DNA of 64,000 nt from Pseudochryseolinea flava (GTDB lineage Bacteria > Bacteroidota > Bacteroidia > Cytophagales > Cyclobacteriaceae), in contig NZ_QMFY01000010.1 in assembly GCF_003286915.1 (NCBI RefSeq), forward strand, positions 1 through 64,000, given 5' to 3'. The position numbers were made by a program, and so were the translations under genes. Below are positions 1 to 64,000 of the stretch, one piece after another. How positions within the stretch are numbered: position 1 is the stretch's first letter; each line of letters opens with the position of its first letter. The notes below the pieces were generated by a model. It was not told the DNA's origin and searched no databases. It saw only the letters and a list, made by a program, of their open reading frames with translations.

Positions 1-279
1 CCGGGCTACGCTAACGCGACTCCTAAAAACCTATTACTGCAAAACGAAAGAAGCCCGCATTTCTGCGGGCTTCAGTTTTTTAAGTCGGGGTGGCCAGATT
101 CGAACTGACGACCTTGGCGCGAAGCGCGCCACGCGATACCGGGCTACGCTAACGCGACTCCTAAAAACCTATTACTGCAAAACGAAAGAAGCCCGCATTT
201 CTGCGGGCTTCAGTTTTTTAAGTCGGGGTGGCCAGATTCGAACTGACGACCTTGGCGCGAAGCGCCACGCGATACTGGG

Positions 280-522
280 CTAGGCAATTTGCTCTAGAAG
301 AAATCGCTTTGCTCCTCGCTTTTTTATTTTGATTTCCATTTTGATCGCGTCAGATTTTGTTTCGAATTTTTGAGACCAAACTATCCTCCATGGAATACCA
401 TGCTTAATAGATTTTGTCTCGCCTGAATTATGCTCAGTAATTCTGTTATCAAGATCTTGCGTTGAGCCAATGTAGTAGCGACTGATCGCGTCACTGTAAA
501 GAATGTAAACGTAGTAGGACAT
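280..522 (-). CDS. Small GIY-YIG nuclease-family protein inside the tRNA-Pro repeat array
   Basis: This 80-residue protein is a single GIY-YIG domain of the short UvrC-N-like type. The YVY and YIG segments are at residues 4-6 and 17-19, the conserved Arg is R27 and the probable metal-binding Glu is E63. Stand-alone members are common in Bacteroidota; their substrate is generally unknown and nuclease activity is assumed from the fold. Its stop codon lies exactly where tRNA-Pro-like repeat sequence resumes, and its other side meets a shortened repeat at about 561. It therefore looks inserted into the array. Length is normal for the family, so it is probably intact. Whether it is a functional enzyme or a selfish element is open. 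Confidence 0.75.
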   Translation of the reverse strand: MSYYVYILYSDAISRYYIGSTQDLDNRITEHNSGETKSIKHGIPWRIVWSQKFETKSDAIKMEIKIKKRGAKRFLLEQIA

Positions 523-924
523 AGCAGAAGTAGTTTGAATGATACAAAACGGATACTAAAACGAAAGAAGAATTGACGACCGTGGCGCGAAGCGCGCCAC
601 GCGATACTGGGCTATGCTAACGCGACTCCTAAAAACCTATTAGTGCAAAACAAAAGAACCCTGCATTTTTTGCAGGCTTCAGTTTTCTAAGTCGGGGTGG
701 CCAGATTCGAACTGACGACCTTGGCGCGAAGCGCGCCACGTGATACCGAGCTACGCTAACGCGACTCCTAAAAACCTATTACTGCAAAAACGAAAGAAGC
801 CCGCATTTCTGCAGGCTTCGGTTTTTTAAGTCGGGGTGGCCAGATTCGAACTGACGACCTTGGCGCGAAGCGCGCCACGTGATACCGAGCTACGCTAACG
901 ACTCCTAAAAACCTATTACTGCAA

Positions 925-953
925 AACGAAAAAAGCCCGCATTTCTGCAGGCT
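925..953 (-). terminator. Hairpin terminator downstream of tRNA-Pro
   Basis: On the minus strand AGCCTGC-AGAAAT-GCGGGCT (one mismatch) is followed by a T-rich stretch. It lies just 3' of tRNA-Pro(TGG). The same hairpin with a perfect stem recurs in the other repeat units, for example near 51-71 and 190-210. The opposite strand also has a T-run after the hairpin, so it may terminate both ways. Confidence 0.55.
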
Positions 954-966
954 TCAGTTTTTTAAG

Positions 967-1040
967 TCGGGGTGGCCAGATTCGAACTGACGACCTCTTG
1001 GTCCCAAACCAAGCGCGATACCGGGCTACGCTACACCCCG
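967..1040 (-). tRNA. tRNA-Pro (anticodon TGG)
   Basis: A 74-nt cloverleaf is visible on the minus strand. The acceptor CGGGGTG pairs with CACCCCG, and discriminator A follows. The anticodon stem CTTGG/CCAAG encloses loop TTTGGGA, giving anticodon TGG. The T-arm carries the usual GTTCGAATC core. CCA is not encoded. This is the only copy in the repeat region with all arms pairing, so it is the functional parent of the degenerate array at 1-966. Confidence 0.93.
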
Positions 1041-1085
1041 AAATATTTTTCCCTTTATCAAACAACGTGAGGTTTTGTTTCCTCC

Positions 1086-1137
1086 GGACGACCTTGGCGC
1101 CTAAGCGCCACGCGATACCGGGCTACGCTACACCCCG
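1086..1137 (-). pseudogene. 5' fragment of a tRNA-Pro copy
   Basis: On the minus strand this copies the first part of tRNA-Pro, with intact 5' acceptor strand and D-arm. It then carries GGCGCTTAGGCGCC in place of the anticodon arm and stops before the T-arm. It lies upstream of the real tRNA-Pro. It shows that the anticodon-arm replacement also occurs in a copy with a normal 5' end, so the palindrome is a recurring feature of this repeat family. Confidence 0.7.
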
Positions 1138-1259
1138 AACAACTTTATATTCTCTCTAAAACTCTTTCAAACAACTAGAGATTTTACTCTCTCATTTTTT
1201 AGAGGCTGCAAAGATATATTAATTTCTTATATTCTTCGCATTCTCTCTTCAAAATTTTG

Positions 1260-1333
<74 letters not shown>

Positions 1334-1335
1334 AA

Positions 1336-1686
1336 TTATTCTGAATGGCTTCGATACATACCTAGCAGCATCTTCGAAACCTTCTCATATTTCTCATAAA
1401 GATCTTGAGCTTGTGCCTGCGGAAGAGAGTCAAGTTCTCTCAATATCTGCAGAATGGCAACACTCTCAAACACCGCGCTTCTCGCGATGGTAATGTAATG
1501 CTTTTTGTCCGTGGGCGTCATCCGTCCCGTTCCTTCAGCTAGATTCAAGAGAATGTTTACGCTTGCAACTTTCCATTGATCTTTCAAGTAGGGATCAATG
1601 TTCTCGTTCGAGAAAATGATTTTCAGCGAATCGGCCACCAAACTTTTTGCAATCTGATAAACCTCAAGCCTTTCAAAATCAAACAT
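1336..1686 (-). CDS. Four-helix bundle protein (23S rRNA-intervening-sequence protein family)
   Basis: This 116-residue, wholly helical protein has the family pattern: an N-terminal FERLEVYQIAKSL segment, a central NLAEGTGR motif at about residues 48-55 and a C-terminal helix with LREL and YEKYEKV. Relatives (the S23/IVP four-helix family) were first seen as ORFs in intervening sequences of 23S rRNA and are often found near structured RNA genes. They may bind nucleic acid, but no biochemical role is established. Here it sits precisely between tRNA-Arg and tRNA-Ser on the same strand, so it may be co-transcribed with them and released by tRNA processing. Length is normal and the frame is open. 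Confidence 0.8.
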   Translation of the reverse strand: MFDFERLEVYQIAKSLVADSLKIIFSNENIDPYLKDQWKVASVNILLNLAEGTGRMTPTDKKHYITIARSAVFESVAILQILRELDSLPQAQAQDLYEKYEKVSKMLLGMYRSHSE

Positions 1687-1726
1687 GTTGCTGCTTTTAG
1701 TATCTCAGATCTGCAAGCATCAAAGT

Positions 1727-1816
<90 letters not shown>

Positions 1817-1988
1817 AAATAACACGCCTTTACAAAAGAAGTCCATTTTTAGCTTAAAAACGAACCTTTCTCAAAAAGGAAGTGCAAATATAAAATTTGA
1901 TGCTAAACTATCGCACTGCCGCTTTTAAATAACTTGATTTTTTTTCAGAAATGTTCTCAACGCCCGTGATCAAGTCGGCTCTCCTTGC

Positions 1989-4376
1989 CTACTCTCCTCT
2001 TAAACTGTCCGTAGGATTTACAAGCGCAGCTTTAATCGTTTGATAACTCACAGTCAATAGCGTAACGGCAATCGCGATCAAAGCGATGAAAAGAAAAACG
2101 ATCCATTCGATATCCACACGGTAATCGTATTGTGATATCCATTTGGTCACCACATAGTATCCCAAAGGCATCGCGATAAGCATGGCAATCACCACGAGCT
2201 TCACGAAGTCGGTCGAAAGCATTCTCCAAATTGAAAACACAGACGCTCCCAGTACTTTTCGAATTCCAATTTCTTTAGCGCGTTGACTCGTTGCATATGC
2301 GGCTAGTCCAAACACACCAATACAACTAATGAAGATAGTGATCGATGAAATCACCGTTGCTAACTTAATTGTTCGTTCTTCATCGTGGAAGAATTTCTTG
2401 TAATCTTGATCTTGGAAAACATACTCAAAGGGTGAGCCTGGATTAAATTGTTTGAGCACAGCTTCGATCTTTTTTAATGAAGCCCGAACATCCATGTTGG
2501 GCATGAGTCTAATTGTAAGCGCATGCCTCACATCGTAATTGATGTAATAGATATGCGCTGATTGGTTTGCGAATGGCGTCCATCGTACTTGATCTTCAAT
2601 AACACCGATAATTTCACGTTCCTTTCCATGGCCAAATCGAATCTTCTTTCCAACTACATTCATATCGCCGTTACCCACGAGTTTTGCACCCAACGCGTTG
2701 ATGATCACCGCAGCTGAGTCAGTCCTTTGATCTCTTGAAAAATCGCGCCCAACAATAAATTTGAATCCATTGGTTTCAGGAAAATCATGACTGCAGCTGT
2801 TCATCGCGATGAGTGGCTGTGACGAAGGATCCTTCCCTTCCCAGGTCAATGATGCATCCGCTGCCATCGTTCCGGTGATAAACGCATCAGAAATAGCCAT
2901 ATTCTCTACCACACCCGTCGACAGCAATTCATGGCGTAGCGTGTTATAATCCGCTTTGGTTAAATCGTCTGTATTAATATCAACTTGAATAATTCAGTCG
3001 CGATCGAAGCCAACAGGTCTATTCTTTACATGTTGAATCTGCTCAAAGAAAATAGCTGTTCCAATCATCAGCGTTATCGCGGTAGCGAATTGCAATACAA
3101 TCATAGTCTTTCTGAGCCAAGTTGCATCGGGTCCTTTCCCATTGCCTTTTAATACCCGGACAGCACTAAAAGATGACAAGTAAATTGCGGGATAGACTCC
3201 GGCAAGAAAACTTGTAACGACAATAAAGATGAGTGACGTTACAAAGAACGAAGGGTTGCCCCACTGCATACTCAACTCCTTTTCAGCGATGGCGTTGACC
3301 AAGGGTAACATCAACACAACTAACATCAGTGCGATGGCATAGGAAAAAACGACGACAAGAAACGATTCGCTCAGAAACTGCAAAATCAGCTGGAAGCGTA
3401 GCGATCCCATCACCTTCCGAACGCCAACTTCTTTCGATCTTATTTGACTCCGAGCCGTGCTCAGGTTTACAAAGTTCACACAGGCTAGTAATAAAATTGC
3501 TACTCCTATTGCCGCGAAAATAAAGACGACTTTCTTTTGTCCACCGGTATTGACACCGTTTTTAAAATCAGCCGACAAGTGCCACGCTTCCATCGGAAAT
3601 AAAAAGCCTTCAGGTTTCAATGACTTACCATCGCTGGAAATATGATCGAAGAGGACGTGTTTAATCTTGCCATTTATTTCATTTATATCGACGTTGTCAT
3701 TGATTATCGCGTAGCAATGAAACGAAAATGCTTCCCAGCTATCCTCCAACTTTTTTCCGTCTGAGGCAGAGGTAAACATTTGCGACATGGGCAGCAACAG
3801 TTTTACATCAGCGAGAAATGAGTTCTTGGGAAAATCCCGATACACCGCGCCAACGGTTACTTCGCGTTGGTTGTTCAGCTTAAACGTTTTACCGATTGCC
3901 TCACCTGCGAAAACAGCATCGGCCACCGACTGCGCAATAGCTACTTCATGTGTATTGGATTGAAGCTGTGTATGCCCCTGCAGCACGTCAACCGAAAACA
4001 TCTCAAGAAACTGAGGTTCAACATGTAAGGCCGTCTTCGAGAACGCATTGTCGTGATAGGAAAAAAGTATTTCACTTTGAGCACTTGTTATAGATACCTG
4101 ATCAAATTCAGTATGTTCACTTTGGAGAATCTTTGCTATCGGTGCCGGAACATCGTTTAGGGTAATCACTTCAGCACCGAACGTGATATGATGATACAGT
4201 TGAACGATGCGGTCATGGTGCTTGAAAGATTTATTATAATTAACCTCGTCGAAACACCATAGCCATACTACGATTGCAATAGCCAATCCAAATGCGAGGC
4301 CGGTGATATTGATTATCGAGTAAATGCTGTTCTTTAAGATGCTCCGCCAGGCAATGATGATGTAGTTTATAAGCAT
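1989..4376 (-). pseudogene. FtsX/MacB-type ABC transporter permease split by an in-frame TGA
   Basis: Two consecutive open frames (2994-4376 and 1989-2993) are in the same frame and separated only by a TGA at 2994-2996. Removing the stop gives about 794 residues. That includes an N-terminal membrane helix, a MacB-PCD periplasmic domain, FtsX helices with the LACVNFVNLSTARS segment, a second periplasmic domain and C-terminal FtsX helices ending NPTDSLRGE. The layout and size match the intact permease at 29684-32110. The codon is where family members continue from GFDR into the second half, so a CGA-to-TGA change is the simplest cause. Start M at 4376 (MLINYIII) is preferred over the upstream M at 4418, which would add 14 hydrophilic residues before the conserved start. 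No ATPase gene lies nearby. It could be a recent pseudogene, a sequencing error or rare read-through. Confidence 0.8.
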
Positions 4377-4442
4377 GTCTCTCACAAGTTGATGCTTTGA
4401 GATGACCCCCTGCACCAAAAAGTTCTACACGAATCTAGTTTC

Positions 4443-5039
4443 TCATACGCAACTTTCCATTTGACGGACCATCGATTCTACTTTTGCAATCGTGTCATTT
4501 AATTCTGCCTGTTGTTTTTTTATCTGTTTCGGCCTGAGGTATATCCAATTGAACAATATCCAAACCATCGTGACGGCATAAGTTGTTACCGCGGCAACCG
4601 CGCTCATGCGAACCGTATATTCATACATATACAAGGCTAGTCCGACGCTGAGGAGCGCAAAATATATATTGGTCATTGTCGCGTGCATGAATTTTTGCCT
4701 TCGTTGCAGCAGCAGTAAGTTTTGGAGGTACTGCTGATTATTCTGCGTTTGACTGATTTTCATCAAGAGCGGATACATCCGATTAAACATCAGGAGGAAT
4801 GAGACCATCGCCGCGATAACGACGACGATACCAATTTTAGTTGTGGTATATTCTGGTTGAAAGTAAATCCAGATAAAGATGATAAATGCCGATGTCAATA
4901 GCAGTAATGTATTGGCGAAAACTAATCTGCGCATGTACTTCCACTTTAATTGTTTCACTTGATCCTTAATGATCGATATGTCGGGCATTTGCACTGACTG
5001 CTTCGACCATAATCCCTTGAAGTCAATATTAGAATCCAT
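4443..5039 (-). CDS. Membrane protein downstream of the ECF sigma factor, putative anti-sigma or effector
   Basis: This 198-residue protein has an acidic cytoplasmic-looking N-terminus (about residues 1-35). Two hydrophobic helices follow at about 38-60 and 68-88, then a basic loop with LLLQRRQKF and two more helices at about 120-140 and 145-167. The tail is charged and probably coiled. It overlaps the sigma gene by 11 bp, so the two are translationally coupled. Position and topology are those of membrane anti-sigma proteins or sigma-operon membrane proteins in Bacteroidota, but I see no zinc-binding anti-sigma motif. The regulatory role is inferred from context only. Confidence 0.6.
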   Translation of the reverse strand: MDSNIDFKGLWSKQSVQMPDISIIKDQVKQLKWKYMRRLVFANTLLLLTSAFIIFIWIYFQPEYTTTKIGIVVVIAAMVSFLLMFNRMYPLLMKISQTQNNQQYLQNLLLLQRRQKFMHATMTNIYFALLSVGLALYMYEYTVRMSAVAAVTTYAVTMVWILFNWIYLRPKQIKKQQAELNDTIAKVESMVRQMESCV

Positions 5040-5499
5040 TTTCTTTAAAACGTTGTGTTAATTTTTCTTTGATACGATGAATCTTCACCCGGACATTTGC
5101 CTCCGATAAACCTACGATGTTGGCAATATCTGCTTGTTTTACTTCGTCCAACTCCAGCGATATAATAATCCTATCGGTTTCCGGAAGTGCAGCGATGCAT
5201 TTATACAAAAATTGAATTTGAGGTTCTACGCTCACCACTTGCTCTTCCATCAACTGAGTGGGCAACTCCGTTTTTACAATCCGCTTTTGCTTTTCAACGA
5301 ACTTCAGGCAATTGTTAGACGCTATTCGGTATATCCATGTACCGATATTGGATTCACCTCTGAAGTTCGGTAGCTGCTGCCATACAATAACAAAAGTATC
5401 CTGCGCTAAATCTTTCGCGATGTCAACGTCATTCGTATAACCCATGCAAAGGCGAAACACCTTTTGCCAGTGCATGCTGTAAATCTCGTCGAAGACCAT
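5029..5499 (-). CDS. ECF-type RNA polymerase sigma factor
   Basis: This 156-residue sigma-70 family protein contains region 2 (DLAQDTFVIVWQ at about 30-41 and GTWIYRIASNNCL at about 57-69) and region 4. In region 4 LPETDRIIISLEL precedes a helix-turn-helix, ADIANIVGLSEANVRVKIHR. There is no region 3, as expected for the ECF group. The start ATG overlaps the stop of the upstream 45-residue ORF (TAATG), and the gene's 3' end overlaps the membrane-protein gene. This gives a tight unit: peptide, sigma factor, membrane protein, then the broken permease. It would direct RNA polymerase to a small regulon, perhaps including itself. Confidence 0.88.
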   Translation of the reverse strand: MVFDEIYSMHWQKVFRLCMGYTNDVDIAKDLAQDTFVIVWQQLPNFRGESNIGTWIYRIASNNCLKFVEKQKRIVKTELPTQLMEEQVVSVEPQIQFLYKCIAALPETDRIIISLELDEVKQADIANIVGLSEANVRVKIHRIKEKLTQRFKENGF

Positions 5500-5636
5500 T
5501 ATCTGTTTGCAAAGAATGCAACGATCACAAATATCGCAACGCCAACCCCCACGCTGTGACAGGCTACTCCGATTGCTGTTCCGAGGGTGAGTGCTACAAT
5601 GATTGACTTTCTATTTTTTAATGCTAGTGTTTTCAT
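5499..5636 (-). CDS. 45-residue glycine-rich membrane peptide coupled to the sigma factor
   Basis: An ATG at 5636 opens a 45-codon frame. It has a basic N-terminus (MKTLALKNRK) and then one long hydrophobic, glycine-spaced segment (LGTAIGVACHSVGVGVAIF) ending FFANR. Its TAA stop shares bases with the ATG of the sigma gene. Such overlap, together with a clean membrane-segment composition, argues for a real small gene. The glycine spacing resembles glycine-zipper peptides that often precede sigma genes in Bacteroidota. It may be a signal-sensing or inhibitory partner of the sigma system. Function is unknown. Confidence 0.6.
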   Translation of the reverse strand: MKTLALKNRKSIIVALTLGTAIGVACHSVGVGVAIFVIVAFFANR

Positions 5637-5690
5637 AGTTTATATAATATATGCAGTTGGTTGAATTTTTAGGATGCCGTTGATCATATC

Positions 5691-6527
5691 TTATTTAAGG
5701 AACTCATTGATTTGATTCATGTACCAATCAAAGTCATCAAACATAATAAAATGTAGTCCTTTGTCTGCATATTTGATGTTACCAGTGGCCAGTCCCTTGT
5801 ATTGATCTTCCATTGTGGTGGCCATCGGTTTGAATGCGCTCTCCAATAAAACCAACGATGGACATGTAATTGATTTGATCTTTTCACGCAAATCGGTGTT
5901 GAGAAAATCACAATACATGTTACCAAAAGTCTTGCGATCCGATTTCACTGTCCAGCCGACGATTAAATCATATTTTGATTGGTCTTGAACCAGTGATGGA
6001 ATACTCATCTTCTGCATTTGACTGAATTGCTCGTCGCTGGTGCTTCCCATTTGTGTCGCCCATGGAGAACAATCGTTCGATGGATTACTTTTAAAATTTG
6101 GGTCTCTTAATGCACTCAAGCAAGGAAGTGCATCAACGACAACAATTTTACCGACCAATAGCGGATAGTCTGCAGCGAGTGCCAATGCTAACGCACCGCC
6201 CATGCTATGACCGATCACAATAGGGCGATCGATATTGTGATCTTGAATGTACTGGGCAACCCCTTGCTTCCAGCGATCAAAGGTCGCATTTTCCTGTGGT
6301 GCTGTACCGGCAAACCCAGCCATGGTGAGCGTATAACATGTGAACTGTTTGTCGAGGTGCAAGCGCGTATCAGTCCAAACATCTCCCGAACAACCGAAGC
6401 CAGGAATAAATATGACGGCCTTTTTGCCTACGCCAGTTTTTTGTACATCAAAGGGATAGGTATTAGATGCCTTGGCGAGCACGACATTTATCGCCAGCAC
6501 CATGATGATAAGAATACAGTTTTTCAT
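5691..6527 (-). CDS. Secreted alpha/beta-hydrolase
   Basis: The protein has 278 residues from the ATG at 6527, which begins a clear signal peptide (MKNCILIIMVLAINVVLAKA). An upstream in-frame M at 6566 would bury that signal. The alpha/beta-hydrolase fold is shown by the oxyanion segment FIPGFGCSGDVW, the nucleophile elbow GHSMGG, an acidic residue after the sixth strand (about ESAFKP) and a late His in KGLHFIMFDD. It is probably exported to the periplasm or cell surface and hydrolyses an ester or similar bond. The substrate is not predictable. It is transcribed in the same direction as the sigma unit but separated from the 45-residue ORF by 54 bp. Confidence 0.75.
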   Translation of the reverse strand: MKNCILIIMVLAINVVLAKASNTYPFDVQKTGVGKKAVIFIPGFGCSGDVWTDTRLHLDKQFTCYTLTMAGFAGTAPQENATFDRWKQGVAQYIQDHNIDRPIVIGHSMGGALALALAADYPLLVGKIVVVDALPCLSALRDPNFKSNPSNDCSPWATQMGSTSDEQFSQMQKMSIPSLVQDQSKYDLIVGWTVKSDRKTFGNMYCDFLNTDLREKIKSITCPSLVLLESAFKPMATTMEDQYKGLATGNIKYADKGLHFIMFDDFDWYMNQINEFLK

Positions 6528-6606
6528 TTTCAAGTTGTTTAGATGCCCTTTTGATCCTGGCAACACCAGAATGTTACAGTTGATCTAAAAAAAGAATTAA
6601 AAAACT

Positions 6607-6924
6607 TTAGCGTTTTTTCCACCAGATAAGAAAGCCGGTGATGGGCAAAGAAGCTGCGATCAGGCTTACGATGAAATAAACCAAAATGCTAGCGAAGCCC
6701 ATGATTTCGCCGGTATGAAGGGGTTTCGCGACACGCTTAAATTGCTCATGCAGTGGCAAATTATCAAATCGCGTTACCTCCCGAACAGCGCCACTTTCGC
6801 TGAATGCCAATGTGTTGGGCATCATAAAATCAAACCTATTTGTTCTATCGATGTGTGTCACATTAAATCCGCGCAGTTGAAGACTGGGGAACAGTACCTG
6901 TACGTCGGCGCGTGAAGGGAAAAT
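6607..6924 (-). pseudogene. C-terminal remnant of a PepSY-TM membrane protein
   Basis: The frame is open from 6924 down to the stop at 6607 but lacks any good start near the left end of the homology. The only internal start is a GTG at 6861. It matches the last part of PepSY-associated TM proteins: a LHEQFKRVAKPLHTGEIMG segment, which carries the conserved His of the final periplasmic loop, and a last membrane helix ending GFLIWWKKR. Full proteins have about 370-500 residues and are typically linked to TonB-dependent siderophore receptors. About three quarters is missing. The truncated end faces the truncated AraC gene at 6989, consistent with one deletion removing both N-termini. Confidence 0.65.
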
Positions 6925-6988
6925 CTATCCACCCACACCACAGCGTACAACACTCGAGATCACCATATCTTATACGTTCATTAAGAGA

Positions 6989-7555
6989 ATGTTTCATAAA
7001 GAATGGAATATTCTAAAACAATTACGACAGGCCATCGATGAAAACACGCCGCTCATTCTCGGAACAGAGAGTAAAAGAATCAGTCCGCAGATCAGCAGCG
7101 TGATCGAACAAATCACGAATTGCCAGATTGAACGGATCATGAAGCGTCCGTACCTCGCAGCCAAAGTAACGGAATTGTTTATCTTACAACTTCATGAACT
7201 CACGAATACGGCTGTTGACCCTAGACTGGAATTGCTTGCGCCACAAGATCTCTCCGGACTGAACAAAGCTCGCGCCTACATCCGCGAGAACTACAAGGAT
7301 GGCTGTACCATTCTAGAACTTTCGAAAGTGGTTGGACTAAACCGTTTGAAATTAAAGACAGGTTTCAAGCTCGCTTTTGGCGATACTATTTTTGAGTACT
7401 TAACGAAAGTGCGAATGCAGGAAGCAAACCGGCTTTTAAAAACGACAACGCTTCCCATAAGCGAAATCGCGAACCTCGTCGGGTATAAGCATTCGCAACA
7501 CTTTGCAAAAGCATTTAAAAAACACTTTCGTGTTTTGCCTCGCGATGTGAAATAA
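6989..7555 (+). pseudogene. N-terminally truncated AraC-family regulator
   Basis: From the ATG at 6989 the product has 188 residues. The C-terminal half is a full AraC double helix-turn-helix domain (about 85-188), with LNKARAYIRENY, the first recognition helix region around GLNRLKLKTGF and the second motif ISEIANLVGYKHSQHFAKAFKKHF. Family members have about 280-330 residues with an N-terminal sensing domain. Here only the end of that domain remains, and reading continues in frame upstream of the ATG without a start. The cut lies next to the PepSY remnant on the opposite strand. It might still make a DNA-binding protein lacking its sensor. Confidence 0.6.
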
Positions 7556-7663
7556 ACGCCGAGTTCACCAAACTCACGAGACCATCAGAACCAATCATCA
7601 GAAATTTTCAGTATCGAATACGAAAACATCACAGGCGTCGTTCTTAGGCATTCCTGAACTACC

Positions 7664-8836
7664 ATGAAAACAACGTTAGCCCTACTTGCCATTTCCATAT
7701 TGCTTACGTCATGCACACAACACGATGAATCGAAATTGACGGTGTTAAACAATGCCATGGCAAAAGACCGCTTTACACTTGTTAAAAGCGGTGAGATAGA
7801 AATTCCTTTAGACAGCACGAGCTTTAACTTCAGTCACTATCCAGTTTATTACACCAACGATTCCGTCGCGTACTACGTGTCAGGCAACGAGATCATCAAC
7901 AGCATAGACTTTTATGATTTGAAGACACGAAAGCTGGTCAGGCGAAACATGTACCCAACCGAAGGCCCGGATGGCTTGATCAACACATTGAAGCTCTTTG
8001 TAAAATCGTTAGACTCCATATATGTGTATCCAACGCATCCAGACTTACTAAAAAAGGATCACGCTATTGTGTTGACCAATTTCAGTGGCGAGATCCTACA
8101 TCGATACCCCATGCCTTGGTTAGATCGCGAATCATGGATGACACATCTCGCCGCGCCGCTTACCATTATTGGCGACAACGCGTACTTTAGTTTTATGAAG
8201 TATGGTGACAACCGCGCACAGATTCAGCAACGTGCTTTAGTAGAATGGAACATGAAAACCGGAAGTTACGTCGCATTCGGTCCCCAATATCCTGATGCTT
8301 TTAAGCAATATTATTACGATGACTTCACGCCCATCTTCGCGTTAGGATATCACAACACGTTTGTTGTCAGTTTCCAATCGTTGCCATTCGTTCATGGCTT
8401 CAACATCAATCGCAAAGATTCTATTGTTGACGTTCCCATGCGCAGTCAGTTTCAACAAAAGGAAATTGTTCCCAATAAGACGATCACTGATGCACATGAC
8501 CGCGATCGCGATTTCGAAGAACTTGGACAGGGGCAATACACCCAAATCCAATATGATCCATTCCAACTTGTGTATTACTATACTTATCAAGACGGGATAG
8601 CCATTTACAACGCCGATGGAGAAAAAAATTCGTGGGACGATAAACCCATATCCATTATTATCTTCAACACGGCTTTTGAATATTGTGGCGAATTTCAATT
8701 ACCTGCCAATACCTATATGCCCAATAATTTTATTCCAAGCAAAGAAGGTCTTTTAATTCCGACAAGCCATCCGAAGAATGCAAACAACAACGAAGATATA
8801 CTCCATTTCGATGTATTTAAGCTTGCGCGCCTGTAG
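7664..8836 (+). CDS. DUF4221-like lipoprotein
   Basis: The 390-residue protein has a lipoprotein signal with lipobox LLTSC (Cys at about 17), so it should be anchored in the cell envelope. The rest is beta-rich, with repeated blade-like segments such as IDFYDLKTRKLVRR and VLTNFSGEILHRYPMPW. This fits the DUF4221 family of Bacteroidota lipoproteins with a probable propeller fold. No catalytic motif is visible. The gene overlaps the next ORF by 26 bp, so the two are probably co-translated. DUF4221 genes are often paired with small lipoproteins, but their task is not known. Confidence 0.6.
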   Translation: MKTTLALLAISILLTSCTQHDESKLTVLNNAMAKDRFTLVKSGEIEIPLDSTSFNFSHYPVYYTNDSVAYYVSGNEIINSIDFYDLKTRKLVRRNMYPTEGPDGLINTLKLFVKSLDSIYVYPTHPDLLKKDHAIVLTNFSGEILHRYPMPWLDRESWMTHLAAPLTIIGDNAYFSFMKYGDNRAQIQQRALVEWNMKTGSYVAFGPQYPDAFKQYYYDDFTPIFALGYHNTFVVSFQSLPFVHGFNINRKDSIVDVPMRSQFQQKEIVPNKTITDAHDRDRDFEELGQGQYTQIQYDPFQLVYYYTYQDGIAIYNADGEKNSWDDKPISIIIFNTAFEYCGEFQLPANTYMPNNFIPSKEGLLIPTSHPKNANNNEDILHFDVFKLARL

Positions 8837-9296
8837 CCTAGTCGTTGCGTTAATGTTGGTCGCAACTGCCTGTAAAAAACAGTCAACGCCAGAACATGCG
8901 TTGAATGCTAAAGAATATAAATCGCTTCGTTTCTTGACCGACACACTTGGTGTACCTAACGTTCACCAAAAAATAATTCTTGCCATACCATCAAGGGGAT
9001 GCGCCAGTTGTATTGAAGCAGCCATGAAATACGCAAAGCAAAATGAAGGAGAACCAAAGATCACCATCATCATCACGGGAGCATCATCGAAATTCACCCG
9101 TGCCCTTGCCAAGAAATATCAGCTAGACGAAAATAGATTTGTAGTCGATACAAAAGGAATGTTTTTATCGAAAGGATTGGTAACCATCTACCCAACAATA
9201 TTCAAACCTGTTGACGATTATACGATGGCAACACATTTAGACGCAACCAATATCCGCGATGAGCTTGGCAAGATCGGAATCGAATTTACCGAGTGA
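8811..9296 (+). CDS. Lipoprotein with thioredoxin-like domain
   Basis: The start at 8811 (MYLSLRACSLVVALML) gives a signal peptide and lipobox VATAC. The mature part contains a CASC motif after IPSRG, in the position of a thioredoxin active site. Strand segments KIILAIPS and KITIIITGA and a YPTIF segment resembling the cis-proline loop support a thioredoxin-like fold. About 161 residues. It would act at the membrane on the envelope side as a thiol redox or peroxiredoxin-like protein. It is overlapped at the 5' end by the DUF4221 gene and at the 3' end by the convergent NmrA-like gene. Confidence 0.55.
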   Translation: MYLSLRACSLVVALMLVATACKKQSTPEHALNAKEYKSLRFLTDTLGVPNVHQKIILAIPSRGCASCIEAAMKYAKQNEGEPKITIIITGASSKFTRALAKKYQLDENRFVVDTKGMFLSKGLVTIYPTIFKPVDDYTMATHLDATNIRDELGKIGIEFTE

Positions 9297-10182
9297 CCTG
9301 GCTAATTTTTTCCCTTTTGTTTTTTACCAGCTTTTCAAAATAGTCTTCCAGCGTCGTATCTGCTTTTATTTTAATTGTACCTTTTTGTTCCGGTCGCGTT
9401 TTACCATCAAGAACTGCTTGCGTCATCTCAACAAAATTTTTAACACCATCGGGAGAAAAACCAGCGTCACGCAAAACATTCTCCCATTCGGCCCTCTCAA
9501 TTTGTTGCACTTTGACATCGCGATCCAGCACGGCAGAAAGCACGTGCGCTACTGCTTGGGGAGTATACATCCTCGGGCCTTCAAGTTCATAAATTGTGTT
9601 TTCGTCAGGAAGGTCTGTGAGTACTTGCGCGGCAAATTTTCCGACGTCTTCTGGTGCAACCATCGCTAATTCAAAATCAGGCGGAAAGAAGGATGGTAAT
9701 ACACCCGTAGATTTTGCGACCTCGAGATAGTTAATCCAATTGCTATAATAGTATGCAGGACGGATGAAAACCTTTTGTATCGCAAGGTCATTGAAAGTGT
9801 TTTCAAGGAGATGTGAAATCTGCAAATTACCTGTACCTTTCTCATGCTGCGCACCAATGGATGACAAACCTACTACGGCTTTAATATCAGAATTTACGAT
9901 TGCTTGATGATAGCAGTTGAGTAAAGACTTACCCTCTTCAATCACATTTTCATCTTTGCCAGTTTCGGGTGTTATCGCGAATAAGGTGTGACCGCGTTTG
10001 AAGCCTTCGGCAAGCGCGCGTACATTTTGTGCATCGGCGATAACGGGGACAGCACCCTTATCACGCAATGCTTTGGCACGGTACTCGTCGCGGGTTACTC
10101 CTTTCACTGCTTGTTCATTTTCCAATAATTCTGCTACTACAGCTGATCCTACCCTGCCCGTGGCACCCATGATGATATGCAT
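9286..10182 (-). CDS. NmrA-like NAD(P)-binding protein
   Basis: The 298-residue protein starts with a Rossmann nucleotide-binding motif, MGATGRVGSAVV (GxxGxxG), followed by VKGVTRD where NADP-binding members carry a basic residue. It continues through an atypical short-chain reductase fold with GLSSIG and FIRPAYYYSN. This is the NmrA/HSCARG or quinone-reductase-like group: redox sensors or NADPH-dependent reductases in the cytoplasm. The substrate is unknown. Its 3' end overlaps the convergent lipoprotein gene by 11 bp. It has its own start at 10182 with free upstream space. Confidence 0.75.
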   Translation of the reverse strand: MHIIMGATGRVGSAVVAELLENEQAVKGVTRDEYRAKALRDKGAVPVIADAQNVRALAEGFKRGHTLFAITPETGKDENVIEEGKSLLNCYHQAIVNSDIKAVVGLSSIGAQHEKGTGNLQISHLLENTFNDLAIQKVFIRPAYYYSNWINYLEVAKSTGVLPSFFPPDFELAMVAPEDVGKFAAQVLTDLPDENTIYELEGPRMYTPQAVAHVLSAVLDRDVKVQQIERAEWENVLRDAGFSPDGVKNFVEMTQAVLDGKTRPEQKGTIKIKADTTLEDYFEKLVKNKREKISQVTR

Positions 10183-10354
10183 AAGTCTTTATTTTGACTA
10201 TGCCGCATTAAAATCTTATGCCTTAAAGAATGATTTGACCGTACACATGCTATAAGGATGTGAACCACCATTGGTGTTGTTGATTTATTAACCTCATGAA
10301 TGGTTCAGCCGAAAGTTTTCAGTTTCGCATGGGCTCAATTAAGCCTGCATAGAC

Positions 10355-10906
10355 TTATTGCAATAAATAGCGATAGTAACCGACAAATTCACGCGCAATA
10401 GAATAGAAATCCCGGAGTTCAAAAAAGTCTGCGTGGGCACCATACACCCTGGTGAACCCATTTTTTCTGAATGCTAACTTTGCCCGAGAGATGTGATGAT
10501 ACTGTGAGACAACTGTAACCGATTTTACATCAACAATCAGCTTCTGTACATTGTGTACTGTGGCGTTAGAATTGTTACCTTCATTGTCGATGATGATATT
10601 CTCTTCAGGAACACCTTTAGAGACTAGATATTCAAACATTTTAGTTCCCTCGAAGTGTCCTTCTTTTCCCAGACCACCGCTAACCATTAAAATATTGACC
10701 AGCGAATCCTGATACAACTTCAAGCCACGATCGAGTCGCGCTTGAAGTCGTGGTGATAGCGTGCCATCCGGGTGCACAGTATTGCCGAAGATCACTCCGA
10801 CATCAGCGCGTACATTATCATCCGTGAAGCCATCGATTAGAATGCACAGCGTGTGTATGGCAAACCATGTGACGAGAACGATCAACGTATATTTCAAATA
10901 TCGCAT
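10355..10906 (-). CDS. YdcF/SanA-like DUF218 membrane protein
   Basis: From M at 10906 (MRYLKYTLIV) it has about 183 residues: one N-terminal membrane anchor and a DUF218 domain. The domain shows the conserved acidic start ADVGVIFGN, the LSPRLQARLDRGLKLY segment, VSGGLG, EGTKM with the acidic residue following, and the VVSQYHH motif. Family members such as SanA and YdcF are linked to envelope integrity or cofactor binding, but the reaction is not established. An alternative in-frame M at 10930 adds eight residues. Monocistronic by spacing. Confidence 0.75.
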   Translation of the reverse strand: MRYLKYTLIVLVTWFAIHTLCILIDGFTDDNVRADVGVIFGNTVHPDGTLSPRLQARLDRGLKLYQDSLVNILMVSGGLGKEGHFEGTKMFEYLVSKGVPEENIIIDNEGNNSNATVHNVQKLIVDVKSVTVVSQYHHISRAKLAFRKNGFTRVYGAHADFFELRDFYSIAREFVGYYRYLLQ

Positions 10907-11101
10907 TGCGAATAATAATGATTGACGCAAGATTACAAGAAATCATTTCACTTTTGAATTGCTTTTCCGTCGAAAGCAACGCATTTCTTGGTGTATCTTC
11001 GTATACCACGCGGCAAGTCAAATGAAGGCCCAGCAATAAACATGTTCTCTCGGTGTTTTTTTTTAACTGGCAGCCCTTTCACCGACCTCATAGCGATCTT
11101 C

Positions 11102-11134
11102 CTTCCATGTAGGTTCGGCCGACCTGGATGGAAG
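11102..11134. other. Interrupted hairpin in the gap between the YdcF-like gene and transketolase
   Basis: CTTCCAT (11102-11108) pairs with ATGGAAG (11128-11134), and an inner AGGT/ACCT can extend the stem. The 10907-11319 gap otherwise shows no convincing gene. A minus-strand frame of 76 codons there lacks any family signature. The hairpin has no T-run, so it is not an obvious terminator. It could be a leader structure or a repeat. Confidence 0.3.
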
Positions 11135-11319
11135 ATGTAGGTCATCTCCAATGGACTAAAATTGACGCCGTTGTACATAAGTTAACGGCTCATGGCACCG
11201 ATCGACGATTATTTAGTTTTTAATGACATCGTTCTTTTTTTAATTTTTTCTCAATCAATCTACGTAGTATTTGGAGCAGCCGAGGGTGAAAAGTATATTC
11301 GCGGGCAAAACACTTATTC

Positions 11320-12171
11320 ATGAGCCAACCAAACGACCTCGAATCCCTTAAAAAAATCAGTTCACAGGTAAGAAGAGACATTGTACGCATGGTACATGCT
11401 TGCCAATCGGGCCACCCTGGCGGGTCTTTGGGCTGCGCAGATTTCTTTGTGGCCTTGTATTTCAAGTTCATGAAGCATGATCCAAAATTCAACATGGAGG
11501 CGAAAGGTGAAGACCTTTTCTTCCTTTCTAACGGACATATCTCGCCAGTATTCTATTCGACATTGGCACGTGCTGGATACTTTGACGTAAAAGAACTTGC
11601 TACATTCCGTATGCTCAACTCTCGTCTGCAAGGTCACCCTGCAACGCATGAACACCTTCCTGGTATTCGCATTGCATCGGGCTCTCTTGGACAAGGATTA
11701 TCCGTAGCGTTGGGTGCTGCGCAAGCGAAGAAGCTTAATAAAGAAGACAACTTCGTGTACGTTTTGATGGGTGATGGCGAACAACAAGAAGGTCAGATTT
11801 GGGAAGCGGCAATGTATGCTGCCCACAACAAAATGGACAATGTAATTGCTACCATCGACTATAACGGACAACAAATCGACGGACCTGTTGACAAAATTCT
11901 TTCACTACTCGACCTAAAAGCGAAGTGGGAATCTTTTGGCTGGATCGTTCAAGAATTCAATGGAAATAACATGGCTGATGTTGTTGCTGGCCTTGAAAAA
12001 GCACAGAAGCTTGCAAAGAATGGTAAGCCTGTGATGAACTTGATGAAAACAGAAATGGGTTACGGCGTTGACTACATGATGGGATCACACAAGTGGCACG
12101 GCGTTGCTCCAAATGATGAGGAGCTCCAAAAAGCACTTGCTCAACTTGAAGAAACACAAGGAGATTATTAA
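11320..12171 (+). CDS. Transketolase, N-terminal (TPP-binding) subunit
   Basis: The 283-residue protein is the thiamine-diphosphate-binding half of a split transketolase. Visible are GHPGGSLG with the catalytic-site His, HISPVFYSTLAR, and the TPP/Mg motif GDGEQQEGQIWEAAM, closed by the family's second Asn/Gln region. It needs the C-terminal subunit at 14706-15662 to form the active site. The holoenzyme moves two-carbon units between sugar phosphates in the non-oxidative pentose phosphate pathway in the cytoplasm. Two-gene transketolases are normal in many bacteria, but here two unrelated genes separate the halves. Confidence 0.9.
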   Translation: MSQPNDLESLKKISSQVRRDIVRMVHACQSGHPGGSLGCADFFVALYFKFMKHDPKFNMEAKGEDLFFLSNGHISPVFYSTLARAGYFDVKELATFRMLNSRLQGHPATHEHLPGIRIASGSLGQGLSVALGAAQAKKLNKEDNFVYVLMGDGEQQEGQIWEAAMYAAHNKMDNVIATIDYNGQQIDGPVDKILSLLDLKAKWESFGWIVQEFNGNNMADVVAGLEKAQKLAKNGKPVMNLMKTEMGYGVDYMMGSHKWHGVAPNDEELQKALAQLEETQGDY

Positions 12172-12177
12172 TCTTCT

Positions 12178-12852
12178 ATGATCAGAACGTTGACCTTATG
12201 CGCTTTGTTGATTGTTTCATTCACTGAAGCATTTTCACAGAAGTTCATCACGGTCAACGTTTCTGACTCTATAATTTTAAAGCCTACCAAAATCGTTTAC
12301 CGCATCCTCGTAGGCGATTTCCCGAGAGATCCTGTCGCGATGTATACCGGTGAGATAACCGAAGCAAGTCCCTCCTTCTATCTTGATCGCGCAAAAGAGC
12401 TTGCAAAATTTCTAACGAAGAACAACATCAACTTTAGAGATGATCAAGCGAATGATTTCGTGATCGGCAGTCCGAACAATCGTCCAACGTTCTATATCGA
12501 CCTCAAAACACAAACTGAACTTGAAGAAGTCGTAAACTTATTAAAGGACACGAAGAACATTTTCGGTGCGATTTTCAAAGTCACCTATGAAGACGAAGCT
12601 GCGTATACAAATGCTTTAATGACTAAGATTTTGAAACGAGCGCATTCTGACGCGGATCAGATTGCAAAAATCGCAGGCGCAAAACTTGGTCCTGTGTTAG
12701 AAATAGAAGAAAGCGGCGGCTTCGACCGTGCATTTTTTGAGCGCGACTATCCGGCATCTTTATATGAAAGTGAGCTGTATCACAAAACAGCAGATAACTT
12801 GACTTACACCTGCTACCGTGCATTTTCTATCAAGTATCAAATACTTGAATAA
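12178..12852 (+). CDS. Secreted SIMPL/DUF541-like protein
   Basis: The 224-residue protein starts with a signal peptide (MIRTLTLCALLIVSFTEAFS) immediately after transketolase N (6 bp). Its C-terminal half has the pattern of SIMPL (DUF541) proteins: ILKRAHSDADQIAKIAGAKLGPVLEIEE, a helix followed by the conserved Gly-x-x-Leu-Gly segment. Relatives are periplasmic or secreted, and their molecular role is unclear. A hairpin with a T-run follows at 12872. Assignment is by pattern only and could be a distant relative. Confidence 0.5.
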   Translation: MIRTLTLCALLIVSFTEAFSQKFITVNVSDSIILKPTKIVYRILVGDFPRDPVAMYTGEITEASPSFYLDRAKELAKFLTKNNINFRDDQANDFVIGSPNNRPTFYIDLKTQTELEEVVNLLKDTKNIFGAIFKVTYEDEAAYTNALMTKILKRAHSDADQIAKIAGAKLGPVLEIEESGGFDRAFFERDYPASLYESELYHKTADNLTYTCYRAFSIKYQILE

Positions 12853-12871
12853 TATTGAATAGTTTTATGAG

Positions 12872-12897
12872 TGCCGGAATAATTGCCGGCATTTTTC
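12872..12897 (+). terminator. Rho-independent terminator-like hairpin
   Basis: TGCCGG-AATAATTG-CCGGCA is followed by TTTTT. It sits between the SIMPL-like gene and the von Willebrand A gene and would end the transketolase N transcript before the next gene. Confidence 0.6.
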
Positions 12898-12908
12898 GTT
12901 CATACACT

Positions 12909-14297
12909 ATGCGCAACGTAAGGCTAATTATAATCTCCACAATCTTTTTTATTGTCGCCATCATCGACAGCCAGGCGCAGCACAAAGTGCAGCAAAAAAT
13001 CCCTGAGAAGACGAGAATTCTATTTCTCCTCGACGGTTCCGGAAGCATGCTTGAAAACTGGGGACGTCCTCATCAAACAAAGATGAGCATGGCAAAAATT
13101 ATTCTTTCACAGATTATCGATTCGCTCAAACAAAATAAAAACTTAGAACTTGCCCTGCGTGTGTATGGCCATCGTTCACCTCGAGAACAAAACAATTGCA
13201 AGGACACACAACTCGAAGCGCCTTTCAAAGCCAATAACCATCAGTTGATCATCGATAAAATCAACGACATAAAACCGAAAGGCGTAACACCAATCACCTA
13301 TTCGCTCGAGCAAGCCGCGCTCGATTTCCCTGCAAACCCTGGCTATCGAAATATCGTCATTCTCATCACTGACGGCATTGAATCTTGTGGAGGGGACATC
13401 TGTGCAACGTCTCGTGCATTGCAAGCGAAAGGAATATTTCTCCGCCCCTACATCATCGGACTCGGCCTACGAGCAGAAGAAAACCTAAACTGCGCAGGCA
13501 AATTCATCAATGCCGATACACCTGGTAAATTTCATGACATCTTAAATGATGCGATCGAAAAATCCTTTTCAAAAACGACCGTGAGTGTTGAACTACTCGA
13601 CGCTCAAAACCAACCACGTGAATCGAATGTAAACATCATGTTCATCAACACGACTACAAACATGACGATGTATGATTTCATTCACTATCGCGATGCGCAG
13701 GGAAACCCGGACACCGTACAAATTGATCCTGTTGTCGACTATGATTTGATTGTGAGCACTATTCCGCAGACAGTCGTGCGAAGCGTATCCATTAAAACCG
13801 GTTCGCACAATGTGATCCGAATTCCTGTACCGCAGGGAAATCTACGGATCGAGCAAGAAGGAAGAAAGAATGATGCTTTGGAATCGATCGTGCGTCAAAA
13901 GGGAGAACCAGGAATCATCATGGTACAAAAGGGCAATGCAGCGATTCGATATCTCATCGGAAAGTATGAAGTAGAGACGTTGACATTTCCGCGGCGAAAA
14001 TTTCAAGTAGAAGTACAGTCGAATAAAACCCAGGTGATCACACTACCACCACCTGGCGTTGTGAATGTAAACACCGTATCCCCCGGCTACGGCAGTTTGT
14101 ATGAGATGAAAAGTGATGGCTCTTGGGAATGGGTTACACATCTTAACGATTTGAAGTCGCAGTTCACGTTAAACTTGCTGCCGGGTACTTACAAAATTGT
14201 TTTCCGCGTGAAAAATACGACGGGAAGTAAATACAGTGCGTATAAAATTTTTCAATTGAAATCAGGCGAGACCAAACTTGTAAAAGTATTTGGATGA
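12909..14297 (+). CDS. Secreted von Willebrand factor A domain protein
   Basis: The start at 12909 (MRNVRLIIISTIFFIVAIIDSQAQ) gives a signal peptide. An upstream in-frame M at 12855 would lie across the terminator hairpin. The vWA domain spans about residues 30-220 and carries the metal-ion site: LLDGSGSM (DxSxS), a Thr in GVTPITYSLEQA and the acidic ILITDGIESCGGD. Four Cys residues in the domain may form disulfides. The rest is beta-rich with a final domain of carboxypeptidase-regulatory type (PGTYKIVFRV). About 462 residues, exported, with a likely role in binding a protein partner in the envelope. Not the Bat type, since no membrane helices flank the vWA domain. Confidence 0.75.
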   Translation: MRNVRLIIISTIFFIVAIIDSQAQHKVQQKIPEKTRILFLLDGSGSMLENWGRPHQTKMSMAKIILSQIIDSLKQNKNLELALRVYGHRSPREQNNCKDTQLEAPFKANNHQLIIDKINDIKPKGVTPITYSLEQAALDFPANPGYRNIVILITDGIESCGGDICATSRALQAKGIFLRPYIIGLGLRAEENLNCAGKFINADTPGKFHDILNDAIEKSFSKTTVSVELLDAQNQPRESNVNIMFINTTTNMTMYDFIHYRDAQGNPDTVQIDPVVDYDLIVSTIPQTVVRSVSIKTGSHNVIRIPVPQGNLRIEQEGRKNDALESIVRQKGEPGIIMVQKGNAAIRYLIGKYEVETLTFPRRKFQVEVQSNKTQVITLPPPGVVNVNTVSPGYGSLYEMKSDGSWEWVTHLNDLKSQFTLNLLPGTYKIVFRVKNTTGSKYSAYKIFQLKSGETKLVKVFG

Positions 14298-14324
14298 AAA
14301 ATCAAAAAATACTGATGATTCAAA

Positions 14325-14355
14325 CTACCAGGACGCCCTTCTACTGGTGGTTTTC
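14325..14355 (+). terminator. Terminator-like hairpin after the vWA gene
   Basis: CTACCAG pairs with CTGGTGG (one G-T pair) around a 12-nt loop and is followed by TTTTC. It lies 27 bp downstream of the vWA stop and overlaps the 3' end of the small opposite-strand ORF. Confidence 0.45.
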
Positions 14356-14502
14356 TTCATGAATTTTTGAGCACTCTTGCGATTGACCGCTTTCCGCGAG
14401 CAGGAACCACGGCAGAATAGCGATGGCTAGCGCAAGAATAAAAAGTATCAGCAAATTGCGATTCGATTTTCTCTTTGGTGAGGCGAGGTTGTTCTGTGAC
14501 AT
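14341..14502 (-). CDS. Small single-pass membrane protein
   Basis: An ATG at 14502 gives 53 residues: a hydrophilic, basic start (MSQNNLASPKRKSNRN), one strong membrane helix (LLILFILALAIAILPWFLL) and a polar tail with one Cys. An upstream in-frame start at 14580 would add 26 residues of no clear character. Topology follows the positive-inside pattern. No family is recognised. It lies alone between two plus-strand genes. Real-gene status is supported only by the composition. Confidence 0.4.
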   Translation of the reverse strand: MSQNNLASPKRKSNRNLLILFILALAIAILPWFLLAESGQSQECSKIHEENHQ

Positions 14503-14705
14503 TACGTAGTTTTTGAAGTCTTTACGAACCTTATGACTGTGAGGTTGAAAATCGTTGGGGTATTTCACGATGTTTAACAAATCATTAACAGAATCACGAC
14601 TTTAGCGCTGGTGAATAGAAAATATTTTACGACTTTCGCAGCGCCTCTTTACGTGGATCGACTACGTAGACGAGTGATTTCAAATTTGAAAACGTACCCG
14701 AGAAT

Positions 14706-15662
14706 ATGACCAAATTTACTTTTACTGAAAAGAAGGATACCCGCTCTGGTTTTGGTGTAGGCCTTCATGAGCTTGGCAAGAAGAACAGCAATGTTGTTGC
14801 GCTTTGTGCCGACCTAACAGGCTCACTTAAAATGGATGCTTTCAAGAAAGAATTTCCAGAACGTTTCTACCAAGTAGGAATTGCCGAAGCAAACATGATG
14901 GGTCTTGCCGCTGGTATGACCATCGGTGGAAAAATTCCCTTCACTGGAACATTTGCGAACTTCTCGACAGGTCGCGTGTACGATCAAATTCGTCAGTCAA
15001 TTGCTTACTCAGATAAGAACGTAAAGATCTGCGCATCTCACGCAGGTTTGACTCTTGGAGAAGACGGTGCAACACACCAAATTCTTGAGGATGTCGGCAT
15101 GATGAAGATGTTACCTGGCATGACGGTTATCGTTCCTTGTGACTATAACCAAACAAAAGCAGCCACGATTGCCCTGGGTGATCATCATGGTCCAGCATAC
15201 TTACGTTTCGGTCGCCCAAGCTGGCCAATCTTTATGGCAGCAGATAGACCATTCGTTATTGGTAAAGCTGATAAGCTTATTGAAGGAACAGATGTTACTA
15301 TCTTCGCTAACGGCCACATGGTATGGCAAGCTGTAGAAGCCGAAGCAATTTTGGCGGCTAAAGGAATTAGCGTTGAGTTGATCAATATCCATACGGTGAA
15401 GCCACTCGATGTAGAAGCGATCTTAGCTTCAGCATCTAAAACAAGATGCGTTGTTACCGCAGAAGAACATCAAATTAACGGTGGTCTTGGCGACAGCGTA
15501 GCGCAAGTGTTGGCGAGGTTCAACCCTACACCAATTGAAATGGTTGCCGTAAACGATTCATTCGGAGAAAGCGGTACACCAACTCAACTTCTGAAGAAGT
15601 ATGGTCTCAGCCCCGAGAACATTGTTGCAGCGGCAGAAAAAGCAATTGCAAGAAAGAAATAA
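14706..15662 (+). CDS. Transketolase, C-terminal subunit
   Basis: The 318-residue protein contains the pyrimidine-binding domain of split transketolase: VALCADLTGS, then the catalytic Glu region FYQVGIAEANMMGLAAGM, the FANFSTGRVYDQIRQSIAYS segment and SHAGLTLGEDGATHQ. The C-terminal swivel domain follows, with LINIHTVKPLD and TAEEHQINGGLG. It pairs with the N-terminal subunit at 11320-12171. An alternative reading as the related half of DXP synthase is less likely given these motifs and the matching partner. A strong terminator follows at 15687. Confidence 0.9.
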   Translation: MTKFTFTEKKDTRSGFGVGLHELGKKNSNVVALCADLTGSLKMDAFKKEFPERFYQVGIAEANMMGLAAGMTIGGKIPFTGTFANFSTGRVYDQIRQSIAYSDKNVKICASHAGLTLGEDGATHQILEDVGMMKMLPGMTVIVPCDYNQTKAATIALGDHHGPAYLRFGRPSWPIFMAADRPFVIGKADKLIEGTDVTIFANGHMVWQAVEAEAILAAKGISVELINIHTVKPLDVEAILASASKTRCVVTAEEHQINGGLGDSVAQVLARFNPTPIEMVAVNDSFGESGTPTQLLKKYGLSPENIVAAAEKAIARKK

Positions 15663-15686
15663 GTATTAGTTTCCATTCAGATAAAA

Positions 15687-15718
15687 GGCTCCGTCTACAA
15701 GCGGAGTCTTTTTTTTTG
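15687..15718 (+). terminator. Rho-independent terminator of transketolase C
   Basis: GGCTCCG-loop-CGGAGTC (one G-T pair) is followed by a run of eight to nine T. It starts 25 bp after the stop codon. Confidence 0.85.
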
Positions 15719-15719
15719 C

Positions 15720-16282
15720 GCATTACCTTTCACACCACAATCGGATTTCGGTTTCTCGCAAGAAAAATCTTGCGCTTTTGGTGATGCTGCTGATCTCATC
15801 CTTGTCATTGCAAACTCACAGTCTATCGAAGTAAATATTGTCGAGCAGTATAAGAAATAGTAAAACGCTAGGACAGAATTGATTCAAGATTTCGTCTCTG
15901 ATTTCGATCGCGCTAAAAAAACTATTCATCGCTCTATCTCTTCGATGTTGTTCGAAACGACGACGCGAAACACACGGAGCCTGCAAGACACGGCATGACA
16001 ACTGTTCTCAATGGAGGAACTGACTCCAATAGGTTTTATCTCGTGTTGAACTGCGGAGAAAAATCACGCAGCAAAAAAAAAGATTTATCGAAAACCAGCT
16101 TGACTACATCACGTTCTTTGCTGACACGGCGGACTGCATTCCAGAAATTGAACACTGTCCGCAAAAGTTGCAGGTGGAAATGATCACGTCACGAATCTTC
16201 ATCCACGTATTTCAAGAATCGAGATTTATATGTTTATTTGGTAGTACCAATCCGTATTGAGCGGAGATAAACCAGAGGCGCC
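15720..16282 (+). other. 563-bp region with coding-like fragments but no intact gene
   Basis: No complete gene is visible. On the plus strand, several open stretches with coding-like composition follow one another, interrupted by stops or frame changes. One runs to a TAG at about 15860. A second continues in the same frame after TAG TAA as far as a TGA at about 15998. A third starts near 15995 and appears to shift frame at a run of nine A (about 16073-16081), after which a frame stays open to about 16260. This pattern suggests a decayed gene, but I cannot identify the parent family. Confidence 0.3.
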
Positions 16283-16720
16283 ATGGAATTGACTTATAAA
16301 CTCATTGATAGTGAACCGCTATTCGAATCATTCAGAACATTACTTCGGGCATCCAATCTTCCTGCCGATGATTTGAATTATAAGAAAGATCTTTTGCTAG
16401 GCTATTATGAATCGAACGTCTTGGTAGGAACCGGTGCATTAGAAGTATACGGAGATTATGCACTACTTCGTTCATTGTCGGTAAAGCTCGGAATACGTGG
16501 ACGAAATGTCGGTACGACCATTGCCGAATATCTGATCGACGAAGCGCGTGAAAGAAAACTGAAAGGAATTTATTTACTCACAGAAACAGCGCGCGGCTTT
16601 TTTGCTAAGCGTGGTTTCGCAGATGTTACGCGCGCAGAGGTTCCGGAAGCACTTAAAGCTTCATCAGAGTTTTCCCATGTTTGCCCTACCACGGCTGCTG
16701 TGATGTTTTTAGAATTATAA
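16283..16720 (+). CDS. GNAT N-acetyltransferase, ArsN2-like
   Basis: The 145-residue protein has a single GNAT fold. The acetyl-CoA loop is IRGRNVGTTIAEYLIDEA (the R/Q-x-x-G-x-G/A position). The family-specific segments LRSLSVKLG, LLTETARGFFAKRGF and a late CPTTAAVMF follow. These resemble the ArsN2 group, acetyltransferases often found with arsenic-resistance genes. No arsenic gene is nearby, so the substrate is uncertain. Cytoplasmic. It stands alone before the serine genes. Confidence 0.7.
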   Translation: MELTYKLIDSEPLFESFRTLLRASNLPADDLNYKKDLLLGYYESNVLVGTGALEVYGDYALLRSLSVKLGIRGRNVGTTIAEYLIDEARERKLKGIYLLTETARGFFAKRGFADVTRAEVPEALKASSEFSHVCPTTAAVMFLEL

Positions 16721-16918
16721 AATTCTAGACAGTACGATTTTACCAAGCTACGCAAGACGACAGTACAGAAAGAGACCATCGTCTATACCCACCACTTGAG
16801 ACGAAGCCCACCTTGCACTGAGCACTACCAATCGAACGTTAGTGCTTAAAAAAAATCAAGTTTATACTACTGCTTGCCCTTTACATCTTTTATTACATTT
16901 GCGTTTCACAACCAACGC

Positions 16919-18811
16919 ATGAAAATCAATAAGTACTTTGTAATCGATTTCGATAGCACCTTTACGAAAGTTGAAGCCTTTGATGTACTCGCTGAGATAT
17001 CGCTGGCGGATCACCCGGAGAGAGAACACCGAAAAAAACAGATCGTTGAGATCACCAACCAGGGAATGGACGGTTCACTTTCGCTCCGGGAATCACTCGA
17101 AAAACGATTAAACTTATTGGCGCCAAGTAAGCAACACCTACCTGCGCTTATCACAAAGCTCAAGGGGAGCGTATCTGAATCTTTCAAACGCAATAAAGAC
17201 TTCTTCCAAACGTACGCGGACAATATCTATATCATTTCCAATGGCTTTAAAGAGTTCATTGAACCAATTGTTACGGAGTTTGGCATCAAGTCAGAGAATA
17301 TTCTAGCCAACGAATTCCGTTTCGACAAAGATGGACGTGTTGTCGGCTTCGATACCGAAAACCCACTGTCGGCTAACGGCGGCAAAGTTGAGCAGTTGAA
17401 GAAGCTTAACCTTCCCGGCGATGTGTATGTAATCGGGGATGGTTATACCGACTACGAAATCAAGCATGCTGGTCTCGCCAACAAATTCTACGCGTTCACT
17501 GAAAACGTAGAACGTGAAAGTGTGAAAAGCAAAGCGGATCACATCACACCAAGTCTTGACGAGTTCCTGTACCTAAACAAACTCAACACCGCGATTTCTT
17601 ATCCGAAGAACAGAATCAATGTTTTGCTGCTTGAAAACGTTCACCCAGTAGCCGTAGCGTTGCTTCGCGCCGAAGGGTTCAATGTAGAAACGTATCACGC
17701 AGCGATGACGGAAGAAGAATTGATCGACAGGGTAAAGAACGTACACGTGCTCGGCATCCGGTCGAAGACCATGGTAACCGCCAAGGTACTCGAGCATGCA
17801 AACCGATTGATGGCAATCGGCGCATTCTGTATCGGCACTAACCAGATCGATCTTAAAGAAGCTACCAAAAAAGGTATCGCGGTTTTCAATGCACCCTTTA
17901 GCAATACCCGTTCCGTTGTGGAACTGGCCATTGCGCAGATGATTATCTTGATCCGTAACATCGTTGACAAATCAAACAAGATGCACGACGGCGTTTGGGA
18001 TAAATCTGCTAAGGGAAGCTTTGAAGTGCGCGGTAAAAAGCTTGGCTTGATCGGCTACGGAAATATCGGAACACAACTTTCAGTAATTGCCGAGTCACTT
18101 GGCATGAAAGTGATCTATTATGATGCTGAGGAGAAACTATCGCTTGGTAATGCAGTGAAGTGTAAGACTATGCGTGAAGTACTGGAGCAAGCCGACGTAA
18201 TTTCAATGCACGTTGATGGGCGTAAAACAAACACAAACATCATCGGTGCAAAAGAATTTGCCCTGATGAAGAAAGGTGTGATCTTCATCAACCTAAGCCG
18301 TGGTCATGTGGTCGATATACAAGCATTGCGCGAGAACATCCTATCAGGCAAAGTAGCAGGTTGTGCTATCGACGTGTTCCCTTACGAGCCCGTAAGTAAT
18401 GATGAGGAATTTAAATCGGAATTGAGAGGACTTCCAAATACAATTCTTACGCCACACATTGGTGGTAGCACATTGGAAGCGCAAGAGAATATCGGAAACT
18501 TTGTGCCTACGAAAATGATGGAGTACATCAACAATGGCAGCACTTCCAATAGTGTTAACTTCCCGAACATCACGTTGCCAATTCTCGAGAATGCACATCG
18601 TTTGATTCATATACACAACAACGTTCCTGGTATCTTAGCAAAGATCAACCAGATCCTAGCGGAGAACGGAATCAACATTGTTGGACAATATTTAAAGACC
18701 AACGAATCGATTGGATATGTGATCACAGACATCAATAAAGAATACAACAAAGATGTGATTGCACAACTTCGTGCGATTGAACACACAATTAAATTCAGAG
18801 TGTTGTATTGA
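16919..18811 (+). CDS. serA: Fused phosphoserine phosphatase (SerB-like) and D-3-phosphoglycerate dehydrogenase (SerA)
   Basis: From the ATG at 16919 the product has 630 residues. Residues 1 to about 220 are a HAD phosphatase with nucleophile motif FVIDFDSTFT, SNGF as motif II, and VIGDGYTDYEI as the late acidic motif, as in SerB. Residues from about 230 are PGDH: substrate-binding IRSKTMVTAKVL, Rossmann motif GLIGYGNIGTQLS, the catalytic region INLSRGHVVD with Arg, TPHIGGSTLEAQ with the active-site His, and a C-terminal ACT domain (VPGILAKINQILAENGINI) for feedback by serine. One polypeptide thus carries the first and last steps of serine synthesis, while SerC for the middle step is the next gene. 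An upstream M at 16874 would add 15 residues and is not needed by the fold. Confidence 0.88.
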   Translation: MKINKYFVIDFDSTFTKVEAFDVLAEISLADHPEREHRKKQIVEITNQGMDGSLSLRESLEKRLNLLAPSKQHLPALITKLKGSVSESFKRNKDFFQTYADNIYIISNGFKEFIEPIVTEFGIKSENILANEFRFDKDGRVVGFDTENPLSANGGKVEQLKKLNLPGDVYVIGDGYTDYEIKHAGLANKFYAFTENVERESVKSKADHITPSLDEFLYLNKLNTAISYPKNRINVLLLENVHPVAVALLRAEGFNVETYHAAMTEEELIDRVKNVHVLGIRSKTMVTAKVLEHANRLMAIGAFCIGTNQIDLKEATKKGIAVFNAPFSNTRSVVELAIAQMIILIRNIVDKSNKMHDGVWDKSAKGSFEVRGKKLGLIGYGNIGTQLSVIAESLGMKVIYYDAEEKLSLGNAVKCKTMREVLEQADVISMHVDGRKTNTNIIGAKEFALMKKGVIFINLSRGHVVDIQALRENILSGKVAGCAIDVFPYEPVSNDEEFKSELRGLPNTILTPHIGGSTLEAQENIGNFVPTKMMEYINNGSTSNSVNFPNITLPILENAHRLIHIHNNVPGILAKINQILAENGINIVGQYLKTNESIGYVITDINKEYNKDVIAQLRAIEHTIKFRVLY

Positions 18812-18832
18812 TCGACAAAAGATTTAAAACGA

Positions 18833-18867
18833 AAGCGGCTGTCTCGATAAGAAACAGCCGCTTTTTT
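18833..18867 (+). terminator. Rho-independent terminator of the SerB-SerA gene
   Basis: A 10-bp perfect stem, AAGCGGCTGT/ACAGCCGCTT, is followed by TTTTT, 21 bp after the stop. Confidence 0.88.
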
Positions 18868-19271
18868 ATTTTCATTCGCTTCAAGGCGCGAACGGATTTG
18901 CAAAAGAACCACAGGATTTGGTGAGGTGTTTCTGAACCCCGATAAGACAAGTTTTGAGCTGCCGGCGTCCGCAACCTTCTTCTGTTATCCTGCTTTTTGG
19001 GCGAGGTCCCGATTGCTCGGGATGAGGCCTGGTTTTGGTCGAAAGCTTCGCTCGGTAGTTGTTTTAGATTGTTAGGTTCAGCAAACGTGTCCCAAACCCA
19101 GTGGTCATGCAAACTTATAGAAATCCTTGTGCCTGTTCACCCTTGTAGGAAAACTATTTTTTCATAAAGCACAAACAATCGTTTGTATCTCACTGATCCT
19201 CAAAGTTTCAGTGAAAAACATCACGTCATAAATATCAATTCCCCAAAGTATTTTAGTTTTGCTGCCGTCTT
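18868..19271. other. Intergenic region between the serA and serC genes
   Basis: No gene is supported. It holds a perfect short hairpin TCCCGA-TTGC-TCGGGA at about 19007-19022. A minus-strand open stretch overlaps the serA terminator and has no recognisable domain, so I do not call it. The last 100 bp must hold the serC promoter, since the upstream terminator separates the two genes. Confidence 0.4.
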
Positions 19272-20354
19272 ATGAACCAGAAAATCAATTTTACCCCAGG
19301 CCCATCACAGTTATATTTTACTGTTGAAGATCACGTACGAACAGCTTTTCGCGAGGGCATCCCGTCACTCTCCCATCGCACGAAACAATTCGAAGGAATC
19401 TATGCTAAAGTTGTAGACGGTCTGCGCGAACTACTAGGCGTACCAGCGAACTACCATGTATTCTTCACCGGCTCTGCGAATGAAATATGGGAACGCATTA
19501 TTCAGAACTTGGTAGAAGACAAATCTTTTCATTTAGTGAATGGCTCATTTTCTAAACGGTTTTACGAAATAGCCCTTCAGTTAAATAAACACCCTGAAAA
19601 ACTCGAAGTACCTATGGGGCAGGGTTTCGCTGGAGACATCGCTGTGCCTGCTGGCATCGAACTTATCGGCGTAACACATAACGAAACGAGCTCAGGTGTA
19701 TCGCTTCCCATCAGTCAGATACAAAAACTACGTGCACAAAATCCAAACGCGTTAATCGCCGTGGATGCAGTATCATCTCTTCCCTATCCTGATTTCGATT
19801 TCACACAATTCGACACCATTTTCTTTTCCGTTCAAAAAGGCTTTGGACTTCCCGCCGGACTTGGTGTGTGGCTCGTGAATGATCGATGTGTAACAAAAGC
19901 GGAGTTCCTTCAAACAAAAAAAATATCTACAGGATCATATCACAATATTCCTACTTTCCTGGCACACTCAGTTAAGAATCAAAATCCTGAGACACCTAAT
20001 GTATTGGGCATGTATTTACTGGGTGAAGTGATTGCCGATTTTAATCGACGCGGCATTACCAGCATTCGAAAAGAGACAGAATACAAATCGACGTTACTTT
20101 ATCAAGCACTCGATAACCATCCGCTGTTCAGTGCGTTCGTTCAAGACGTAAACCTCCGTTCGAAAACAGTAATCGTGGCACAGACAGGAGAGCATACGGA
20201 AGCCGTAACAAAGTTCTTGCAATCAAAAGGCATTCAACCTGGCGATGGTTACGGTGCTGCCAAGAAAACACAACTCCGTTTTGCTAATTTCCCAACGCAT
20301 TCGAAAGAGCAATATGAGTTGCTTGTAGATTCGCTAAATGAGTTTAAAGTTTAA
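19272..20354 (+). CDS. serC: Phosphoserine aminotransferase
   Basis: The 360-residue protein is a class V, PLP-dependent aminotransferase of SerC type. It has the N-terminal NFTPGPSQLY, LSHRTKQFE, the FTGSANEIWERI loop, VAVDAVSSLPYPDFDF-like segment with the PLP-ring Asp, and SVQKGFGLPAGLG with the Schiff-base Lys. It converts 3-phosphohydroxypyruvate and glutamate to phosphoserine and 2-oxoglutarate. Location next to the SerB-SerA fusion completes the serine pathway. The Gly-rich GDGYGAAKKTQLRFANFPTH end is typical. Confidence 0.88.
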   Translation: MNQKINFTPGPSQLYFTVEDHVRTAFREGIPSLSHRTKQFEGIYAKVVDGLRELLGVPANYHVFFTGSANEIWERIIQNLVEDKSFHLVNGSFSKRFYEIALQLNKHPEKLEVPMGQGFAGDIAVPAGIELIGVTHNETSSGVSLPISQIQKLRAQNPNALIAVDAVSSLPYPDFDFTQFDTIFFSVQKGFGLPAGLGVWLVNDRCVTKAEFLQTKKISTGSYHNIPTFLAHSVKNQNPETPNVLGMYLLGEVIADFNRRGITSIRKETEYKSTLLYQALDNHPLFSAFVQDVNLRSKTVIVAQTGEHTEAVTKFLQSKGIQPGDGYGAAKKTQLRFANFPTHSKEQYELLVDSLNEFKV

Positions 20355-20513
20355 AGCAGAAAAGTTTAAAGTTTGCTTTCTGACAGCACCTTGGTTTCAG
20401 TATCACGGGCAAGAATTTCAGTTTTTCTTGATCAATTAAAACGTTAGAGCGATCTTCTTTTAACTCGCGGTAACGCTTTTGTAACATAGCGGCACTACGT
20501 TCGTCTTGCAGCT

Positions 20514-21161
20514 ATGTTCCGGATTATTGACAAGCTTAAAGGATATCTCGTCATCAAGCTATTCACCATCTACCTCCGATATCTCATCGGTTTTGCATTT
20601 GTATTTGCCTCGTTCATCAAGATGAAGGGTGAACGCTTTACAAGCATCCCTGCAACCGAACCGATTGGTTATTTTTTCGAAGCGATGTATCAGACAGGAT
20701 TCTATTGGCGATTTCTTGGGGTCGGACAATTTGTTGCCGGAGCACTGTTGATGAGTCAGCGTTTTTCAACGCTAGGTGCACTGCTCTTCTTCCCCATTAT
20801 CCTCAATGTATTCATGATCACCCATGCAATTGACTTTGGTTCAGGCACACCGATTATTACGACGCTGATGCTTGCAGGTACGATCTACTTACTGCTGTGG
20901 GATTATCGCAAATGGATCATCCTGTTTCGCCAGGATCATCAGATTAAACTCGATCTTACAACCGAAAGCGCAGACACATTCATGACAGACCCGCTCTGGA
21001 CGCTTGTTGCGGTAATCTTTATTTCACTCACGGCGATCGTATGGATTTTCGAATCAAAAGCCATCGCCACCTGGGCTTTATCCATGATCACGATCGGCAT
21101 CACTGCTTTTATTGCCGGTATCGTTAGACATCGACGCCGTATGAACGTATTGACCCGTTGA
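20514..21161 (+). CDS. DoxX-like membrane protein
   Basis: The 215-residue protein has about six hydrophobic helices. The first region (residues 18-60) has the DoxX-like pattern YLRYLIGFAFVFASFIKMKGERF, with later helices at about 75-100, 105-128, 160-178 and 182-205. Proteins of this group are inner-membrane components of redox or respiratory-linked systems, but many have no known role. No heme or quinone motif is visible. Monocistronic by spacing; the next gene is the sigma factor 70 bp downstream. Confidence 0.55.
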   Translation: MFRIIDKLKGYLVIKLFTIYLRYLIGFAFVFASFIKMKGERFTSIPATEPIGYFFEAMYQTGFYWRFLGVGQFVAGALLMSQRFSTLGALLFFPIILNVFMITHAIDFGSGTPIITTLMLAGTIYLLLWDYRKWIILFRQDHQIKLDLTTESADTFMTDPLWTLVAVIFISLTAIVWIFESKAIATWALSMITIGITAFIAGIVRHRRRMNVLTR

Positions 21162-21230
21162 TGTTTTTTTAGCCTTTGCATTAAACCTTCAATCCCATCT
21201 ATTGTCTAACTTTCCAGAATACATCCTCTT

Positions 21231-21767
21231 TTGGAAGACAAAGAACTGTTAGACAAGCTCCGCAATCCTGATACGGCGAATTATGGATTCAACCTACTGG
21301 TACGTACTTACCAGCAGCGGGTGTATTGGCACGTGCGCAAGATGGTGATCGATCATGACGATGCTGATGATGTTACCCAGGAAATCTTTATCAAAATCCA
21401 TAAATACATTGGCAATTTTCGTGAAGACGCCCAACTCTACACCTGGATCTATCGCATTGCCACCAATGAATGCTTAAGTTTTTTGGCGCGCAAGAAGCGT
21501 CGGTTCTTTCTGCCAATTGGTGATGTTGCCGGAGAATTGCGTGCTAAATTAGATTCGTCATCACATGTATCAGGTGACGAGATCCAACTGAAACTTCAAA
21601 AAGCGCTGTTGACCTTGCCTGACAAACAACGCATTGTTTTTAACATGAAATACTTCGATGATCTATCTTATGAACAAATCTCAGAGATTACCAATACATC
21701 TGTGGGGGCGTTGAAAGCCAGCTACCACCACGCTGTAAAAAAGATTGAAGATTTTTTGACTGCTTGA
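21231..21767 (+). CDS. ECF-type RNA polymerase sigma factor
   Basis: The 178-residue protein contains region 2 (DHDDADDVTQEIFIKIHKY at about 40-58, then YTWIYRIATNECLSFL) and region 4 (LPDKQRIVFNMKYFDDLSYEQI with helix-turn-helix TNTSVGALKASYHHAVKKI). The start is TTG at 21231, since no in-frame ATG precedes region 2. It begins a tight run of four genes: a membrane protein, a CpxP/Spy-like protein and an outer-membrane protein follow. That order suggests envelope-stress control. Confidence 0.88.
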   Translation: MEDKELLDKLRNPDTANYGFNLLVRTYQQRVYWHVRKMVIDHDDADDVTQEIFIKIHKYIGNFREDAQLYTWIYRIATNECLSFLARKKRRFFLPIGDVAGELRAKLDSSSHVSGDEIQLKLQKALLTLPDKQRIVFNMKYFDDLSYEQISEITNTSVGALKASYHHAVKKIEDFLTA

Positions 21768-21805
21768 TTAAACCTTGACCTAGAAAAGAAGTCCAACCAC
21801 AGACC

Positions 21806-22225
21806 ATGAAAAAACTGGAAGACATCCCCAAAAAGCAGGTTTTTGAAGTCCCAGAGGGCTACTTCGACAGCCTACCAACCCGAATCCAATCGCGGATTAC
21901 CGGGCGGAAGTCTAGTCACGCTTTTTCGTTAGCCTCCTTTTCCTGGAAGTATGCGCTTCCGGTTGTACTGCTCACCGCAGCCGGAATCTTTTGGTTCTCT
22001 CAATCAGGCTCCTCCACCAATGCCGAAAACATTCTCGCGAGTGTTGAAACCGAAGACCTAGTCGCTTATTTGGAAGAAACTGATTTATCAACGGACGAAA
22101 TCCTTACCGAGATAGATTTTAACGCCGACGACGCAAACGAAATCGAGCAAGCTGTTTACGATACCCATTTCGATGGTGCAAGTGAAGATGAATTATTAGA
22201 AGAGCTGGATTTAAATACCCTGTGA
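21806..22225 (+). CDS. Single-pass membrane protein, putative anti-sigma factor
   Basis: The 139-residue protein has a cytoplasmic N-terminus (about 1-45) with the KKQVFEVPEGYFDSLP segment typical of Bacteroidota sigma-operon membrane proteins, one membrane helix (about 50-66) and an acidic periplasmic tail rich in Asp and Glu. It lies 38 bp after the sigma gene and overlaps the next gene by 4 bp. Topology and position fit an anti-sigma factor. The sequence lacks a zinc-binding HxxxCxxC motif, so the mechanism is not assured. Confidence 0.6.
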   Translation: MKKLEDIPKKQVFEVPEGYFDSLPTRIQSRITGRKSSHAFSLASFSWKYALPVVLLTAAGIFWFSQSGSSTNAENILASVETEDLVAYLEETDLSTDEILTEIDFNADDANEIEQAVYDTHFDGASEDELLEELDLNTL

Positions 22226-22749
22226 AGATGATGAAAACGTTACTGAAAATATTCCTTCTGTTGGTGATCGCGCTTCCTGCCTTTGCGCAAGAAGATGATG
22301 ATGTGCCACAAAATGCAGATCCTAAAGTGAAAGACAAAATAGAGGCAGCACGCATTGCATACCTCACCGATCAGCTTGGACTAACACCAGCAGAAGCAGA
22401 GAAATTTTGGCCTGTGTATCGCGAGTTTGCTGAAAAACGTCTCGACCTCAAGAAGCAATACAGACAAGCAAAGCGGAATCCTAACCCGAATGTGTCGACC
22501 GAAGAGAACGACAAAAACCTGGTAGACCTCGGATTAAAACTGAAACAACAGGAACTTGATTTAGAAAAAGACTATTCAGGACGATTGATGAAGGTGATCT
22601 CAGCGCAAAAAGTGAGAGAGCTTCCGGAAGCAGAGAAACGATTCAGGTCAATGATCCTCGATCAAATCCAGCGGCGACAAATGCGGCAAGAGCGAAATGA
22701 AAATATGCGTGATCGCTCTCAACAGCGACTTCGCCAACGCAACAATTAA
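22222..22749 (+). CDS. CpxP/Spy-like periplasmic protein
   Basis: The product has 175 residues from GTG at 22222 (or ATG at 22228 or 22231). It has a signal peptide ending in ALPAFA and then a helical, charged region. A YLTDQLGLTPAEAEKFWPVYREF segment (about 50-72) is the LTxxQ-type motif of periplasmic chaperones or sensors. The C-terminus is strongly basic and Arg/Gln-rich (QIQRRQMRQERNENMRDRSQ). It overlaps the putative anti-sigma gene. By analogy with CpxP and Spy it may bind misfolded proteins or metals and tune the sigma pathway. This is an inference from family and operon. Confidence 0.65.
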   Translation: MKMMKTLLKIFLLLVIALPAFAQEDDDVPQNADPKVKDKIEAARIAYLTDQLGLTPAEAEKFWPVYREFAEKRLDLKKQYRQAKRNPNPNVSTEENDKNLVDLGLKLKQQELDLEKDYSGRLMKVISAQKVRELPEAEKRFRSMILDQIQRRQMRQERNENMRDRSQQRLRQRNN

Positions 22750-22768
22750 TAGCCACGCGATTGCATCT

Positions 22769-23692
22769 ATGAGAGTCTCGCTGATTGCGGTGATCATACT
22801 TTTATTATCCTGCACCCTTACACGGTCGCAGGATAAATCTATTTTAACGGATCTCGATTCGACAATGTCTTTCGAAGATTCACTTTCAGTTTTCAACCTT
22901 ATCGATAGCCTACTGTCGCTCGAAGGCGACGGCGCGCAACTTGCCATTCGCGTGGGATACAATAGCAACGTGTTATCGGCAGGCAGAACATTGGGGATTG
23001 AAAACTTCGGACTGTCGCCGGGTGTTTCGTACTATCATCCCCTTGGTTTTTATGCCGATGTTTCTGGATTCTGGAGTAAAGACTTTACGCCTGAGTATTA
23101 TCTCACCACCCTTTCTGTGGGATATATGCACGATTTCGCAAAATGGTTTTCGATCATGGCCGACTACGATCGATACCTCTATGCCGAATCAGACCTGTAC
23201 ATCCCCTATAAAAATACCGTATCTATCACGCCGGTATTGGAGTTCAAGCCCATCACGATGTTGATCAACTACAGTTTTTATTTTGGAGACACACACGTGC
23301 ATCGCATCATGCCCGGATTGAGCGGGCGCATACAAAAGAAAAAATGGGCAGGCCTAGACCGTGTAAGCTTCTCTCCCGCCGTCTACATGTTACTTGGCAA
23401 TGAGATCATCACAGAGATTAACTATCCTTATGGTCCAATCGAAGAGAGAATCAGACAGCGACGTGGCTTGCCATGGTATGAACAGATCGACAGAAACGTT
23501 TTTGGGATCATGAATTATACCCTTTCCGCGCCGTTAAGCATCATGTATCGCAAATGGACATTTACGTTCACGTATAACTATAACATTCCCAAGGCGCTTC
23601 CTGGCGAATCAATCACCTATGGGGAAAGCAGTTACCTATCGGGAAGCCTTTCATACTTTATAGACCTCAAACGAAATAAATTAAGTTTGTAA
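22769..23692 (+). CDS. Outer-membrane beta-barrel-like protein
   Basis: From ATG at 22769 (MRVSLIAVIILLLSCTLTRS) it has 307 residues with a signal peptide. The mature part is rich in alternating aromatic and hydrophobic strands (GFYADVSGFWSKDF, WTFTFTYNYNIP, SGSLSYFIDL), as in outer-membrane barrels, and ends in a hydrophobic residue. No family is recognised. It is the last gene of the sigma operon, 20 bp after the CpxP/Spy-like gene, and may be a target or structural part of that response. Confidence 0.6.
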   Translation: MRVSLIAVIILLLSCTLTRSQDKSILTDLDSTMSFEDSLSVFNLIDSLLSLEGDGAQLAIRVGYNSNVLSAGRTLGIENFGLSPGVSYYHPLGFYADVSGFWSKDFTPEYYLTTLSVGYMHDFAKWFSIMADYDRYLYAESDLYIPYKNTVSITPVLEFKPITMLINYSFYFGDTHVHRIMPGLSGRIQKKKWAGLDRVSFSPAVYMLLGNEIITEINYPYGPIEERIRQRRGLPWYEQIDRNVFGIMNYTLSAPLSIMYRKWTFTFTYNYNIPKALPGESITYGESSYLSGSLSYFIDLKRNKLSL

Positions 23693-23737
23693 AATTGGAG
23701 GGTATTGATATTTTGCGGCACCTAAACTGAACCAATT

Positions 23738-25597
23738 ATGCTGAGACTCGGCGCCGTAACGATTTTCTCCTTCATCACCTTTACCCTTTGTTTTTCACAA
23801 GATTTCCGTTGGCAGCAACGTGTTGAGTACGACATGAACGTTCGTCTCGATGTCAACACACATCGCATCGCAGGAACACAGAAACTTGTGTATTACAACA
23901 ACTCCCGCGACACCCTTTCTAAAGTTTATTATCATTTATACTTCAATGCCTTTCAGCCAGGAAGTATGATGGATATTCGTTCGCGAAACATTGCCGATCC
24001 TGATCCACGCGTTGGCGATCGTATTTCAAAATTGAGAGAAGATGAAATCGGCTATCAACATATTGAAACATTAAAGCAAGATGGCAAAGCGGTCACTTGG
24101 CGCATCGACGGAACGGTCATGGAAGTAACACTTGCGAAAGCTATTCTTCCCAATACCAAAACAGTATTCGAGATGAAATTCGAATCGCAAGTTCCTGTTC
24201 AAATTCGTCGGACAGGAAGAAACAGCAAAGAAGGAATTTCATATTCCATGACACAGTGGTATCCGAAGATGGCAGAATACGACTTTCAAGGATGGCATGC
24301 TTACCCGTATGTTGCACGTGAATTCCACGGCGTGTGGGGCGATTTCGATGTGAAGATTACGATCGACCCGACATTCGTTATTGGCGGCACCGGTAAGCTG
24401 CAAAACCCTGATAAGATTGGTCACAATTATGAAAAACCCGGCACGACAGTAAAACGTCCTGAAGGTGATCTCACATGGCACTTCATCGCAAAGAACGTAA
24501 TTGACTTTGCGTGGGCTGCAGACCCTGACTATACACATGAAAAAGCTCAAGTGCCTAATGGTCCAGAGTTACATTTCTTTTTTCAAAAATCAGACAAGAC
24601 AACTGACAACTGGATTAAGTTGAAAGATTACGCCGTGAAGCACTTCCAGTTTATGAGCACCACTTTTGGAAAATATCCGTACGACACCTACTCTATCATT
24701 CAAGGTGGCGATGGTGGAATGGAGTATCCGATGTGTACCCTCATTACCAGTGAGCGTTCTCTGGGAAGCCTTGTTGGCGTGATGGCCCATGAAGTTGCCC
24801 ACAGCTGGTATCAAGGTGTGCTGGCCTCAAACGAAGGACTCTACCCATGGTTAGATGAAGGCTTTGCCGATTTCTCAAGTCAAGAAGCCATGGGCGTTCT
24901 CGTCAATGACCAGAACATCCACGCAGGTAGTTACGCTGCATATTTTTCGTTAGTGAAAAGCGGGCTTCAGGAACCTTTAAGTACGCACGCAGATCATTAC
25001 AATACGAACCGTGCGTATAGCATTGCATCGTATAGTTTAGGGACAGTGTTTCTCCAACAACTCAAGTACGTGATTGGTGAAGATAACTTTTACAAAGGTA
25101 TGCGTCGATACTATTATACTTGGAAGTTCAAACATCCAGAGCCGGCAGATTTTATTCGCGTGATGGAGAAAGTTTCTGGCCTACAATTGAAATGGTATTT
25201 GAACTATTGGATTAACTCGACCAAGAAAATTGACTATGGAATTCAGACGGTGATTGAAAATCAAGGCGCCACATTCGTCACACTGCAGCGCATTGGCGAT
25301 TTCCCGATGCCAATCGACTTGGTGGTTACGTATAAAGATGGCTCGAAAGAACTTTATTACATTCCGCTAGGCGAAATGCTTGGTACCAAACAACAGGAGA
25401 ATACAAACATCAATCGCATCGATCTACAGGCATGGCCATGGGTAAATCCATCTTACGTTGTGCGTGTTGGTCGTCCTTCATCAGAAATTGCTTCTGTGGA
25501 AATTGACCCATCGCTTAGAATGGCCGACATTGAACGCAAGAACAACAAGGTAGACCTTAGTGCTGCGATGCAAGCCTTCGAGTATAAAACGAAGTAG
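23738..25597 (+). CDS. M1-family metallopeptidase
   Basis: The 619-residue protein has a signal peptide (about 1-20). The gluzincin zinc site is HEVAHSWYQG at about 351, with the third ligand Glu in WLDEGFADF. Upstream is GGMEYP, the aminopeptidase exopeptidase-type motif. It should be a periplasmic or secreted zinc aminopeptidase that trims N-terminal residues. Domain order (N-terminal beta domain, then catalytic helices) is that of the M1 family, although it lacks the long C-terminal helical domain of PepN. A strong terminator follows. Confidence 0.88.
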   Translation: MLRLGAVTIFSFITFTLCFSQDFRWQQRVEYDMNVRLDVNTHRIAGTQKLVYYNNSRDTLSKVYYHLYFNAFQPGSMMDIRSRNIADPDPRVGDRISKLREDEIGYQHIETLKQDGKAVTWRIDGTVMEVTLAKAILPNTKTVFEMKFESQVPVQIRRTGRNSKEGISYSMTQWYPKMAEYDFQGWHAYPYVAREFHGVWGDFDVKITIDPTFVIGGTGKLQNPDKIGHNYEKPGTTVKRPEGDLTWHFIAKNVIDFAWAADPDYTHEKAQVPNGPELHFFFQKSDKTTDNWIKLKDYAVKHFQFMSTTFGKYPYDTYSIIQGGDGGMEYPMCTLITSERSLGSLVGVMAHEVAHSWYQGVLASNEGLYPWLDEGFADFSSQEAMGVLVNDQNIHAGSYAAYFSLVKSGLQEPLSTHADHYNTNRAYSIASYSLGTVFLQQLKYVIGEDNFYKGMRRYYYTWKFKHPEPADFIRVMEKVSGLQLKWYLNYWINSTKKIDYGIQTVIENQGATFVTLQRIGDFPMPIDLVVTYKDGSKELYYIPLGEMLGTKQQENTNINRIDLQAWPWVNPSYVVRVGRPSSEIASVEIDPSLRMADIERKNNKVDLSAAMQAFEYKTK

Positions 25598-25622
25598 TAG
25601 AAAATTAAATCGAAATGAGATA

Positions 25623-27777
<2,155 letters not shown>

Positions 27778-27785
27778 CTTTGGCA

Positions 27786-28292
27786 ATGAGGCTTAACTTT
27801 CTGAAAACCAAGACGCAATCTTTAGTCAAGAAGAATAAAGCTTTACGTGCCAATTTGCCGTATACCAACGCCCAGACGGTGGGTATCATCTTCACGGTCG
27901 AGGACAAGCAGAAGCATTTTGCGGTGAAGGATTTTATCCGAAAGCTCGAAGTTGACACCAAGCACATACAAGTTTTGGAATTTCTTCCGGCGAAGACCGA
28001 GAACTACGAATTCAAGTTTGATTTCTTTTCCGATAAAGACCTGTCGTTCTGGGGAAACATCACTTCGCCTAACGCACTTCAGTTCGCTGAAACGTCTTTT
28101 GATTTTCTTTTCTATATCGACTTAACAGCTAACCCACTTATACTACATTTGCTGGCCCGAAGTAAGGCCAAGTGTCGGATCGGTAAGAACTTCGAAGGTG
28201 CTCAAGATTTCCTTGAACTCGCCATCGATTCAGTCGACAACACGCAGGCACTTATCGACGGCATGTATAAATACGCAACGCAATTGAAATAA
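27786..28292 (+). CDS. DUF6913-family protein
   Basis: The 168-residue cytoplasmic protein has a basic N-terminus (MRLNFLKTKTQSLVKKNKAL). The remainder is alpha/beta with VGIIFTVEDKQKHF and FLFYIDLTANPLILHLLARSKAKCRIG segments, a pattern I recognise from the DUF6913 family of Bacteroidota. TTG at 27780 is an alternative start. It sits between ligA and dapA, with 8 bp to ligA and 13 bp to dapA, so it is probably in the same operon. The function is not known. Confidence 0.6.
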   Translation: MRLNFLKTKTQSLVKKNKALRANLPYTNAQTVGIIFTVEDKQKHFAVKDFIRKLEVDTKHIQVLEFLPAKTENYEFKFDFFSDKDLSFWGNITSPNALQFAETSFDFLFYIDLTANPLILHLLARSKAKCRIGKNFEGAQDFLELAIDSVDNTQALIDGMYKYATQLK

Positions 28293-28305
28293 CAAGTTTA
28301 GTAGA

Positions 28306-29181
28306 ATGAAGAAGTTTTTCGGAACAGGTGTCGCCCTGGTCACGCCCTTTACAGAATCACTCGAGATCGATTACAAAGCCCTCAAGAAATTACTCCGCCA
28401 TACCGCGAAGGGTGTCGATTATTATGTCGTGATGGGAACAACCGCCGAATCACCAACCATTTCAGCTACTGAAAAGGAAGCGGTTCTTGAATTTGTAAAG
28501 GCAAACAATCCCGACAAACTTCCTATCGTATACGGCATCGGCGGTAACGACACACACAAAACAATTGAAGAAATTGAAAAGGCGAACCTCAAAGGTGTTG
28601 ACGCACTGCTTTCGGTAAGCCCCTATTATAATAAGCCTTCCCAAGAAGGTATCTATCAGCACTTCAAAAAGGTAGCCGATAAATCTCCCGTTCCTTTGAT
28701 ACTCTACAATGTTCCGGGTCGCACGGGTTCTAACATTGCCGCTGAAACCACCTTGCGCCTTGCCGAACACCCGAACATTATTGGAATTAAAGAAGCATCT
28801 GGGAATGTTGAGCAATGCATTAAGATCGCGAAGCACGCCCCAAAAGATTTCCTATTGATTTCTGGTGACGACATGCTAACGGTAGCCCTATATGCACTTG
28901 GTGGAAAAGGCGTAATCTCAGTACTCGCCAACCCATTCCCAGTCATCTTCAGAAAGATGAAGGAATTTGCTTTTGCAGGAAACTATCCGAAAGCTGCACT
29001 CGAACAGTACAAGATCTCTGATATCAACGGACCGATGTACGAAGAAGGAAATCCTGTCGGCGCCAAATACTTGTTATCGAAATTAGCAATCACAGAGGCA
29101 CATGTACGATTGCCGCTGGTGAAAGCTTCACTCCCACTACAGAAAAAGATTGATGGGTTATACGAATCCATGAAGAAGTAA
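28306..29181 (+). CDS. dapA: 4-hydroxy-tetrahydrodipicolinate synthase
   Basis: The 291-residue protein is a TIM-barrel aldolase of the DapA family. It has the N-terminal GTGVALVTPF, MGTTAESPT with the substrate-binding Thr pair, YNVPGRTG with the catalytic Tyr, and GIKEASGN with the Schiff-base Lys. It condenses pyruvate with aspartate semialdehyde, the first step of diaminopimelate and lysine synthesis. Its stop overlaps the start of the GNAT gene (TAATG), indicating translational coupling. Confidence 0.93.
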   Translation: MKKFFGTGVALVTPFTESLEIDYKALKKLLRHTAKGVDYYVVMGTTAESPTISATEKEAVLEFVKANNPDKLPIVYGIGGNDTHKTIEEIEKANLKGVDALLSVSPYYNKPSQEGIYQHFKKVADKSPVPLILYNVPGRTGSNIAAETTLRLAEHPNIIGIKEASGNVEQCIKIAKHAPKDFLLISGDDMLTVALYALGGKGVISVLANPFPVIFRKMKEFAFAGNYPKAALEQYKISDINGPMYEEGNPVGAKYLLSKLAITEAHVRLPLVKASLPLQKKIDGLYESMKK

Positions 29182-29681
29182 TGAACGACGTTGTTATTCG
29201 TAACGCAGGCCCTGCCGACATCCCTATTATTCAAGAACTTGCCGAGTTAATTTGGTGGCCGACTTATTCGCCGATTGTGGCACCGGAACAAATCCGGTTT
29301 ATGCTCGACTTGATATATTCTTCCGCTGCCCTTGAAAAAGTAATGCAGGAAGGTACGCAGCGATTTTTATTGCTTCAAGATGATAACGGGTACCAAGGCT
29401 TTGCCGCATTTGGCGTTCGCGCCGAAGATGACACGATCTTTAAACTTCACAAGCTTTACATCGATACGAGAAACCAAGGCAAGGGCTATGGAAAAATGCT
29501 GATCAATGAAATCAAAACGCGTTTGCGACAGAACGGAATTCGTACGCTAGACCTAAACGTAAATCGACACAACAAAGCCAAGTCGTTTTACGAGAAACTT
29601 GGCTTTGTCGTTATCAAAGAGGAAGATGTTTCGATCGGACCTTATTGGATGAATGATTTCGTGATGCGTCTCACGTTCTAG
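29181..29681 (+). CDS. GNAT N-acetyltransferase
   Basis: The 166-residue protein is a single GNAT domain. The acetyl-CoA motif is KLYIDTRNQGKGYGKMLI (Q-x-x-G-x-G), followed by LDLNVNRHNKAKSFYEKLGF. The substrate is unknown. Its ATG shares bases with the dapA stop. It converges with the permease at 29684 with a 2-bp gap. Confidence 0.8.
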   Translation: MNDVVIRNAGPADIPIIQELAELIWWPTYSPIVAPEQIRFMLDLIYSSAALEKVMQEGTQRFLLLQDDNGYQGFAAFGVRAEDDTIFKLHKLYIDTRNQGKGYGKMLINEIKTRLRQNGIRTLDLNVNRHNKAKSFYEKLGFVVIKEEDVSIGPYWMNDFVMRLTF

Positions 29682-29683
29682 GA

Positions 29684-32110
29684 TCATTCACTCCGCAATG
29701 ACTTCACGGGATTAGCCACAGCGGTCTGTAGCGATTTATAACCCACCGTCACCAACGCAATCAAGACGCATATGCCGCATGTGCCGACGATACTGCCCCA
29801 GGTTACCGGCACATGATAGGCGAACGACTCTAGCCATTGTCCGAGTAACCAAACCGCAATTGGAGCTGCTATTACAAAAGCAATGACGACGAGCTTGAGA
29901 TAACTATTGGACAACATCACCACAATTTGCGCCGACGTCGCCCCCAGTACTTTTCGGATTCCAATCTCTTTGGTTCGCTGCTCGGTCATGAAAGATGCCA
30001 ACGCGAACAGACCCAAGCACGCCAACGCAATGGCTACTGAGGCCGCCAGTCCAAAGATTTGCCCATGGCGAGCATCCTGTTTATAGAAATCGCCAAGTCT
30101 ATCATCTAAGAAATTATACTCTAACAAGTGCGCGGGGTCAACTTTATGCAACGCACTGGCTAAGCCTTTTAACGTCTCGGGCATGTTGCCGCCATCAACA
30201 CGCACAGAAAAATAATCGATCGGCTGAATTTCATTTTGACGATATGCAAGCACCAGTGGTGCTATCTTTTGATGGAGTGATTGAAAATGAAAGTCTTTCA
30301 CTACGCCTATGATTTTTCCTGCCAACGGTTTCTCAAACTGTTCCTCCGACGATCCGTTTGACATCGATTCGAGTGTTATATCCGCTCCTACTGGCGATTT
30401 CAATCCCAACAATTCCGCCGCACTTTCATTGATCAAATAAGCGCTGGTATCTGCAATATTTCCAGCCTGGAAGTTGCGTCCCTCGACAAGATCTATGTTG
30501 AATGTCGCAAGGAAATCCTCGTCTATTCCAATGAAGTAAGACTTATCCTGAACGGGTCCCTGGAAAGTTCGGGTGCCAACCTGAAGTAGGTTCTTCCATT
30601 CGCCCGGCACGCGCGATGACAGCGAAACACTTTGCACATGGGGTAGTTTCTTGATTTCTTCCTTTACCACATCAGCACCGCGTCGCACATCGCGTGTATT
30701 AATATCCATCACAATAATTTGGTTGTGATCGAAGCCAAGATGTTTATTTTGAATGAATGATAATTGATCCCATGCTACAAAAGTGGCGAGGATGAGCATT
30801 ACAGCAAGTCCGAATTGAAACACCACAAGTGCTTGGCGCAATGTTCCGCCACCTGCGGACTTAGCACCTTTGATGGCCGCAGAAGGCTTCAACGCCGAGA
30901 GAAAAAATGCCGGATAACATCCCGAAAGCGTTCCTGTAACCACCGTGAACAGCACGATCGTGCCAATGATCTCTGGGCGCCACAAGTGTTCGAGTTCAAT
31001 CGTCTTTCCAGTGAATGTATTAAACAAGGGAAGCAATGCATTGACCAACACAAAGGCAATAACCAAGGCAAGTAATGAAATCATATTCGATTCAACGATG
31101 AACTGAACAATGAGATTGAACCGCGACGCCCCGGCAACTTTCTTAACAGCCACTTCTTTACCACGCGTAATGGAGAGTGACGTTGAAAGATTGACGTAGT
31201 TAATGGATGCGATCAAAAGGATGAACAATCCTACGGCCGTTAAGATATACATGTATGATATCGCGCCTGGATTAGATGCAAATCCACCGAGAATATCCGC
31301 GGAATAAAAATGTACATCGTCCATGGGTTGAAGGCCGATTGCCACTGTTGCCGACTCAGGTGCAAGGTGTCGCTTCGTCTCTTCCGTTATCAACTTCTCG
31401 AGTTTTTTCACCGACGCATTTCCTTTCAACAACATGTACGTCGCGAAGTTATTACCATCCCAGTCGTTTGGCATCTCTTCCACATACCATCGTGCCTGCG
31501 CAAAACTCGCTATCGAAAAGAACATGTTACCTTGGATGTGCGAGTTGGTAGGAAAATCCTCAAGTACTGCCGTAACGCGAAAAGTTTGCTGATCGCGATC
31601 ATTCGAGATCATTTCATCCACGACGTCTGTTTTCCCAAAAAGCTTTATCGCCGCCGACTGCGTAATGACAGCCGTATTGGGTTGTGTCAATGCATCTTTC
31701 CGGCTACCGTGTACAATGGCGAAATCAAAAATATCCATGAATCCTTGATCGACAATATTCAAGGGATCATGCACGGTGTTCTCAGTACCTACGCCAGTCA
31801 AGTTAGCGCGACCGAATGTTGTGATGCGTGTGGCATTCGTGATGTCTGGAAACTGTTCCTTTAGATTCGCCAATTGAAATCCAACATCTGCTACTTTTGT
31901 TATGGCGCCGTCATCAGCCTTCTCTGTTTCAATCACACGATAAATCTGACTATGATTCTCGTGCTGATGGTCGAATGTGAGTTCGTCATGAATATACAAT
32001 CCGATAAAGGTGACGCAAGCCAGGCTTAAAGAAAGTCCGCCGACATTGATCAAGGTGTAAGATCTGTATTTGGCGAGGAACCTGGCTGCGACTTTGAACA
32101 TAGGGAACAT
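29684..32110 (-). CDS. FtsX/MacB-type ABC transporter permease, full length
   Basis: The 808-residue protein has an N-terminal membrane helix and a MacB-PCD periplasmic domain. Helices of the first FtsX module carry ILLIASINYVNLSTSLSITRGKEVAVKKVAGASR. A second periplasmic domain follows, then a C-terminal FtsX module (TKEIGIRKVLGATSAQIVVML) ending NPVKSLRSE. The architecture matches lipoprotein- or toxin-export permeases or uncharacterised Bacteroidota MacB-like permeases. No ATPase gene is adjacent, so it would share an ATPase encoded elsewhere. It is the intact counterpart of the broken gene at 1989-4376. Confidence 0.85.
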   Translation of the reverse strand: MFPMFKVAARFLAKYRSYTLINVGGLSLSLACVTFIGLYIHDELTFDHQHENHSQIYRVIETEKADDGAITKVADVGFQLANLKEQFPDITNATRITTFGRANLTGVGTENTVHDPLNIVDQGFMDIFDFAIVHGSRKDALTQPNTAVITQSAAIKLFGKTDVVDEMISNDRDQQTFRVTAVLEDFPTNSHIQGNMFFSIASFAQARWYVEEMPNDWDGNNFATYMLLKGNASVKKLEKLITEETKRHLAPESATVAIGLQPMDDVHFYSADILGGFASNPGAISYMYILTAVGLFILLIASINYVNLSTSLSITRGKEVAVKKVAGASRFNLIVQFIVESNMISLLALVIAFVLVNALLPLFNTFTGKTIELEHLWRPEIIGTIVLFTVVTGTLSGCYPAFFLSALKPSAAIKGAKSAGGGTLRQALVVFQFGLAVMLILATFVAWDQLSFIQNKHLGFDHNQIIVMDINTRDVRRGADVVKEEIKKLPHVQSVSLSSRVPGEWKNLLQVGTRTFQGPVQDKSYFIGIDEDFLATFNIDLVEGRNFQAGNIADTSAYLINESAAELLGLKSPVGADITLESMSNGSSEEQFEKPLAGKIIGVVKDFHFQSLHQKIAPLVLAYRQNEIQPIDYFSVRVDGGNMPETLKGLASALHKVDPAHLLEYNFLDDRLGDFYKQDARHGQIFGLAASVAIALACLGLFALASFMTEQRTKEIGIRKVLGATSAQIVVMLSNSYLKLVVIAFVIAAPIAVWLLGQWLESFAYHVPVTWGSIVGTCGICVLIALVTVGYKSLQTAVANPVKSLRSE

Positions 32111-32316
32111 AAGAATAGGTTAATGTGTCGAATGGCGTGATCCAATAATAAGACCAACTTAAAAATGGCTTACACGGACCAAATAAAGCGTTTCTATTCG
32201 ATGGCATTGTGCGGAGACGAAAACAGACGTTCGATTACGGTCAGTACCTACCGTTGGTAGAAAGATCCGAGACTTGCCGCAACTCATGTTTGCATAAACT
32301 GTTCGAAGAGTGTTAA

Positions 32317-33312
32317 TTGCTGTTTAATAAAGCGCTAATTGTGGCTTGGTATAAAGAATTTGGACTCACGGAAATTATCTTCATCGCCCTGTTCGCGGTG
32401 TTCTACGCTGGCTACCTTTTCCGGGTAATTCGTTTGGGGATCAAACTTAAGACTCCTTACCACAGGATCTTTATAAAGCTTGCCCTACGCTCTGTATACT
32501 TCGCGCTATTCATTGTCGCTTTGCTTGGCCCCTCTTACGGCGGCTCTAAAAAGGAAGTGAAGTCCGTCGGAAAGGACATCATGATCTGCGTGGACCTATC
32601 CAAATCAATGGATGCTTTCGATATCCAACCAACGCGGTTAGAAAAGATAAAATACGAACTCAAGAAGATTGTCGACGCGTTCAACTCGGATAGAATTGGC
32701 GTGGTTATTTTTTCATCTGAAGCGTTTATGCAGTGCCCGCTAACCTATGATCAAAATGCCTTGAACTTGTTTATCGAGACCATGAATAGCGGGTTGGTGC
32801 CCGGTGGTGGAACGGATTTCGGCCCTCCGCTCAAGATGGCACTGAGCAAGCTTACGGAAGAGACCGAAGGACCATCGACGCAAGCCAAATCCAAAGTCAT
32901 TATTTTAATTAGCGATGGCGAAGATTTTGGTGATGACACCGACGCCATTGCCAACAAAATTGAAAATGAAAGCATCAAACTCTTTGCATTGGGCATCGGC
33001 ACACAACAAGGTGGCAACATTTACGCGGCGAATGGATTGAAGCGAGACCGCGAAGGCAAAGTAGTATTGACTAAACTCAATGCAGAGTCATTACAAAAAA
33101 TTGCCAACAAAACCGACGGCCAATATTTCGAAATCAATGACTCGCGCAATGACGTATCAAGAATGATCAACACGATTGGAAAAATTGAAGGGGAACTGCG
33201 CGACGCCAAAATGCTAGACGTTACGGCAAACAAGTACTTCTACTATCTCCTTGCTGCGGCAGTATTACTCCTTGTGGATATTGTACTTTCTTTAAAGACC
33301 GTTAAAATATGA
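32317..33312 (+). CDS. BatB-like von Willebrand A membrane protein
   Basis: The product has 331 residues from TTG at 32317 (a GTG at 32341 is possible). It has two N-terminal membrane helices (about 15-35 and 50-68), then a vWA domain (about 85-280) with metal site ICVDLSKSMDAFDIQPTRLE (DxSxS), GGGTDFGPPL with the Thr, and ISDGEDFGDD. A C-terminal membrane helix follows (LLAAAVLLLVDIVLSL). This is the BatA/BatB type of Bacteroides aerotolerance proteins. It overlaps the next gene by 4 bp. The usual moxR, DUF58 and BatA genes are absent here, so the operon is partial or the genes have separated. Confidence 0.82.
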   Translation: MLFNKALIVAWYKEFGLTEIIFIALFAVFYAGYLFRVIRLGIKLKTPYHRIFIKLALRSVYFALFIVALLGPSYGGSKKEVKSVGKDIMICVDLSKSMDAFDIQPTRLEKIKYELKKIVDAFNSDRIGVVIFSSEAFMQCPLTYDQNALNLFIETMNSGLVPGGGTDFGPPLKMALSKLTEETEGPSTQAKSKVIILISDGEDFGDDTDAIANKIENESIKLFALGIGTQQGGNIYAANGLKRDREGKVVLTKLNAESLQKIANKTDGQYFEINDSRNDVSRMINTIGKIEGELRDAKMLDVTANKYFYYLLAAAVLLLVDIVLSLKTVKI

Positions 33313-34061
33313 ATCAACCGAAGAAGAAATCGTTCGACATCAAACAACTTTTGGTCAGCGTACTGCTGTTGTTGATCGTGTCGACGCTTGTTTTTTTGGG
33401 GATATTGGGGATGCGCAAAAGCAAGATTAGCGCCGTGAACAGTGCGATCAATGAAGGTAGAAAAGCATTTCTCGAAGCGAATTATCGCGACGCCGTCATC
33501 CAATTCGTAAGGGCGACCGATTCATTAAAATATGAGTCTGAGGCAACCGAACTAAACACTGCACATGCCATGTTTCTTTTATCGGGATCCGGAACCGCTA
33601 AGGAAACAAAAAGCGTTCAAGAGGTAATTCAAAACAAGAAAGACTCTGCACAACAAAGTAATGGACGCTCGGACATGGAGGCTTACACGACGTTGTCGGC
33701 CACGGCTGCTGATGAACTGATCGCATCCATTGCCTATAACCAAGTTGGTATTGTGAATTACCGCTCTTCGAAAGAACAGGTGAACGATACCATCGTACAA
33801 AATTCGATGGACTACTTTAAAGCGGCGTTGATTGCTGATCCTAAAAATGAAACAGCGCGTTACAACTACGAGATCTTGAAAAAGAAGAGCGAGTATCCTG
33901 ATTTAGTGATGAAGAAAGTGCGGGCATTGGTAAAGGAAAATCGTTACAATGAGGCGCACCAAGTGATGGAAACTGCGATCAAAAACGATCCAAGAATCGA
34001 GCAACGTAATCAGGGATTTTTAAAACGGTTAAAAGACATTATTAAGATTGACGGGCAATGA
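33309..34061 (+). CDS. Membrane-anchored tetratricopeptide-like protein of the Bat group
   Basis: The 250-residue protein has a short cytoplasmic start, a membrane helix (about 12-33) and a helical periplasmic region. That region has TPR-like repeats: KAFLEANYRDAVIQFVRATD, MDYFKAALIADPKNETARYNYEIL and NRYNEAHQVMETAIKNDP. It overlaps the BatB-like gene by 4 bp and the next gene by 4 bp, so the three are tightly coupled. The likely role is a scaffold in the Bat envelope complex. Confidence 0.65.
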   Translation: MNQPKKKSFDIKQLLVSVLLLLIVSTLVFLGILGMRKSKISAVNSAINEGRKAFLEANYRDAVIQFVRATDSLKYESEATELNTAHAMFLLSGSGTAKETKSVQEVIQNKKDSAQQSNGRSDMEAYTTLSATAADELIASIAYNQVGIVNYRSSKEQVNDTIVQNSMDYFKAALIADPKNETARYNYEILKKKSEYPDLVMKKVRALVKENRYNEAHQVMETAIKNDPRIEQRNQGFLKRLKDIIKIDGQ

Positions 34062-34726
34062 TCAAATTCTTCACCATATTATCGTTACTGTGCGCGAGCG
34101 TAATGCACGTTAATGCACAGATGCTCGAGGATCGGAAATTTCACGAAGCTTCCGACTACTATGTGAACAACGATCTGAAAACAGCCTTAGCTACTGTTAA
34201 GGAAGGCCTGCGCCAAAAGCCGGGTGATAAAAAACTCGAAGAATTAAGAAAGCTGTTAGAGAAAGAACAACAGCAGCAAAAAGAACAAGAGAAAAAAGAT
34301 CAGCAGAAGAAAGAGCAGGATAAAAAACAGCAAGAGCAACAGAAGAAAGATCAGCAAAAACAAGATCAGGAGAAGAAAGACCAGGAGAAAAAAGATCAAG
34401 AGAAGAAGGATCAGAAAGACAAGGACCAAAAAGATCAGAAGGATAAAGACCAACAGCAAAAAGATCAGGAGCAGAAGAATAAGGATCAGAAGGAAAAGAA
34501 AGGCGAAGAGCAAGAACAGAAAGAACAGAAGGAGAAAGAAGAGCAGGAAAAAAAAGATAAAAAAGAGCTGCCGCCGGATGTCGCGAAGAAACTAGAGCAG
34601 ATGAAAATCTCCGAAGACAAAGCGAAGATGATTCTGGAGGCCATGAAAAATCAGGAAACGCAATATCTGCAGCAGAATAAACGGAAGGCAACTGAAAAGA
34701 GAGATAAGTCTAAGCCGGATTGGTAG
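34058..34726 (+). CDS. BatC-like protein with a long Lys/Gln/Glu/Asp-rich region
   Basis: The 222-residue protein has a signal peptide (about 1-20), a short TPR-like part (DLKTALATVKEGLRQKPGD), then about 100 residues (roughly 66-168) made almost only of K, Q, E and D with recurrent KDQ and KKDQE units. It ends LPPDVAKKLEQMKISEDKAKMILEAMKNQETQYLQQ and a basic tail, which is the conserved end of BatC proteins. The low-complexity part is probably an extended coiled coil or a disordered linker in the periplasm. Its repetitive DNA (34256-34560) is prone to length change. Confidence 0.75.
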   Translation: MIKFFTILSLLCASVMHVNAQMLEDRKFHEASDYYVNNDLKTALATVKEGLRQKPGDKKLEELRKLLEKEQQQQKEQEKKDQQKKEQDKKQQEQQKKDQQKQDQEKKDQEKKDQEKKDQKDKDQKDQKDKDQQQKDQEQKNKDQKEKKGEEQEQKEQKEKEEQEKKDKKELPPDVAKKLEQMKISEDKAKMILEAMKNQETQYLQQNKRKATEKRDKSKPDW

Positions 34727-34802
34727 GCCTTGATTAAGCGTTGCACGGCATCTCAATCCCTTGATGACTTTTTGTAGTTTTAAGACCATGGTAACCTTCA
34801 AG

Positions 34803-35477
34803 ATGAAACTGCACATCACACTACTATTGCTAATTCCCTCCCTAATCGGTTGTTCCCAGGTGAAACAAAACGAATTGGTCGATTATGGCTTCAAGGGAAA
34901 CATCAAAAGTGTCGTGATCAAAGAACATCCGGGTCCGACAGAAGGGGCGTCGGGAAGTTGGACTGCAGAGAAAGAAACGACGCTCATAAGAACAATGGTC
35001 TTCGACCGAAGTGGGATGCTTGAAAACGAATCATTCGAAAGTCCCCAAACAAAATACTCACGGGCTTACACTAATCAAGGCAATAAAAAAATAAGTTGTG
35101 TAGAGCGAGGGGAACTCGAGGGCTCATCGACATTTAGCTACACAGATTCTTCGATGGTAGAAAGAAATCTCAATAAATCCGGTGTTCTAACGTTTGAAGC
35201 AATTACGGTTTTTGATAAGAACTTCCTCACGATCAAAGAGATTTATAAATATTATCGTCGTGATGGTCAGCTAACCAATACCACGGAGACCGTTTTCCAG
35301 AATCGAATCGATGGCTACTTCAATAAGTTCGTGTACACCGACAAGGGCAGCAAAGAAGTTACTGAGTATGAATACATCATTTTACAGCGCGACGAACGTG
35401 GCAACCCACTTCAAGCGTTAAAAAAAGAAAATGGCCAACCTTCAAGTCTAAAAATCTTTACTTACGAATACAAATAG
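34803..35477 (+). CDS. Lipoprotein of unknown function
   Basis: From ATG at 34803 (MKLHITLLLLIPSLIGC) it has 224 residues with a clear lipobox. The body is beta-rich with repeated YD-like hairpins, such as TVFDKNFLTIKEIYKYYRRDGQ and RDERGNPLQALKKENGQ. These recall short wall-associated or RHS-type repeats but do not reach a confident match. Envelope location is supported by the signal. It stands alone between the Bat group and a convergent gene. Confidence 0.5.
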   Translation: MKLHITLLLLIPSLIGCSQVKQNELVDYGFKGNIKSVVIKEHPGPTEGASGSWTAEKETTLIRTMVFDRSGMLENESFESPQTKYSRAYTNQGNKKISCVERGELEGSSTFSYTDSSMVERNLNKSGVLTFEAITVFDKNFLTIKEIYKYYRRDGQLTNTTETVFQNRIDGYFNKFVYTDKGSKEVTEYEYIILQRDERGNPLQALKKENGQPSSLKIFTYEYK

Positions 35478-35508
35478 TTACTCATTTCACAACTGAAGAA
35501 CTCCGTCG

Positions 35509-36087
35509 TCATCTTAAATGTAAATACTCGATGTGCACATACTTTTGATTGAAGTCTTTTCTTTCTTGGCCACTATATCCGTAATCGGCAAACATGGTTT
35601 GTATATCGGTGTAAAAGTCTAACGTTTTGTAACCGCTGATGTCTTGTCCTACATCGGCATACTGAAAATTCTTTTCGTAGTCCAACTTCTCGCCAACGTT
35701 GCTCTCCATCAATATACGATGTGGTGGATGTTGCGACTTCATGTAAATCGACCGAAGTACCTGCCCATTCTCCCAAGCTAAAAACCTTGTATCTCCCATG
35801 GTTGTTTGTTCATATCCAAATAGAACGACGGTACTGCATGCTTTCGATACTCGCATTAAAAAATCATCATGTTCCTCTGCAGAGCGATAAAAATCCAAGT
35901 CTACTTCAATCCAGTTTTCAACGTATGCATCGAACACAATAAAGGCGTAATTCATTTTGTCGAGAAACACTTCCCTGTATTCGTAGTCGAACGTAGCAAT
36001 CCTTCCCGTCGCATAGTTTTTTTCAATCAGCGCCTGCATCGCTTCCGTACGCACGTCTTTAATTAAAATCCTTCTTGCCGTTGCCAT
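35509..36087 (-). CDS. Hypothetical protein
   Basis: The 192-residue protein has no signal peptide or membrane helix. It is rich in aromatic and acidic residues (YEYREVFLDKMNYAFIVFDAYVENWIEVDLDFY). I recognise no family or active-site motif. Composition and length suggest a real cytoplasmic protein. It converges with the lipoprotein gene 31 bp away and is divergent from thiolase. Confidence 0.5.
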   Translation of the reverse strand: MATARRILIKDVRTEAMQALIEKNYATGRIATFDYEYREVFLDKMNYAFIVFDAYVENWIEVDLDFYRSAEEHDDFLMRVSKACSTVVLFGYEQTTMGDTRFLAWENGQVLRSIYMKSQHPPHRILMESNVGEKLDYEKNFQYADVGQDISGYKTLDFYTDIQTMFADYGYSGQERKDFNQKYVHIEYLHLR

Positions 36088-36267
36088 TTACGATCTTCCC
36101 CTTTTACAATTAAACCAAACACCGCAACCTTCCTTATGTGCCAAAATATACATTTAATAAGATCGAACCGAGTTTGTTCACCCTTCATAACGCCGAAAAT
36201 AAAAGGTACTCCGCCATTACGGATCAACTACAACTTATAACTTTACGAACAGACTCATTAACCAACC

Positions 36268-37446
36268 ATGAAAGAAGTATACATCATTTCGGCTGCCCGC
36301 ACTCCTATCGGAAGTTTCGGCGGCAGTCTATCATCGCTCACTGCGACCCAACTCGGTTCCATTGCTGTAAAAGGCGCACTTGAAAAATCTGGCGTCGACG
36401 CGAAGCTCGTGCAAGAACTATTTATTGGTAACGTCATTTCCGCAGGGCTGGGACAAGCACCGGTAACGCAGGTTGCTGCCGGCGCAGGTTTAGGATTTGA
36501 AATCCCAACCACACTTGTGAATAAAGTTTGCGCGTCTGGAATGAAAGCGGTGATGCTCGGTGCACAGTCTATTATGTTAGGACAAAATGATGTCGTCGTG
36601 GCCGGTGGCATGGAAAGCATGAGCAACATCCCCTACTACCTGATGAAAGCACGTTACGGCTATAAATTCGGAAACGGTGAACTCATTGACGGTCTTCAAC
36701 ACGATGGACTAACCGATGTATACAACCACTGCGCTATGGGTGTATGTGCCGACAACACGGCAAAGGAGATGAGCATTAGTCGTCAAGACCAAGATAACTA
36801 TGCGATCAATTCTTATAAGCGATCTGCTTCTGCATGGCAAGCCGGAAAATTCAAAGATGAAATAGTACCTGTTGAAATAAAAGACAGAAAGGGAAATGTC
36901 ACATTGTTTTCCGAAGATGAAGAGTATAAGAATGTTCAATTCGAAAAAATCGCGGGATTAAAACCAGCCTTTACAAAAGAAGGAACGGTGACAGCCGCAA
37001 ATGCATCGACATTGAACGATGGCGCCTCTGCCCTTGTATTGGTAAGCAAAGAAAAGGCGCAGGCCCTCGGCTTAAAACCGCTGGCGAAAATAAAAGGGTT
37101 TGCAGATGCGGCACAAGATCCAATGTGGTTTACCACAACGCCTTCACTCGCTATTCCGAAAGCCATGAAAATGGCTGGTGTAGAAGCTAAAAATGTTGGC
37201 TACTACGAAATCAACGAAGCATTCTCTGCCGTCGCAATTGCGAACAATATCAAGCTTGGATTAGATCCTGAAAAGGTGAACGTGAACGGTGGCGCTGTTG
37301 CACTGGGACACCCTCTTGGATCAAGCGGTTCACGCATCATCACTACGCTTGTAAACGTATTGAAACAAAACAATGCTGCGGTTGGCGTGGCTGGAATTTG
37401 TAACGGTGGTGGCGGCGCCTCGGCTATTGTCATTGAAATGTGCTGA
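36268..37446 (+). CDS. Acetyl-CoA C-acyltransferase (thiolase)
   Basis: The 392-residue thiolase shows NKVCASGMKAVMLGAQ with the nucleophile Cys at about 89, GGMESMSNIPYY, NGGAVALGHPLGSSG with the His, and a C-terminal GICNGGGGASAIVIE with the second Cys. It condenses or cleaves acetyl-CoA units (acetoacetyl-CoA formation or the last step of beta-oxidation). Which direction dominates cannot be told, so no symbol is given. A terminator follows at 37498. Confidence 0.9.
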   Translation: MKEVYIISAARTPIGSFGGSLSSLTATQLGSIAVKGALEKSGVDAKLVQELFIGNVISAGLGQAPVTQVAAGAGLGFEIPTTLVNKVCASGMKAVMLGAQSIMLGQNDVVVAGGMESMSNIPYYLMKARYGYKFGNGELIDGLQHDGLTDVYNHCAMGVCADNTAKEMSISRQDQDNYAINSYKRSASAWQAGKFKDEIVPVEIKDRKGNVTLFSEDEEYKNVQFEKIAGLKPAFTKEGTVTAANASTLNDGASALVLVSKEKAQALGLKPLAKIKGFADAAQDPMWFTTTPSLAIPKAMKMAGVEAKNVGYYEINEAFSAVAIANNIKLGLDPEKVNVNGGAVALGHPLGSSGSRIITTLVNVLKQNNAAVGVAGICNGGGGASAIVIEMC

Positions 37447-37497
37447 CGATCAAGCACTATCCTCAACCAACGTTGCACTATCGCGATGTACTATATC

Positions 37498-37535
37498 AAA
37501 CAGCTTTTCGTTATACGGAGAGCTGTTTTATTTTT
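37498..37535 (+). terminator. Terminator after thiolase
   Basis: AAACAGCT (37498-37505) pairs with AGCTGTTT (37521-37528) and is followed by TATTTTT. It also lies in the leader of the next gene. Confidence 0.65.
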
Positions 37536-37551
37536 GCTTAAATCTTTTCTC

Positions 37552-38871
37552 ATGAAGAAAGTTCTGCTGTTTATCATGCTTTTGCCCCTGCTGACCGACG
37601 CGCAGAGACCTGTTCGTACCTACTATGACTCGCTAAAAAAGCACGTTCAGGAAGAATACTTTGTTGATCGCGCTGACGACCAAAAAATGGTTGGCCTCTA
37701 TAAACGCTACTACCCCAACGGAAACGTAATGCTCTCCGGTAATTTTGACGATGGCGAAAAGTCGGGCGTGTTTCAAGAATTTCATGAGAATGGAAGCCCG
37801 GCACGGAAGATCACCTTTGTGAATGGCATGCGTCATGGAGCCGTCGAAGTTTTTAATGAAGACGGCAAATCTGTTCAGCGTGCGTACTATCAAAATGATA
37901 AGCTTGCCGACAGCATCCAAATGTTCTTTGATAACGGCAGCTTAAAGAGCGAGACGTTTTTTAAAGAAGGAAAGCCCGAAGGAATGGTGAAGGAATATTA
38001 TCCTGGTGGCAAAGTGCGCAAGGAGATCATGTATAAGGATGGAAAGCCCAATGGTGTTATGCGAAAATTCTATCCAGAAGGTAAGGTTGAGTCGGAAGCC
38101 AATTACAAAAATGGAATCTTGAGTGGCTTCTATAAGAACTACTATCCGAACGGCCAACTCCAAACCGTGTCGACGATGGAAGAAGGTTCGAAGAACGGAA
38201 AATTCAAAAGTTACGACATGGAAGGGCACCTTATTCTGGAGGGAAATTTCCTTAGCGGCCGTCTTCATGGCGAAAACCTTGCTTACTACACCGACGGCAA
38301 AATTCAGCATCGCTATACTTACAAAGACGGCAAAAAGGTAGGGACGAATTACGACTACTTTAAGACGGGTGAGGTCCGCATCAAAGAGGATTACAGTACT
38401 AATGGCGTCGACGCCGTACAAGAAGAGTTTACGGAAGCCCACGTACTCGTTTCTGAAAAACGCTTTCGGAACGGCAAACCCAACGCAACCTGGGTTTATT
38501 ACCATGCTGATGGAAAGACGCCAAAAATCAAGGAGACGTACCTATTGGGTGGACTGTCTGGAATGAAGTACACCTATTTTCCAGACGGCAAGGTTCAAAA
38601 GGAAGAAACCTACAAGAACAATATCCTCACGGGGCCAACAAAAATCTACGACGATAAGGCTATCCTCCTGTCAATCACCGAGTATCGCTCAAATCGTAAA
38701 CATGGTCCTTCAATCGAATACTACCCCAATGGCAAGATCAAGACGCAGGGAGATTATGCTGCCGACAAAAAACATAAGGAATGGAAGGAGTACGATGAGC
38801 AGGGAAATTTGATAAGAACCATTATTTTTAGGGCCGGAATCCTGGTAGAAACCCGGGACGCTAAAAAGTAA
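37552..38871 (+). CDS. Secreted protein of MORN-like (YwqK-type) repeats
   Basis: From ATG at 37552 ([18 protein letters not shown]) it has 439 residues: a signal peptide, then about 15 repeats of roughly 23 residues. Each has the pattern Y-x-x-G-x-x-x-x-x-x-x-Y-K-x-G-K-x-x-G, for example [20 protein letters not shown] and [20 protein letters not shown]. The array covers nearly the whole mature protein. MORN/YwqK-type repeats form beta-hairpin ribbons; the exported Bacteroidota forms have no known ligand. Its stop overlaps the start of purC (TAATG), so it is coupled to that gene despite no obvious link in role. Confidence 0.75.
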
Positions 38872-39830
38872 TGCAAGCCATCAAAGAGACCAATTTCAAT
38901 TTCCCAGGCCAGACAGGTGTTTACAAAGGAAAAGTTCGTGATGTTTATTATTTCGGAGACTACATGGCCATGGTCGCAACCGACAGGATCTCGGCTTTCG
39001 ACGTGATACTTCCCAAGGCAATTCCTGATAAAGGCCGAGTATTAAACCAAATCGCAGCGTTTAACTTAAAGGCAACCAAAGATCTGGTTCCGAACTGGGT
39101 TATTTCTACACCCGACCCAAACGTAACAATAGGTTTTAAGTGCGAGCCATTTGCCGTAGAAATGGTTGTTCGTGGTTACTTGGCAGGTCACGCTTGGCGC
39201 GAATATAAGGCTGGCAAACGCATGCTCTGCGGTGTGCCGCTACCGGAAGGTTTGAAAGAAAATGACAAACTTCCCCAGCCCATCATCACCCCGACTACAA
39301 AAGCACATATCGGTCACGATGAAGATATCTCCAGAGCAGAGATTTTAAGCCGTGGCATTGTATCCGAAAGCGACTATAAAACTTTAGAAGATTACACCTT
39401 CAAGCTTTTTGCAAAAGGTACTGAGCTCGCCGCCGAGCGAGGACTAATCTTAGTGGATACAAAGTATGAATTCGGAAAACATAACGGAACCATTTATTTG
39501 ATCGACGAAGTGCACACGCCAGATTCATCTCGATACTTTTATACCGAAGGTTATGAAGCGCGCCAAAAGTCAGGCGAAGCTCAGAAACAACTTTCAAAAG
39601 AATTTGTGAGACAATGGCTCATTGAAAATGGATTCCAAGGTAAAGACGGGCAGCAAGTACCAGAAATGACCGATCCAATTGTCGCTTCGATCTCGGCGCG
39701 GTATAAAGAGCTTTATGAGAAAGTGCGTGGCGAATCTTTGGAACCGGTCAACTATACGGCTATCCTCCAAAGAATAGAGCAGAGCATCACAGATTCGATA
39801 AATTCCGCTAAATTGGCAGCTAAAGCCTGA
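38871..39830 (+). CDS. purC: Phosphoribosylaminoimidazole-succinocarboxamide synthase
   Basis: The 319-residue protein matches SAICAR synthetase: [14 protein letters not shown], the ATP-binding start; [32 protein letters not shown]; and [15 protein letters not shown]. It joins aspartate to CAIR using ATP, step 8 of purine synthesis. The length (about 300-320) fits the long Bacteroidota type. Coupled by TAATG to the repeat-protein gene. Confidence 0.92.
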
Positions 39831-39856
39831 GGCTACCTAAACTCGAAATCGCTTTT

Positions 39857-40237
39857 ATGAAATATACCATCGACAAACAAGAAAAGTACAGCCTCCTAAA
39901 ACTTCATGAAGAGAAGTTGGATTCTACCGTGGCACCTGGATTGAAGTCTGAGTTGATTACCTTTCATGCGGAAGGTGTCAAAAATATTATCCTGGATCTG
40001 TCCGATGTTAAATATACCGACTCCTCAGGATTGAGCGCTTTGTTGGTAGGCAATAGAATTGTTCAGGAAGAAGGCGGCATCTTTGTGTTGGCGCGACTTT
40101 CAGAGCATACCATGAAATTAATCAAGATCTCTCAACTCGATAGCGTACTCAACATCCTTCCGACGGTAGAAGAAGCCATCGATGCAGTGTACATGCACGA
40201 GATTGAAAAAGATCTAAAAGGCGACGGGGCGAACTAA
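39857..40237 (+). CDS. STAS-domain protein, anti-anti-sigma type
   Basis: The 126-residue protein is a single STAS domain. It has LKLHEEKLDSTVAPGLKSEL, then the phosphorylation-site strand LDLSDVKYTDSSGLSALLVG with Ser in DSSG, and a C-terminal helix region. Such proteins bind anti-sigma serine kinases or other partners. Neither a kinase nor a phosphatase gene is adjacent. It is followed by a strong terminator. Confidence 0.8.
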   Translation: MKYTIDKQEKYSLLKLHEEKLDSTVAPGLKSELITFHAEGVKNIILDLSDVKYTDSSGLSALLVGNRIVQEEGGIFVLARLSEHTMKLIKISQLDSVLNILPTVEEAIDAVYMHEIEKDLKGDGAN

Positions 40238-40260
40238 TCGCTCCCACCCCGCTGTTAAAG

Positions 40261-40297
40261 TGACCAAAACCTATCAACGTTTTGGTCATTTTGTTTT
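40261..40297 (+). terminator. Rho-independent terminator after the STAS gene
   Basis: A perfect 10-bp stem, TGACCAAAAC/GTTTTGGTCA, with an 8-nt loop is followed by TTTTGTTTT. Confidence 0.9.
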
Positions 40298-40317
40298 ACG
40301 TCCCGCCGAAATAAGAC

Positions 40318-41235
40318 ATGAGTTTTAAAGTTACGATACTGGGATCCAGCGGCGCATTACCCGCCTACGGTCGACATCCCTCTGCACAGCTGGTCGAAAT
40401 TCAAAATCGATACTTCCTGGTCGATTGTGGTGAAGCCGTGCAAATGCAACTCATGAAATTTCAAGGCAACTATCACCGCATTGGTCACATCCTCATCAGC
40501 CACTTGCATGGCGATCATTACCTTGGGCTTATGGGGTTGTTATTCACGATGCACCTCCAGCGTAGAACAAATGATTTGCATATTCACAGTCACCGTGGGT
40601 TAGATGAAATCATCACGACGCAATTTAAGTACTCACAGTCTGTACCGTCTTTCAAGATCATCTTCCACACCTTGAAGAATGATGTACGCGAAGTCATTTA
40701 CGAAGACGACGCACTCACCGTAGAAACGATACCGCTCGTCCATAAACTTCGGTGTTCCGGATTTCTCTTTCGTGAAAAACCAAAACCACGTAGAATCGAT
40801 AAATCCGTTCTTCCTGAAGGACTATTAATTCAACAACTCGCAGGATTAAAACGCGGTGAAGACGTTTGTGATGAGTTTGGAAACGTGCTTTATAAAAATG
40901 AGACGTTAACATTAACACCGCGTAAATCTCGCAGCTATGCATACTGTTCCGACACTGCGTACAACGAACAGATGGTGGAGCAGATTCGTGGGATTGATTT
41001 GTTATATCACGAAGCAACGTTCGCTAACGATGAAGAACAAAAAGCCAAGGAAACAAAACATAGTACCGCCGCGCAAGCCGCTACGATAGCATCACTCGCC
41101 AACGTGCATCAGCTTTTGCTTGGACATTTTTCGGCGCGGTATAAAGACCCGCAGCCTTTGCTGGAAGAAGCAATTCCACTATTTTCAAATACACGACTCG
41201 CGATCGAAGGTGAAGAACACACTATTCCCGAATAA
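40318..41235 (+). CDS. rnz: Ribonuclease Z
   Basis: The 305-residue protein is a metallo-beta-lactamase-fold RNase Z. The metal-binding motif is ILISHLHGDHYLGL, with a later Asp in YCSDTAYNEQM, His in LYHEATFANDEE, KHSTAAQAA and final His in LLLGHFSARYKD. It cuts tRNA precursors after the discriminator base. This suits the tRNAs in this window, which do not encode CCA. The queuosine-precursor transporter follows 6 bp downstream. Confidence 0.92.
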   Translation: MSFKVTILGSSGALPAYGRHPSAQLVEIQNRYFLVDCGEAVQMQLMKFQGNYHRIGHILISHLHGDHYLGLMGLLFTMHLQRRTNDLHIHSHRGLDEIITTQFKYSQSVPSFKIIFHTLKNDVREVIYEDDALTVETIPLVHKLRCSGFLFREKPKPRRIDKSVLPEGLLIQQLAGLKRGEDVCDEFGNVLYKNETLTLTPRKSRSYAYCSDTAYNEQMVEQIRGIDLLYHEATFANDEEQKAKETKHSTAAQAATIASLANVHQLLLGHFSARYKDPQPLLEEAIPLFSNTRLAIEGEEHTIPE

Positions 41236-41241
41236 TCCATC

Positions 41242-42021
41242 ATGAATACAACACTCGAGCAAAAACGAAATAGACTCTTTCTAATTCTGTGTGGCATATT
41301 CATCACAAACGCGATCCTTGCAGAAATCATTGGCGCAAAGTTATTTTCGTTTGAGCGAACATTCGGATTCGAGCCGGCCAACTTAGACATCATGGGCTTT
41401 CAAATGAGCTTCAACCTCACTGCAGGCGTACTCATTTGGCCCGTCGTCTTCATCACGACCGACTTGATTAACGAATACTTTGGAAAACCCGGCGTTAAGC
41501 GCATCAGTTATTTTACCGTACTGCTCATCTCCTACTCGTTTGTGATTATCTTTTTAGCGATCCAACTTCACCCGGCAGATTTTTGGTCTACAGCCCAAGA
41601 TGCAGAGGGCAATACGTTCAATTTAAATGGGGCCTTTGGTGTAATCTTCGGTCAGGGCTTGCGCATTATTATCGGATCGATCACGGCGTTTATATTTGGA
41701 CAGCTCGTGGACAGTTATGTATTTCAGAAGTTAAAAAAGTCGACGGGCTCTAAAATGTTATGGCTGCGCGCAACAGGCTCAACACTCGTGTCACAACTGA
41801 TTGATAGTTATGTGGTATTGTTTATTGCTTTCTATGGAATCTTCGAAACAGAAAATATTGTCGCCATCGGCATTACCAACTACCTCTATAAATTCATTGT
41901 TGCCATTGCGCTCACACCGGTGATATACTTCGGCCATGCACTCATTGACAACTATCTTGGTAAGGATAATGCAGAAAAGATTTCAACAGAAGCCTCTGAG
42001 AAAAGTGCTGGATTCTTTTGA
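41242..42021 (+). CDS. Queuosine precursor transporter (YhhQ/VUT family)
   Basis: The 259-residue membrane protein has about six to seven helices. It carries the family segments NAILAEIIGAKLF, GVLIWPVVFITTDLINEYFG, TGSTLVSQLIDSYVVLFIAF and the final helix region ALTPVIYFGHALI. YhhQ-family proteins import queuosine precursors (preQ0/preQ1) for tRNA wobble-base modification. It is 6 bp after rnz, so the two tRNA-related genes are probably co-transcribed. Confidence 0.85.
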   Translation: MNTTLEQKRNRLFLILCGIFITNAILAEIIGAKLFSFERTFGFEPANLDIMGFQMSFNLTAGVLIWPVVFITTDLINEYFGKPGVKRISYFTVLLISYSFVIIFLAIQLHPADFWSTAQDAEGNTFNLNGAFGVIFGQGLRIIIGSITAFIFGQLVDSYVFQKLKKSTGSKMLWLRATGSTLVSQLIDSYVVLFIAFYGIFETENIVAIGITNYLYKFIVAIALTPVIYFGHALIDNYLGKDNAEKISTEASEKSAGFF

Positions 42022-42044
42022 CAATACAACCGCACAGAATTCAC

Positions 42045-42407
42045 TCAAAAGAGTAATGGATTCTGTTCCTCATTGAGCTTACTCACATATGGATTCTCAA
42101 ATTTTGATGCGAATGATCGCACGGCTTTGATGCTATCCAAAGGAATTTTAGTCTCCGGGAGAATATAGCCATTGGTATCATAGGCATGAAGAACAACGAT
42201 CGAATGGTCCCCGAGTACGAGGTCAACCACGCCGGTGAGATACATCGTGCGTCCTAGCAACGAAGATGTAATGCCGATAACGGTCCCCTGCGATTTACTA
42301 TCGATTAAGGCTTCAAAGATTTCCTTTTCAGAGGTAAAGTTTTCTTGATCCAAATAACGGCTAACTGCAACAGAACTTGATTTATCATTTTCAAACACAG
42401 GCTCCAT
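42045..42407 (-). CDS. Hypothetical protein
   Basis: The 120-residue, soluble protein has no signal or membrane segment. It has a charged N-terminal part and a beta-rich centre (GTVIGITSSLLGRTMYLTGVVDLVLGDHSIVVLHAYD). No family is recognised. It converges with the transporter gene. Composition is consistent with a genuine cytoplasmic gene. Confidence 0.5.
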   Translation of the reverse strand: MEPVFENDKSSSVAVSRYLDQENFTSEKEIFEALIDSKSQGTVIGITSSLLGRTMYLTGVVDLVLGDHSIVVLHAYDTNGYILPETKIPLDSIKAVRSFASKFENPYVSKLNEEQNPLLF

Positions 42408-42607
42408 CTATTAATTTTCTCATTTAGTTATTTTTATTACGTTCACCGTAAAACTCAATGCCAGCCTGTTTTCTATATAAATTGGAAAGTTCTCGCCACA
42501 TTTTGTAGCAACAGCAACATAAATTCTATTTTTTCGATGAACGACATTACATCTCACCCGATGATGTCATACATTTGATATTGTCTTATAAGATAAAGTG
42601 ATATTTC

Positions 42608-43000
42608 ATGCAAAGGAGCATACTGATAATAGATGACGACGAGGACGATTGTATGTTAATCAAAGACAGCCTAGTTCAAATCGGCATCAGACATCCGATC
42701 AAAATTGTACTAGGCGGTCAACAAGCACTTGATCTGCTGCAAACCTTAACCTTAGAATTGCCGCTGTTGATCATCCTTGATTTAAACATGCCGCTGATGG
42801 ACGGATTCCAAGTACTTGACAGAATCAACAGCGACTATAAAATCCCTGTTGTCATGTACACTACTTCTTGTGATGATGAGACCGTGGCGAAGGCAAAGTC
42901 GGCAGGCGCGATTGATTGTATCAAGAAGGGAACCAGCTACGCAGACAACCTAAAATTCGCCAAGTACATATTCGACCTCACCAAGGAATTTAAAAGTTAG
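42608..43000 (+). CDS. Single-domain response regulator
   Basis: The 130-residue receiver domain has the acidic pocket DDDEDD at about 9-14, phospho-acceptor Asp in LIILDLNMPLMDGF, the Thr in VVMYTTS and the Lys in DCIKKGTSY. No output domain is present, so it acts by protein contact (CheY or Spo0F type). No kinase gene is nearby. The upstream 200 bp, shared with the divergent hypothetical gene, must hold its promoter. Confidence 0.85.
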   Translation: MQRSILIIDDDEDDCMLIKDSLVQIGIRHPIKIVLGGQQALDLLQTLTLELPLLIILDLNMPLMDGFQVLDRINSDYKIPVVMYTTSCDDETVAKAKSAGAIDCIKKGTSYADNLKFAKYIFDLTKEFKS

Positions 43001-43071
43001 TTTTACGGATCTGCGCATATTCAACTAACAGCGAAAGAAAAAGTGGACAGCTGTGTTACCGAACTGAATCA

Positions 43072-43809
43072 TCATTTCGGCCTGCGAATGTTATCGCAAA
43101 TGATCGCAGTGGCAATCGCGGCGTTCAATGATTCCGCCTTTCCGTATTGTGGGATCGTAATCTTCTGAGTGATAAACTGTCCTATTTCGGGTGAGATGCC
43201 GCGCGATTCATTTCCGATCACCACAAACCCACCATCGTGAAAGGCCTGCGTGTGTACGTCGGCGCCATCGAGATAAGCGCCATAGACCGGAAGTTTTATT
43301 GATTGTAAATAATCGGTTAAAGCCGTGTAGTACATCTCTACACGTACAAACGAACCCATGGTGGCGCTGATCACTTTGGCATTGTAGATGTCGGCAGTCT
43401 CTTCGGAAGCTATGATCTTGGAAATCCCAAACCAATCCGCAGTCCTGATGATCGTCCCGAGATTTCCAGGATCGCGAATATCGTCCAGCACAAGCGCAAA
43501 CTCACCCGGCGCAATTTTTACAGGCGTGTTGGGCTTCATCCTCGCCACGGCCAGGGCTGCATCATTCGTTTGAAATTCGCTTAGCCCCGCCAGTTCATTC
43601 TCCTGAACCGCGATGATTTCAAGGCCTTTCGGAAGCGATGCCGCGTCCAGGAATTCAGTTGTGCCCAGCACAAATTGTATTTCAAAGTCCGAGAGCAACA
43701 ATTCGTGCACACTCTTTGCACCTTGCACCACAAAACATTGCTCCTGTTTCCGGTATTTCTTTAATTGCAAGGATTTAATGAACTTGATTTTAGCTTTCGA
43801 TAGCATCAT
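43072..43809 (-). CDS. TrmH-family (SPOUT) RNA 2'-O-methyltransferase
   Basis: The 245-residue protein has a small N-terminal RNA-binding domain (about 1-95) and a SPOUT domain. The SPOUT signature blocks are LVLDDIRDPGNLGTIIRTADW, FVVIGNESRGISPEI and IPQYGKAESLNAAIATAII, the knot with the AdoMet-binding loops. It methylates a ribose 2'-OH in rRNA or tRNA. The exact nucleotide is not predictable. It is divergent from the TamL-like gene with a gap of 6 bp between the two starts. Confidence 0.9.
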   Translation of the reverse strand: MMLSKAKIKFIKSLQLKKYRKQEQCFVVQGAKSVHELLLSDFEIQFVLGTTEFLDAASLPKGLEIIAVQENELAGLSEFQTNDAALAVARMKPNTPVKIAPGEFALVLDDIRDPGNLGTIIRTADWFGISKIIASEETADIYNAKVISATMGSFVRVEMYYTALTDYLQSIKLPVYGAYLDGADVHTQAFHDGGFVVIGNESRGISPEIGQFITQKITIPQYGKAESLNAAIATAIICDNIRRPK

Positions 43810-43815
43810 TCACGA

Positions 43816-46305
43816 TTGAGAACCGCGAAAATTAGATATTTTATTTTGATCTCTTTGCTTCCAATCATCCTTGGAAGCTGCTGGGGTACAAAACATTTGA
43901 AAGATGGCGAGAAATTACTCCTCCGGCAAAGCATCAGCGCCCCCCGGTCCATTGATAGCGAAGAACTTAAGGGCCTATACGTACAGCGCCCTAACCGTAA
44001 GTTCCTGGGCATCGCAGCGCCGCTGGTAGAAATCTACTACATCGGATACAATAGTTATAATGAAGACTCCATGCGGGCACGCATGCTACGCAAAGACAGC
44101 ATCTTTGAGGAACGTATCCGCAAGGCAAAAACCGAAAAACGGAAAAATAACCTTGCCATTCGCCAGCAAAAAACGAAAGATCGGTTCGCCGACAAACTCA
44201 CGAATGGAAATACAGTCATGCAATGGGGTGAACCCGTGAGCGTTTTCGATAGCACCAATGTGACCAACACCGTTGAACGCTTCAGTAAGTACCTCTTCTC
44301 CAAAGGGTATTTCACCAATAAGGTAACAGCCAAAATTTCTCAGGTCAGAAGTTCCAAGCGCGAAAAGAAGAACCGGTTTCTGCAGAAGCTAGTCCAGGTG
44401 TCGTACAAACTTGAGCCCGGACAGCCCTACATTATCGACTCCATGTTTTACAGCATCCAAGACACGGCAATCCTTTCACTGGTCAACAAAAATCAAAAAT
44501 GGAATCACCTCAAGAAGGGCGATCCTTATGATCAAGACAACCTTACCAAGGAACGCGAGCGACTTGATCTCCTGATGAAGAATAACGGTTACTACGACTT
44601 CAGCAGACAGTACATCGAATACTGGCCAGACACCTCCTACCTCAAGCCTGGACGCCGCGTCATGATCATGATTGAAATCAAAGATCCTGCAAAGCGTGGC
44701 TACCATAAGCAGTTTAAAATCGACACTGTCAACTTCAATACGGATGCCGGCGTGAACAAAGTAGACATGGTTCGCACGGGCAGAACCTACCGTGATATTC
44801 GCTACACCTACTACGAGGACAACTACAATTTAAAAATACTGTCGCAGCGTGTGTTCTTAAAGCCAGGCGAACTATACAGTCGCACAAAAACGCTGGACAC
44901 TCAGCGACAGCTTGCCAACTTGGATGCATTCAAGTTTGTGAACATAAACTTCGATACTACCGGCGGAAGATTCATTGCCAACATTTTTACAAGTCCGCTA
45001 GCGCGGTATGAATGGACGAACGAAGCTGGTGTAAGCGTGACGCAAGGGTACCCCGGTCCGTTTTACAATATGACCTTCAAAAAGCGAAACATCTTTAACG
45101 GACTAGAGACTTTTGATCTTAGTGGGCGTATTGGTTTCGAAGGTGTTGCCCCTGCTACAAGCGACGAAGATTTTTACAAGAGCATCGAAGCAGGTGTGAA
45201 CGCATCATTTACGTTCCCACAATTTGTGTGGCCATTCCGTGAACGCGTTAGATTCCGCCATGCGCAATTCAACCCCAAAACAAAATTCACAGCCGGATAT
45301 GCTTACACGCGAAGACCCGAATATACACGCACAGCTTGGTCGTTGAACGGCACTTACTCTTGGAACAACAAACGGACACGCTTGTATACCTTCACACCTG
45401 TTAACCTCAGTGTGATCGACACTGCTAACCTATCCGCTGGGTTTCGCGATCTTCTTGCAGAACAAGAGAACCTCGGGAATTTTAGTTTGAAAAATTCATT
45501 CCGACCATCGTTCGTGAACAGTATGATTTTCGCAATCACTTGGAACCACAAGAACTACGGAAACTTGGAACGCAACTCTGCATACATGCGCGCACAATTA
45601 GAAAGTGGTGGAACGATTTGGAATATCTTCAATGGCGACTTCATCACCGACAAATACAGCCTCGAATACTTTCAGTTTCTCCGGCTGAGTCTTGACATGC
45701 GTCGAATCAATATTGTCGGTAGACACTCAGTTGTCGCTTACCGTTTCAACGGAGGTTTGGCATACGCGTATGGAAAAAATAAAAGTTTACCGTACGAGAA
45801 ATTCTTTTTCGCAGGCGGTAGTAATAGTATTCGTGCATGGCGACCTCGTCGCTTAGGACCAGGGTCATTTAAGCCACCAATCAGTACAGATCCAAGCAAC
45901 GATGGTCTTTACGACTACAGCATTGAAAAGCCCGCAGACATTTTAATGGAAGCCAGTCTTGAAGTGCGCCAAAAACTATTCGGATTCGTGAACGGTGCCA
46001 TATTCGTTGATGCCGGAAATGTGTGGACCTTCGAGCCACGTAGCACCCTGGCAGAAGAAGGAAGCGCTGGCAATTCGCAGTTCAGATTGGATAGCTTCTT
46101 TAAAGAAATTGCTGTCGGTACTGGTTTCGGTTTACGTTTCGACTTCACCTTCCTCATTCTCAGATTCGACGTCGGTATCAAAGTGTGGGACCCTGCACGC
46201 GCAGAAGGAGAACGCTTTGTACTTGACAAGGTAAAATTCTTCGGACCTTTCTCAACGAACAAAGAACCTGTAATCTATAACGTTGGGATTGGGTATCCTT
46301 TCTGA
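43816..46305 (+). CDS. TamL/BamA-family outer-membrane assembly lipoprotein
   Basis: The product has 829 residues from TTG at 43816. A signal with lipobox ILGSC is followed by WGTKHLKDGEKLLLRQ, as in the TamL lipoproteins of Bacteroidota. POTRA-like domains span about 90-430. A C-terminal 16-strand barrel of Omp85 type follows, with the GGSNSIRAWRPRRLGPG loop (the VRGF-type lid motif) and a final strand ending GIGYPF. It would help insert or assemble outer-membrane or surface proteins. Its start nearly abuts the TrmH gene, so the promoter must lie inside that gene or between the starts. Confidence 0.88.
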   Translation: MRTAKIRYFILISLLPIILGSCWGTKHLKDGEKLLLRQSISAPRSIDSEELKGLYVQRPNRKFLGIAAPLVEIYYIGYNSYNEDSMRARMLRKDSIFEERIRKAKTEKRKNNLAIRQQKTKDRFADKLTNGNTVMQWGEPVSVFDSTNVTNTVERFSKYLFSKGYFTNKVTAKISQVRSSKREKKNRFLQKLVQVSYKLEPGQPYIIDSMFYSIQDTAILSLVNKNQKWNHLKKGDPYDQDNLTKERERLDLLMKNNGYYDFSRQYIEYWPDTSYLKPGRRVMIMIEIKDPAKRGYHKQFKIDTVNFNTDAGVNKVDMVRTGRTYRDIRYTYYEDNYNLKILSQRVFLKPGELYSRTKTLDTQRQLANLDAFKFVNINFDTTGGRFIANIFTSPLARYEWTNEAGVSVTQGYPGPFYNMTFKKRNIFNGLETFDLSGRIGFEGVAPATSDEDFYKSIEAGVNASFTFPQFVWPFRERVRFRHAQFNPKTKFTAGYAYTRRPEYTRTAWSLNGTYSWNNKRTRLYTFTPVNLSVIDTANLSAGFRDLLAEQENLGNFSLKNSFRPSFVNSMIFAITWNHKNYGNLERNSAYMRAQLESGGTIWNIFNGDFITDKYSLEYFQFLRLSLDMRRINIVGRHSVVAYRFNGGLAYAYGKNKSLPYEKFFFAGGSNSIRAWRPRRLGPGSFKPPISTDPSNDGLYDYSIEKPADILMEASLEVRQKLFGFVNGAIFVDAGNVWTFEPRSTLAEEGSAGNSQFRLDSFFKEIAVGTGFGLRFDFTFLILRFDVGIKVWDPARAEGERFVLDKVKFFGPFSTNKEPVIYNVGIGYPF

Positions 46306-46319
46306 TTTTTGGGAAGCTT

Positions 46320-46735
46320 GTAATCGTTATTCATTATTTGCGAATCGTTAAAAGTTTAAAGTTAATCTTCAAAGGACATCATGCGCAGTAGGCCCTTTAG
46401 GGAAATGAAGGGTGCGCGTTGGCTTAGACTTTCGTTAATCGTGAATCGTTAAACGTTAATCGTTAATCGTTTAAAGTTAATCTGCAAAGGACATCATTGC
46501 GCAGTGGACCCTTTAGGGAAGTGAAGGGTGCGCGTTGGCTTATACATTCGTTAATCGTTATTCAATGTCGTTGACTTAATCAACGTCCGTAGGCTATGGA
46601 TTTGTGTTCACCCCTGCCCCTGAAGGGGAACTCGATTTGCGGGCGGGCCCTTTAGGAAGTGAAGGGTGCGCGTTGGCTTGGACTTTCGTTAATCGTTAAT
46701 CGTTAAAAGTTTAAAGTTCTTCATTGCGCCGCGGG
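46320..46735. repeat. Imperfect intergenic repeats of about 100-120 bp
   Basis: Two near-copies (about 46349-46452 and 46468-46565) and a third partial copy (about 46639-46730) share CAAAGGACATCAT, TGCGCAGT, CCCTTTAGGG, GTGAAGGGTGCGCGTTGGCTT and clusters of TTAATCGTT/AATCGTTAA. CCCTTTAGGG is a perfect palindrome. After the last copy comes a CTTCGTGTCTTCGCGTCTTCGTGGC run of short direct repeats. No gene is seen in 46306-46956. It resembles mobile or amplified intergenic elements, but no ends could be fixed. Confidence 0.6.
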
Positions 46736-46956
46736 CTTTCCTTGCCTTCGTGTCTTCGCGTCTTCGTGGCATAAAAGTGAATCTTTGAAAAGAGTTCTGC
46801 AACTACTAGATCTGCTACATAATACACCGTTGTTTTTTGATCTAGTGCCTTCTTTTTCTGGCATACATAATCAATCTTAATTGCCTACAGCTAACGGATA
46901 ATCGATAACACTTCCTGTTCCATCGGTAATAATCAACCGTAGCGAAGGTGGTAGCG

Positions 46957-47205
46957 TTATTCATATGGTGGTGATATTTTATTTGTGTTTGACAATAGCT
47001 TTTTGATTAAGACTACACTTGTAGCAATGGCTATCACGACGCCATTTGCAATGGCACATACAAATAGAATTCTCTGACTGTCACTAATACATGGTGGGCA
47101 AGGCTTACCTTGTTCACAAGGCTCACACAAAGGTTGAAGTAACCAAATTAAGAACACTAATATGACTTCTAAAATCATCAGTGCCCAAATTAATCTCTTT
47201 ACCAT
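46957..47205 (-). CDS. Small two-helix membrane protein with CxxC-type cysteines
   Basis: The 82-residue protein has two membrane helices (about 5-25 and 47-68). They are linked by a polar loop with five Cys in LCEPCEQGKPCPPCISD, probably on one face of the membrane. The loop could bind metal or form disulfides. No family is recognised. The next gene upstream (47238-47462) is a similar small membrane protein 32 bp away in the same direction, so the two may form a pair. Confidence 0.5.
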   Translation of the reverse strand: MVKRLIWALMILEVILVFLIWLLQPLCEPCEQGKPCPPCISDSQRILFVCAIANGVVIAIATSVVLIKKLLSNTNKISPPYE

Positions 47206-47237
47206 AAAAGTGACTACGCTTAATGGAGCTCCGCTTG

Positions 47238-47462
47238 CTATCGCCGTTGCTTAATTAATATTTTTGTCAAAAGAAATAATACTACAAGGAGATAAACGAC
47301 TGGAAAAAATTGCAGGAACATCACGCTGAAGTAGAGTCCATACCTAAATGTGTACTGTGATCTAATAGAAGCCGAAATAATAAAAAGCACTGACAGCAAG
47401 AGCTGAATCCAAGCCGCATATTTGAATGACCGTTTAAATACAACAGCGATGTCAACTTTCAT
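47238..47462 (-). CDS. Small two-helix membrane protein
   Basis: The 74-residue protein is mostly hydrophobic: helices at about 16-34 and 43-68, with a basic end (LIKQRR). The start ATG at 47462 is followed by MKVDIAVVFKRSFKYAAW. No family is recognised. It lies between the fused dehydrogenase E1 gene and the cysteine-rich small membrane protein. Confidence 0.45.
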   Translation of the reverse strand: MKVDIAVVFKRSFKYAAWIQLLLSVLFIISASIRSQYTFRYGLYFSVMFLQFFPVVYLLVVLFLLTKILIKQRR

Positions 47463-47513
47463 GTAGGATTATTTTAGAATCCAAAGTGGTCTTCTCATTA
47501 CAATTGCACGACA

Positions 47514-49610
47514 CTAATATCTCAAAAGATTCCAGAGTTCGGTTTCGACTTTTTGTGCATTCGGGAGCATCATTCTTTCGAGCTTCACCTGTAGTGGAAT
47601 CGCAGGTAGGTTTGCGGCACCCAAAGTCCAGACGGGAGCATCAAGGTATTGAAAACATGTCTTTGAAATTCTTCCCGCCAACGACTCTGCAAAAGAATTC
47701 AGTAGCGGTTCTTCCGTCAGCACGAACACTCTTCCATGTCGCTGTGTAGCGTCTGCGATAGCTTCCCAATCAATTGGATTTAATGTCCTCAGGTCGATGA
47801 TGGTCACGCGGTCTGAAATATCCTTCGTTGCCTCCTTCGCCCAGTACACACCCATACCATAGGTTACTACGACGCATGCTTCACCACTTTCAATCTTTTC
47901 TGCAGCGGCTTGTTGAACGGTGTTTGCCTTCCCTAGCGGAATGATGTAATCTTCATCCGGCTCGATTGTTTTCGCTTCCGTCGTGCCTGGAACTTTCGAC
48001 CAATACAATCCTTTGTGCTCGAGCAATACAACAGGATTCGGATCATAAAAAGATGCTTTCAACAATCCTTTCATGTCTGCGGCATTAGACGGATAGACTA
48101 CTTTGATTCCACGAATGGTCAGCAACGTCGACTCTACACTTCCTGAATGATATGGACCTCCTCCGCCATAAGCACCAATGGGAACTCTGATCAACGATTG
48201 AATTGGAAATTTTCCATTGGAGAGATAGCAACTTTTAGAAAGCTCTTCCACCAATTGATTCATCGCAGGCCAGATGTAATCAGCAAATTGAATTTCTACA
48301 ATCGGCTTGGTTCCTACTGCCGACATCCCTGCTGTTGAGCCGACAATGTATGCCTCCTGAATGGGTGTATTAAACACGCGTTGATCACCATACTTTTGCG
48401 CTAATGTCGCGGCTTCTCTAAAAACACCGCCGAGCCTTCCTCCCACATCCTGTCCATAAAACAATGCTTCAGGATTGCGTTTCAAAATCTCGTCAACAGC
48501 ATGCAGTGCCGCGTCAACCATCACTACTTTCTCACCTCCTAACGGCGCGCGTTGTCCTTGCTCTTCTTGTATGGGCGTCGGCGCAAACTCATGTGTATCG
48601 AACGTTTCTTCAGCCGGATCTTCTGCTGCTAGCGCGCGTTGGTAGTCATCAGCAACTTTCGCGATGGCGTGCTGTTGAATTTCCTGCAGTGTACTTTCAT
48701 CTTCCCCGTGAGCCAATAAATAGTATTTGAGTTTATCGAGGGGATCAAATTTTTGATGGTGACTAAGATCATCACCGCGGTACCACTCTTTGCGTACGCC
48801 CGAAGTGTGATGCCCTAACAACGGACACTTGGCGTGAATAAGAATGGGAGATCGTTTCTTGCGCACATATTCAATTGCCTTTTTCACACCGAGATAAGAA
48901 TCAACAAAGTCAGCACCATCAACGGCCATGCGCTCCATGCCTTTAAATCCCGCTGCGTATTCGTATGCATCCATTGCACGCATCTCTTTCCCGGTTGCTG
49001 AAATACCCCAGTCGTTGTCTTGGATTAAATATATGATCGGCAGTTTTCGAAGCACTGCCATTTGAAAAGCTTCAGCTACTTCACCTTCAGTAACAGAACC
49101 ATCACCCAGCGAACACATCACAACCGAGCGCTCTTCTCCCTTCATCAGACCCTGTGACTCAAGATATGCTATTCCTTGCGCCATGCCAGTAGCCGGAATC
49201 GCCTGCATGCCTGTGGCTGAACTTTGATGTGGAATTACTGGAAAACCTTCACGCTTAAGTGACGGATGGCTGTAATATGTTCTACCGCCGGAAAAAGGAT
49301 CGTCCCTTTTTGCCATGAGCTGCAACATTAACTCGTAGGGTGCGAGCCCAAGTCCCAACAACACCGATTCATCACGATAGTAAAGCGCAGCGTAGTCGTA
49401 CGGTTGCAACTGAAGTCCCGCGGCGAGTTGGATGGCTTCATGTCCTTTGGAGGTGCTATGAACATATTTACTGCACACGTCCCTATTTTCTTCATACGTG
49501 TCGGCCATTCGCCGAGCCGTGCACATCAAGCCATAGGCATTTAATAAAATATCACGGTCAATATCGAGTTTCGATTTTTTCTTCGAACGCGTCGTTTCTT
49601 CAACACTCAT
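47514..49610 (-). CDS. Fused E1 alpha/beta subunits of a 2-oxoacid dehydrogenase
   Basis: From ATG at 49610 (MSVEETTRSK) it has 698 residues. The alpha part (about 1-350) has the TPP motif CSLGDGSVTEGEVAEAFQMA and the HTSGVRKEW loop. The beta part (about 360-698) has EALFYGQDVGGRLGGVFREA, GMSAVGTKPIVEIQFADYIWPAMNQL and EPLLNSFAESLAGRI. It decarboxylates a branched-chain 2-oxoacid or pyruvate in the E1 step. The sequence favours the branched-chain 2-oxoacid type but does not settle it. E2 and E3 genes are not nearby. ATG at 49634 is an alternative start. Confidence 0.85.
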   Translation of the reverse strand: MSVEETTRSKKKSKLDIDRDILLNAYGLMCTARRMADTYEENRDVCSKYVHSTSKGHEAIQLAAGLQLQPYDYAALYYRDESVLLGLGLAPYELMLQLMAKRDDPFSGGRTYYSHPSLKREGFPVIPHQSSATGMQAIPATGMAQGIAYLESQGLMKGEERSVVMCSLGDGSVTEGEVAEAFQMAVLRKLPIIYLIQDNDWGISATGKEMRAMDAYEYAAGFKGMERMAVDGADFVDSYLGVKKAIEYVRKKRSPILIHAKCPLLGHHTSGVRKEWYRGDDLSHHQKFDPLDKLKYYLLAHGEDESTLQEIQQHAIAKVADDYQRALAAEDPAEETFDTHEFAPTPIQEEQGQRAPLGGEKVVMVDAALHAVDEILKRNPEALFYGQDVGGRLGGVFREAATLAQKYGDQRVFNTPIQEAYIVGSTAGMSAVGTKPIVEIQFADYIWPAMNQLVEELSKSCYLSNGKFPIQSLIRVPIGAYGGGGPYHSGSVESTLLTIRGIKVVYPSNAADMKGLLKASFYDPNPVVLLEHKGLYWSKVPGTTEAKTIEPDEDYIIPLGKANTVQQAAAEKIESGEACVVVTYGMGVYWAKEATKDISDRVTIIDLRTLNPIDWEAIADATQRHGRVFVLTEEPLLNSFAESLAGRISKTCFQYLDAPVWTLGAANLPAIPLQVKLERMMLPNAQKVETELWNLLRY

Positions 49611-49721
49611 GATGATCAAATTGGTCTCGCTCAAAGATAATGATTTTCATTCAACCGATTGAAGTGCAGTTTTTGGGAGATATCGTGATTCATGCCATCT
49701 TTGCTCTTTCGATTAATGCCT

Positions 49722-50624
49722 ATGATCTCAAAAGAATCCGTCCGCGACTGGTTTATCTCACTACAGGATGAAATTTGCAAAAGTTTAGAAGCCGCCGATG
49801 GTAAGGGGAAGTTTATGAGCGATCCATGGGAACGCAGCGGCGGTGGTGGCGGTGTATCGAGAATTCTAACCAATGGTAACATCATCGAAAAAGGCGGCGT
49901 CAATTTCTCTGCTGTATGGGGCAAGACGCCTGAAGCTGTTCTTCATTCGATGAAGCTGCCGACAAATGACCACCCTGATTTTTTTGCAACGGGCATTTCC
50001 ATTGTCTTGCATCCGCACAATCCGAAGGTGCCGATCATTCACATGAACACGCGGTATTTCGAGATGAGCAACGGCATCTGGTGGTTCGGTGGTGGTATTG
50101 ACCTCACCCCTCACTATGTCGATGAATCGGATGCACGGTATTTTCATCAACAGTTGAAAACGGTTTGCGACAACCATCATCCTTCGTACTATACCGAGTT
50201 TAAAAAGTGGGCCGACGATTACTTCTACATCAAACATCGCCAAGAGACACGCGGTGTTGGCGGGATTTTCTTCGACAGCTTAAAAGACGATGCACCTTTT
50301 ACGAAGGCTGCTCGATTTGAATTCGTCAAAGATGTAGGGTCGGCATTTGCGCCGATCTACACACACTTGATGGCAAAAAATAACACGCTGTCATTCTCGC
50401 AGCAGGAGAAACAATGGCAATACCTTCGTCGCGGCCGTTATGTTGAGTTCAACTTGGTGTGGGATCGTGGTACAAAATTCGGACTCGATACCGATGGTCG
50501 CACAGAATCAATTCTCATGAGTTTGCCACCGCAGGCGCAATGGGAATATAACCATCAAGTGGTACCTGGGTCGCCGGAAGAAAAGACGCTTCAATTATTA
50601 AAAAAAGGGATTACGTGGGTATAG
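49722..50624 (+). CDS. hemF: Oxygen-dependent coproporphyrinogen III oxidase
   Basis: From ATG at 49722 (MISKESVRDWF) it has 300 residues, standard for HemF. Conserved blocks are WERSGGGGGVSRIL, GVNFSAVWG, FFATGISIVLHPHNPKVPIIHMNTRYF, GGGIDLTPHYVDESDARYFH and RGRYVEFNLVWDRGTKFGL. It converts coproporphyrinogen III to protoporphyrinogen IX using oxygen, in heme synthesis. This indicates an aerobic life style. Confidence 0.93.
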   Translation: MISKESVRDWFISLQDEICKSLEAADGKGKFMSDPWERSGGGGGVSRILTNGNIIEKGGVNFSAVWGKTPEAVLHSMKLPTNDHPDFFATGISIVLHPHNPKVPIIHMNTRYFEMSNGIWWFGGGIDLTPHYVDESDARYFHQQLKTVCDNHHPSYYTEFKKWADDYFYIKHRQETRGVGGIFFDSLKDDAPFTKAARFEFVKDVGSAFAPIYTHLMAKNNTLSFSQQEKQWQYLRRGRYVEFNLVWDRGTKFGLDTDGRTESILMSLPPQAQWEYNHQVVPGSPEEKTLQLLKKGITWV

Positions 50625-50643
50625 CCGCGTGGGCATGATGTGA

Positions 50644-51195
50644 TCAACTTAGGTTCGTTGTACCAAAGAGTCCGAGGGATGATTCATGGTTTGTAATCAC
50701 CTTCCAAACTTCGAGTTGGTCTTTGAGATTTCCATGCTCGTCGATATGCTGAAGCGCAATGCGATCCTCTAACAATGTTCGGCCAATAAGCTTACTTCTG
50801 TGACATTCCGTTGGTTTTGTTTCGCTGCACATTAACGCAATGGGAAGTTCTTTCTGCTGGGCCGTCTTCAAACGCGCAATGCCCTCTTGGTAAAACGATT
50901 TTGATTTTACTTTTTCATAATTAACATTGCCTTTCAAATCGTAACACGACGGGTCTGAAGGCCTACCGCCGATGCTATCGCCCATAAAAACATACATTAT
51001 ACCTTCATCGGTCAGTGATTGCTGAAGACGTTCTCGATTGTATTGAGGGCTATAAGTCGAATAGGGTACAGATCGAACATCAATCAAATAGTTAATGCCG
51101 TAGATTTTCAATAGTCGGACGAACTCCTCGATAGATCGTGTTCCATGTCCAATAGAAAAAAGTGTAGATGTATTCACAGATAAAAAATTCAACAC
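50644..51195 (-). CDS. DUF488 protein
   Basis: The 183-residue protein has the DUF488 motifs: FSIGHGTRSIEEFVRLLKIYGI, LIDVRSVPYSTYSPQYNRERL and the cysteine loop ALMCSETKPTECHRSKLIG. The conserved Arg, Ser and Cys residues suggest a catalytic or binding site, but no reaction is known. It lies between hemF and the S24 repressor and is transcribed in the same direction as the repressor. ATG at 51195 is the only good start. Confidence 0.75.
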   Translation of the reverse strand: MLNFLSVNTSTLFSIGHGTRSIEEFVRLLKIYGINYLIDVRSVPYSTYSPQYNRERLQQSLTDEGIMYVFMGDSIGGRPSDPSCYDLKGNVNYEKVKSKSFYQEGIARLKTAQQKELPIALMCSETKPTECHRSKLIGRTLLEDRIALQHIDEHGNLKDQLEVWKVITNHESSLGLFGTTNLS

Positions 51196-51272
51196 CGACG
51201 TTCAACACACCTGAAGCCCGCGAGGCGTTTGCATTCCACTAGCGGATTGGTGCAGGTAAATTTAAGATATAG

Positions 51273-52073
51273 CTATCCCTTGCGCTTCATGGTTTTGTCT
51301 TTGCCCTTCCCTATCTCCTCTTGTAATTTTAGTACTTGTAACGCCAGTTGATCTGAAAGAGATTGGTTTGACGATACTTCTGGAAATTGGTTTGAAAAGA
51401 ATGCTTTTGCAGACCATACCTCAAGCACGTCACTTGTATTAATACTATAAGGCGCGTATTGACGGTTGTCAGAAACCAGCAACAACTTGCCCTGATCATC
51501 CGCAAAATTGAAGATTCGTTTAAATACGATTCCATCTTGTTCAGTGACAATGATGTATAGTTTTCCGTTTTTTATTGAAGTGGTGTCGTCGATGTATTCC
51601 CCGAAGATGACGCTACCAGGCTGAATAGGTAACATTGAGTCACCTTGAATTTCAAAAGCTCTGTAGGTTTTGTTTTTGGGTAACATCGGAAGGCTAACCT
51701 TCGGGAGTTCCTTTACAAATTCAGGATCTTGGTATCCGGCTAAATATCCAGCCGAAGCTTTCTGCGAAACGAGCTCGACATTTTCTTTATTGTCGCGATC
51801 GACGGTGATTGCCAGGATTTCCTTTCCTTTCGAAGCCGACTTTCCTTTCCAATCCTTCTCAGGAAGTCTGCTAAGGTCTGCATTGACAATAGCATCAATG
51901 GTTACGTTGAATATTTTGGTGATGTCGAGTAGTGATGACAGTGGCGGAGTTGAGCGCTCTTCTTCGTAGGCGCCAATCGCGGCCTGCTTTAAACCAAGCT
52001 TTTCTGCCAATTGCTTTTGCGTCAGTCCGTGTTTGGCGCGCAAAAACTTTAGATTCTTATTCACATTTGCCAT
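51273..52073 (-). CDS. LexA/CI-like repressor: XRE helix-turn-helix plus S24 self-cleaving peptidase
   Basis: The 266-residue protein has an N-terminal XRE DNA-binding domain (about 5-62: LRAKHGLTQKQLAEKLGLKQ AAIGAYEEER) and a C-terminal S24 peptidase. The Ala-Gly cleavage dipeptide is A108-G109 in KASAGYLAGY. Catalytic Ser146 is in QGDSMLPI and Lys185 in GIVFKRIF. In this family DNA damage (RecA filaments) or another signal triggers self-cleavage and loss of repression. It is divergent from dinB with 299 bp between starts, so control of the dinB-dnaE unit is likely but inferred. The C-terminus has a short coiled region (LALQVLKLQEEIGK). Confidence 0.85.
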   Translation of the reverse strand: MANVNKNLKFLRAKHGLTQKQLAEKLGLKQAAIGAYEEERSTPPLSSLLDITKIFNVTIDAIVNADLSRLPEKDWKGKSASKGKEILAITVDRDNKENVELVSQKASAGYLAGYQDPEFVKELPKVSLPMLPKNKTYRAFEIQGDSMLPIQPGSVIFGEYIDDTTSIKNGKLYIIVTEQDGIVFKRIFNFADDQGKLLLVSDNRQYAPYSINTSDVLEVWSAKAFFSNQFPEVSSNQSLSDQLALQVLKLQEEIGKGKDKTMKRKG

Positions 52074-52117
52074 AGCGAATTATTTTAAACACAAGTATAA
52101 TCATAGTCGTGATAAGT

Positions 52118-52144
52118 AGGGACGCAAAACGTATTTGCGTCCCT
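52118..52144. repeat. Perfect 11-bp inverted repeat
   Basis: AGGGACGCAAA (52118-52128) and TTTGCGTCCCT (52134-52144) are perfect complements around ACGTA. It is 45 bp upstream of the repressor start. No T-run follows on either strand. It may be a dispersed intergenic palindrome of a kind common in Bacteroidota, a leader hairpin of the repressor mRNA or an operator. Confidence 0.6.
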
Positions 52145-52315
52145 GAAGATTCCTCCGGGCAACCACGCGCAGAGAATTTATCACGGGACAAGAACTTTTA
52201 TTTACTCGTCCGCCAACTAAGAACAATCAATAAAGAGAGCAGGAGAAAACAGCTATGGCAAAACAGACAATTTCTTTACTGAACTTCTCTTTATCTGTCG
52301 TTCAATGATTCAAAA

Positions 52316-52328
52316 CTAAAATATTTAG
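52316..52328 (+). promoter_or_regulatory. Putative repressor operator 1 upstream of dinB
   Basis: CTAAAATATTTAG is a perfect 5-bp-arm palindrome (CTAAA-ATA-TTTAG), 44 bp upstream of the dinB ATG. It matches operator 2 at 11 of 13 positions. It is proposed as a binding site for the divergent S24 repressor. Confidence 0.45.
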
Positions 52329-52348
52329 ATTAACCGTGCAAATATTAA

Positions 52349-52361
52349 CTAATATTTTTAG
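52349..52361 (+). promoter_or_regulatory. Putative repressor operator 2 upstream of dinB
   Basis: CTAATATTTTTAG (extended AACTAATATTTTTAGTT, 52347-52363) is palindromic. It ends 11 bp before the dinB ATG, with its centre 33 bp from that of operator 1, about three helical turns. That spacing would place both sites on one face of DNA, suitable for paired repressor dimers. Confidence 0.45.
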
Positions 52362-52372
52362 TTCTTTGTTTT

Positions 52373-53584
52373 ATGGATCGAAACATTGTGCACTTAGACT
52401 TGGACGCTTTTTTTGTTGCCGTCGAGTGCCGCAACAATAGGAAGTTACTTGGAAAGCCGCTCATCATCGGCGGTAGCAGTCGTCGTGGTGTTGTGGCTGC
52501 ATGCAGTTATGAAACCCGGAAGTTCGGCGTTCATTCCGCTATGCCGATGTATCTTGCGCTGCAACTTTGTCCCGATGCTAAAGTAATCTCTGGCGACGTA
52601 GAAGCTTACAGTAAATGTTCACATGAAGTGACGGAGATCATTGCTGAGGCTGCTCCTACTTTCGAAAAGTCGTCGATCGATGAGTTCTATATTGATGCCA
52701 GTGGAATGGACCGATACTTTGGCGCTTTCAAATGGGCAGTCGAACTTCAAAAGAAAATTGTCAAGGAATCACATCTTCCCATTTCCATGGGAATGTCTGT
52801 TAACAAGCTTGTGTCTAAAGTTGCTACCGGTGAATTTAAACCCAACGCATCAAAGCACATCCCCGATGGCACCGAAAAGGATTTCCTCGCGCCGCTTGGT
52901 GTCGAAAAAATCCCTATGATTGGCAAACAAACCGCATCGTTCCTTTATGATATGGGCGTGCGCACTGTCTCCACGCTCCGTGAGATGCCCGTGAACTTTC
53001 TGATTAGCGCTTTTGGAAAAAATGGAATCTCACTGTGGAATAAAGCAAACGGCATCGACGATTCGCCTGTTGTACCTTACGCTGAGCAGAAGTCCATTTC
53101 AACGGAATGTACATTCGACGAGGATACGATCGATGTAAAGCGATTGAATTCAATTATGATTGCAATGGTCGAGAAAGTTGCCTTCACCTTGCGGGAGCAG
53201 CACAAACTCACCTCCTGTGTTACAGTCAAAATTCGCTATTCTAATTTCGACACGGAAACAAAACAAATACGTGTCCCCTATACTTCTGCTGATCACGTCC
53301 TGCTTCAAACCGTCACTGAACTTTTTAAGAAACTCTATAATCGGAGAATGCTGATCAGACTCGTGGGGGTTAGACTCAGCGGTCTTGTTTACGGCAATCA
53401 GCAGATCAGTTTATTTGACGACACAGCATCGTCTATCAATCTGTACGAGGCTATTGATAAAATTAAACATCGCCATGGTGTAGAGAAGATCGTTCGCGCC
53501 ACAACGCTCGATGTCAATAAACGTGTGCGCATGGAACTGAATATGTTTAAGGGACCAAAATATCCCCTGAAGAATGTAGGGTAA
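52373..53584 (+). CDS. dinB: Y-family DNA polymerase (DinB/Pol IV type)
   Basis: The 403-residue protein has the metal-binding aspartate D9 in HLDLDAFF and D103-E104 in SIDEFYID. The helix-hairpin-helix region IPMIGKQTASFLYDMGV and the little-finger domain follow. A beta-clamp-binding motif, QISLFD, is at 344-349, followed by an extended tail of about 50 residues. It copies across damaged bases with low fidelity. It is first in the plus-strand run and directly downstream of the two putative operators. Extra C-terminal residues are as in many ImuB-like or DinB relatives of Bacteroidota. Confidence 0.92.
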   Translation: MDRNIVHLDLDAFFVAVECRNNRKLLGKPLIIGGSSRRGVVAACSYETRKFGVHSAMPMYLALQLCPDAKVISGDVEAYSKCSHEVTEIIAEAAPTFEKSSIDEFYIDASGMDRYFGAFKWAVELQKKIVKESHLPISMGMSVNKLVSKVATGEFKPNASKHIPDGTEKDFLAPLGVEKIPMIGKQTASFLYDMGVRTVSTLREMPVNFLISAFGKNGISLWNKANGIDDSPVVPYAEQKSISTECTFDEDTIDVKRLNSIMIAMVEKVAFTLREQHKLTSCVTVKIRYSNFDTETKQIRVPYTSADHVLLQTVTELFKKLYNRRMLIRLVGVRLSGLVYGNQQISLFDDTASSINLYEAIDKIKHRHGVEKIVRATTLDVNKRVRMELNMFKGPKYPLKNVG

Positions 53585-53708
53585 CAAACGCAAGAAAAGA
53601 ATGGAGATCCGAAGATGTGACACTGATTGACACAAGACCAAACGATCTTCGAACCATGCTTCAAAAACGGAAGCGCATGAAAACGTAACAAAAAAAACAA
53701 ATCATCTT

Positions 53709-54260
53709 ATGAAATCATCATCATTGAAAGTCCTGCCGAATTATCTTAGCCCTGTTCAGGAGTTGTATTTCATGATCACACCTCCACGTCACATTATGAG
53801 CGATGTGTCTGTATTAAAAGACGATGTACATTATTTAATCGGTCATAAGTTTGATGATCAGTTCTCAAAAGCTCATGTCCCGCTATTCCGTTACAGCGAT
53901 CACTATGCGAAAGACATGGTACGATTTGTCGAATCCAAAGCGTCTGCGTTTAAGCCTTTCAATATATTGTTAAAAGATTTTGGCGTCTTCTATAATGGAA
54001 ATAAGCGTACCGTATATATGGACATTGTCTATAAATCACCTATTCAGGAAATTTTTGAAGCGCTCGTTAAAGAGGACAAGAACTACGTTCCACATATCAC
54101 CATCGCTAAAAATCTTTCTACAGAGGACTACTTGCGCTGCTGGCCATATTTAAAAAGTCTCAACTACGGGAATCAACACTTCCTTTGCGACCGGATTACA
54201 GTACTCACGAAGAAGGACAACCAATGGATTCATTACAAAGAGATTCTTTTTGGGGAGTAG
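53709..54260 (+). CDS. 2H phosphoesterase (2'-5' RNA ligase-like)
   Basis: The 183-residue protein has the two His-containing motifs of the 2H superfamily: KAHVPLFRY at about 57-65 and VPHITIAKN at about 128-136, each H-x-P/T-aliphatic. The length and the pair of His residues fit the LigT-like group, which acts on 2'-5' or cyclic phosphodiester bonds in RNA. It lies 124 bp after dinB and 48 bp before recQ. A 2H enzyme in a repair operon is unusual. It could process RNA ends or a cyclic nucleotide signal, but this is speculation. The first motif is less canonical than the second. Confidence 0.65.
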   Translation: MKSSSLKVLPNYLSPVQELYFMITPPRHIMSDVSVLKDDVHYLIGHKFDDQFSKAHVPLFRYSDHYAKDMVRFVESKASAFKPFNILLKDFGVFYNGNKRTVYMDIVYKSPIQEIFEALVKEDKNYVPHITIAKNLSTEDYLRCWPYLKSLNYGNQHFLCDRITVLTKKDNQWIHYKEILFGE

Positions 54261-54307
54261 TTTCTCCCACCGTTAGCCCGAACACAAACCGTTACCTGTT
54301 ATTGAAT

Positions 54308-56512
54308 ATGAAACCATTTGAAATTCTCCAAAAACAATTTGGCTATGCATCCTTTCGCCTGGACCAAGAAGCGATTATTGATTCAGTAATTACGAAGCGT
54401 GATACATTCGCCTTGATGCCTACGGGCGGAGGTAAATCTCTTTGTTACCAAATCCCTGCACTGTGCTTTGAAGGTGTGACCATCGTGATCTCACCTTTAA
54501 TTGCACTGATGAAAGATCAAGTTGACGCGCTCCGTCTTAATGGTGTCGCTGCTGCCTATCTTAACTCAACACAATCTTACCGCGAACAAGCCGATATCAT
54601 TGACCAGGCACGTCTCGGTAAAATGAAACTTCTATACGTTGCCCCTGAAAAAATTTTGCGCGACGTCGGTGATCGTGATAAACTTTGTCATGAAAATTTC
54701 AACCCGACGTTATCGCCATTCCTTCAAAGCATACTTTCATTAAAAGTCAGTCTGGTTGCTATCGACGAGGCGCATTGCATTTCTCATTGGGGGCACGACT
54801 TCCGTCCTGAGTACCTCATGCTTGCACACATTCGACGACTGATGCCACAGACCCCATTCATTGCGCTTACCGCTACAGCGGATCGTGTAACGCAAAAAGA
54901 TATTGTAGAGAAACTTGACCTTAAAGATCCTAATATTTTTATATCAAGTTTCAACCGCGCTAATATTCGTTACACAGTGCAACCGAAGCGCTCGGGACTT
55001 GAAAATTTGCTCCATTTCTTAAAAAAACATCAAGAGGATTCAGGCATCATCTATTGCTTCTCACGGGCGGCAACGGAGAAACTCGCCCACGACTTAAAGA
55101 CCCATGGCTACTCAGCACTTGCTTATCACGCCGGCATGGACAAGTCTGTACGGGCACAGCACCAAGATCTCTTCCTTCGCGACCAAGTGAAGATTATGGT
55201 CGCGACCATTGCATTTGGTATGGGCATCGACAAATCAAATGTCCGGTATGTGGTGCATATGGATCTTCCAAAAAATATTGAAAGCTATTATCAGGAAACC
55301 GGGCGCGCTGGAAGGGACGGGCTAAACAGCGAGGCACTTTTATTTTTTGGACTTCAAGACGTCGCTAAATTGAAACGATTCGCCGTCATCGAAAACAATC
55401 CGGAGCAAACTGAAATTGCCGTCCGGAAAGTGGAGCAAATGGCACGATACGCCGAACTGAATTCATGTCGCCGAAAATATTTGTTAAACTATTTCGATGA
55501 AAAAACAATCGAACATTGCGGCAATTGCGATACGTGCTCGTCGACTTTTGAGTTTTACGACGGCACGGTAGTCGCGCAAAAAGTATTGTCGGCGGTATCG
55601 AGATTACAAGAGCGATTCGGGAACGCGTACGTAATCGATTTTTTACGCGGAACGACGAATGAGAAAATGACTGATGAACATAAGGCCATGAAAACGTATG
55701 GCATCGGAGCAGATCTCACAAAGCATGAATGGAACAAAATCATCCACGAGCTTATCGACCTGGGGTTTCTACGAAAAGCTGAAGGGCTTTACCCAGTTTT
55801 AAAATTATCAGAAAAATCTGAGGCGGTACTTAGGAATGAAACGAAGGTCACTTTCACAAGACTTAAATTGACGGCCGATTACCAACAGACAAGTGGTGAT
55901 TACGACCAGGCACTTTTCAATGCGCTAAAAGCATTACGACGCACACTAGCTGAGCGTGAAAACGTCGCGTCATACATTGTTCTTTCTGATGCATCCCTTG
56001 TTGAGCTTGTAACTTACTTACCACTAAGCACCATTGACATCTCGAAAATTGCTGGTTTCGGAGAAGTAAAAATGAAGAAATACGCGGCGGATTTTCTCGG
56101 GGTTATTGTGTCGTACTGTAAAGCAAATCAACTCGAAAGCCGCATGGCACAAAAACCGACAAAGTCCCGGCGAGAGCGAACAAACCGTGAGCATGAACCC
56201 GACACAAAACTGCAAAGCTTAGAGCAGTTTAAGCGTGGGCATACCGTTCATGAAATCGCAGCGCATCGACAGTTGAAACAATCAACTATTGAGGAACACC
56301 TGTCCTACTATTTACAAAACGGAACACTCTCTATCGACGAACTGATCACAAAAGATAAATATCAGGCGATTGTACAAGCATTGGCTAAAGCAGATACTGT
56401 GGCATTAAGTCCCGTAAAAGAAATTCTCGATCATAGTATAACCTATGGCGAGATTCGATGGGTAAAAATAGCACTCGAGAATGACCGAAGACGTTTACAA
56501 CATACGCATTAA
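54308..56512 (+). CDS. recQ: RecQ-type ATP-dependent DNA helicase
   Basis: From ATG at 54308 (MKPFEILQKQF) it has 734 residues. An upstream start would overlap the 2H gene and add a non-homologous tail. Motifs are Walker A TGGGKS at about 39-44, AIDEAHCISHWGHDF, the CFSRAATEKLAHDLK region, YYQETGRAGRDG, the four-Cys zinc site CRRKYLLNYF with CGNCDTC, then winged-helix (RQC) and an HRDC domain. A C-terminal helix-turn-helix-like part (HEIAAHRQLKQSTIEEHLSY) follows. It unwinds DNA in recombination repair, moving 3' to 5' in this family. It is placed between the translesion polymerase and DnaE. Confidence 0.93.
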   Translation: MKPFEILQKQFGYASFRLDQEAIIDSVITKRDTFALMPTGGGKSLCYQIPALCFEGVTIVISPLIALMKDQVDALRLNGVAAAYLNSTQSYREQADIIDQARLGKMKLLYVAPEKILRDVGDRDKLCHENFNPTLSPFLQSILSLKVSLVAIDEAHCISHWGHDFRPEYLMLAHIRRLMPQTPFIALTATADRVTQKDIVEKLDLKDPNIFISSFNRANIRYTVQPKRSGLENLLHFLKKHQEDSGIIYCFSRAATEKLAHDLKTHGYSALAYHAGMDKSVRAQHQDLFLRDQVKIMVATIAFGMGIDKSNVRYVVHMDLPKNIESYYQETGRAGRDGLNSEALLFFGLQDVAKLKRFAVIENNPEQTEIAVRKVEQMARYAELNSCRRKYLLNYFDEKTIEHCGNCDTCSSTFEFYDGTVVAQKVLSAVSRLQERFGNAYVIDFLRGTTNEKMTDEHKAMKTYGIGADLTKHEWNKIIHELIDLGFLRKAEGLYPVLKLSEKSEAVLRNETKVTFTRLKLTADYQQTSGDYDQALFNALKALRRTLAERENVASYIVLSDASLVELVTYLPLSTIDISKIAGFGEVKMKKYAADFLGVIVSYCKANQLESRMAQKPTKSRRERTNREHEPDTKLQSLEQFKRGHTVHEIAAHRQLKQSTIEEHLSYYLQNGTLSIDELITKDKYQAIVQALAKADTVALSPVKEILDHSITYGEIRWVKIALENDRRRLQHTH

Positions 56513-56600
56513 TATTGGTCATGGCTGCCGTGGCGTCAAACTTTCTTGGCTCGATTTCAAAATGTTTGATAACCTAATATAAAAACACGAAAGAAGACAC

Positions 56601-59600
56601 ATGTATCTGAATTGTCACACCGCTTTCAGTTTTAAATATGGCACACTTCGCATTAAAGATCTTTTTGCTGAAGCCAAACGGTGTCAGGTAGGGAAACTTG
56701 TGCTCACTGAAATTAACAACACGTCGTCTTACATTGAAATGCTTCGTGTTTGCGCAGAGCATGCGACTGTTCCGGAAACCGGATTGACAAAATACGGAAA
56801 GGAATCACACAACTTAGAAATAGCTGTTGGTGTCGAATTCCGTCAAGACAATCAACTGTTATATATCGCGATTGCTAAAAATAACAATGGGTTTGAGAGA
56901 ATTAACCGTTTTTTATCTTTTCACAACCGAGACGGTCGCCGCTTTCCAAATCGCGCACCTGCGTTAGAGGACGTGTTCATCATCTACCCGTTTCGAACGG
57001 AACCAGAAACGCTGCGCATAAATGAATTCATCGGCGTTCGAAAGTCAGAGCTTACACAACTTGCTCTATACAAACCATATCAGGACTATCGTGACAAATT
57101 TGTGGTTCTCCATCCTGTCACCTTTGCAACGAAAAAAGGATTTAACATCCATCGGTTGCTGCGTGCAATTCATCACAACACACTGTTAAGCAAACTTGCG
57201 CCGGAGCAACAGGCACAAAGCGATGAAATTATGGAACCAGAGGAAGCGCTTAAGCAAGCTTTCGACGAGTTCCCTAATCTGGTGTGGAACGCTGAAAAGT
57301 TGATCTCCCAGTGTAGTTTAGATTTTCAACTCGGAAAAGACAAAAATAAAAGTACTGTCACGGGCAGTACAGCGGATGATCTTGCCCTTCTGCGACAAAA
57401 GGCTTGGGATGGATTCGTTCAAAGGTACGACGCAAACAGCCAAGTACTTGTCGAACGTTTCGAACGTGAAATGCAAGTCATTCAGCAAAAAAAATTCTGC
57501 GGGTACTACCTCATTACATACGATCTGATTCAATTCGCCCAGCGAAAACGGTTTGATTATGTTGGACGAGGCAGCGGTGCCAATAGTTTAATTGCCTATT
57601 GTCTCGGCATCACGAACGTGGACCCGGTAGCGCTGAATCTATACTTTGAAAGATTCCTAAATGAGGAGCGTGCATCTCCGCCGGATTTTGATATCGACTT
57701 CTCGTGGGATAATCGCGACGCGATTTATGAATACCTTTTTGAACGATATGGACAAGAACACGTGTGCTTACTCGGCACCCATGTCACGTTCCAACGCCGC
57801 TCCATCATTCGTGAACTAGGAAAGGTCTTTGGACTGCCCAAAGATGAGATCGATGACTTGGTCGAATTCCCTGAAAAGAATAAAGATCGTGATCACATCA
57901 CTAAACTGGTCATCGAGTACGCAGGCTATATCATTCAAAAAGAGTTGCCCTCCAATATGTCCATTCACGCGGGTGGCGTATTGATTACAGAGAAACCCAT
58001 CTATGCCTATACGGCAACTGAACTACCGCAGAAGGGATATCATGTGTCGCATTTTGAAATGCAAGGTGCAGAAGATATGGGTATCTTCAAATTTGATATT
58101 CTCAGCCAACGTGGACTAGGTCATTTAAAGGAAGCGGTTCGACACATCAGCAGGAACAAGGGCGTTGCAATTGATATCCATCGTTATGGTGAATTTATGG
58201 TTGATGAAAAGATCAAAAAAATCATGCGCAGCGGCAAGACCATGGGATGTTTCTATGTTGAATCACCCGCAATGCGAATGCTACTGGAGAAACTACATTG
58301 TGAAGATTATCTCACGCTCATTGCAGCAAGCTCGATCATCAGGCCAGGTGTCGCCAGCTCTGGGATGATGAAAACATATATCGAAAGGTTCCACCTTACC
58401 CAGAAAGGAAAAACATACGATGTAATCCATCCTTTCATCGATGAACTCATGAAGGAGACTTACGGTGTAATGGTTTACCAGGAAGATGTGATCAAAGTAG
58501 CCCACCATTTCGCTGGACTTACACTCACGGAAGCCGATGTACTACGGCGAGGCATGTCGGGGAAATATCGATCTCGCGAAGAGTTTCAGCAGGTGAAAGA
58601 AAGATTTTTCGAATGCTGCGCGCAAAAACATTACCCGCTTCACATCACTGAACGCGTGTGGTATGAAATCGAAAGTTTTTCAGGTTTTTCATTTGCAAAA
58701 GGTCACTCTGCAAGCTATGCTGTCGAAAGTTATCAAAGCCTTTTCCTGAAAGCACATTACCCACTAGAATTTATGGTCGGCGTCATCAACAACTTTGGTG
58801 GCTTTTATAAGACCGAATTCTATTTCCATGAGGCAAGAATGAACGGAGCAGAGATTGAGGCCCCGTGCATTAATAGTAGCGACTATCTCACAACGATTTA
58901 TGACGAAAAAATCTTTATGGGATTTATTCACATCAAGAGTCTTGAGGGAGCGGTGGCAAAAGAAATTTCCATCGAACGCGGACGGAATGGTGCATTCAGA
59001 AGTCTTGACGATTTTTTAAGTCGCGTGACGATGGGATTAGAACAGATTCGCATTTTGATCCGAATTGGAGCACTCCGGTTTACGGGCAAAAGCAAGCAAA
59101 AACTATTGTGGGAGGCGATGCTTCATTATAGCCAAGCAAAAACAAAAAAAACAACGACTGCGCTATTCGACACCGAGCCGAAGGATTATCCACTTCCAAC
59201 ATTAACGAGACACGCGATAGAAGACGCCTTTGATGAGATCGAACTTCTTGGATTTCCATTATGTGATCCATTTTGTTTACTAGAGACTACAGATCGCGGC
59301 GACACGCTGGCCATTGAACTGCGTAAACGTATCGGCCAGCAAGTTCATATTATCGGATATCTGGTTACCGTAAAAGATACAGGTACAAAGTCTGGAGATC
59401 GAATGAATTTCGGAACGTTTTATGATTCTCAAGGCGAGATATTCGATACGATACATTTTCCTCAAATTGCAAAAAGATTTCCGCTAAGAGGCAGGGGTTT
59501 CTATTCCATTAAAGGAATTGTCATCGAAGATTTCGGTGTCGCCATGATTCAGGTCGCGTCAATGGAAAAATTGCACATCATCAACAAACGCGCGGAAGAA

Positions 59601-59639
59601 TTCATGCAAGAGAATATTGCAGAAAGTAAGTTTCACTAG
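56601..59639 (+). CDS. DNA polymerase III alpha subunit, accessory (DnaE2-like)
   Basis: The 1012-residue C-family polymerase has active-site aspartates D364 and D366 in SPPDFDIDFSWD and D499 in FKFDIL, all kept. The PHP domain (1 to about 250) has lost ligands: the family motif H-x-H-x-x-x-S begins N-C-H here (N4, H6) and the second motif reads LTEINN instead of LTDHGN. It is shorter than replicative DnaE (about 1160), with a compact C-terminus that keeps an OB-type region. Such DnaE2-like enzymes extend or bypass lesions with ImuB or DinB partners. It is last in the dinB-2H-recQ-dnaE series, 88 bp after recQ. No proofreading subunit is present. Confidence 0.88.
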   Translation: MYLNCHTAFSFKYGTLRIKDLFAEAKRCQVGKLVLTEINNTSSYIEMLRVCAEHATVPETGLTKYGKESHNLEIAVGVEFRQDNQLLYIAIAKNNNGFERINRFLSFHNRDGRRFPNRAPALEDVFIIYPFRTEPETLRINEFIGVRKSELTQLALYKPYQDYRDKFVVLHPVTFATKKGFNIHRLLRAIHHNTLLSKLAPEQQAQSDEIMEPEEALKQAFDEFPNLVWNAEKLISQCSLDFQLGKDKNKSTVTGSTADDLALLRQKAWDGFVQRYDANSQVLVERFEREMQVIQQKKFCGYYLITYDLIQFAQRKRFDYVGRGSGANSLIAYCLGITNVDPVALNLYFERFLNEERASPPDFDIDFSWDNRDAIYEYLFERYGQEHVCLLGTHVTFQRRSIIRELGKVFGLPKDEIDDLVEFPEKNKDRDHITKLVIEYAGYIIQKELPSNMSIHAGGVLITEKPIYAYTATELPQKGYHVSHFEMQGAEDMGIFKFDILSQRGLGHLKEAVRHISRNKGVAIDIHRYGEFMVDEKIKKIMRSGKTMGCFYVESPAMRMLLEKLHCEDYLTLIAASSIIRPGVASSGMMKTYIERFHLTQKGKTYDVIHPFIDELMKETYGVMVYQEDVIKVAHHFAGLTLTEADVLRRGMSGKYRSREEFQQVKERFFECCAQKHYPLHITERVWYEIESFSGFSFAKGHSASYAVESYQSLFLKAHYPLEFMVGVINNFGGFYKTEFYFHEARMNGAEIEAPCINSSDYLTTIYDEKIFMGFIHIKSLEGAVAKEISIERGRNGAFRSLDDFLSRVTMGLEQIRILIRIGALRFTGKSKQKLLWEAMLHYSQAKTKKTTTALFDTEPKDYPLPTLTRHAIEDAFDEIELLGFPLCDPFCLLETTDRGDTLAIELRKRIGQQVHIIGYLVTVKDTGTKSGDRMNFGTFYDSQGEIFDTIHFPQIAKRFPLRGRGFYSIKGIVIEDFGVAMIQVASMEKLHIINKRAEEFMQENIAESKFH

Positions 59640-59643
59640 CCTA

Positions 59644-62600
59644 CTACTCTTTTTTCAAATGCACCCAAGTCCTACAGGTGCTGTGTCCCATGACCTTGGC
59701 TTCGTAGTAGTAAACACCTGTTGAGAGATTCTCACCTGACCAATCATGCTGATAGTCGTCAGACTCGAACACCTTCTCTCCCCAACGGTTAAATATTTTT
59801 ATAGCGACAGGAAATCCAAAGTCAGTAGGTGTTTTGTCACCGCTAGCACCAAACCGAATTCGTAGCGCGTCATTCTTTCCTTCCTTTATCCCCGGCGTAA
59901 TAACGTTAGGAAAAAGTAAACTGAAAACGGGAACCGTTTCAATTTTCTCGCTCACACAAAACTCCCTTGCGCCCACGAGCTTCACTGTGTATACAGCTTC
60001 TTTTTCATAATAATGGTTAAGCACATCGTCTGTTGAAGTCTGGCCATCTCCAAGATCAAAATAAAGAATATCACCGGGCATGGTATGTTCAGTCGTATTC
60101 ATTAACTCAATGATTGGTAAGTTCGCCTCGCATGACCATTGACGATCCAAACTGAACGACGGCTCAATGCTTTGAATGACACCCACCGAGACGGTATCCA
60201 AATAGCTGCATCCCAAAACCTCTGTAACCTTAATGATATACGCTGTAGAATCCGTGGGCGACACAACAATGCGTGGATTGTTCGAGATAACATCCTTACC
60301 GACACGCCACTCGTAAAATGCAGCTCCGCTGGCTTCTAAAACATGTGATGTTCCGGAGCAAATCACGTCATCATCAGGAATTCGAGCTTCCTTCTCATAG
60401 ACCTTTACAAATACTGTATCCGCGTCTTCACCGATGCAAGTACCACGATCTACGGCACGCATCGTCACCCTGTAAGTTCCGGGTGTATCATAGTAGTGCG
60501 GTTCAATCATCGATGAATCGGATTTTGTGAATACCGTACCGTCTCCTAAGTTCCACTCGAAAATTTCACCTCCATAACTTTTATTCTGAAAAACAAAGCC
60601 ATCAGGTATACACACCACAGCGAGCCCTGGCGACGATAGATCGACAGCATTCGACTGTATCCGCGCGCGCAATAATGTTAGATCAAACTTAAATGCCGCG
60701 TTATTACAATTGTTACTTTTGTTTTGTCGCGACCATGCACCTGCCGTTGTTGGGAAGTCTGAACTTCCACCGCAGCCACCACATACGGCGTGATACACGA
60801 CTCCAGACTTATCGAAACGACTAGTACCGCCATCAACGTGCGTAAAAGATTCGTCGCCGCCCATGTATGTCGCATAAAGAAGTTCCTTTGCATTGTCATC
60901 GAGCACCATAAAATAAAAATCGGCCCCCAACACAGTTTCATCTTGCCATGCATCGGGCGTGATCGGCATATCAGCCACGTCGTTCAAAACATAATTCCGA
61001 ACAACGTTAACACCACCACCCCACCCCGCCAAGTAGATGTAGTTACATTGGTTAACAGCGAACGCTGTTGGCGAAATATTTGGTATGCGCTCTCCCGAAC
61101 CAAAGACCGTTGAGAAAATATAATTTGTCAATTGACTATCAAACTTCTGAATAAATTGGGCGCTGTTCGGGTTGCTGTAAACACCAGCTGACACGGGGAA
61201 ATCGCCTTCTGTTTGTCCATACACATAGACGTTGTCTAATTCATCCAAGTCGACAAAATATATTTGGTCATATGATGATGTGCCCGTGTAAGTTGCGTGC
61301 TGTAGTGTTTTTCCGTCAGGTGATAGATGTGCAATCCAGCCATCGACACCGCCCTCATTCTGTTTCTGGTATGCAGTACCGCTGGTCGGAAAATTCGCGC
61401 TTGTTGTGCCACCGGCAACGTAGATACCTTTTTTTGAATCGAGCTTGATAGAATAGGCTGCGTCGGCACCACCACCACCTAAAAAAGTACACCACTCCAT
61501 CGTCGTTAACGCGGCATTCATTTTAAAAACAACAGCATCACTGGCACCACCGTTGTAGGTGATATCGAGCGCTGATCTCACCGGAAAATCAGGCGACTCC
61601 GTAACGGAGCACACATAAATATTATTGTTCTCATAGGTGATGACGTCGCCGCGCATTTGGTCACCATAGTTTTTTATCAATGCTCCACCAAAGCGATTTT
61701 GCCCATCGTTAGTAGCATCATCGGCCTCTCCCCCAACATAAGTTGACGCCAAAAGGGAACTGCCATCGCTACTGATGCGCGCCAAGAAAATATTCGAACC
61801 GAACTGAAACGAAAATATAGAATTCATAGCCTGCCCCTTGCTAAAAGTTTCATCGAATGCACTAGCGGTCGTTGGAAAATTAGCAGAACTGGTGGTACCA
61901 AGTACGATGAGATCTTCATCAGCGTTCATCACCAAACTATGCGACGATTCCCCCGCCGCGCCGCCTAAATAGCTTGCATAAAGTAATTTTGTTCCGGCAG
62001 AATCGTATTTTAAGATTGAGACATCGTAAAATCCACCGCTTGCCGTTTGAAACGCACCCGGTGTAGCTGGAAATAAAATCTCGGGGTTGTTAGATACCGT
62101 GATGCCCGACGAATACAATGTACCGCGTTCGCCTGGGGTAGCGGTACTTCCCCAATTGTCTGCGTTGGATCCAGAAAACGTAGAGAAAATCAATAGCGGG
62201 TCAATGACCAATTCATAGCACGGGTCATAGCCATTGGGAAATTGAAAAGACACAACATTACCACTGACCTTGAATTTACATTTTACGTTTACTTTTTTTC
62301 CATCGACAAATTGAAATGCGATTGGCGACTTCTCGATGATCGTTGCAAGATTCACGACGACGTTGATATCGTCACCATCAAATTGAATTTTGTTCGCACC
62401 TGAATACGTAAAGGAGATTTGTTTGGTATCCGCATTTGGCGCGATGATGAAATCGTATTTGGCGTTGTTCCCTTCCGAGTAAACTTTCAGGCTAACACCG
62501 TCATAAAAGTTAGCATAGTATATTCCTTGATAGGCGTGCGCACGCGAAGCCCATCGTTTTGGATCATCGCCGATAAAGTAATTATAGTTCGTCTGAGATT

Positions 62601-62922
62601 TCCCGAACGGAGTAGGTACAGCTTTCGGATTACTTCCGATAAAATCCACAAATATGGTATTCGCTTCAATATGATCAGTTGTTGCATGAGGAAGCTCATC
62701 TCCTTCATGCCCATGTCGATGAGCCTCAAGAAGCTTCCGCTCATCAATGAAACAATATACAAATCGCCCCTGCTCAATATTCATTCTTCCACTAGGTATT
62801 CTAGCAGAATAAGCGACGCGCGATGGCCATTGATTTTTATTTTCAATAAACTGAAGACCTGGATCGGTTCCTCCATACACACGTAGTACCAGCACTAAAA
62901 ATACAGCAGTTAACCCTCGCAT
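59644..62922 (-). CDS. Gliding-motility-type surface protein with T9SS type B sorting domain
   Basis: The 1092-residue protein has a signal peptide, an N-terminal DUF7948-like region (IENKNQWPSRVAYSARI), then SBBP-type beta-propeller repeats, for example YASYLGGAAGESSH and WCTFLGGGGADAAYSI. PKD-like domains follow (FEWNLGDGTVF, YFDLGDGQTSTDD). A C-terminal sorting domain has FPNVITPG, IKIFNRWGEKVFES and GVYYYEAKVMG. This end marks it for type IX secretion to the cell surface (CHU_C/type B). It is probably an adhesin or large surface protein. It converges with the DnaE gene with a 4-bp gap. Confidence 0.9.
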   Translation of the reverse strand: MRGLTAVFLVLVLRVYGGTDPGLQFIENKNQWPSRVAYSARIPSGRMNIEQGRFVYCFIDERKLLEAHRHGHEGDELPHATTDHIEANTIFVDFIGSNPKAVPTPFGKSQTNYNYFIGDDPKRWASRAHAYQGIYYANFYDGVSLKVYSEGNNAKYDFIIAPNADTKQISFTYSGANKIQFDGDDINVVVNLATIIEKSPIAFQFVDGKKVNVKCKFKVSGNVVSFQFPNGYDPCYELVIDPLLIFSTFSGSNADNWGSTATPGERGTLYSSGITVSNNPEILFPATPGAFQTASGGFYDVSILKYDSAGTKLLYASYLGGAAGESSHSLVMNADEDLIVLGTTSSANFPTTASAFDETFSKGQAMNSIFSFQFGSNIFLARISSDGSSLLASTYVGGEADDATNDGQNRFGGALIKNYGDQMRGDVITYENNNIYVCSVTESPDFPVRSALDITYNGGASDAVVFKMNAALTTMEWCTFLGGGGADAAYSIKLDSKKGIYVAGGTTSANFPTSGTAYQKQNEGGVDGWIAHLSPDGKTLQHATYTGTSSYDQIYFVDLDELDNVYVYGQTEGDFPVSAGVYSNPNSAQFIQKFDSQLTNYIFSTVFGSGERIPNISPTAFAVNQCNYIYLAGWGGGVNVVRNYVLNDVADMPITPDAWQDETVLGADFYFMVLDDNAKELLYATYMGGDESFTHVDGGTSRFDKSGVVYHAVCGGCGGSSDFPTTAGAWSRQNKSNNCNNAAFKFDLTLLRARIQSNAVDLSSPGLAVVCIPDGFVFQNKSYGGEIFEWNLGDGTVFTKSDSSMIEPHYYDTPGTYRVTMRAVDRGTCIGEDADTVFVKVYEKEARIPDDDVICSGTSHVLEASGAAFYEWRVGKDVISNNPRIVVSPTDSTAYIIKVTEVLGCSYLDTVSVGVIQSIEPSFSLDRQWSCEANLPIIELMNTTEHTMPGDILYFDLGDGQTSTDDVLNHYYEKEAVYTVKLVGAREFCVSEKIETVPVFSLLFPNVITPGIKEGKNDALRIRFGASGDKTPTDFGFPVAIKIFNRWGEKVFESDDYQHDWSGENLSTGVYYYEAKVMGHSTCRTWVHLKKE

Positions 62923-63044
62923 ACCTCAACTTTTTGTTAACGCTCTGAATGCTGAAGTTAGCGATCTTTTTCCAAAATGTAAATTCTATAGCATGATCAA
63001 TTCTTTGCCTATGCTACATTATGCTTTCGAAACTATTTACGCGA

Positions 63045-64000
63045 CTAACTTTCTTTACGCAATACCTGAAGTGGTGGTGTGCTGATCACTTCTCTCGAAT
63101 TCCACCAACCAATGGTCATGGTCATGAACGTCACGCCGACGACGATCAACAGAGACTCAAGCATGTCGTAACCAAATGTGATCTCGAAGAAGAACTTCGT
63201 CAATAGCCAGCCGCTTCCTAATGATAACACCATTCCTGTGATCGCAGAAAATAATCCCAGCCATGCGTACTCGACCAACGTGATCGCCGTGATCTGTCGT
63301 GTTCTAGCGCCTATGGTACGCAACAAAACATTCTCTTTTATACGCAAGAACTTGCTATTGATTACTGCACCAGCCAGCACAATGAGCCCTGTAACGACAC
63401 TAAACAGTGCTAAGAATCTAATAACAAGCCCTAGTTTATTAAACAAGGCATTGATTGTGCCCAATATCAAACGCAAATCAACGAGAGACACGTTCGGAAA
63501 CTGCGTGATCAACTGCCGTTGAAATTCATTCGCTTGTTCTTGATCATCGATGCGTGTAGCGGTAACAAAAATCTGTGGCGCATCTTCCAGCACGCCATTG
63601 GGAAAAACAAAAATAAAGTTCGGTGGATCTTTCGGCCATTCAACTTTACGGATACCGTTGATAAATGCTTTCATCGGTATACCTTGTACATCGAATACCA
63701 GAGAATCTCCAACGGTTATATCCAAGTTCTCCTCCATACCTTCTGATATCGTTACCCAGACTGAATCGGGGCCTGATTTCTTTTGTTGAATCTCCCCTTT
63801 TATCAGCTTCTCTGCAGATTTGTGTAAGGTGTCGCGATAAGTTACACGGTATTCACGCGACAAAGCCCAATTGGGAATACTATCTGTTGTATCGGCTTGC
63901 AGCACGGATACGGGCTTTCCATTTACTTCGCTCAGGCGGCAAGTTACGATTGGAACTACCTGATTTACTTTCAACTTATTATCTTTCATCAATCGAACGA
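63045..64000 (-). CDS. FtsX-type ABC transporter permease, C-terminal part, runs off the window
   Basis: The frame is open through the right edge; the nearest internal start (TTG at 63992) lies inside a continuing open frame, so the true start is outside. The visible 315 residues contain a periplasmic domain and the final FtsX helices: FLALFSVVTGLIVLAGAVINSKF, ENVLLRTIGARTRQITAI and a last helix ending VLRKES. It belongs to the long YbbP-like permeases of about 840 residues. The ATPase partner is not in view. Confidence 0.75.
   Translation of the reverse strand, partial: VRLMKDNKLKVNQVVPIVTCRLSEVNGKPVSVLQADTTDSIPNWALSREYRVTYRDTLHKSAEKLIKGEIQQKKSGPDSVWVTISEGMEENLDITVGDSLVFDVQGIPMKAFINGIRKVEWPKDPPNFIFVFPNGVLEDAPQIFVTATRIDDQEQANEFQRQLITQFPNVSLVDLRLILGTINALFNKLGLVIRFLALFSVVTGLIVLAGAVINSKFLRIKENVLLRTIGARTRQITAITLVEYAWLGLFSAITGMVLSLGSGWLLTKFFFEITFGYDMLESLLIVVGVTFMTMTIGWWNSREVISTPPLQVLRKES

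Follow-up and report, generated by a model that had tools for sequence, protein, structure and literature searches.

A 64,000-nucleotide stretch of Pseudochryseolinea flava DNA (hereafter the window, to which all positions refer) contains a repressor gene that faces genes for a Y-family polymerase, a 2H protein, a RecQ helicase and a DnaE-type polymerase. A preliminary description had proposed that these might form an undescribed SOS-like system of Bacteroidota, which raises the question of how much of the locus belongs to known damage responses and how much is new. The cluster appears to be a DNA-damage-response locus of a known Bacteroidota type, with a phage-like LexA over two error-prone polymerases, and comprises the following features:

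51273..52073, minus strand: non-canonical LexA-type repressor, 266 aa (Pfam HTH_3 and Peptidase_S24)
52316..52328, no strand: operator 1, perfect CTAA-N5-TTAG (motif from the available part of PMC8565304)
52349..52361, no strand: operator 2, perfect CTAA-N5-TTAG, 33 bp from operator 1, start to start
52373..53584, plus strand: PolY, a DinB/Pol IV-like Y-family polymerase, 403 aa (Pfam IMS and IMS_C)
53709..54260, plus strand: 2H (LigT/2'-5' RNA ligase-like) protein, 183 aa (Pfam 2_5_RNA_ligase2, PF13563, E 9.4e-11, above cut-off)
54308..56512, plus strand: RecQ helicase, start ATG at 54308 (Pfam DEAD, Helicase_C, RecQ_Zn_bind, RQC, HRDC and a C-terminal HTH_40; TIGR01389)
56601..59639, plus strand: DnaE2-like C-family polymerase, 1012 aa (Pfam PHP, DNA_pol3_alpha, finger and HHH_6)

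A conserved operon with two polymerases

All five genes (repressor, polY, 2H, recQ and dnaE) are intact open reading frames in the arrangement first described, with the S24 repressor divergent from polY(dinB)-2H-recQ-dnaE and gaps of 124, 47 and 88 bp between polY and 2H, 2H and recQ, and recQ and dnaE. Promoter- and terminator-like sites showed no excess over shuffled sequences, and an Rfam search of 49-61 kb of the window gave no match. The order of the polY cassette, proposed at the outset as a check, is kept in relatives from several genera, and the arrangement is therefore not a product of chance.

PolY carries SIDEFY, which we take to be its active-site motif, and QISLF at residue 344, presumably a clamp-type motif. 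Aligned with E. coli DnaE, the window DnaE retains the catalytic Asp positions, shows degraded PHP metal-ligand positions and lacks the C-terminal domain of DnaE1. In a tree for which the window cassette sequence was realigned by MAFFT, the polY-linked DnaE proteins formed a single clade (100/100), separate from DnaE1 and from ImuAB-type DnaE2; the label 'ImuABlinked' was assigned by type (no ImuB-sized ORF was seen beside locus L306), and at L120 polY lies near dnaE, not adjacent to it. The sole Streptomyces DnaE2 in this tree, which covered polY-linked DnaE, ImuAB-type DnaE2 and DnaE1, grouped with the ImuAB type. As judged from these residues and domains, an active-type PolY is linked here to a CTD-less DnaE with a degraded PHP site, the combination expected of a DnaE2B-PolY-RecA system, with 2H and recQ intervening. 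Tests for a RecA-NT motif at the C-terminal end of PolY gave weak results. Such a Bacteroidetes DnaE2-PolY pair, described as a putative mutasome, is already in print in the available parts of PMC6511836 and PMC12926913.

A search of the ORF list and Pfam matches found neither ImuA nor an inactive ImuB in the polY-2H-recQ-dnaE operon. An imuA-imuB-dnaE2 cassette preceded by a CTAA-N5-TTAG operator is nevertheless present on contig C46 of the same genome; its ImuA, whose match falls under the curated cut-off, was assigned by position, and its ImuB lacks the SIDEFY motif that PolY has. A TIGR00498 LexA-family protein is encoded on contig C22, adjoining a CBASS cyclase. The initial observation that ImuA and classical LexA are absent is thus correct for the cassette, whereas the genome as a whole does not bear it out. 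The suggestion that RecQ and a 2H enzyme take their places finds no support, given the ImuA-ImuB-DnaE2 genes elsewhere and the polY-dnaE pairs with no gene between them at at least 11 of 40 loci examined. The available part of PMC12926913 describes DnaE2B genomes as being without ImuA and ImuB, which this genome is not; the presence of two DnaE2-type systems in a single genome would qualify that statement, if the window DnaE is indeed a DnaE2B.

RecQ and the 2H protein

Polymerase pairs aside, the operon's distinguishing content is recQ and the 2H gene. The window RecQ scores 748 bits against TIGR01389 recQ, and because of this score we rejected its PADLOC label DpdF as general RecQ similarity. 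It is an additional paralogue, further RecQ genes being found on contigs C11 and C44.

Close relatives of the 2H protein occur in 48 of 390 sampled family genomes, and in 40 of the 48, from several genera, the gene lies within a polY cassette (loci L215, L216, L217 and L219, apparently identical records to G127, G030, G234 and G039, were not added to the 48). A catalytic 2H phosphoesterase is defined by two HxS/T motifs; the window protein has HIT as its second motif and an altered first motif, HVP, and so departs from this definition. Among the 47 readable relatives, the window protein counted, 27 have both motifs intact and 20 have at least one altered; G001, whose protein is cut at a contig edge, was excluded from this count and from the dN/dS set. 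The cassette 2H protein of Chryseotalea sanaruensis keeps both motifs. Selection on the protein is purifying: a pair in which both members lack the same catalytic histidine has a dN/dS of 0.065, and the medians are 0.097 for pairs with an altered motif and 0.066 for intact ones. These values come from 105 pairs at >=70% identity, of which 58 gave a dS that could be used, 20 of them with intact motifs and 38 with one or more altered; the pairs are non-independent and include some unlinked copies. Taken together, the 20 altered proteins among 47 and the strong constraint on a pair that has lost its histidine suggest a 2H-fold accessory protein for which catalysis is dispensable. Searches against phage and plasmid collections returned no match for the protein, and an AlphaFold model from three sequences was discarded (mean pLDDT 33).

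Two other readings of these genes have to be weighed. The 2H protein may be an active phosphodiesterase which, during SOS, cleans up damaged or ribonucleotide-derived ends or breaks down cyclic-nucleotide signals. The majority with both motifs intact, the somewhat higher median dN/dS of altered pairs and the CBASS cyclase in the genome point this way, as does the 37th-62nd rank of the four catalytic columns among 173 in a wider set of 42 linked proteins; in the 26 close linked proteins, however, the same columns rank only 85th-127th of 178, and the HVP of the window protein and the continued strong selection on motif-altered relatives also speak against catalysis, so that we regard this reading as possible but doubtful.

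Alternatively, 2H and RecQ could be passengers of an often-invaded SOS operon with no role in lesion bypass. Related cassettes exist without either gene, recQ is in the cassette in only 20 of the 48 2H-bearing genomes and at two different positions, IS200/Y1-type transposase-like ORFs lie within several relatives' cassettes, and 2H motifs are lost in two of five unlinked copies as well. Set against this are the linkage of 2H to the cassette in several genera at low dN/dS and a stand-alone close RecQ relative, in G022, with a perfect operator about 40 bp upstream (in the stretch examined, no operator was found at five other close stand-alone RecQ relatives or at three further RecQ loci). We consider the passenger explanation rather unlikely, and an accessory 2H protein is the reading we carry forward.

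This reading can be extended. In the Cyclobacteriaceae/Fulvivirgaceae branch, the 2H fold may have become a largely non-catalytic third part of the PolY-DnaE mutasome and RecQ may have been recruited to the same SOS operon, with this mutasome running beside ImuA-ImuB-DnaE2 under one phage-derived LexA; we offer this composite picture tentatively and think it improbable as a whole. Non-catalytic mutasome parts have parallels in a degenerate RecA (ImuA), a degenerate peptidase (UmuD') and a degenerate polymerase (ImuB). A conserved 2H protein, its catalytic residues often missing, is in any case tied to a translesion polymerase pair and, were it a mutasome subunit, would be another enzyme recruited as a structural part of mutagenic polymerases.

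Repressor and operators

The intact Ala-Gly site and Ser146/Lys185 dyad noted in the preliminary description proved invariant, as Ala108-Gly109, Ser146 and Lys185, across 18 aligned repressors including that of the window. The protein is CI-like, matches phrog_4 and is the sole PF00717 protein with HTH-S24 architecture found in the genome. A protein search of genome contigs with the repressor alignment showed 47-51% identity, across almost the whole length, with proteins from eight Pontibacter genomes; the published tested Pontibacter protein, WP_025606010.1, lies outside this comparison, and the relation to its group is by way of these genome proteins.

Both operators lie within the 299-bp divergent region, 12 and 45 bp upstream of polY and at least 243 bp from the repressor start; the repressor shares this promoter region with polY. 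With 57 CTAA-N5-TTAG sites in the 6.54-Mb genome, about 0.003 would be expected in such a region. The same motif precedes recA, a PA0069-type rSAM gene, a UDG-linked rSAM gene, SRAP and imuA (of imuA-imuB-dnaE2). Tandem operator pairs outnumber those of a reversed pattern by 40 to 0 in the genus (7 genomes) and by 77 to 2 in all 59 genomes searched, and their spacing is kept in relatives. Among the 80 best named repressor loci, 68 have an operator in the interval that runs from 450 bp before the called ORF start to 20 bp into the ORF (repressor calls beside cassettes in relatives required a match at E<=1e-25). None of the 40 polY-2H cassettes lacks an operator at polY: 30 have two upstream of the gene, nine have one, and G410 has two just within an apparently over-extended ORF start.

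The CI-type HTH plus S24 architecture, the Ala-Gly site, the Ser-Lys dyad, the operators at the repressor's own region and at SOS genes, and the Pontibacter relation would place this protein in the CTAA group of non-canonical LexA repressors. Operators, regulon and family lend good support to the prediction that the S24 repressor exerts SOS-type control. A dedicated local switch for the cassette alone, as in a phage-type or mobile mutagenesis island without a genome-wide regulon, would fit a CI-like protein divergent from its cassette and the related polY-dnaE pairs on Emticicia, Adhaeribacter and Chryseobacterium plasmids, some with an adjoining regulator, but is very unlikely given that no second HTH-S24 protein was found in the genome, that the operator recurs ahead of recA, imuA, the rSAM genes and SRAP, and that neighbouring ORFs at 47.5-63 kb look housekeeping or surface-related, not phage (by eye; only DUF488 was profile-searched). 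Prophage origin of the locus was thought unlikely from the look of these ORFs alone.

Proposed mechanism and known systems

We conclude that the locus is very probably a known Bacteroidetes-type SOS operon, with a CI-derived LexA switch and lesion bypass by PolY and an accessory DnaE. In the undamaged cell, the repressor would sit on the tandem operators (52316-52361) and silence polY-2H-recQ-dnaE. Once RecA filaments form on single-stranded DNA, they would trigger self-cleavage of the repressor at Ala108-Gly109. Induction of the operon would follow, along with that of recA, imuA-imuB-dnaE2, SRAP and the two radical-SAM genes. Synthesis past lesions would then fall to PolY and DnaE, probably acting in a mutasome bound to RecA and the clamp. 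RecQ would act at stalled forks or gaps, and the 2H protein would serve as an accessory factor, with a catalytic activity that many relatives can do without.

A system thought undescribed is now placed inside a published SOS network. The available part of PMC8565304 covers the CI-like HTH plus S24 repressor family of Bacteroidetes and its operators, mitomycin C induction in three species, in one of which the regulator gene is divergent from an error-prone polymerase gene, and RecQ (COG0514) among the SOS targets of several species. Together with the DnaE2-PolY pair in the parts of PMC6511836 and PMC12926913 at hand, this speaks against an undescribed system; the new part would be the operon's extra genes, as a literature search at listing level found no published description of a polY-dnaE operon enlarged by 2H and recQ.

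Among the closest counterparts of the window system is the CTAA-N5-TTAG LexA/SOS regulon, studied by experiment in PMC8565304, whereas ours is known from its DNA. As far as the available text goes, the two share the CI-like HTH and S24 domains, the Ala-Gly and Ser-Lys residues, an identical operator, frequently two per promoter, and dinB-dnaE, imuA-imuB-dnaE2, recA, rSAM-UDG and SRAP as targets, and differ in the 2H and recQ genes within polY-dnaE, which that text does not mention. Like the LexA-controlled imuA-imuB-dnaE2 cassette, the window operon joins a Y-family member to an accessory DnaE under SOS-type control, but its PolY retains the active-site motif, ImuA and ImuB are missing from it, and its DnaE belongs to a separate clade. 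With the DnaE2-PolY mutasome of Bacteroidota, as presented in the accessible parts of PMC6511836 and PMC12926913, it shares a putatively active Y-family polymerase and a CTD-less, reduced-PHP DnaE, between which the window operon has 2H and RecQ inserted.

Cassette layout and candidate operators

The five ORFs lie where the preliminary description had placed them, and their Pfam-type domains agree with its assignments:

51273-52073 (-), repressor facing the cassette: HTH_3 and Peptidase_S24
52373-59639 (+), cassette of four genes, the following in this order
polY (dinB): IMS and IMS_C
53709-54260, 2H gene, LigT/2'-5' RNA ligase-like, 183 aa: 2_5_RNA_ligase2
recQ, start ATG 54308: DEAD, Helicase_C, RecQ_Zn_bind, RQC, HRDC and HTH_40
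dnaE: PHP, DNA_pol3_alpha, finger and HHH_6

Gaps of 124, 47 and 88 bp separate the four rightward genes, and across 51.1-59.75 kb neither promoter-like sites (7, against 16.1 in shuffles) nor terminator-like sites (9, against 8.4) were in excess. A DUF488 protein gene (window 50644-51195, -) lies immediately downstream of the repressor gene, with no tie to the cassette found.

CTAA-N5-TTAG occurs twice in perfect form ahead of polY: a site at 52316 lies 45 bp before it and one at 52349 lies 12 bp before it. The whole genome (6.54 Mb) holds 57 such sites, a density that predicts about 0.003 for the 299-bp divergent region. Taken alone, individual sites showed no enrichment, and the argument for operators rests on position and pairing rather than on single-site number; tandem pairs numbered 40 versus 0 for the reversed pattern in seven genomes of the genus, and 77 versus 2 across the full set of 59 searched genomes; at least one pair was present in 27 of the 59.

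We inspected the gene context of 34 of the 57 sites: 13 fell within ORFs of at least 150 aa, six were more than 250 bp from any ORF start, and the other 15 were close to gene starts. This last group comprised two sites each upstream of the cassette, of recA and of a PA0069-type radical SAM gene (there facing also a divergent ORF), sites upstream of a UDG-linked radical SAM gene (TIGR03916), of imuA and, at 205 bp, of a SRAP gene, three sites before two genes from an unnamed family of small proteins, and sites before three further ORFs (L009, L012, L021). The putative operator-linked genes that could be identified agree with the published CTAA regulon.

Members of the small-protein family are 112-228 aa long and are encoded immediately behind SOS operators in 11 of 27 chosen loci, some genomes having several paralogues. 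Four members searched against Pfam and PHROGs, and two against NCBIfam, gave no match above cut-off (best DUF2443, E 0.017). One member outside the window (L016:3082-3450, G000:C1:192081-192449) has relatives in loci L022, L195, L198, L200, L202, L203, L207, L209, L212 and L213. In genome G021, an ATP-dependent DNA ligase gene (L207:1154-2077) diverges from a family member and an SOS operator pair.

The repressor and its relatives

Ala108, Gly109, Ser146 and Lys185 were invariant across an alignment of 18 repressors. Within a stretch that begins 450 bp ahead of the called start and ends 20 bp past it, we found an operator in 68 of the best 80 named repressor relatives, out of at least 554 confirmed; operator-bearing relatives among these 80 include Pontibacter, Hymenobacter, Pedobacter and Sphingobacterium. 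PMC8565304 describes SOS regulators of Bacteroidetes as HTH-S24 repressors with GGA-N5-TCC or CTAA-N5-TTAG operators, and reports EMSA for one member per operator group; mitomycin C acted as an inducer in three species, in one of which recA did not respond. In Elizabethkingia anophelis, one of the three, the regulator gene is divergent to an error-prone polymerase gene, and both were induced.

At E<=0.001, the genome encodes two PF00717 proteins, the cassette repressor and a LexA-family protein (TIGR00498, 156 bits against a cut-off of 111; G000:C22, L036:1249-1875). The latter gene is directly followed by that of a CBASS-type cyclase (L036:1902-2876), whose best match scored under its cut-off. 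The genome is one of Bacteroidota, a phylum that PMC8565304 reports as being without LexA homologues.

Distribution and conservation of the 2H and recQ additions

Among 390 family genomes, picked evenly out of a larger group, 48 had a close 2H relative (E<=1e-15), and we examined the neighbourhoods of all 48, the window representing its own genome. The 2H gene followed polY in a cassette in 40; in three (G001, G240, G295) the contig stopped short of polY, with dnaE or recQ-dnaE after 2H; and in five (G285, G214, G308, G274, G319) the examined stretch, only 3.1 kb in G308, held no cassette gene. A cassette recQ occurred in 20 of the 48, 18 as 2H-recQ (in G050, where the contig ends, a mere fragment of it) and two as polY-recQ-2H (G261, G329). 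Two perfect operators stood upstream of polY in 30 of the 40 polY cassettes (33 bp spacing in 23 of the 30) and one in nine; in G410, two sites fell slightly inside a polY ORF start that looks over-extended. The divergent repressor was present in the examined stretch of 30 cassettes and not in that of ten. Further RecQ genes lie on contigs C11 and C44, which makes the RecQ of the cassette an extra paralogue; of nine RecQ loci examined outside cassettes, one, in a close relative (G022), had a perfect operator, about 40 bp upstream.

Genome G039 (same contig as Chryseotalea sanaruensis loci L219 and L272) has two polY-dnaE cassettes (L107, L108), both equipped with a divergent repressor and operator sites of their own; a 2H gene is present in only one. 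In two draft genomes (L099 in G001, L338 in G333) dnaE forms two overlapping ORFs and is thus broken or misassembled. Among 15 wide-gap loci examined, ORFs similar to IS200/Y1-type transposases lay between cassette genes in L107, L332, L331, L338, L357, L360 and L365, and ORFs of another type in L356 and L358. Of two IS200/Y1-like ORFs checked with Pfam, one was barely above and one barely below the PF01797 cut-off. ORFs of this kind resemble REP-associated transposases. Plasmid-borne polY(dinB)-dnaE pairs (L322, L323, L324) occur in Emticicia (conjugative), Adhaeribacter (non-mobilizable) and Chryseobacterium (mobilizable), two adjoining an HTH/LexA-type regulator and two adjoining SRAP.

HxS/T was present in both motifs in 27 of the 47 2H proteins with both regions readable (G001, truncated at a contig edge, was excluded) and not in 20; in the window protein the two motifs read HVP and HIT. 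Catalytic columns ranked 85th to 127th of 178 in conservation among 26 close, linked proteins, and 37th to 62nd of 173 among a wider 42 linked proteins, in the upper part but not the top 30. Median pairwise dN/dS was 0.066 for 20 intact-motif pairs, and where one or more motifs were altered (38 pairs) it was 0.097; selection is therefore slightly weaker, yet still strong, with altered motifs. It persists without the second catalytic His, since dN/dS was 0.065 for the G249/G109 pair, in which that residue is Ser in both. Motif loss does not go with cassette linkage: two of five unlinked copies had also lost both motifs. The 2H protein may serve as a subunit.

Comparison with the published SOS response

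The best reading is the LexA-controlled SOS response already published, here with a PolY-DnaE unit that has gained a 2H-fold accessory and a RecQ in this branch. The earlier suggestion of an undescribed SOS-like system is only partly supported, control of this type being published; the 2H and recQ additions inside the operon we did not find in print. Among the titles listed by literature searches, with most subscription journals outside their scope, none dealt with the 2H gene or with recQ within a polY-dnaE operon. PMC8565304 already lists RecQ among the CTAA-motif targets of several species. Compared with the CTAA-type SOS system as described there, the window has the same repressor type and operator, and its operon adds 2H and recQ.
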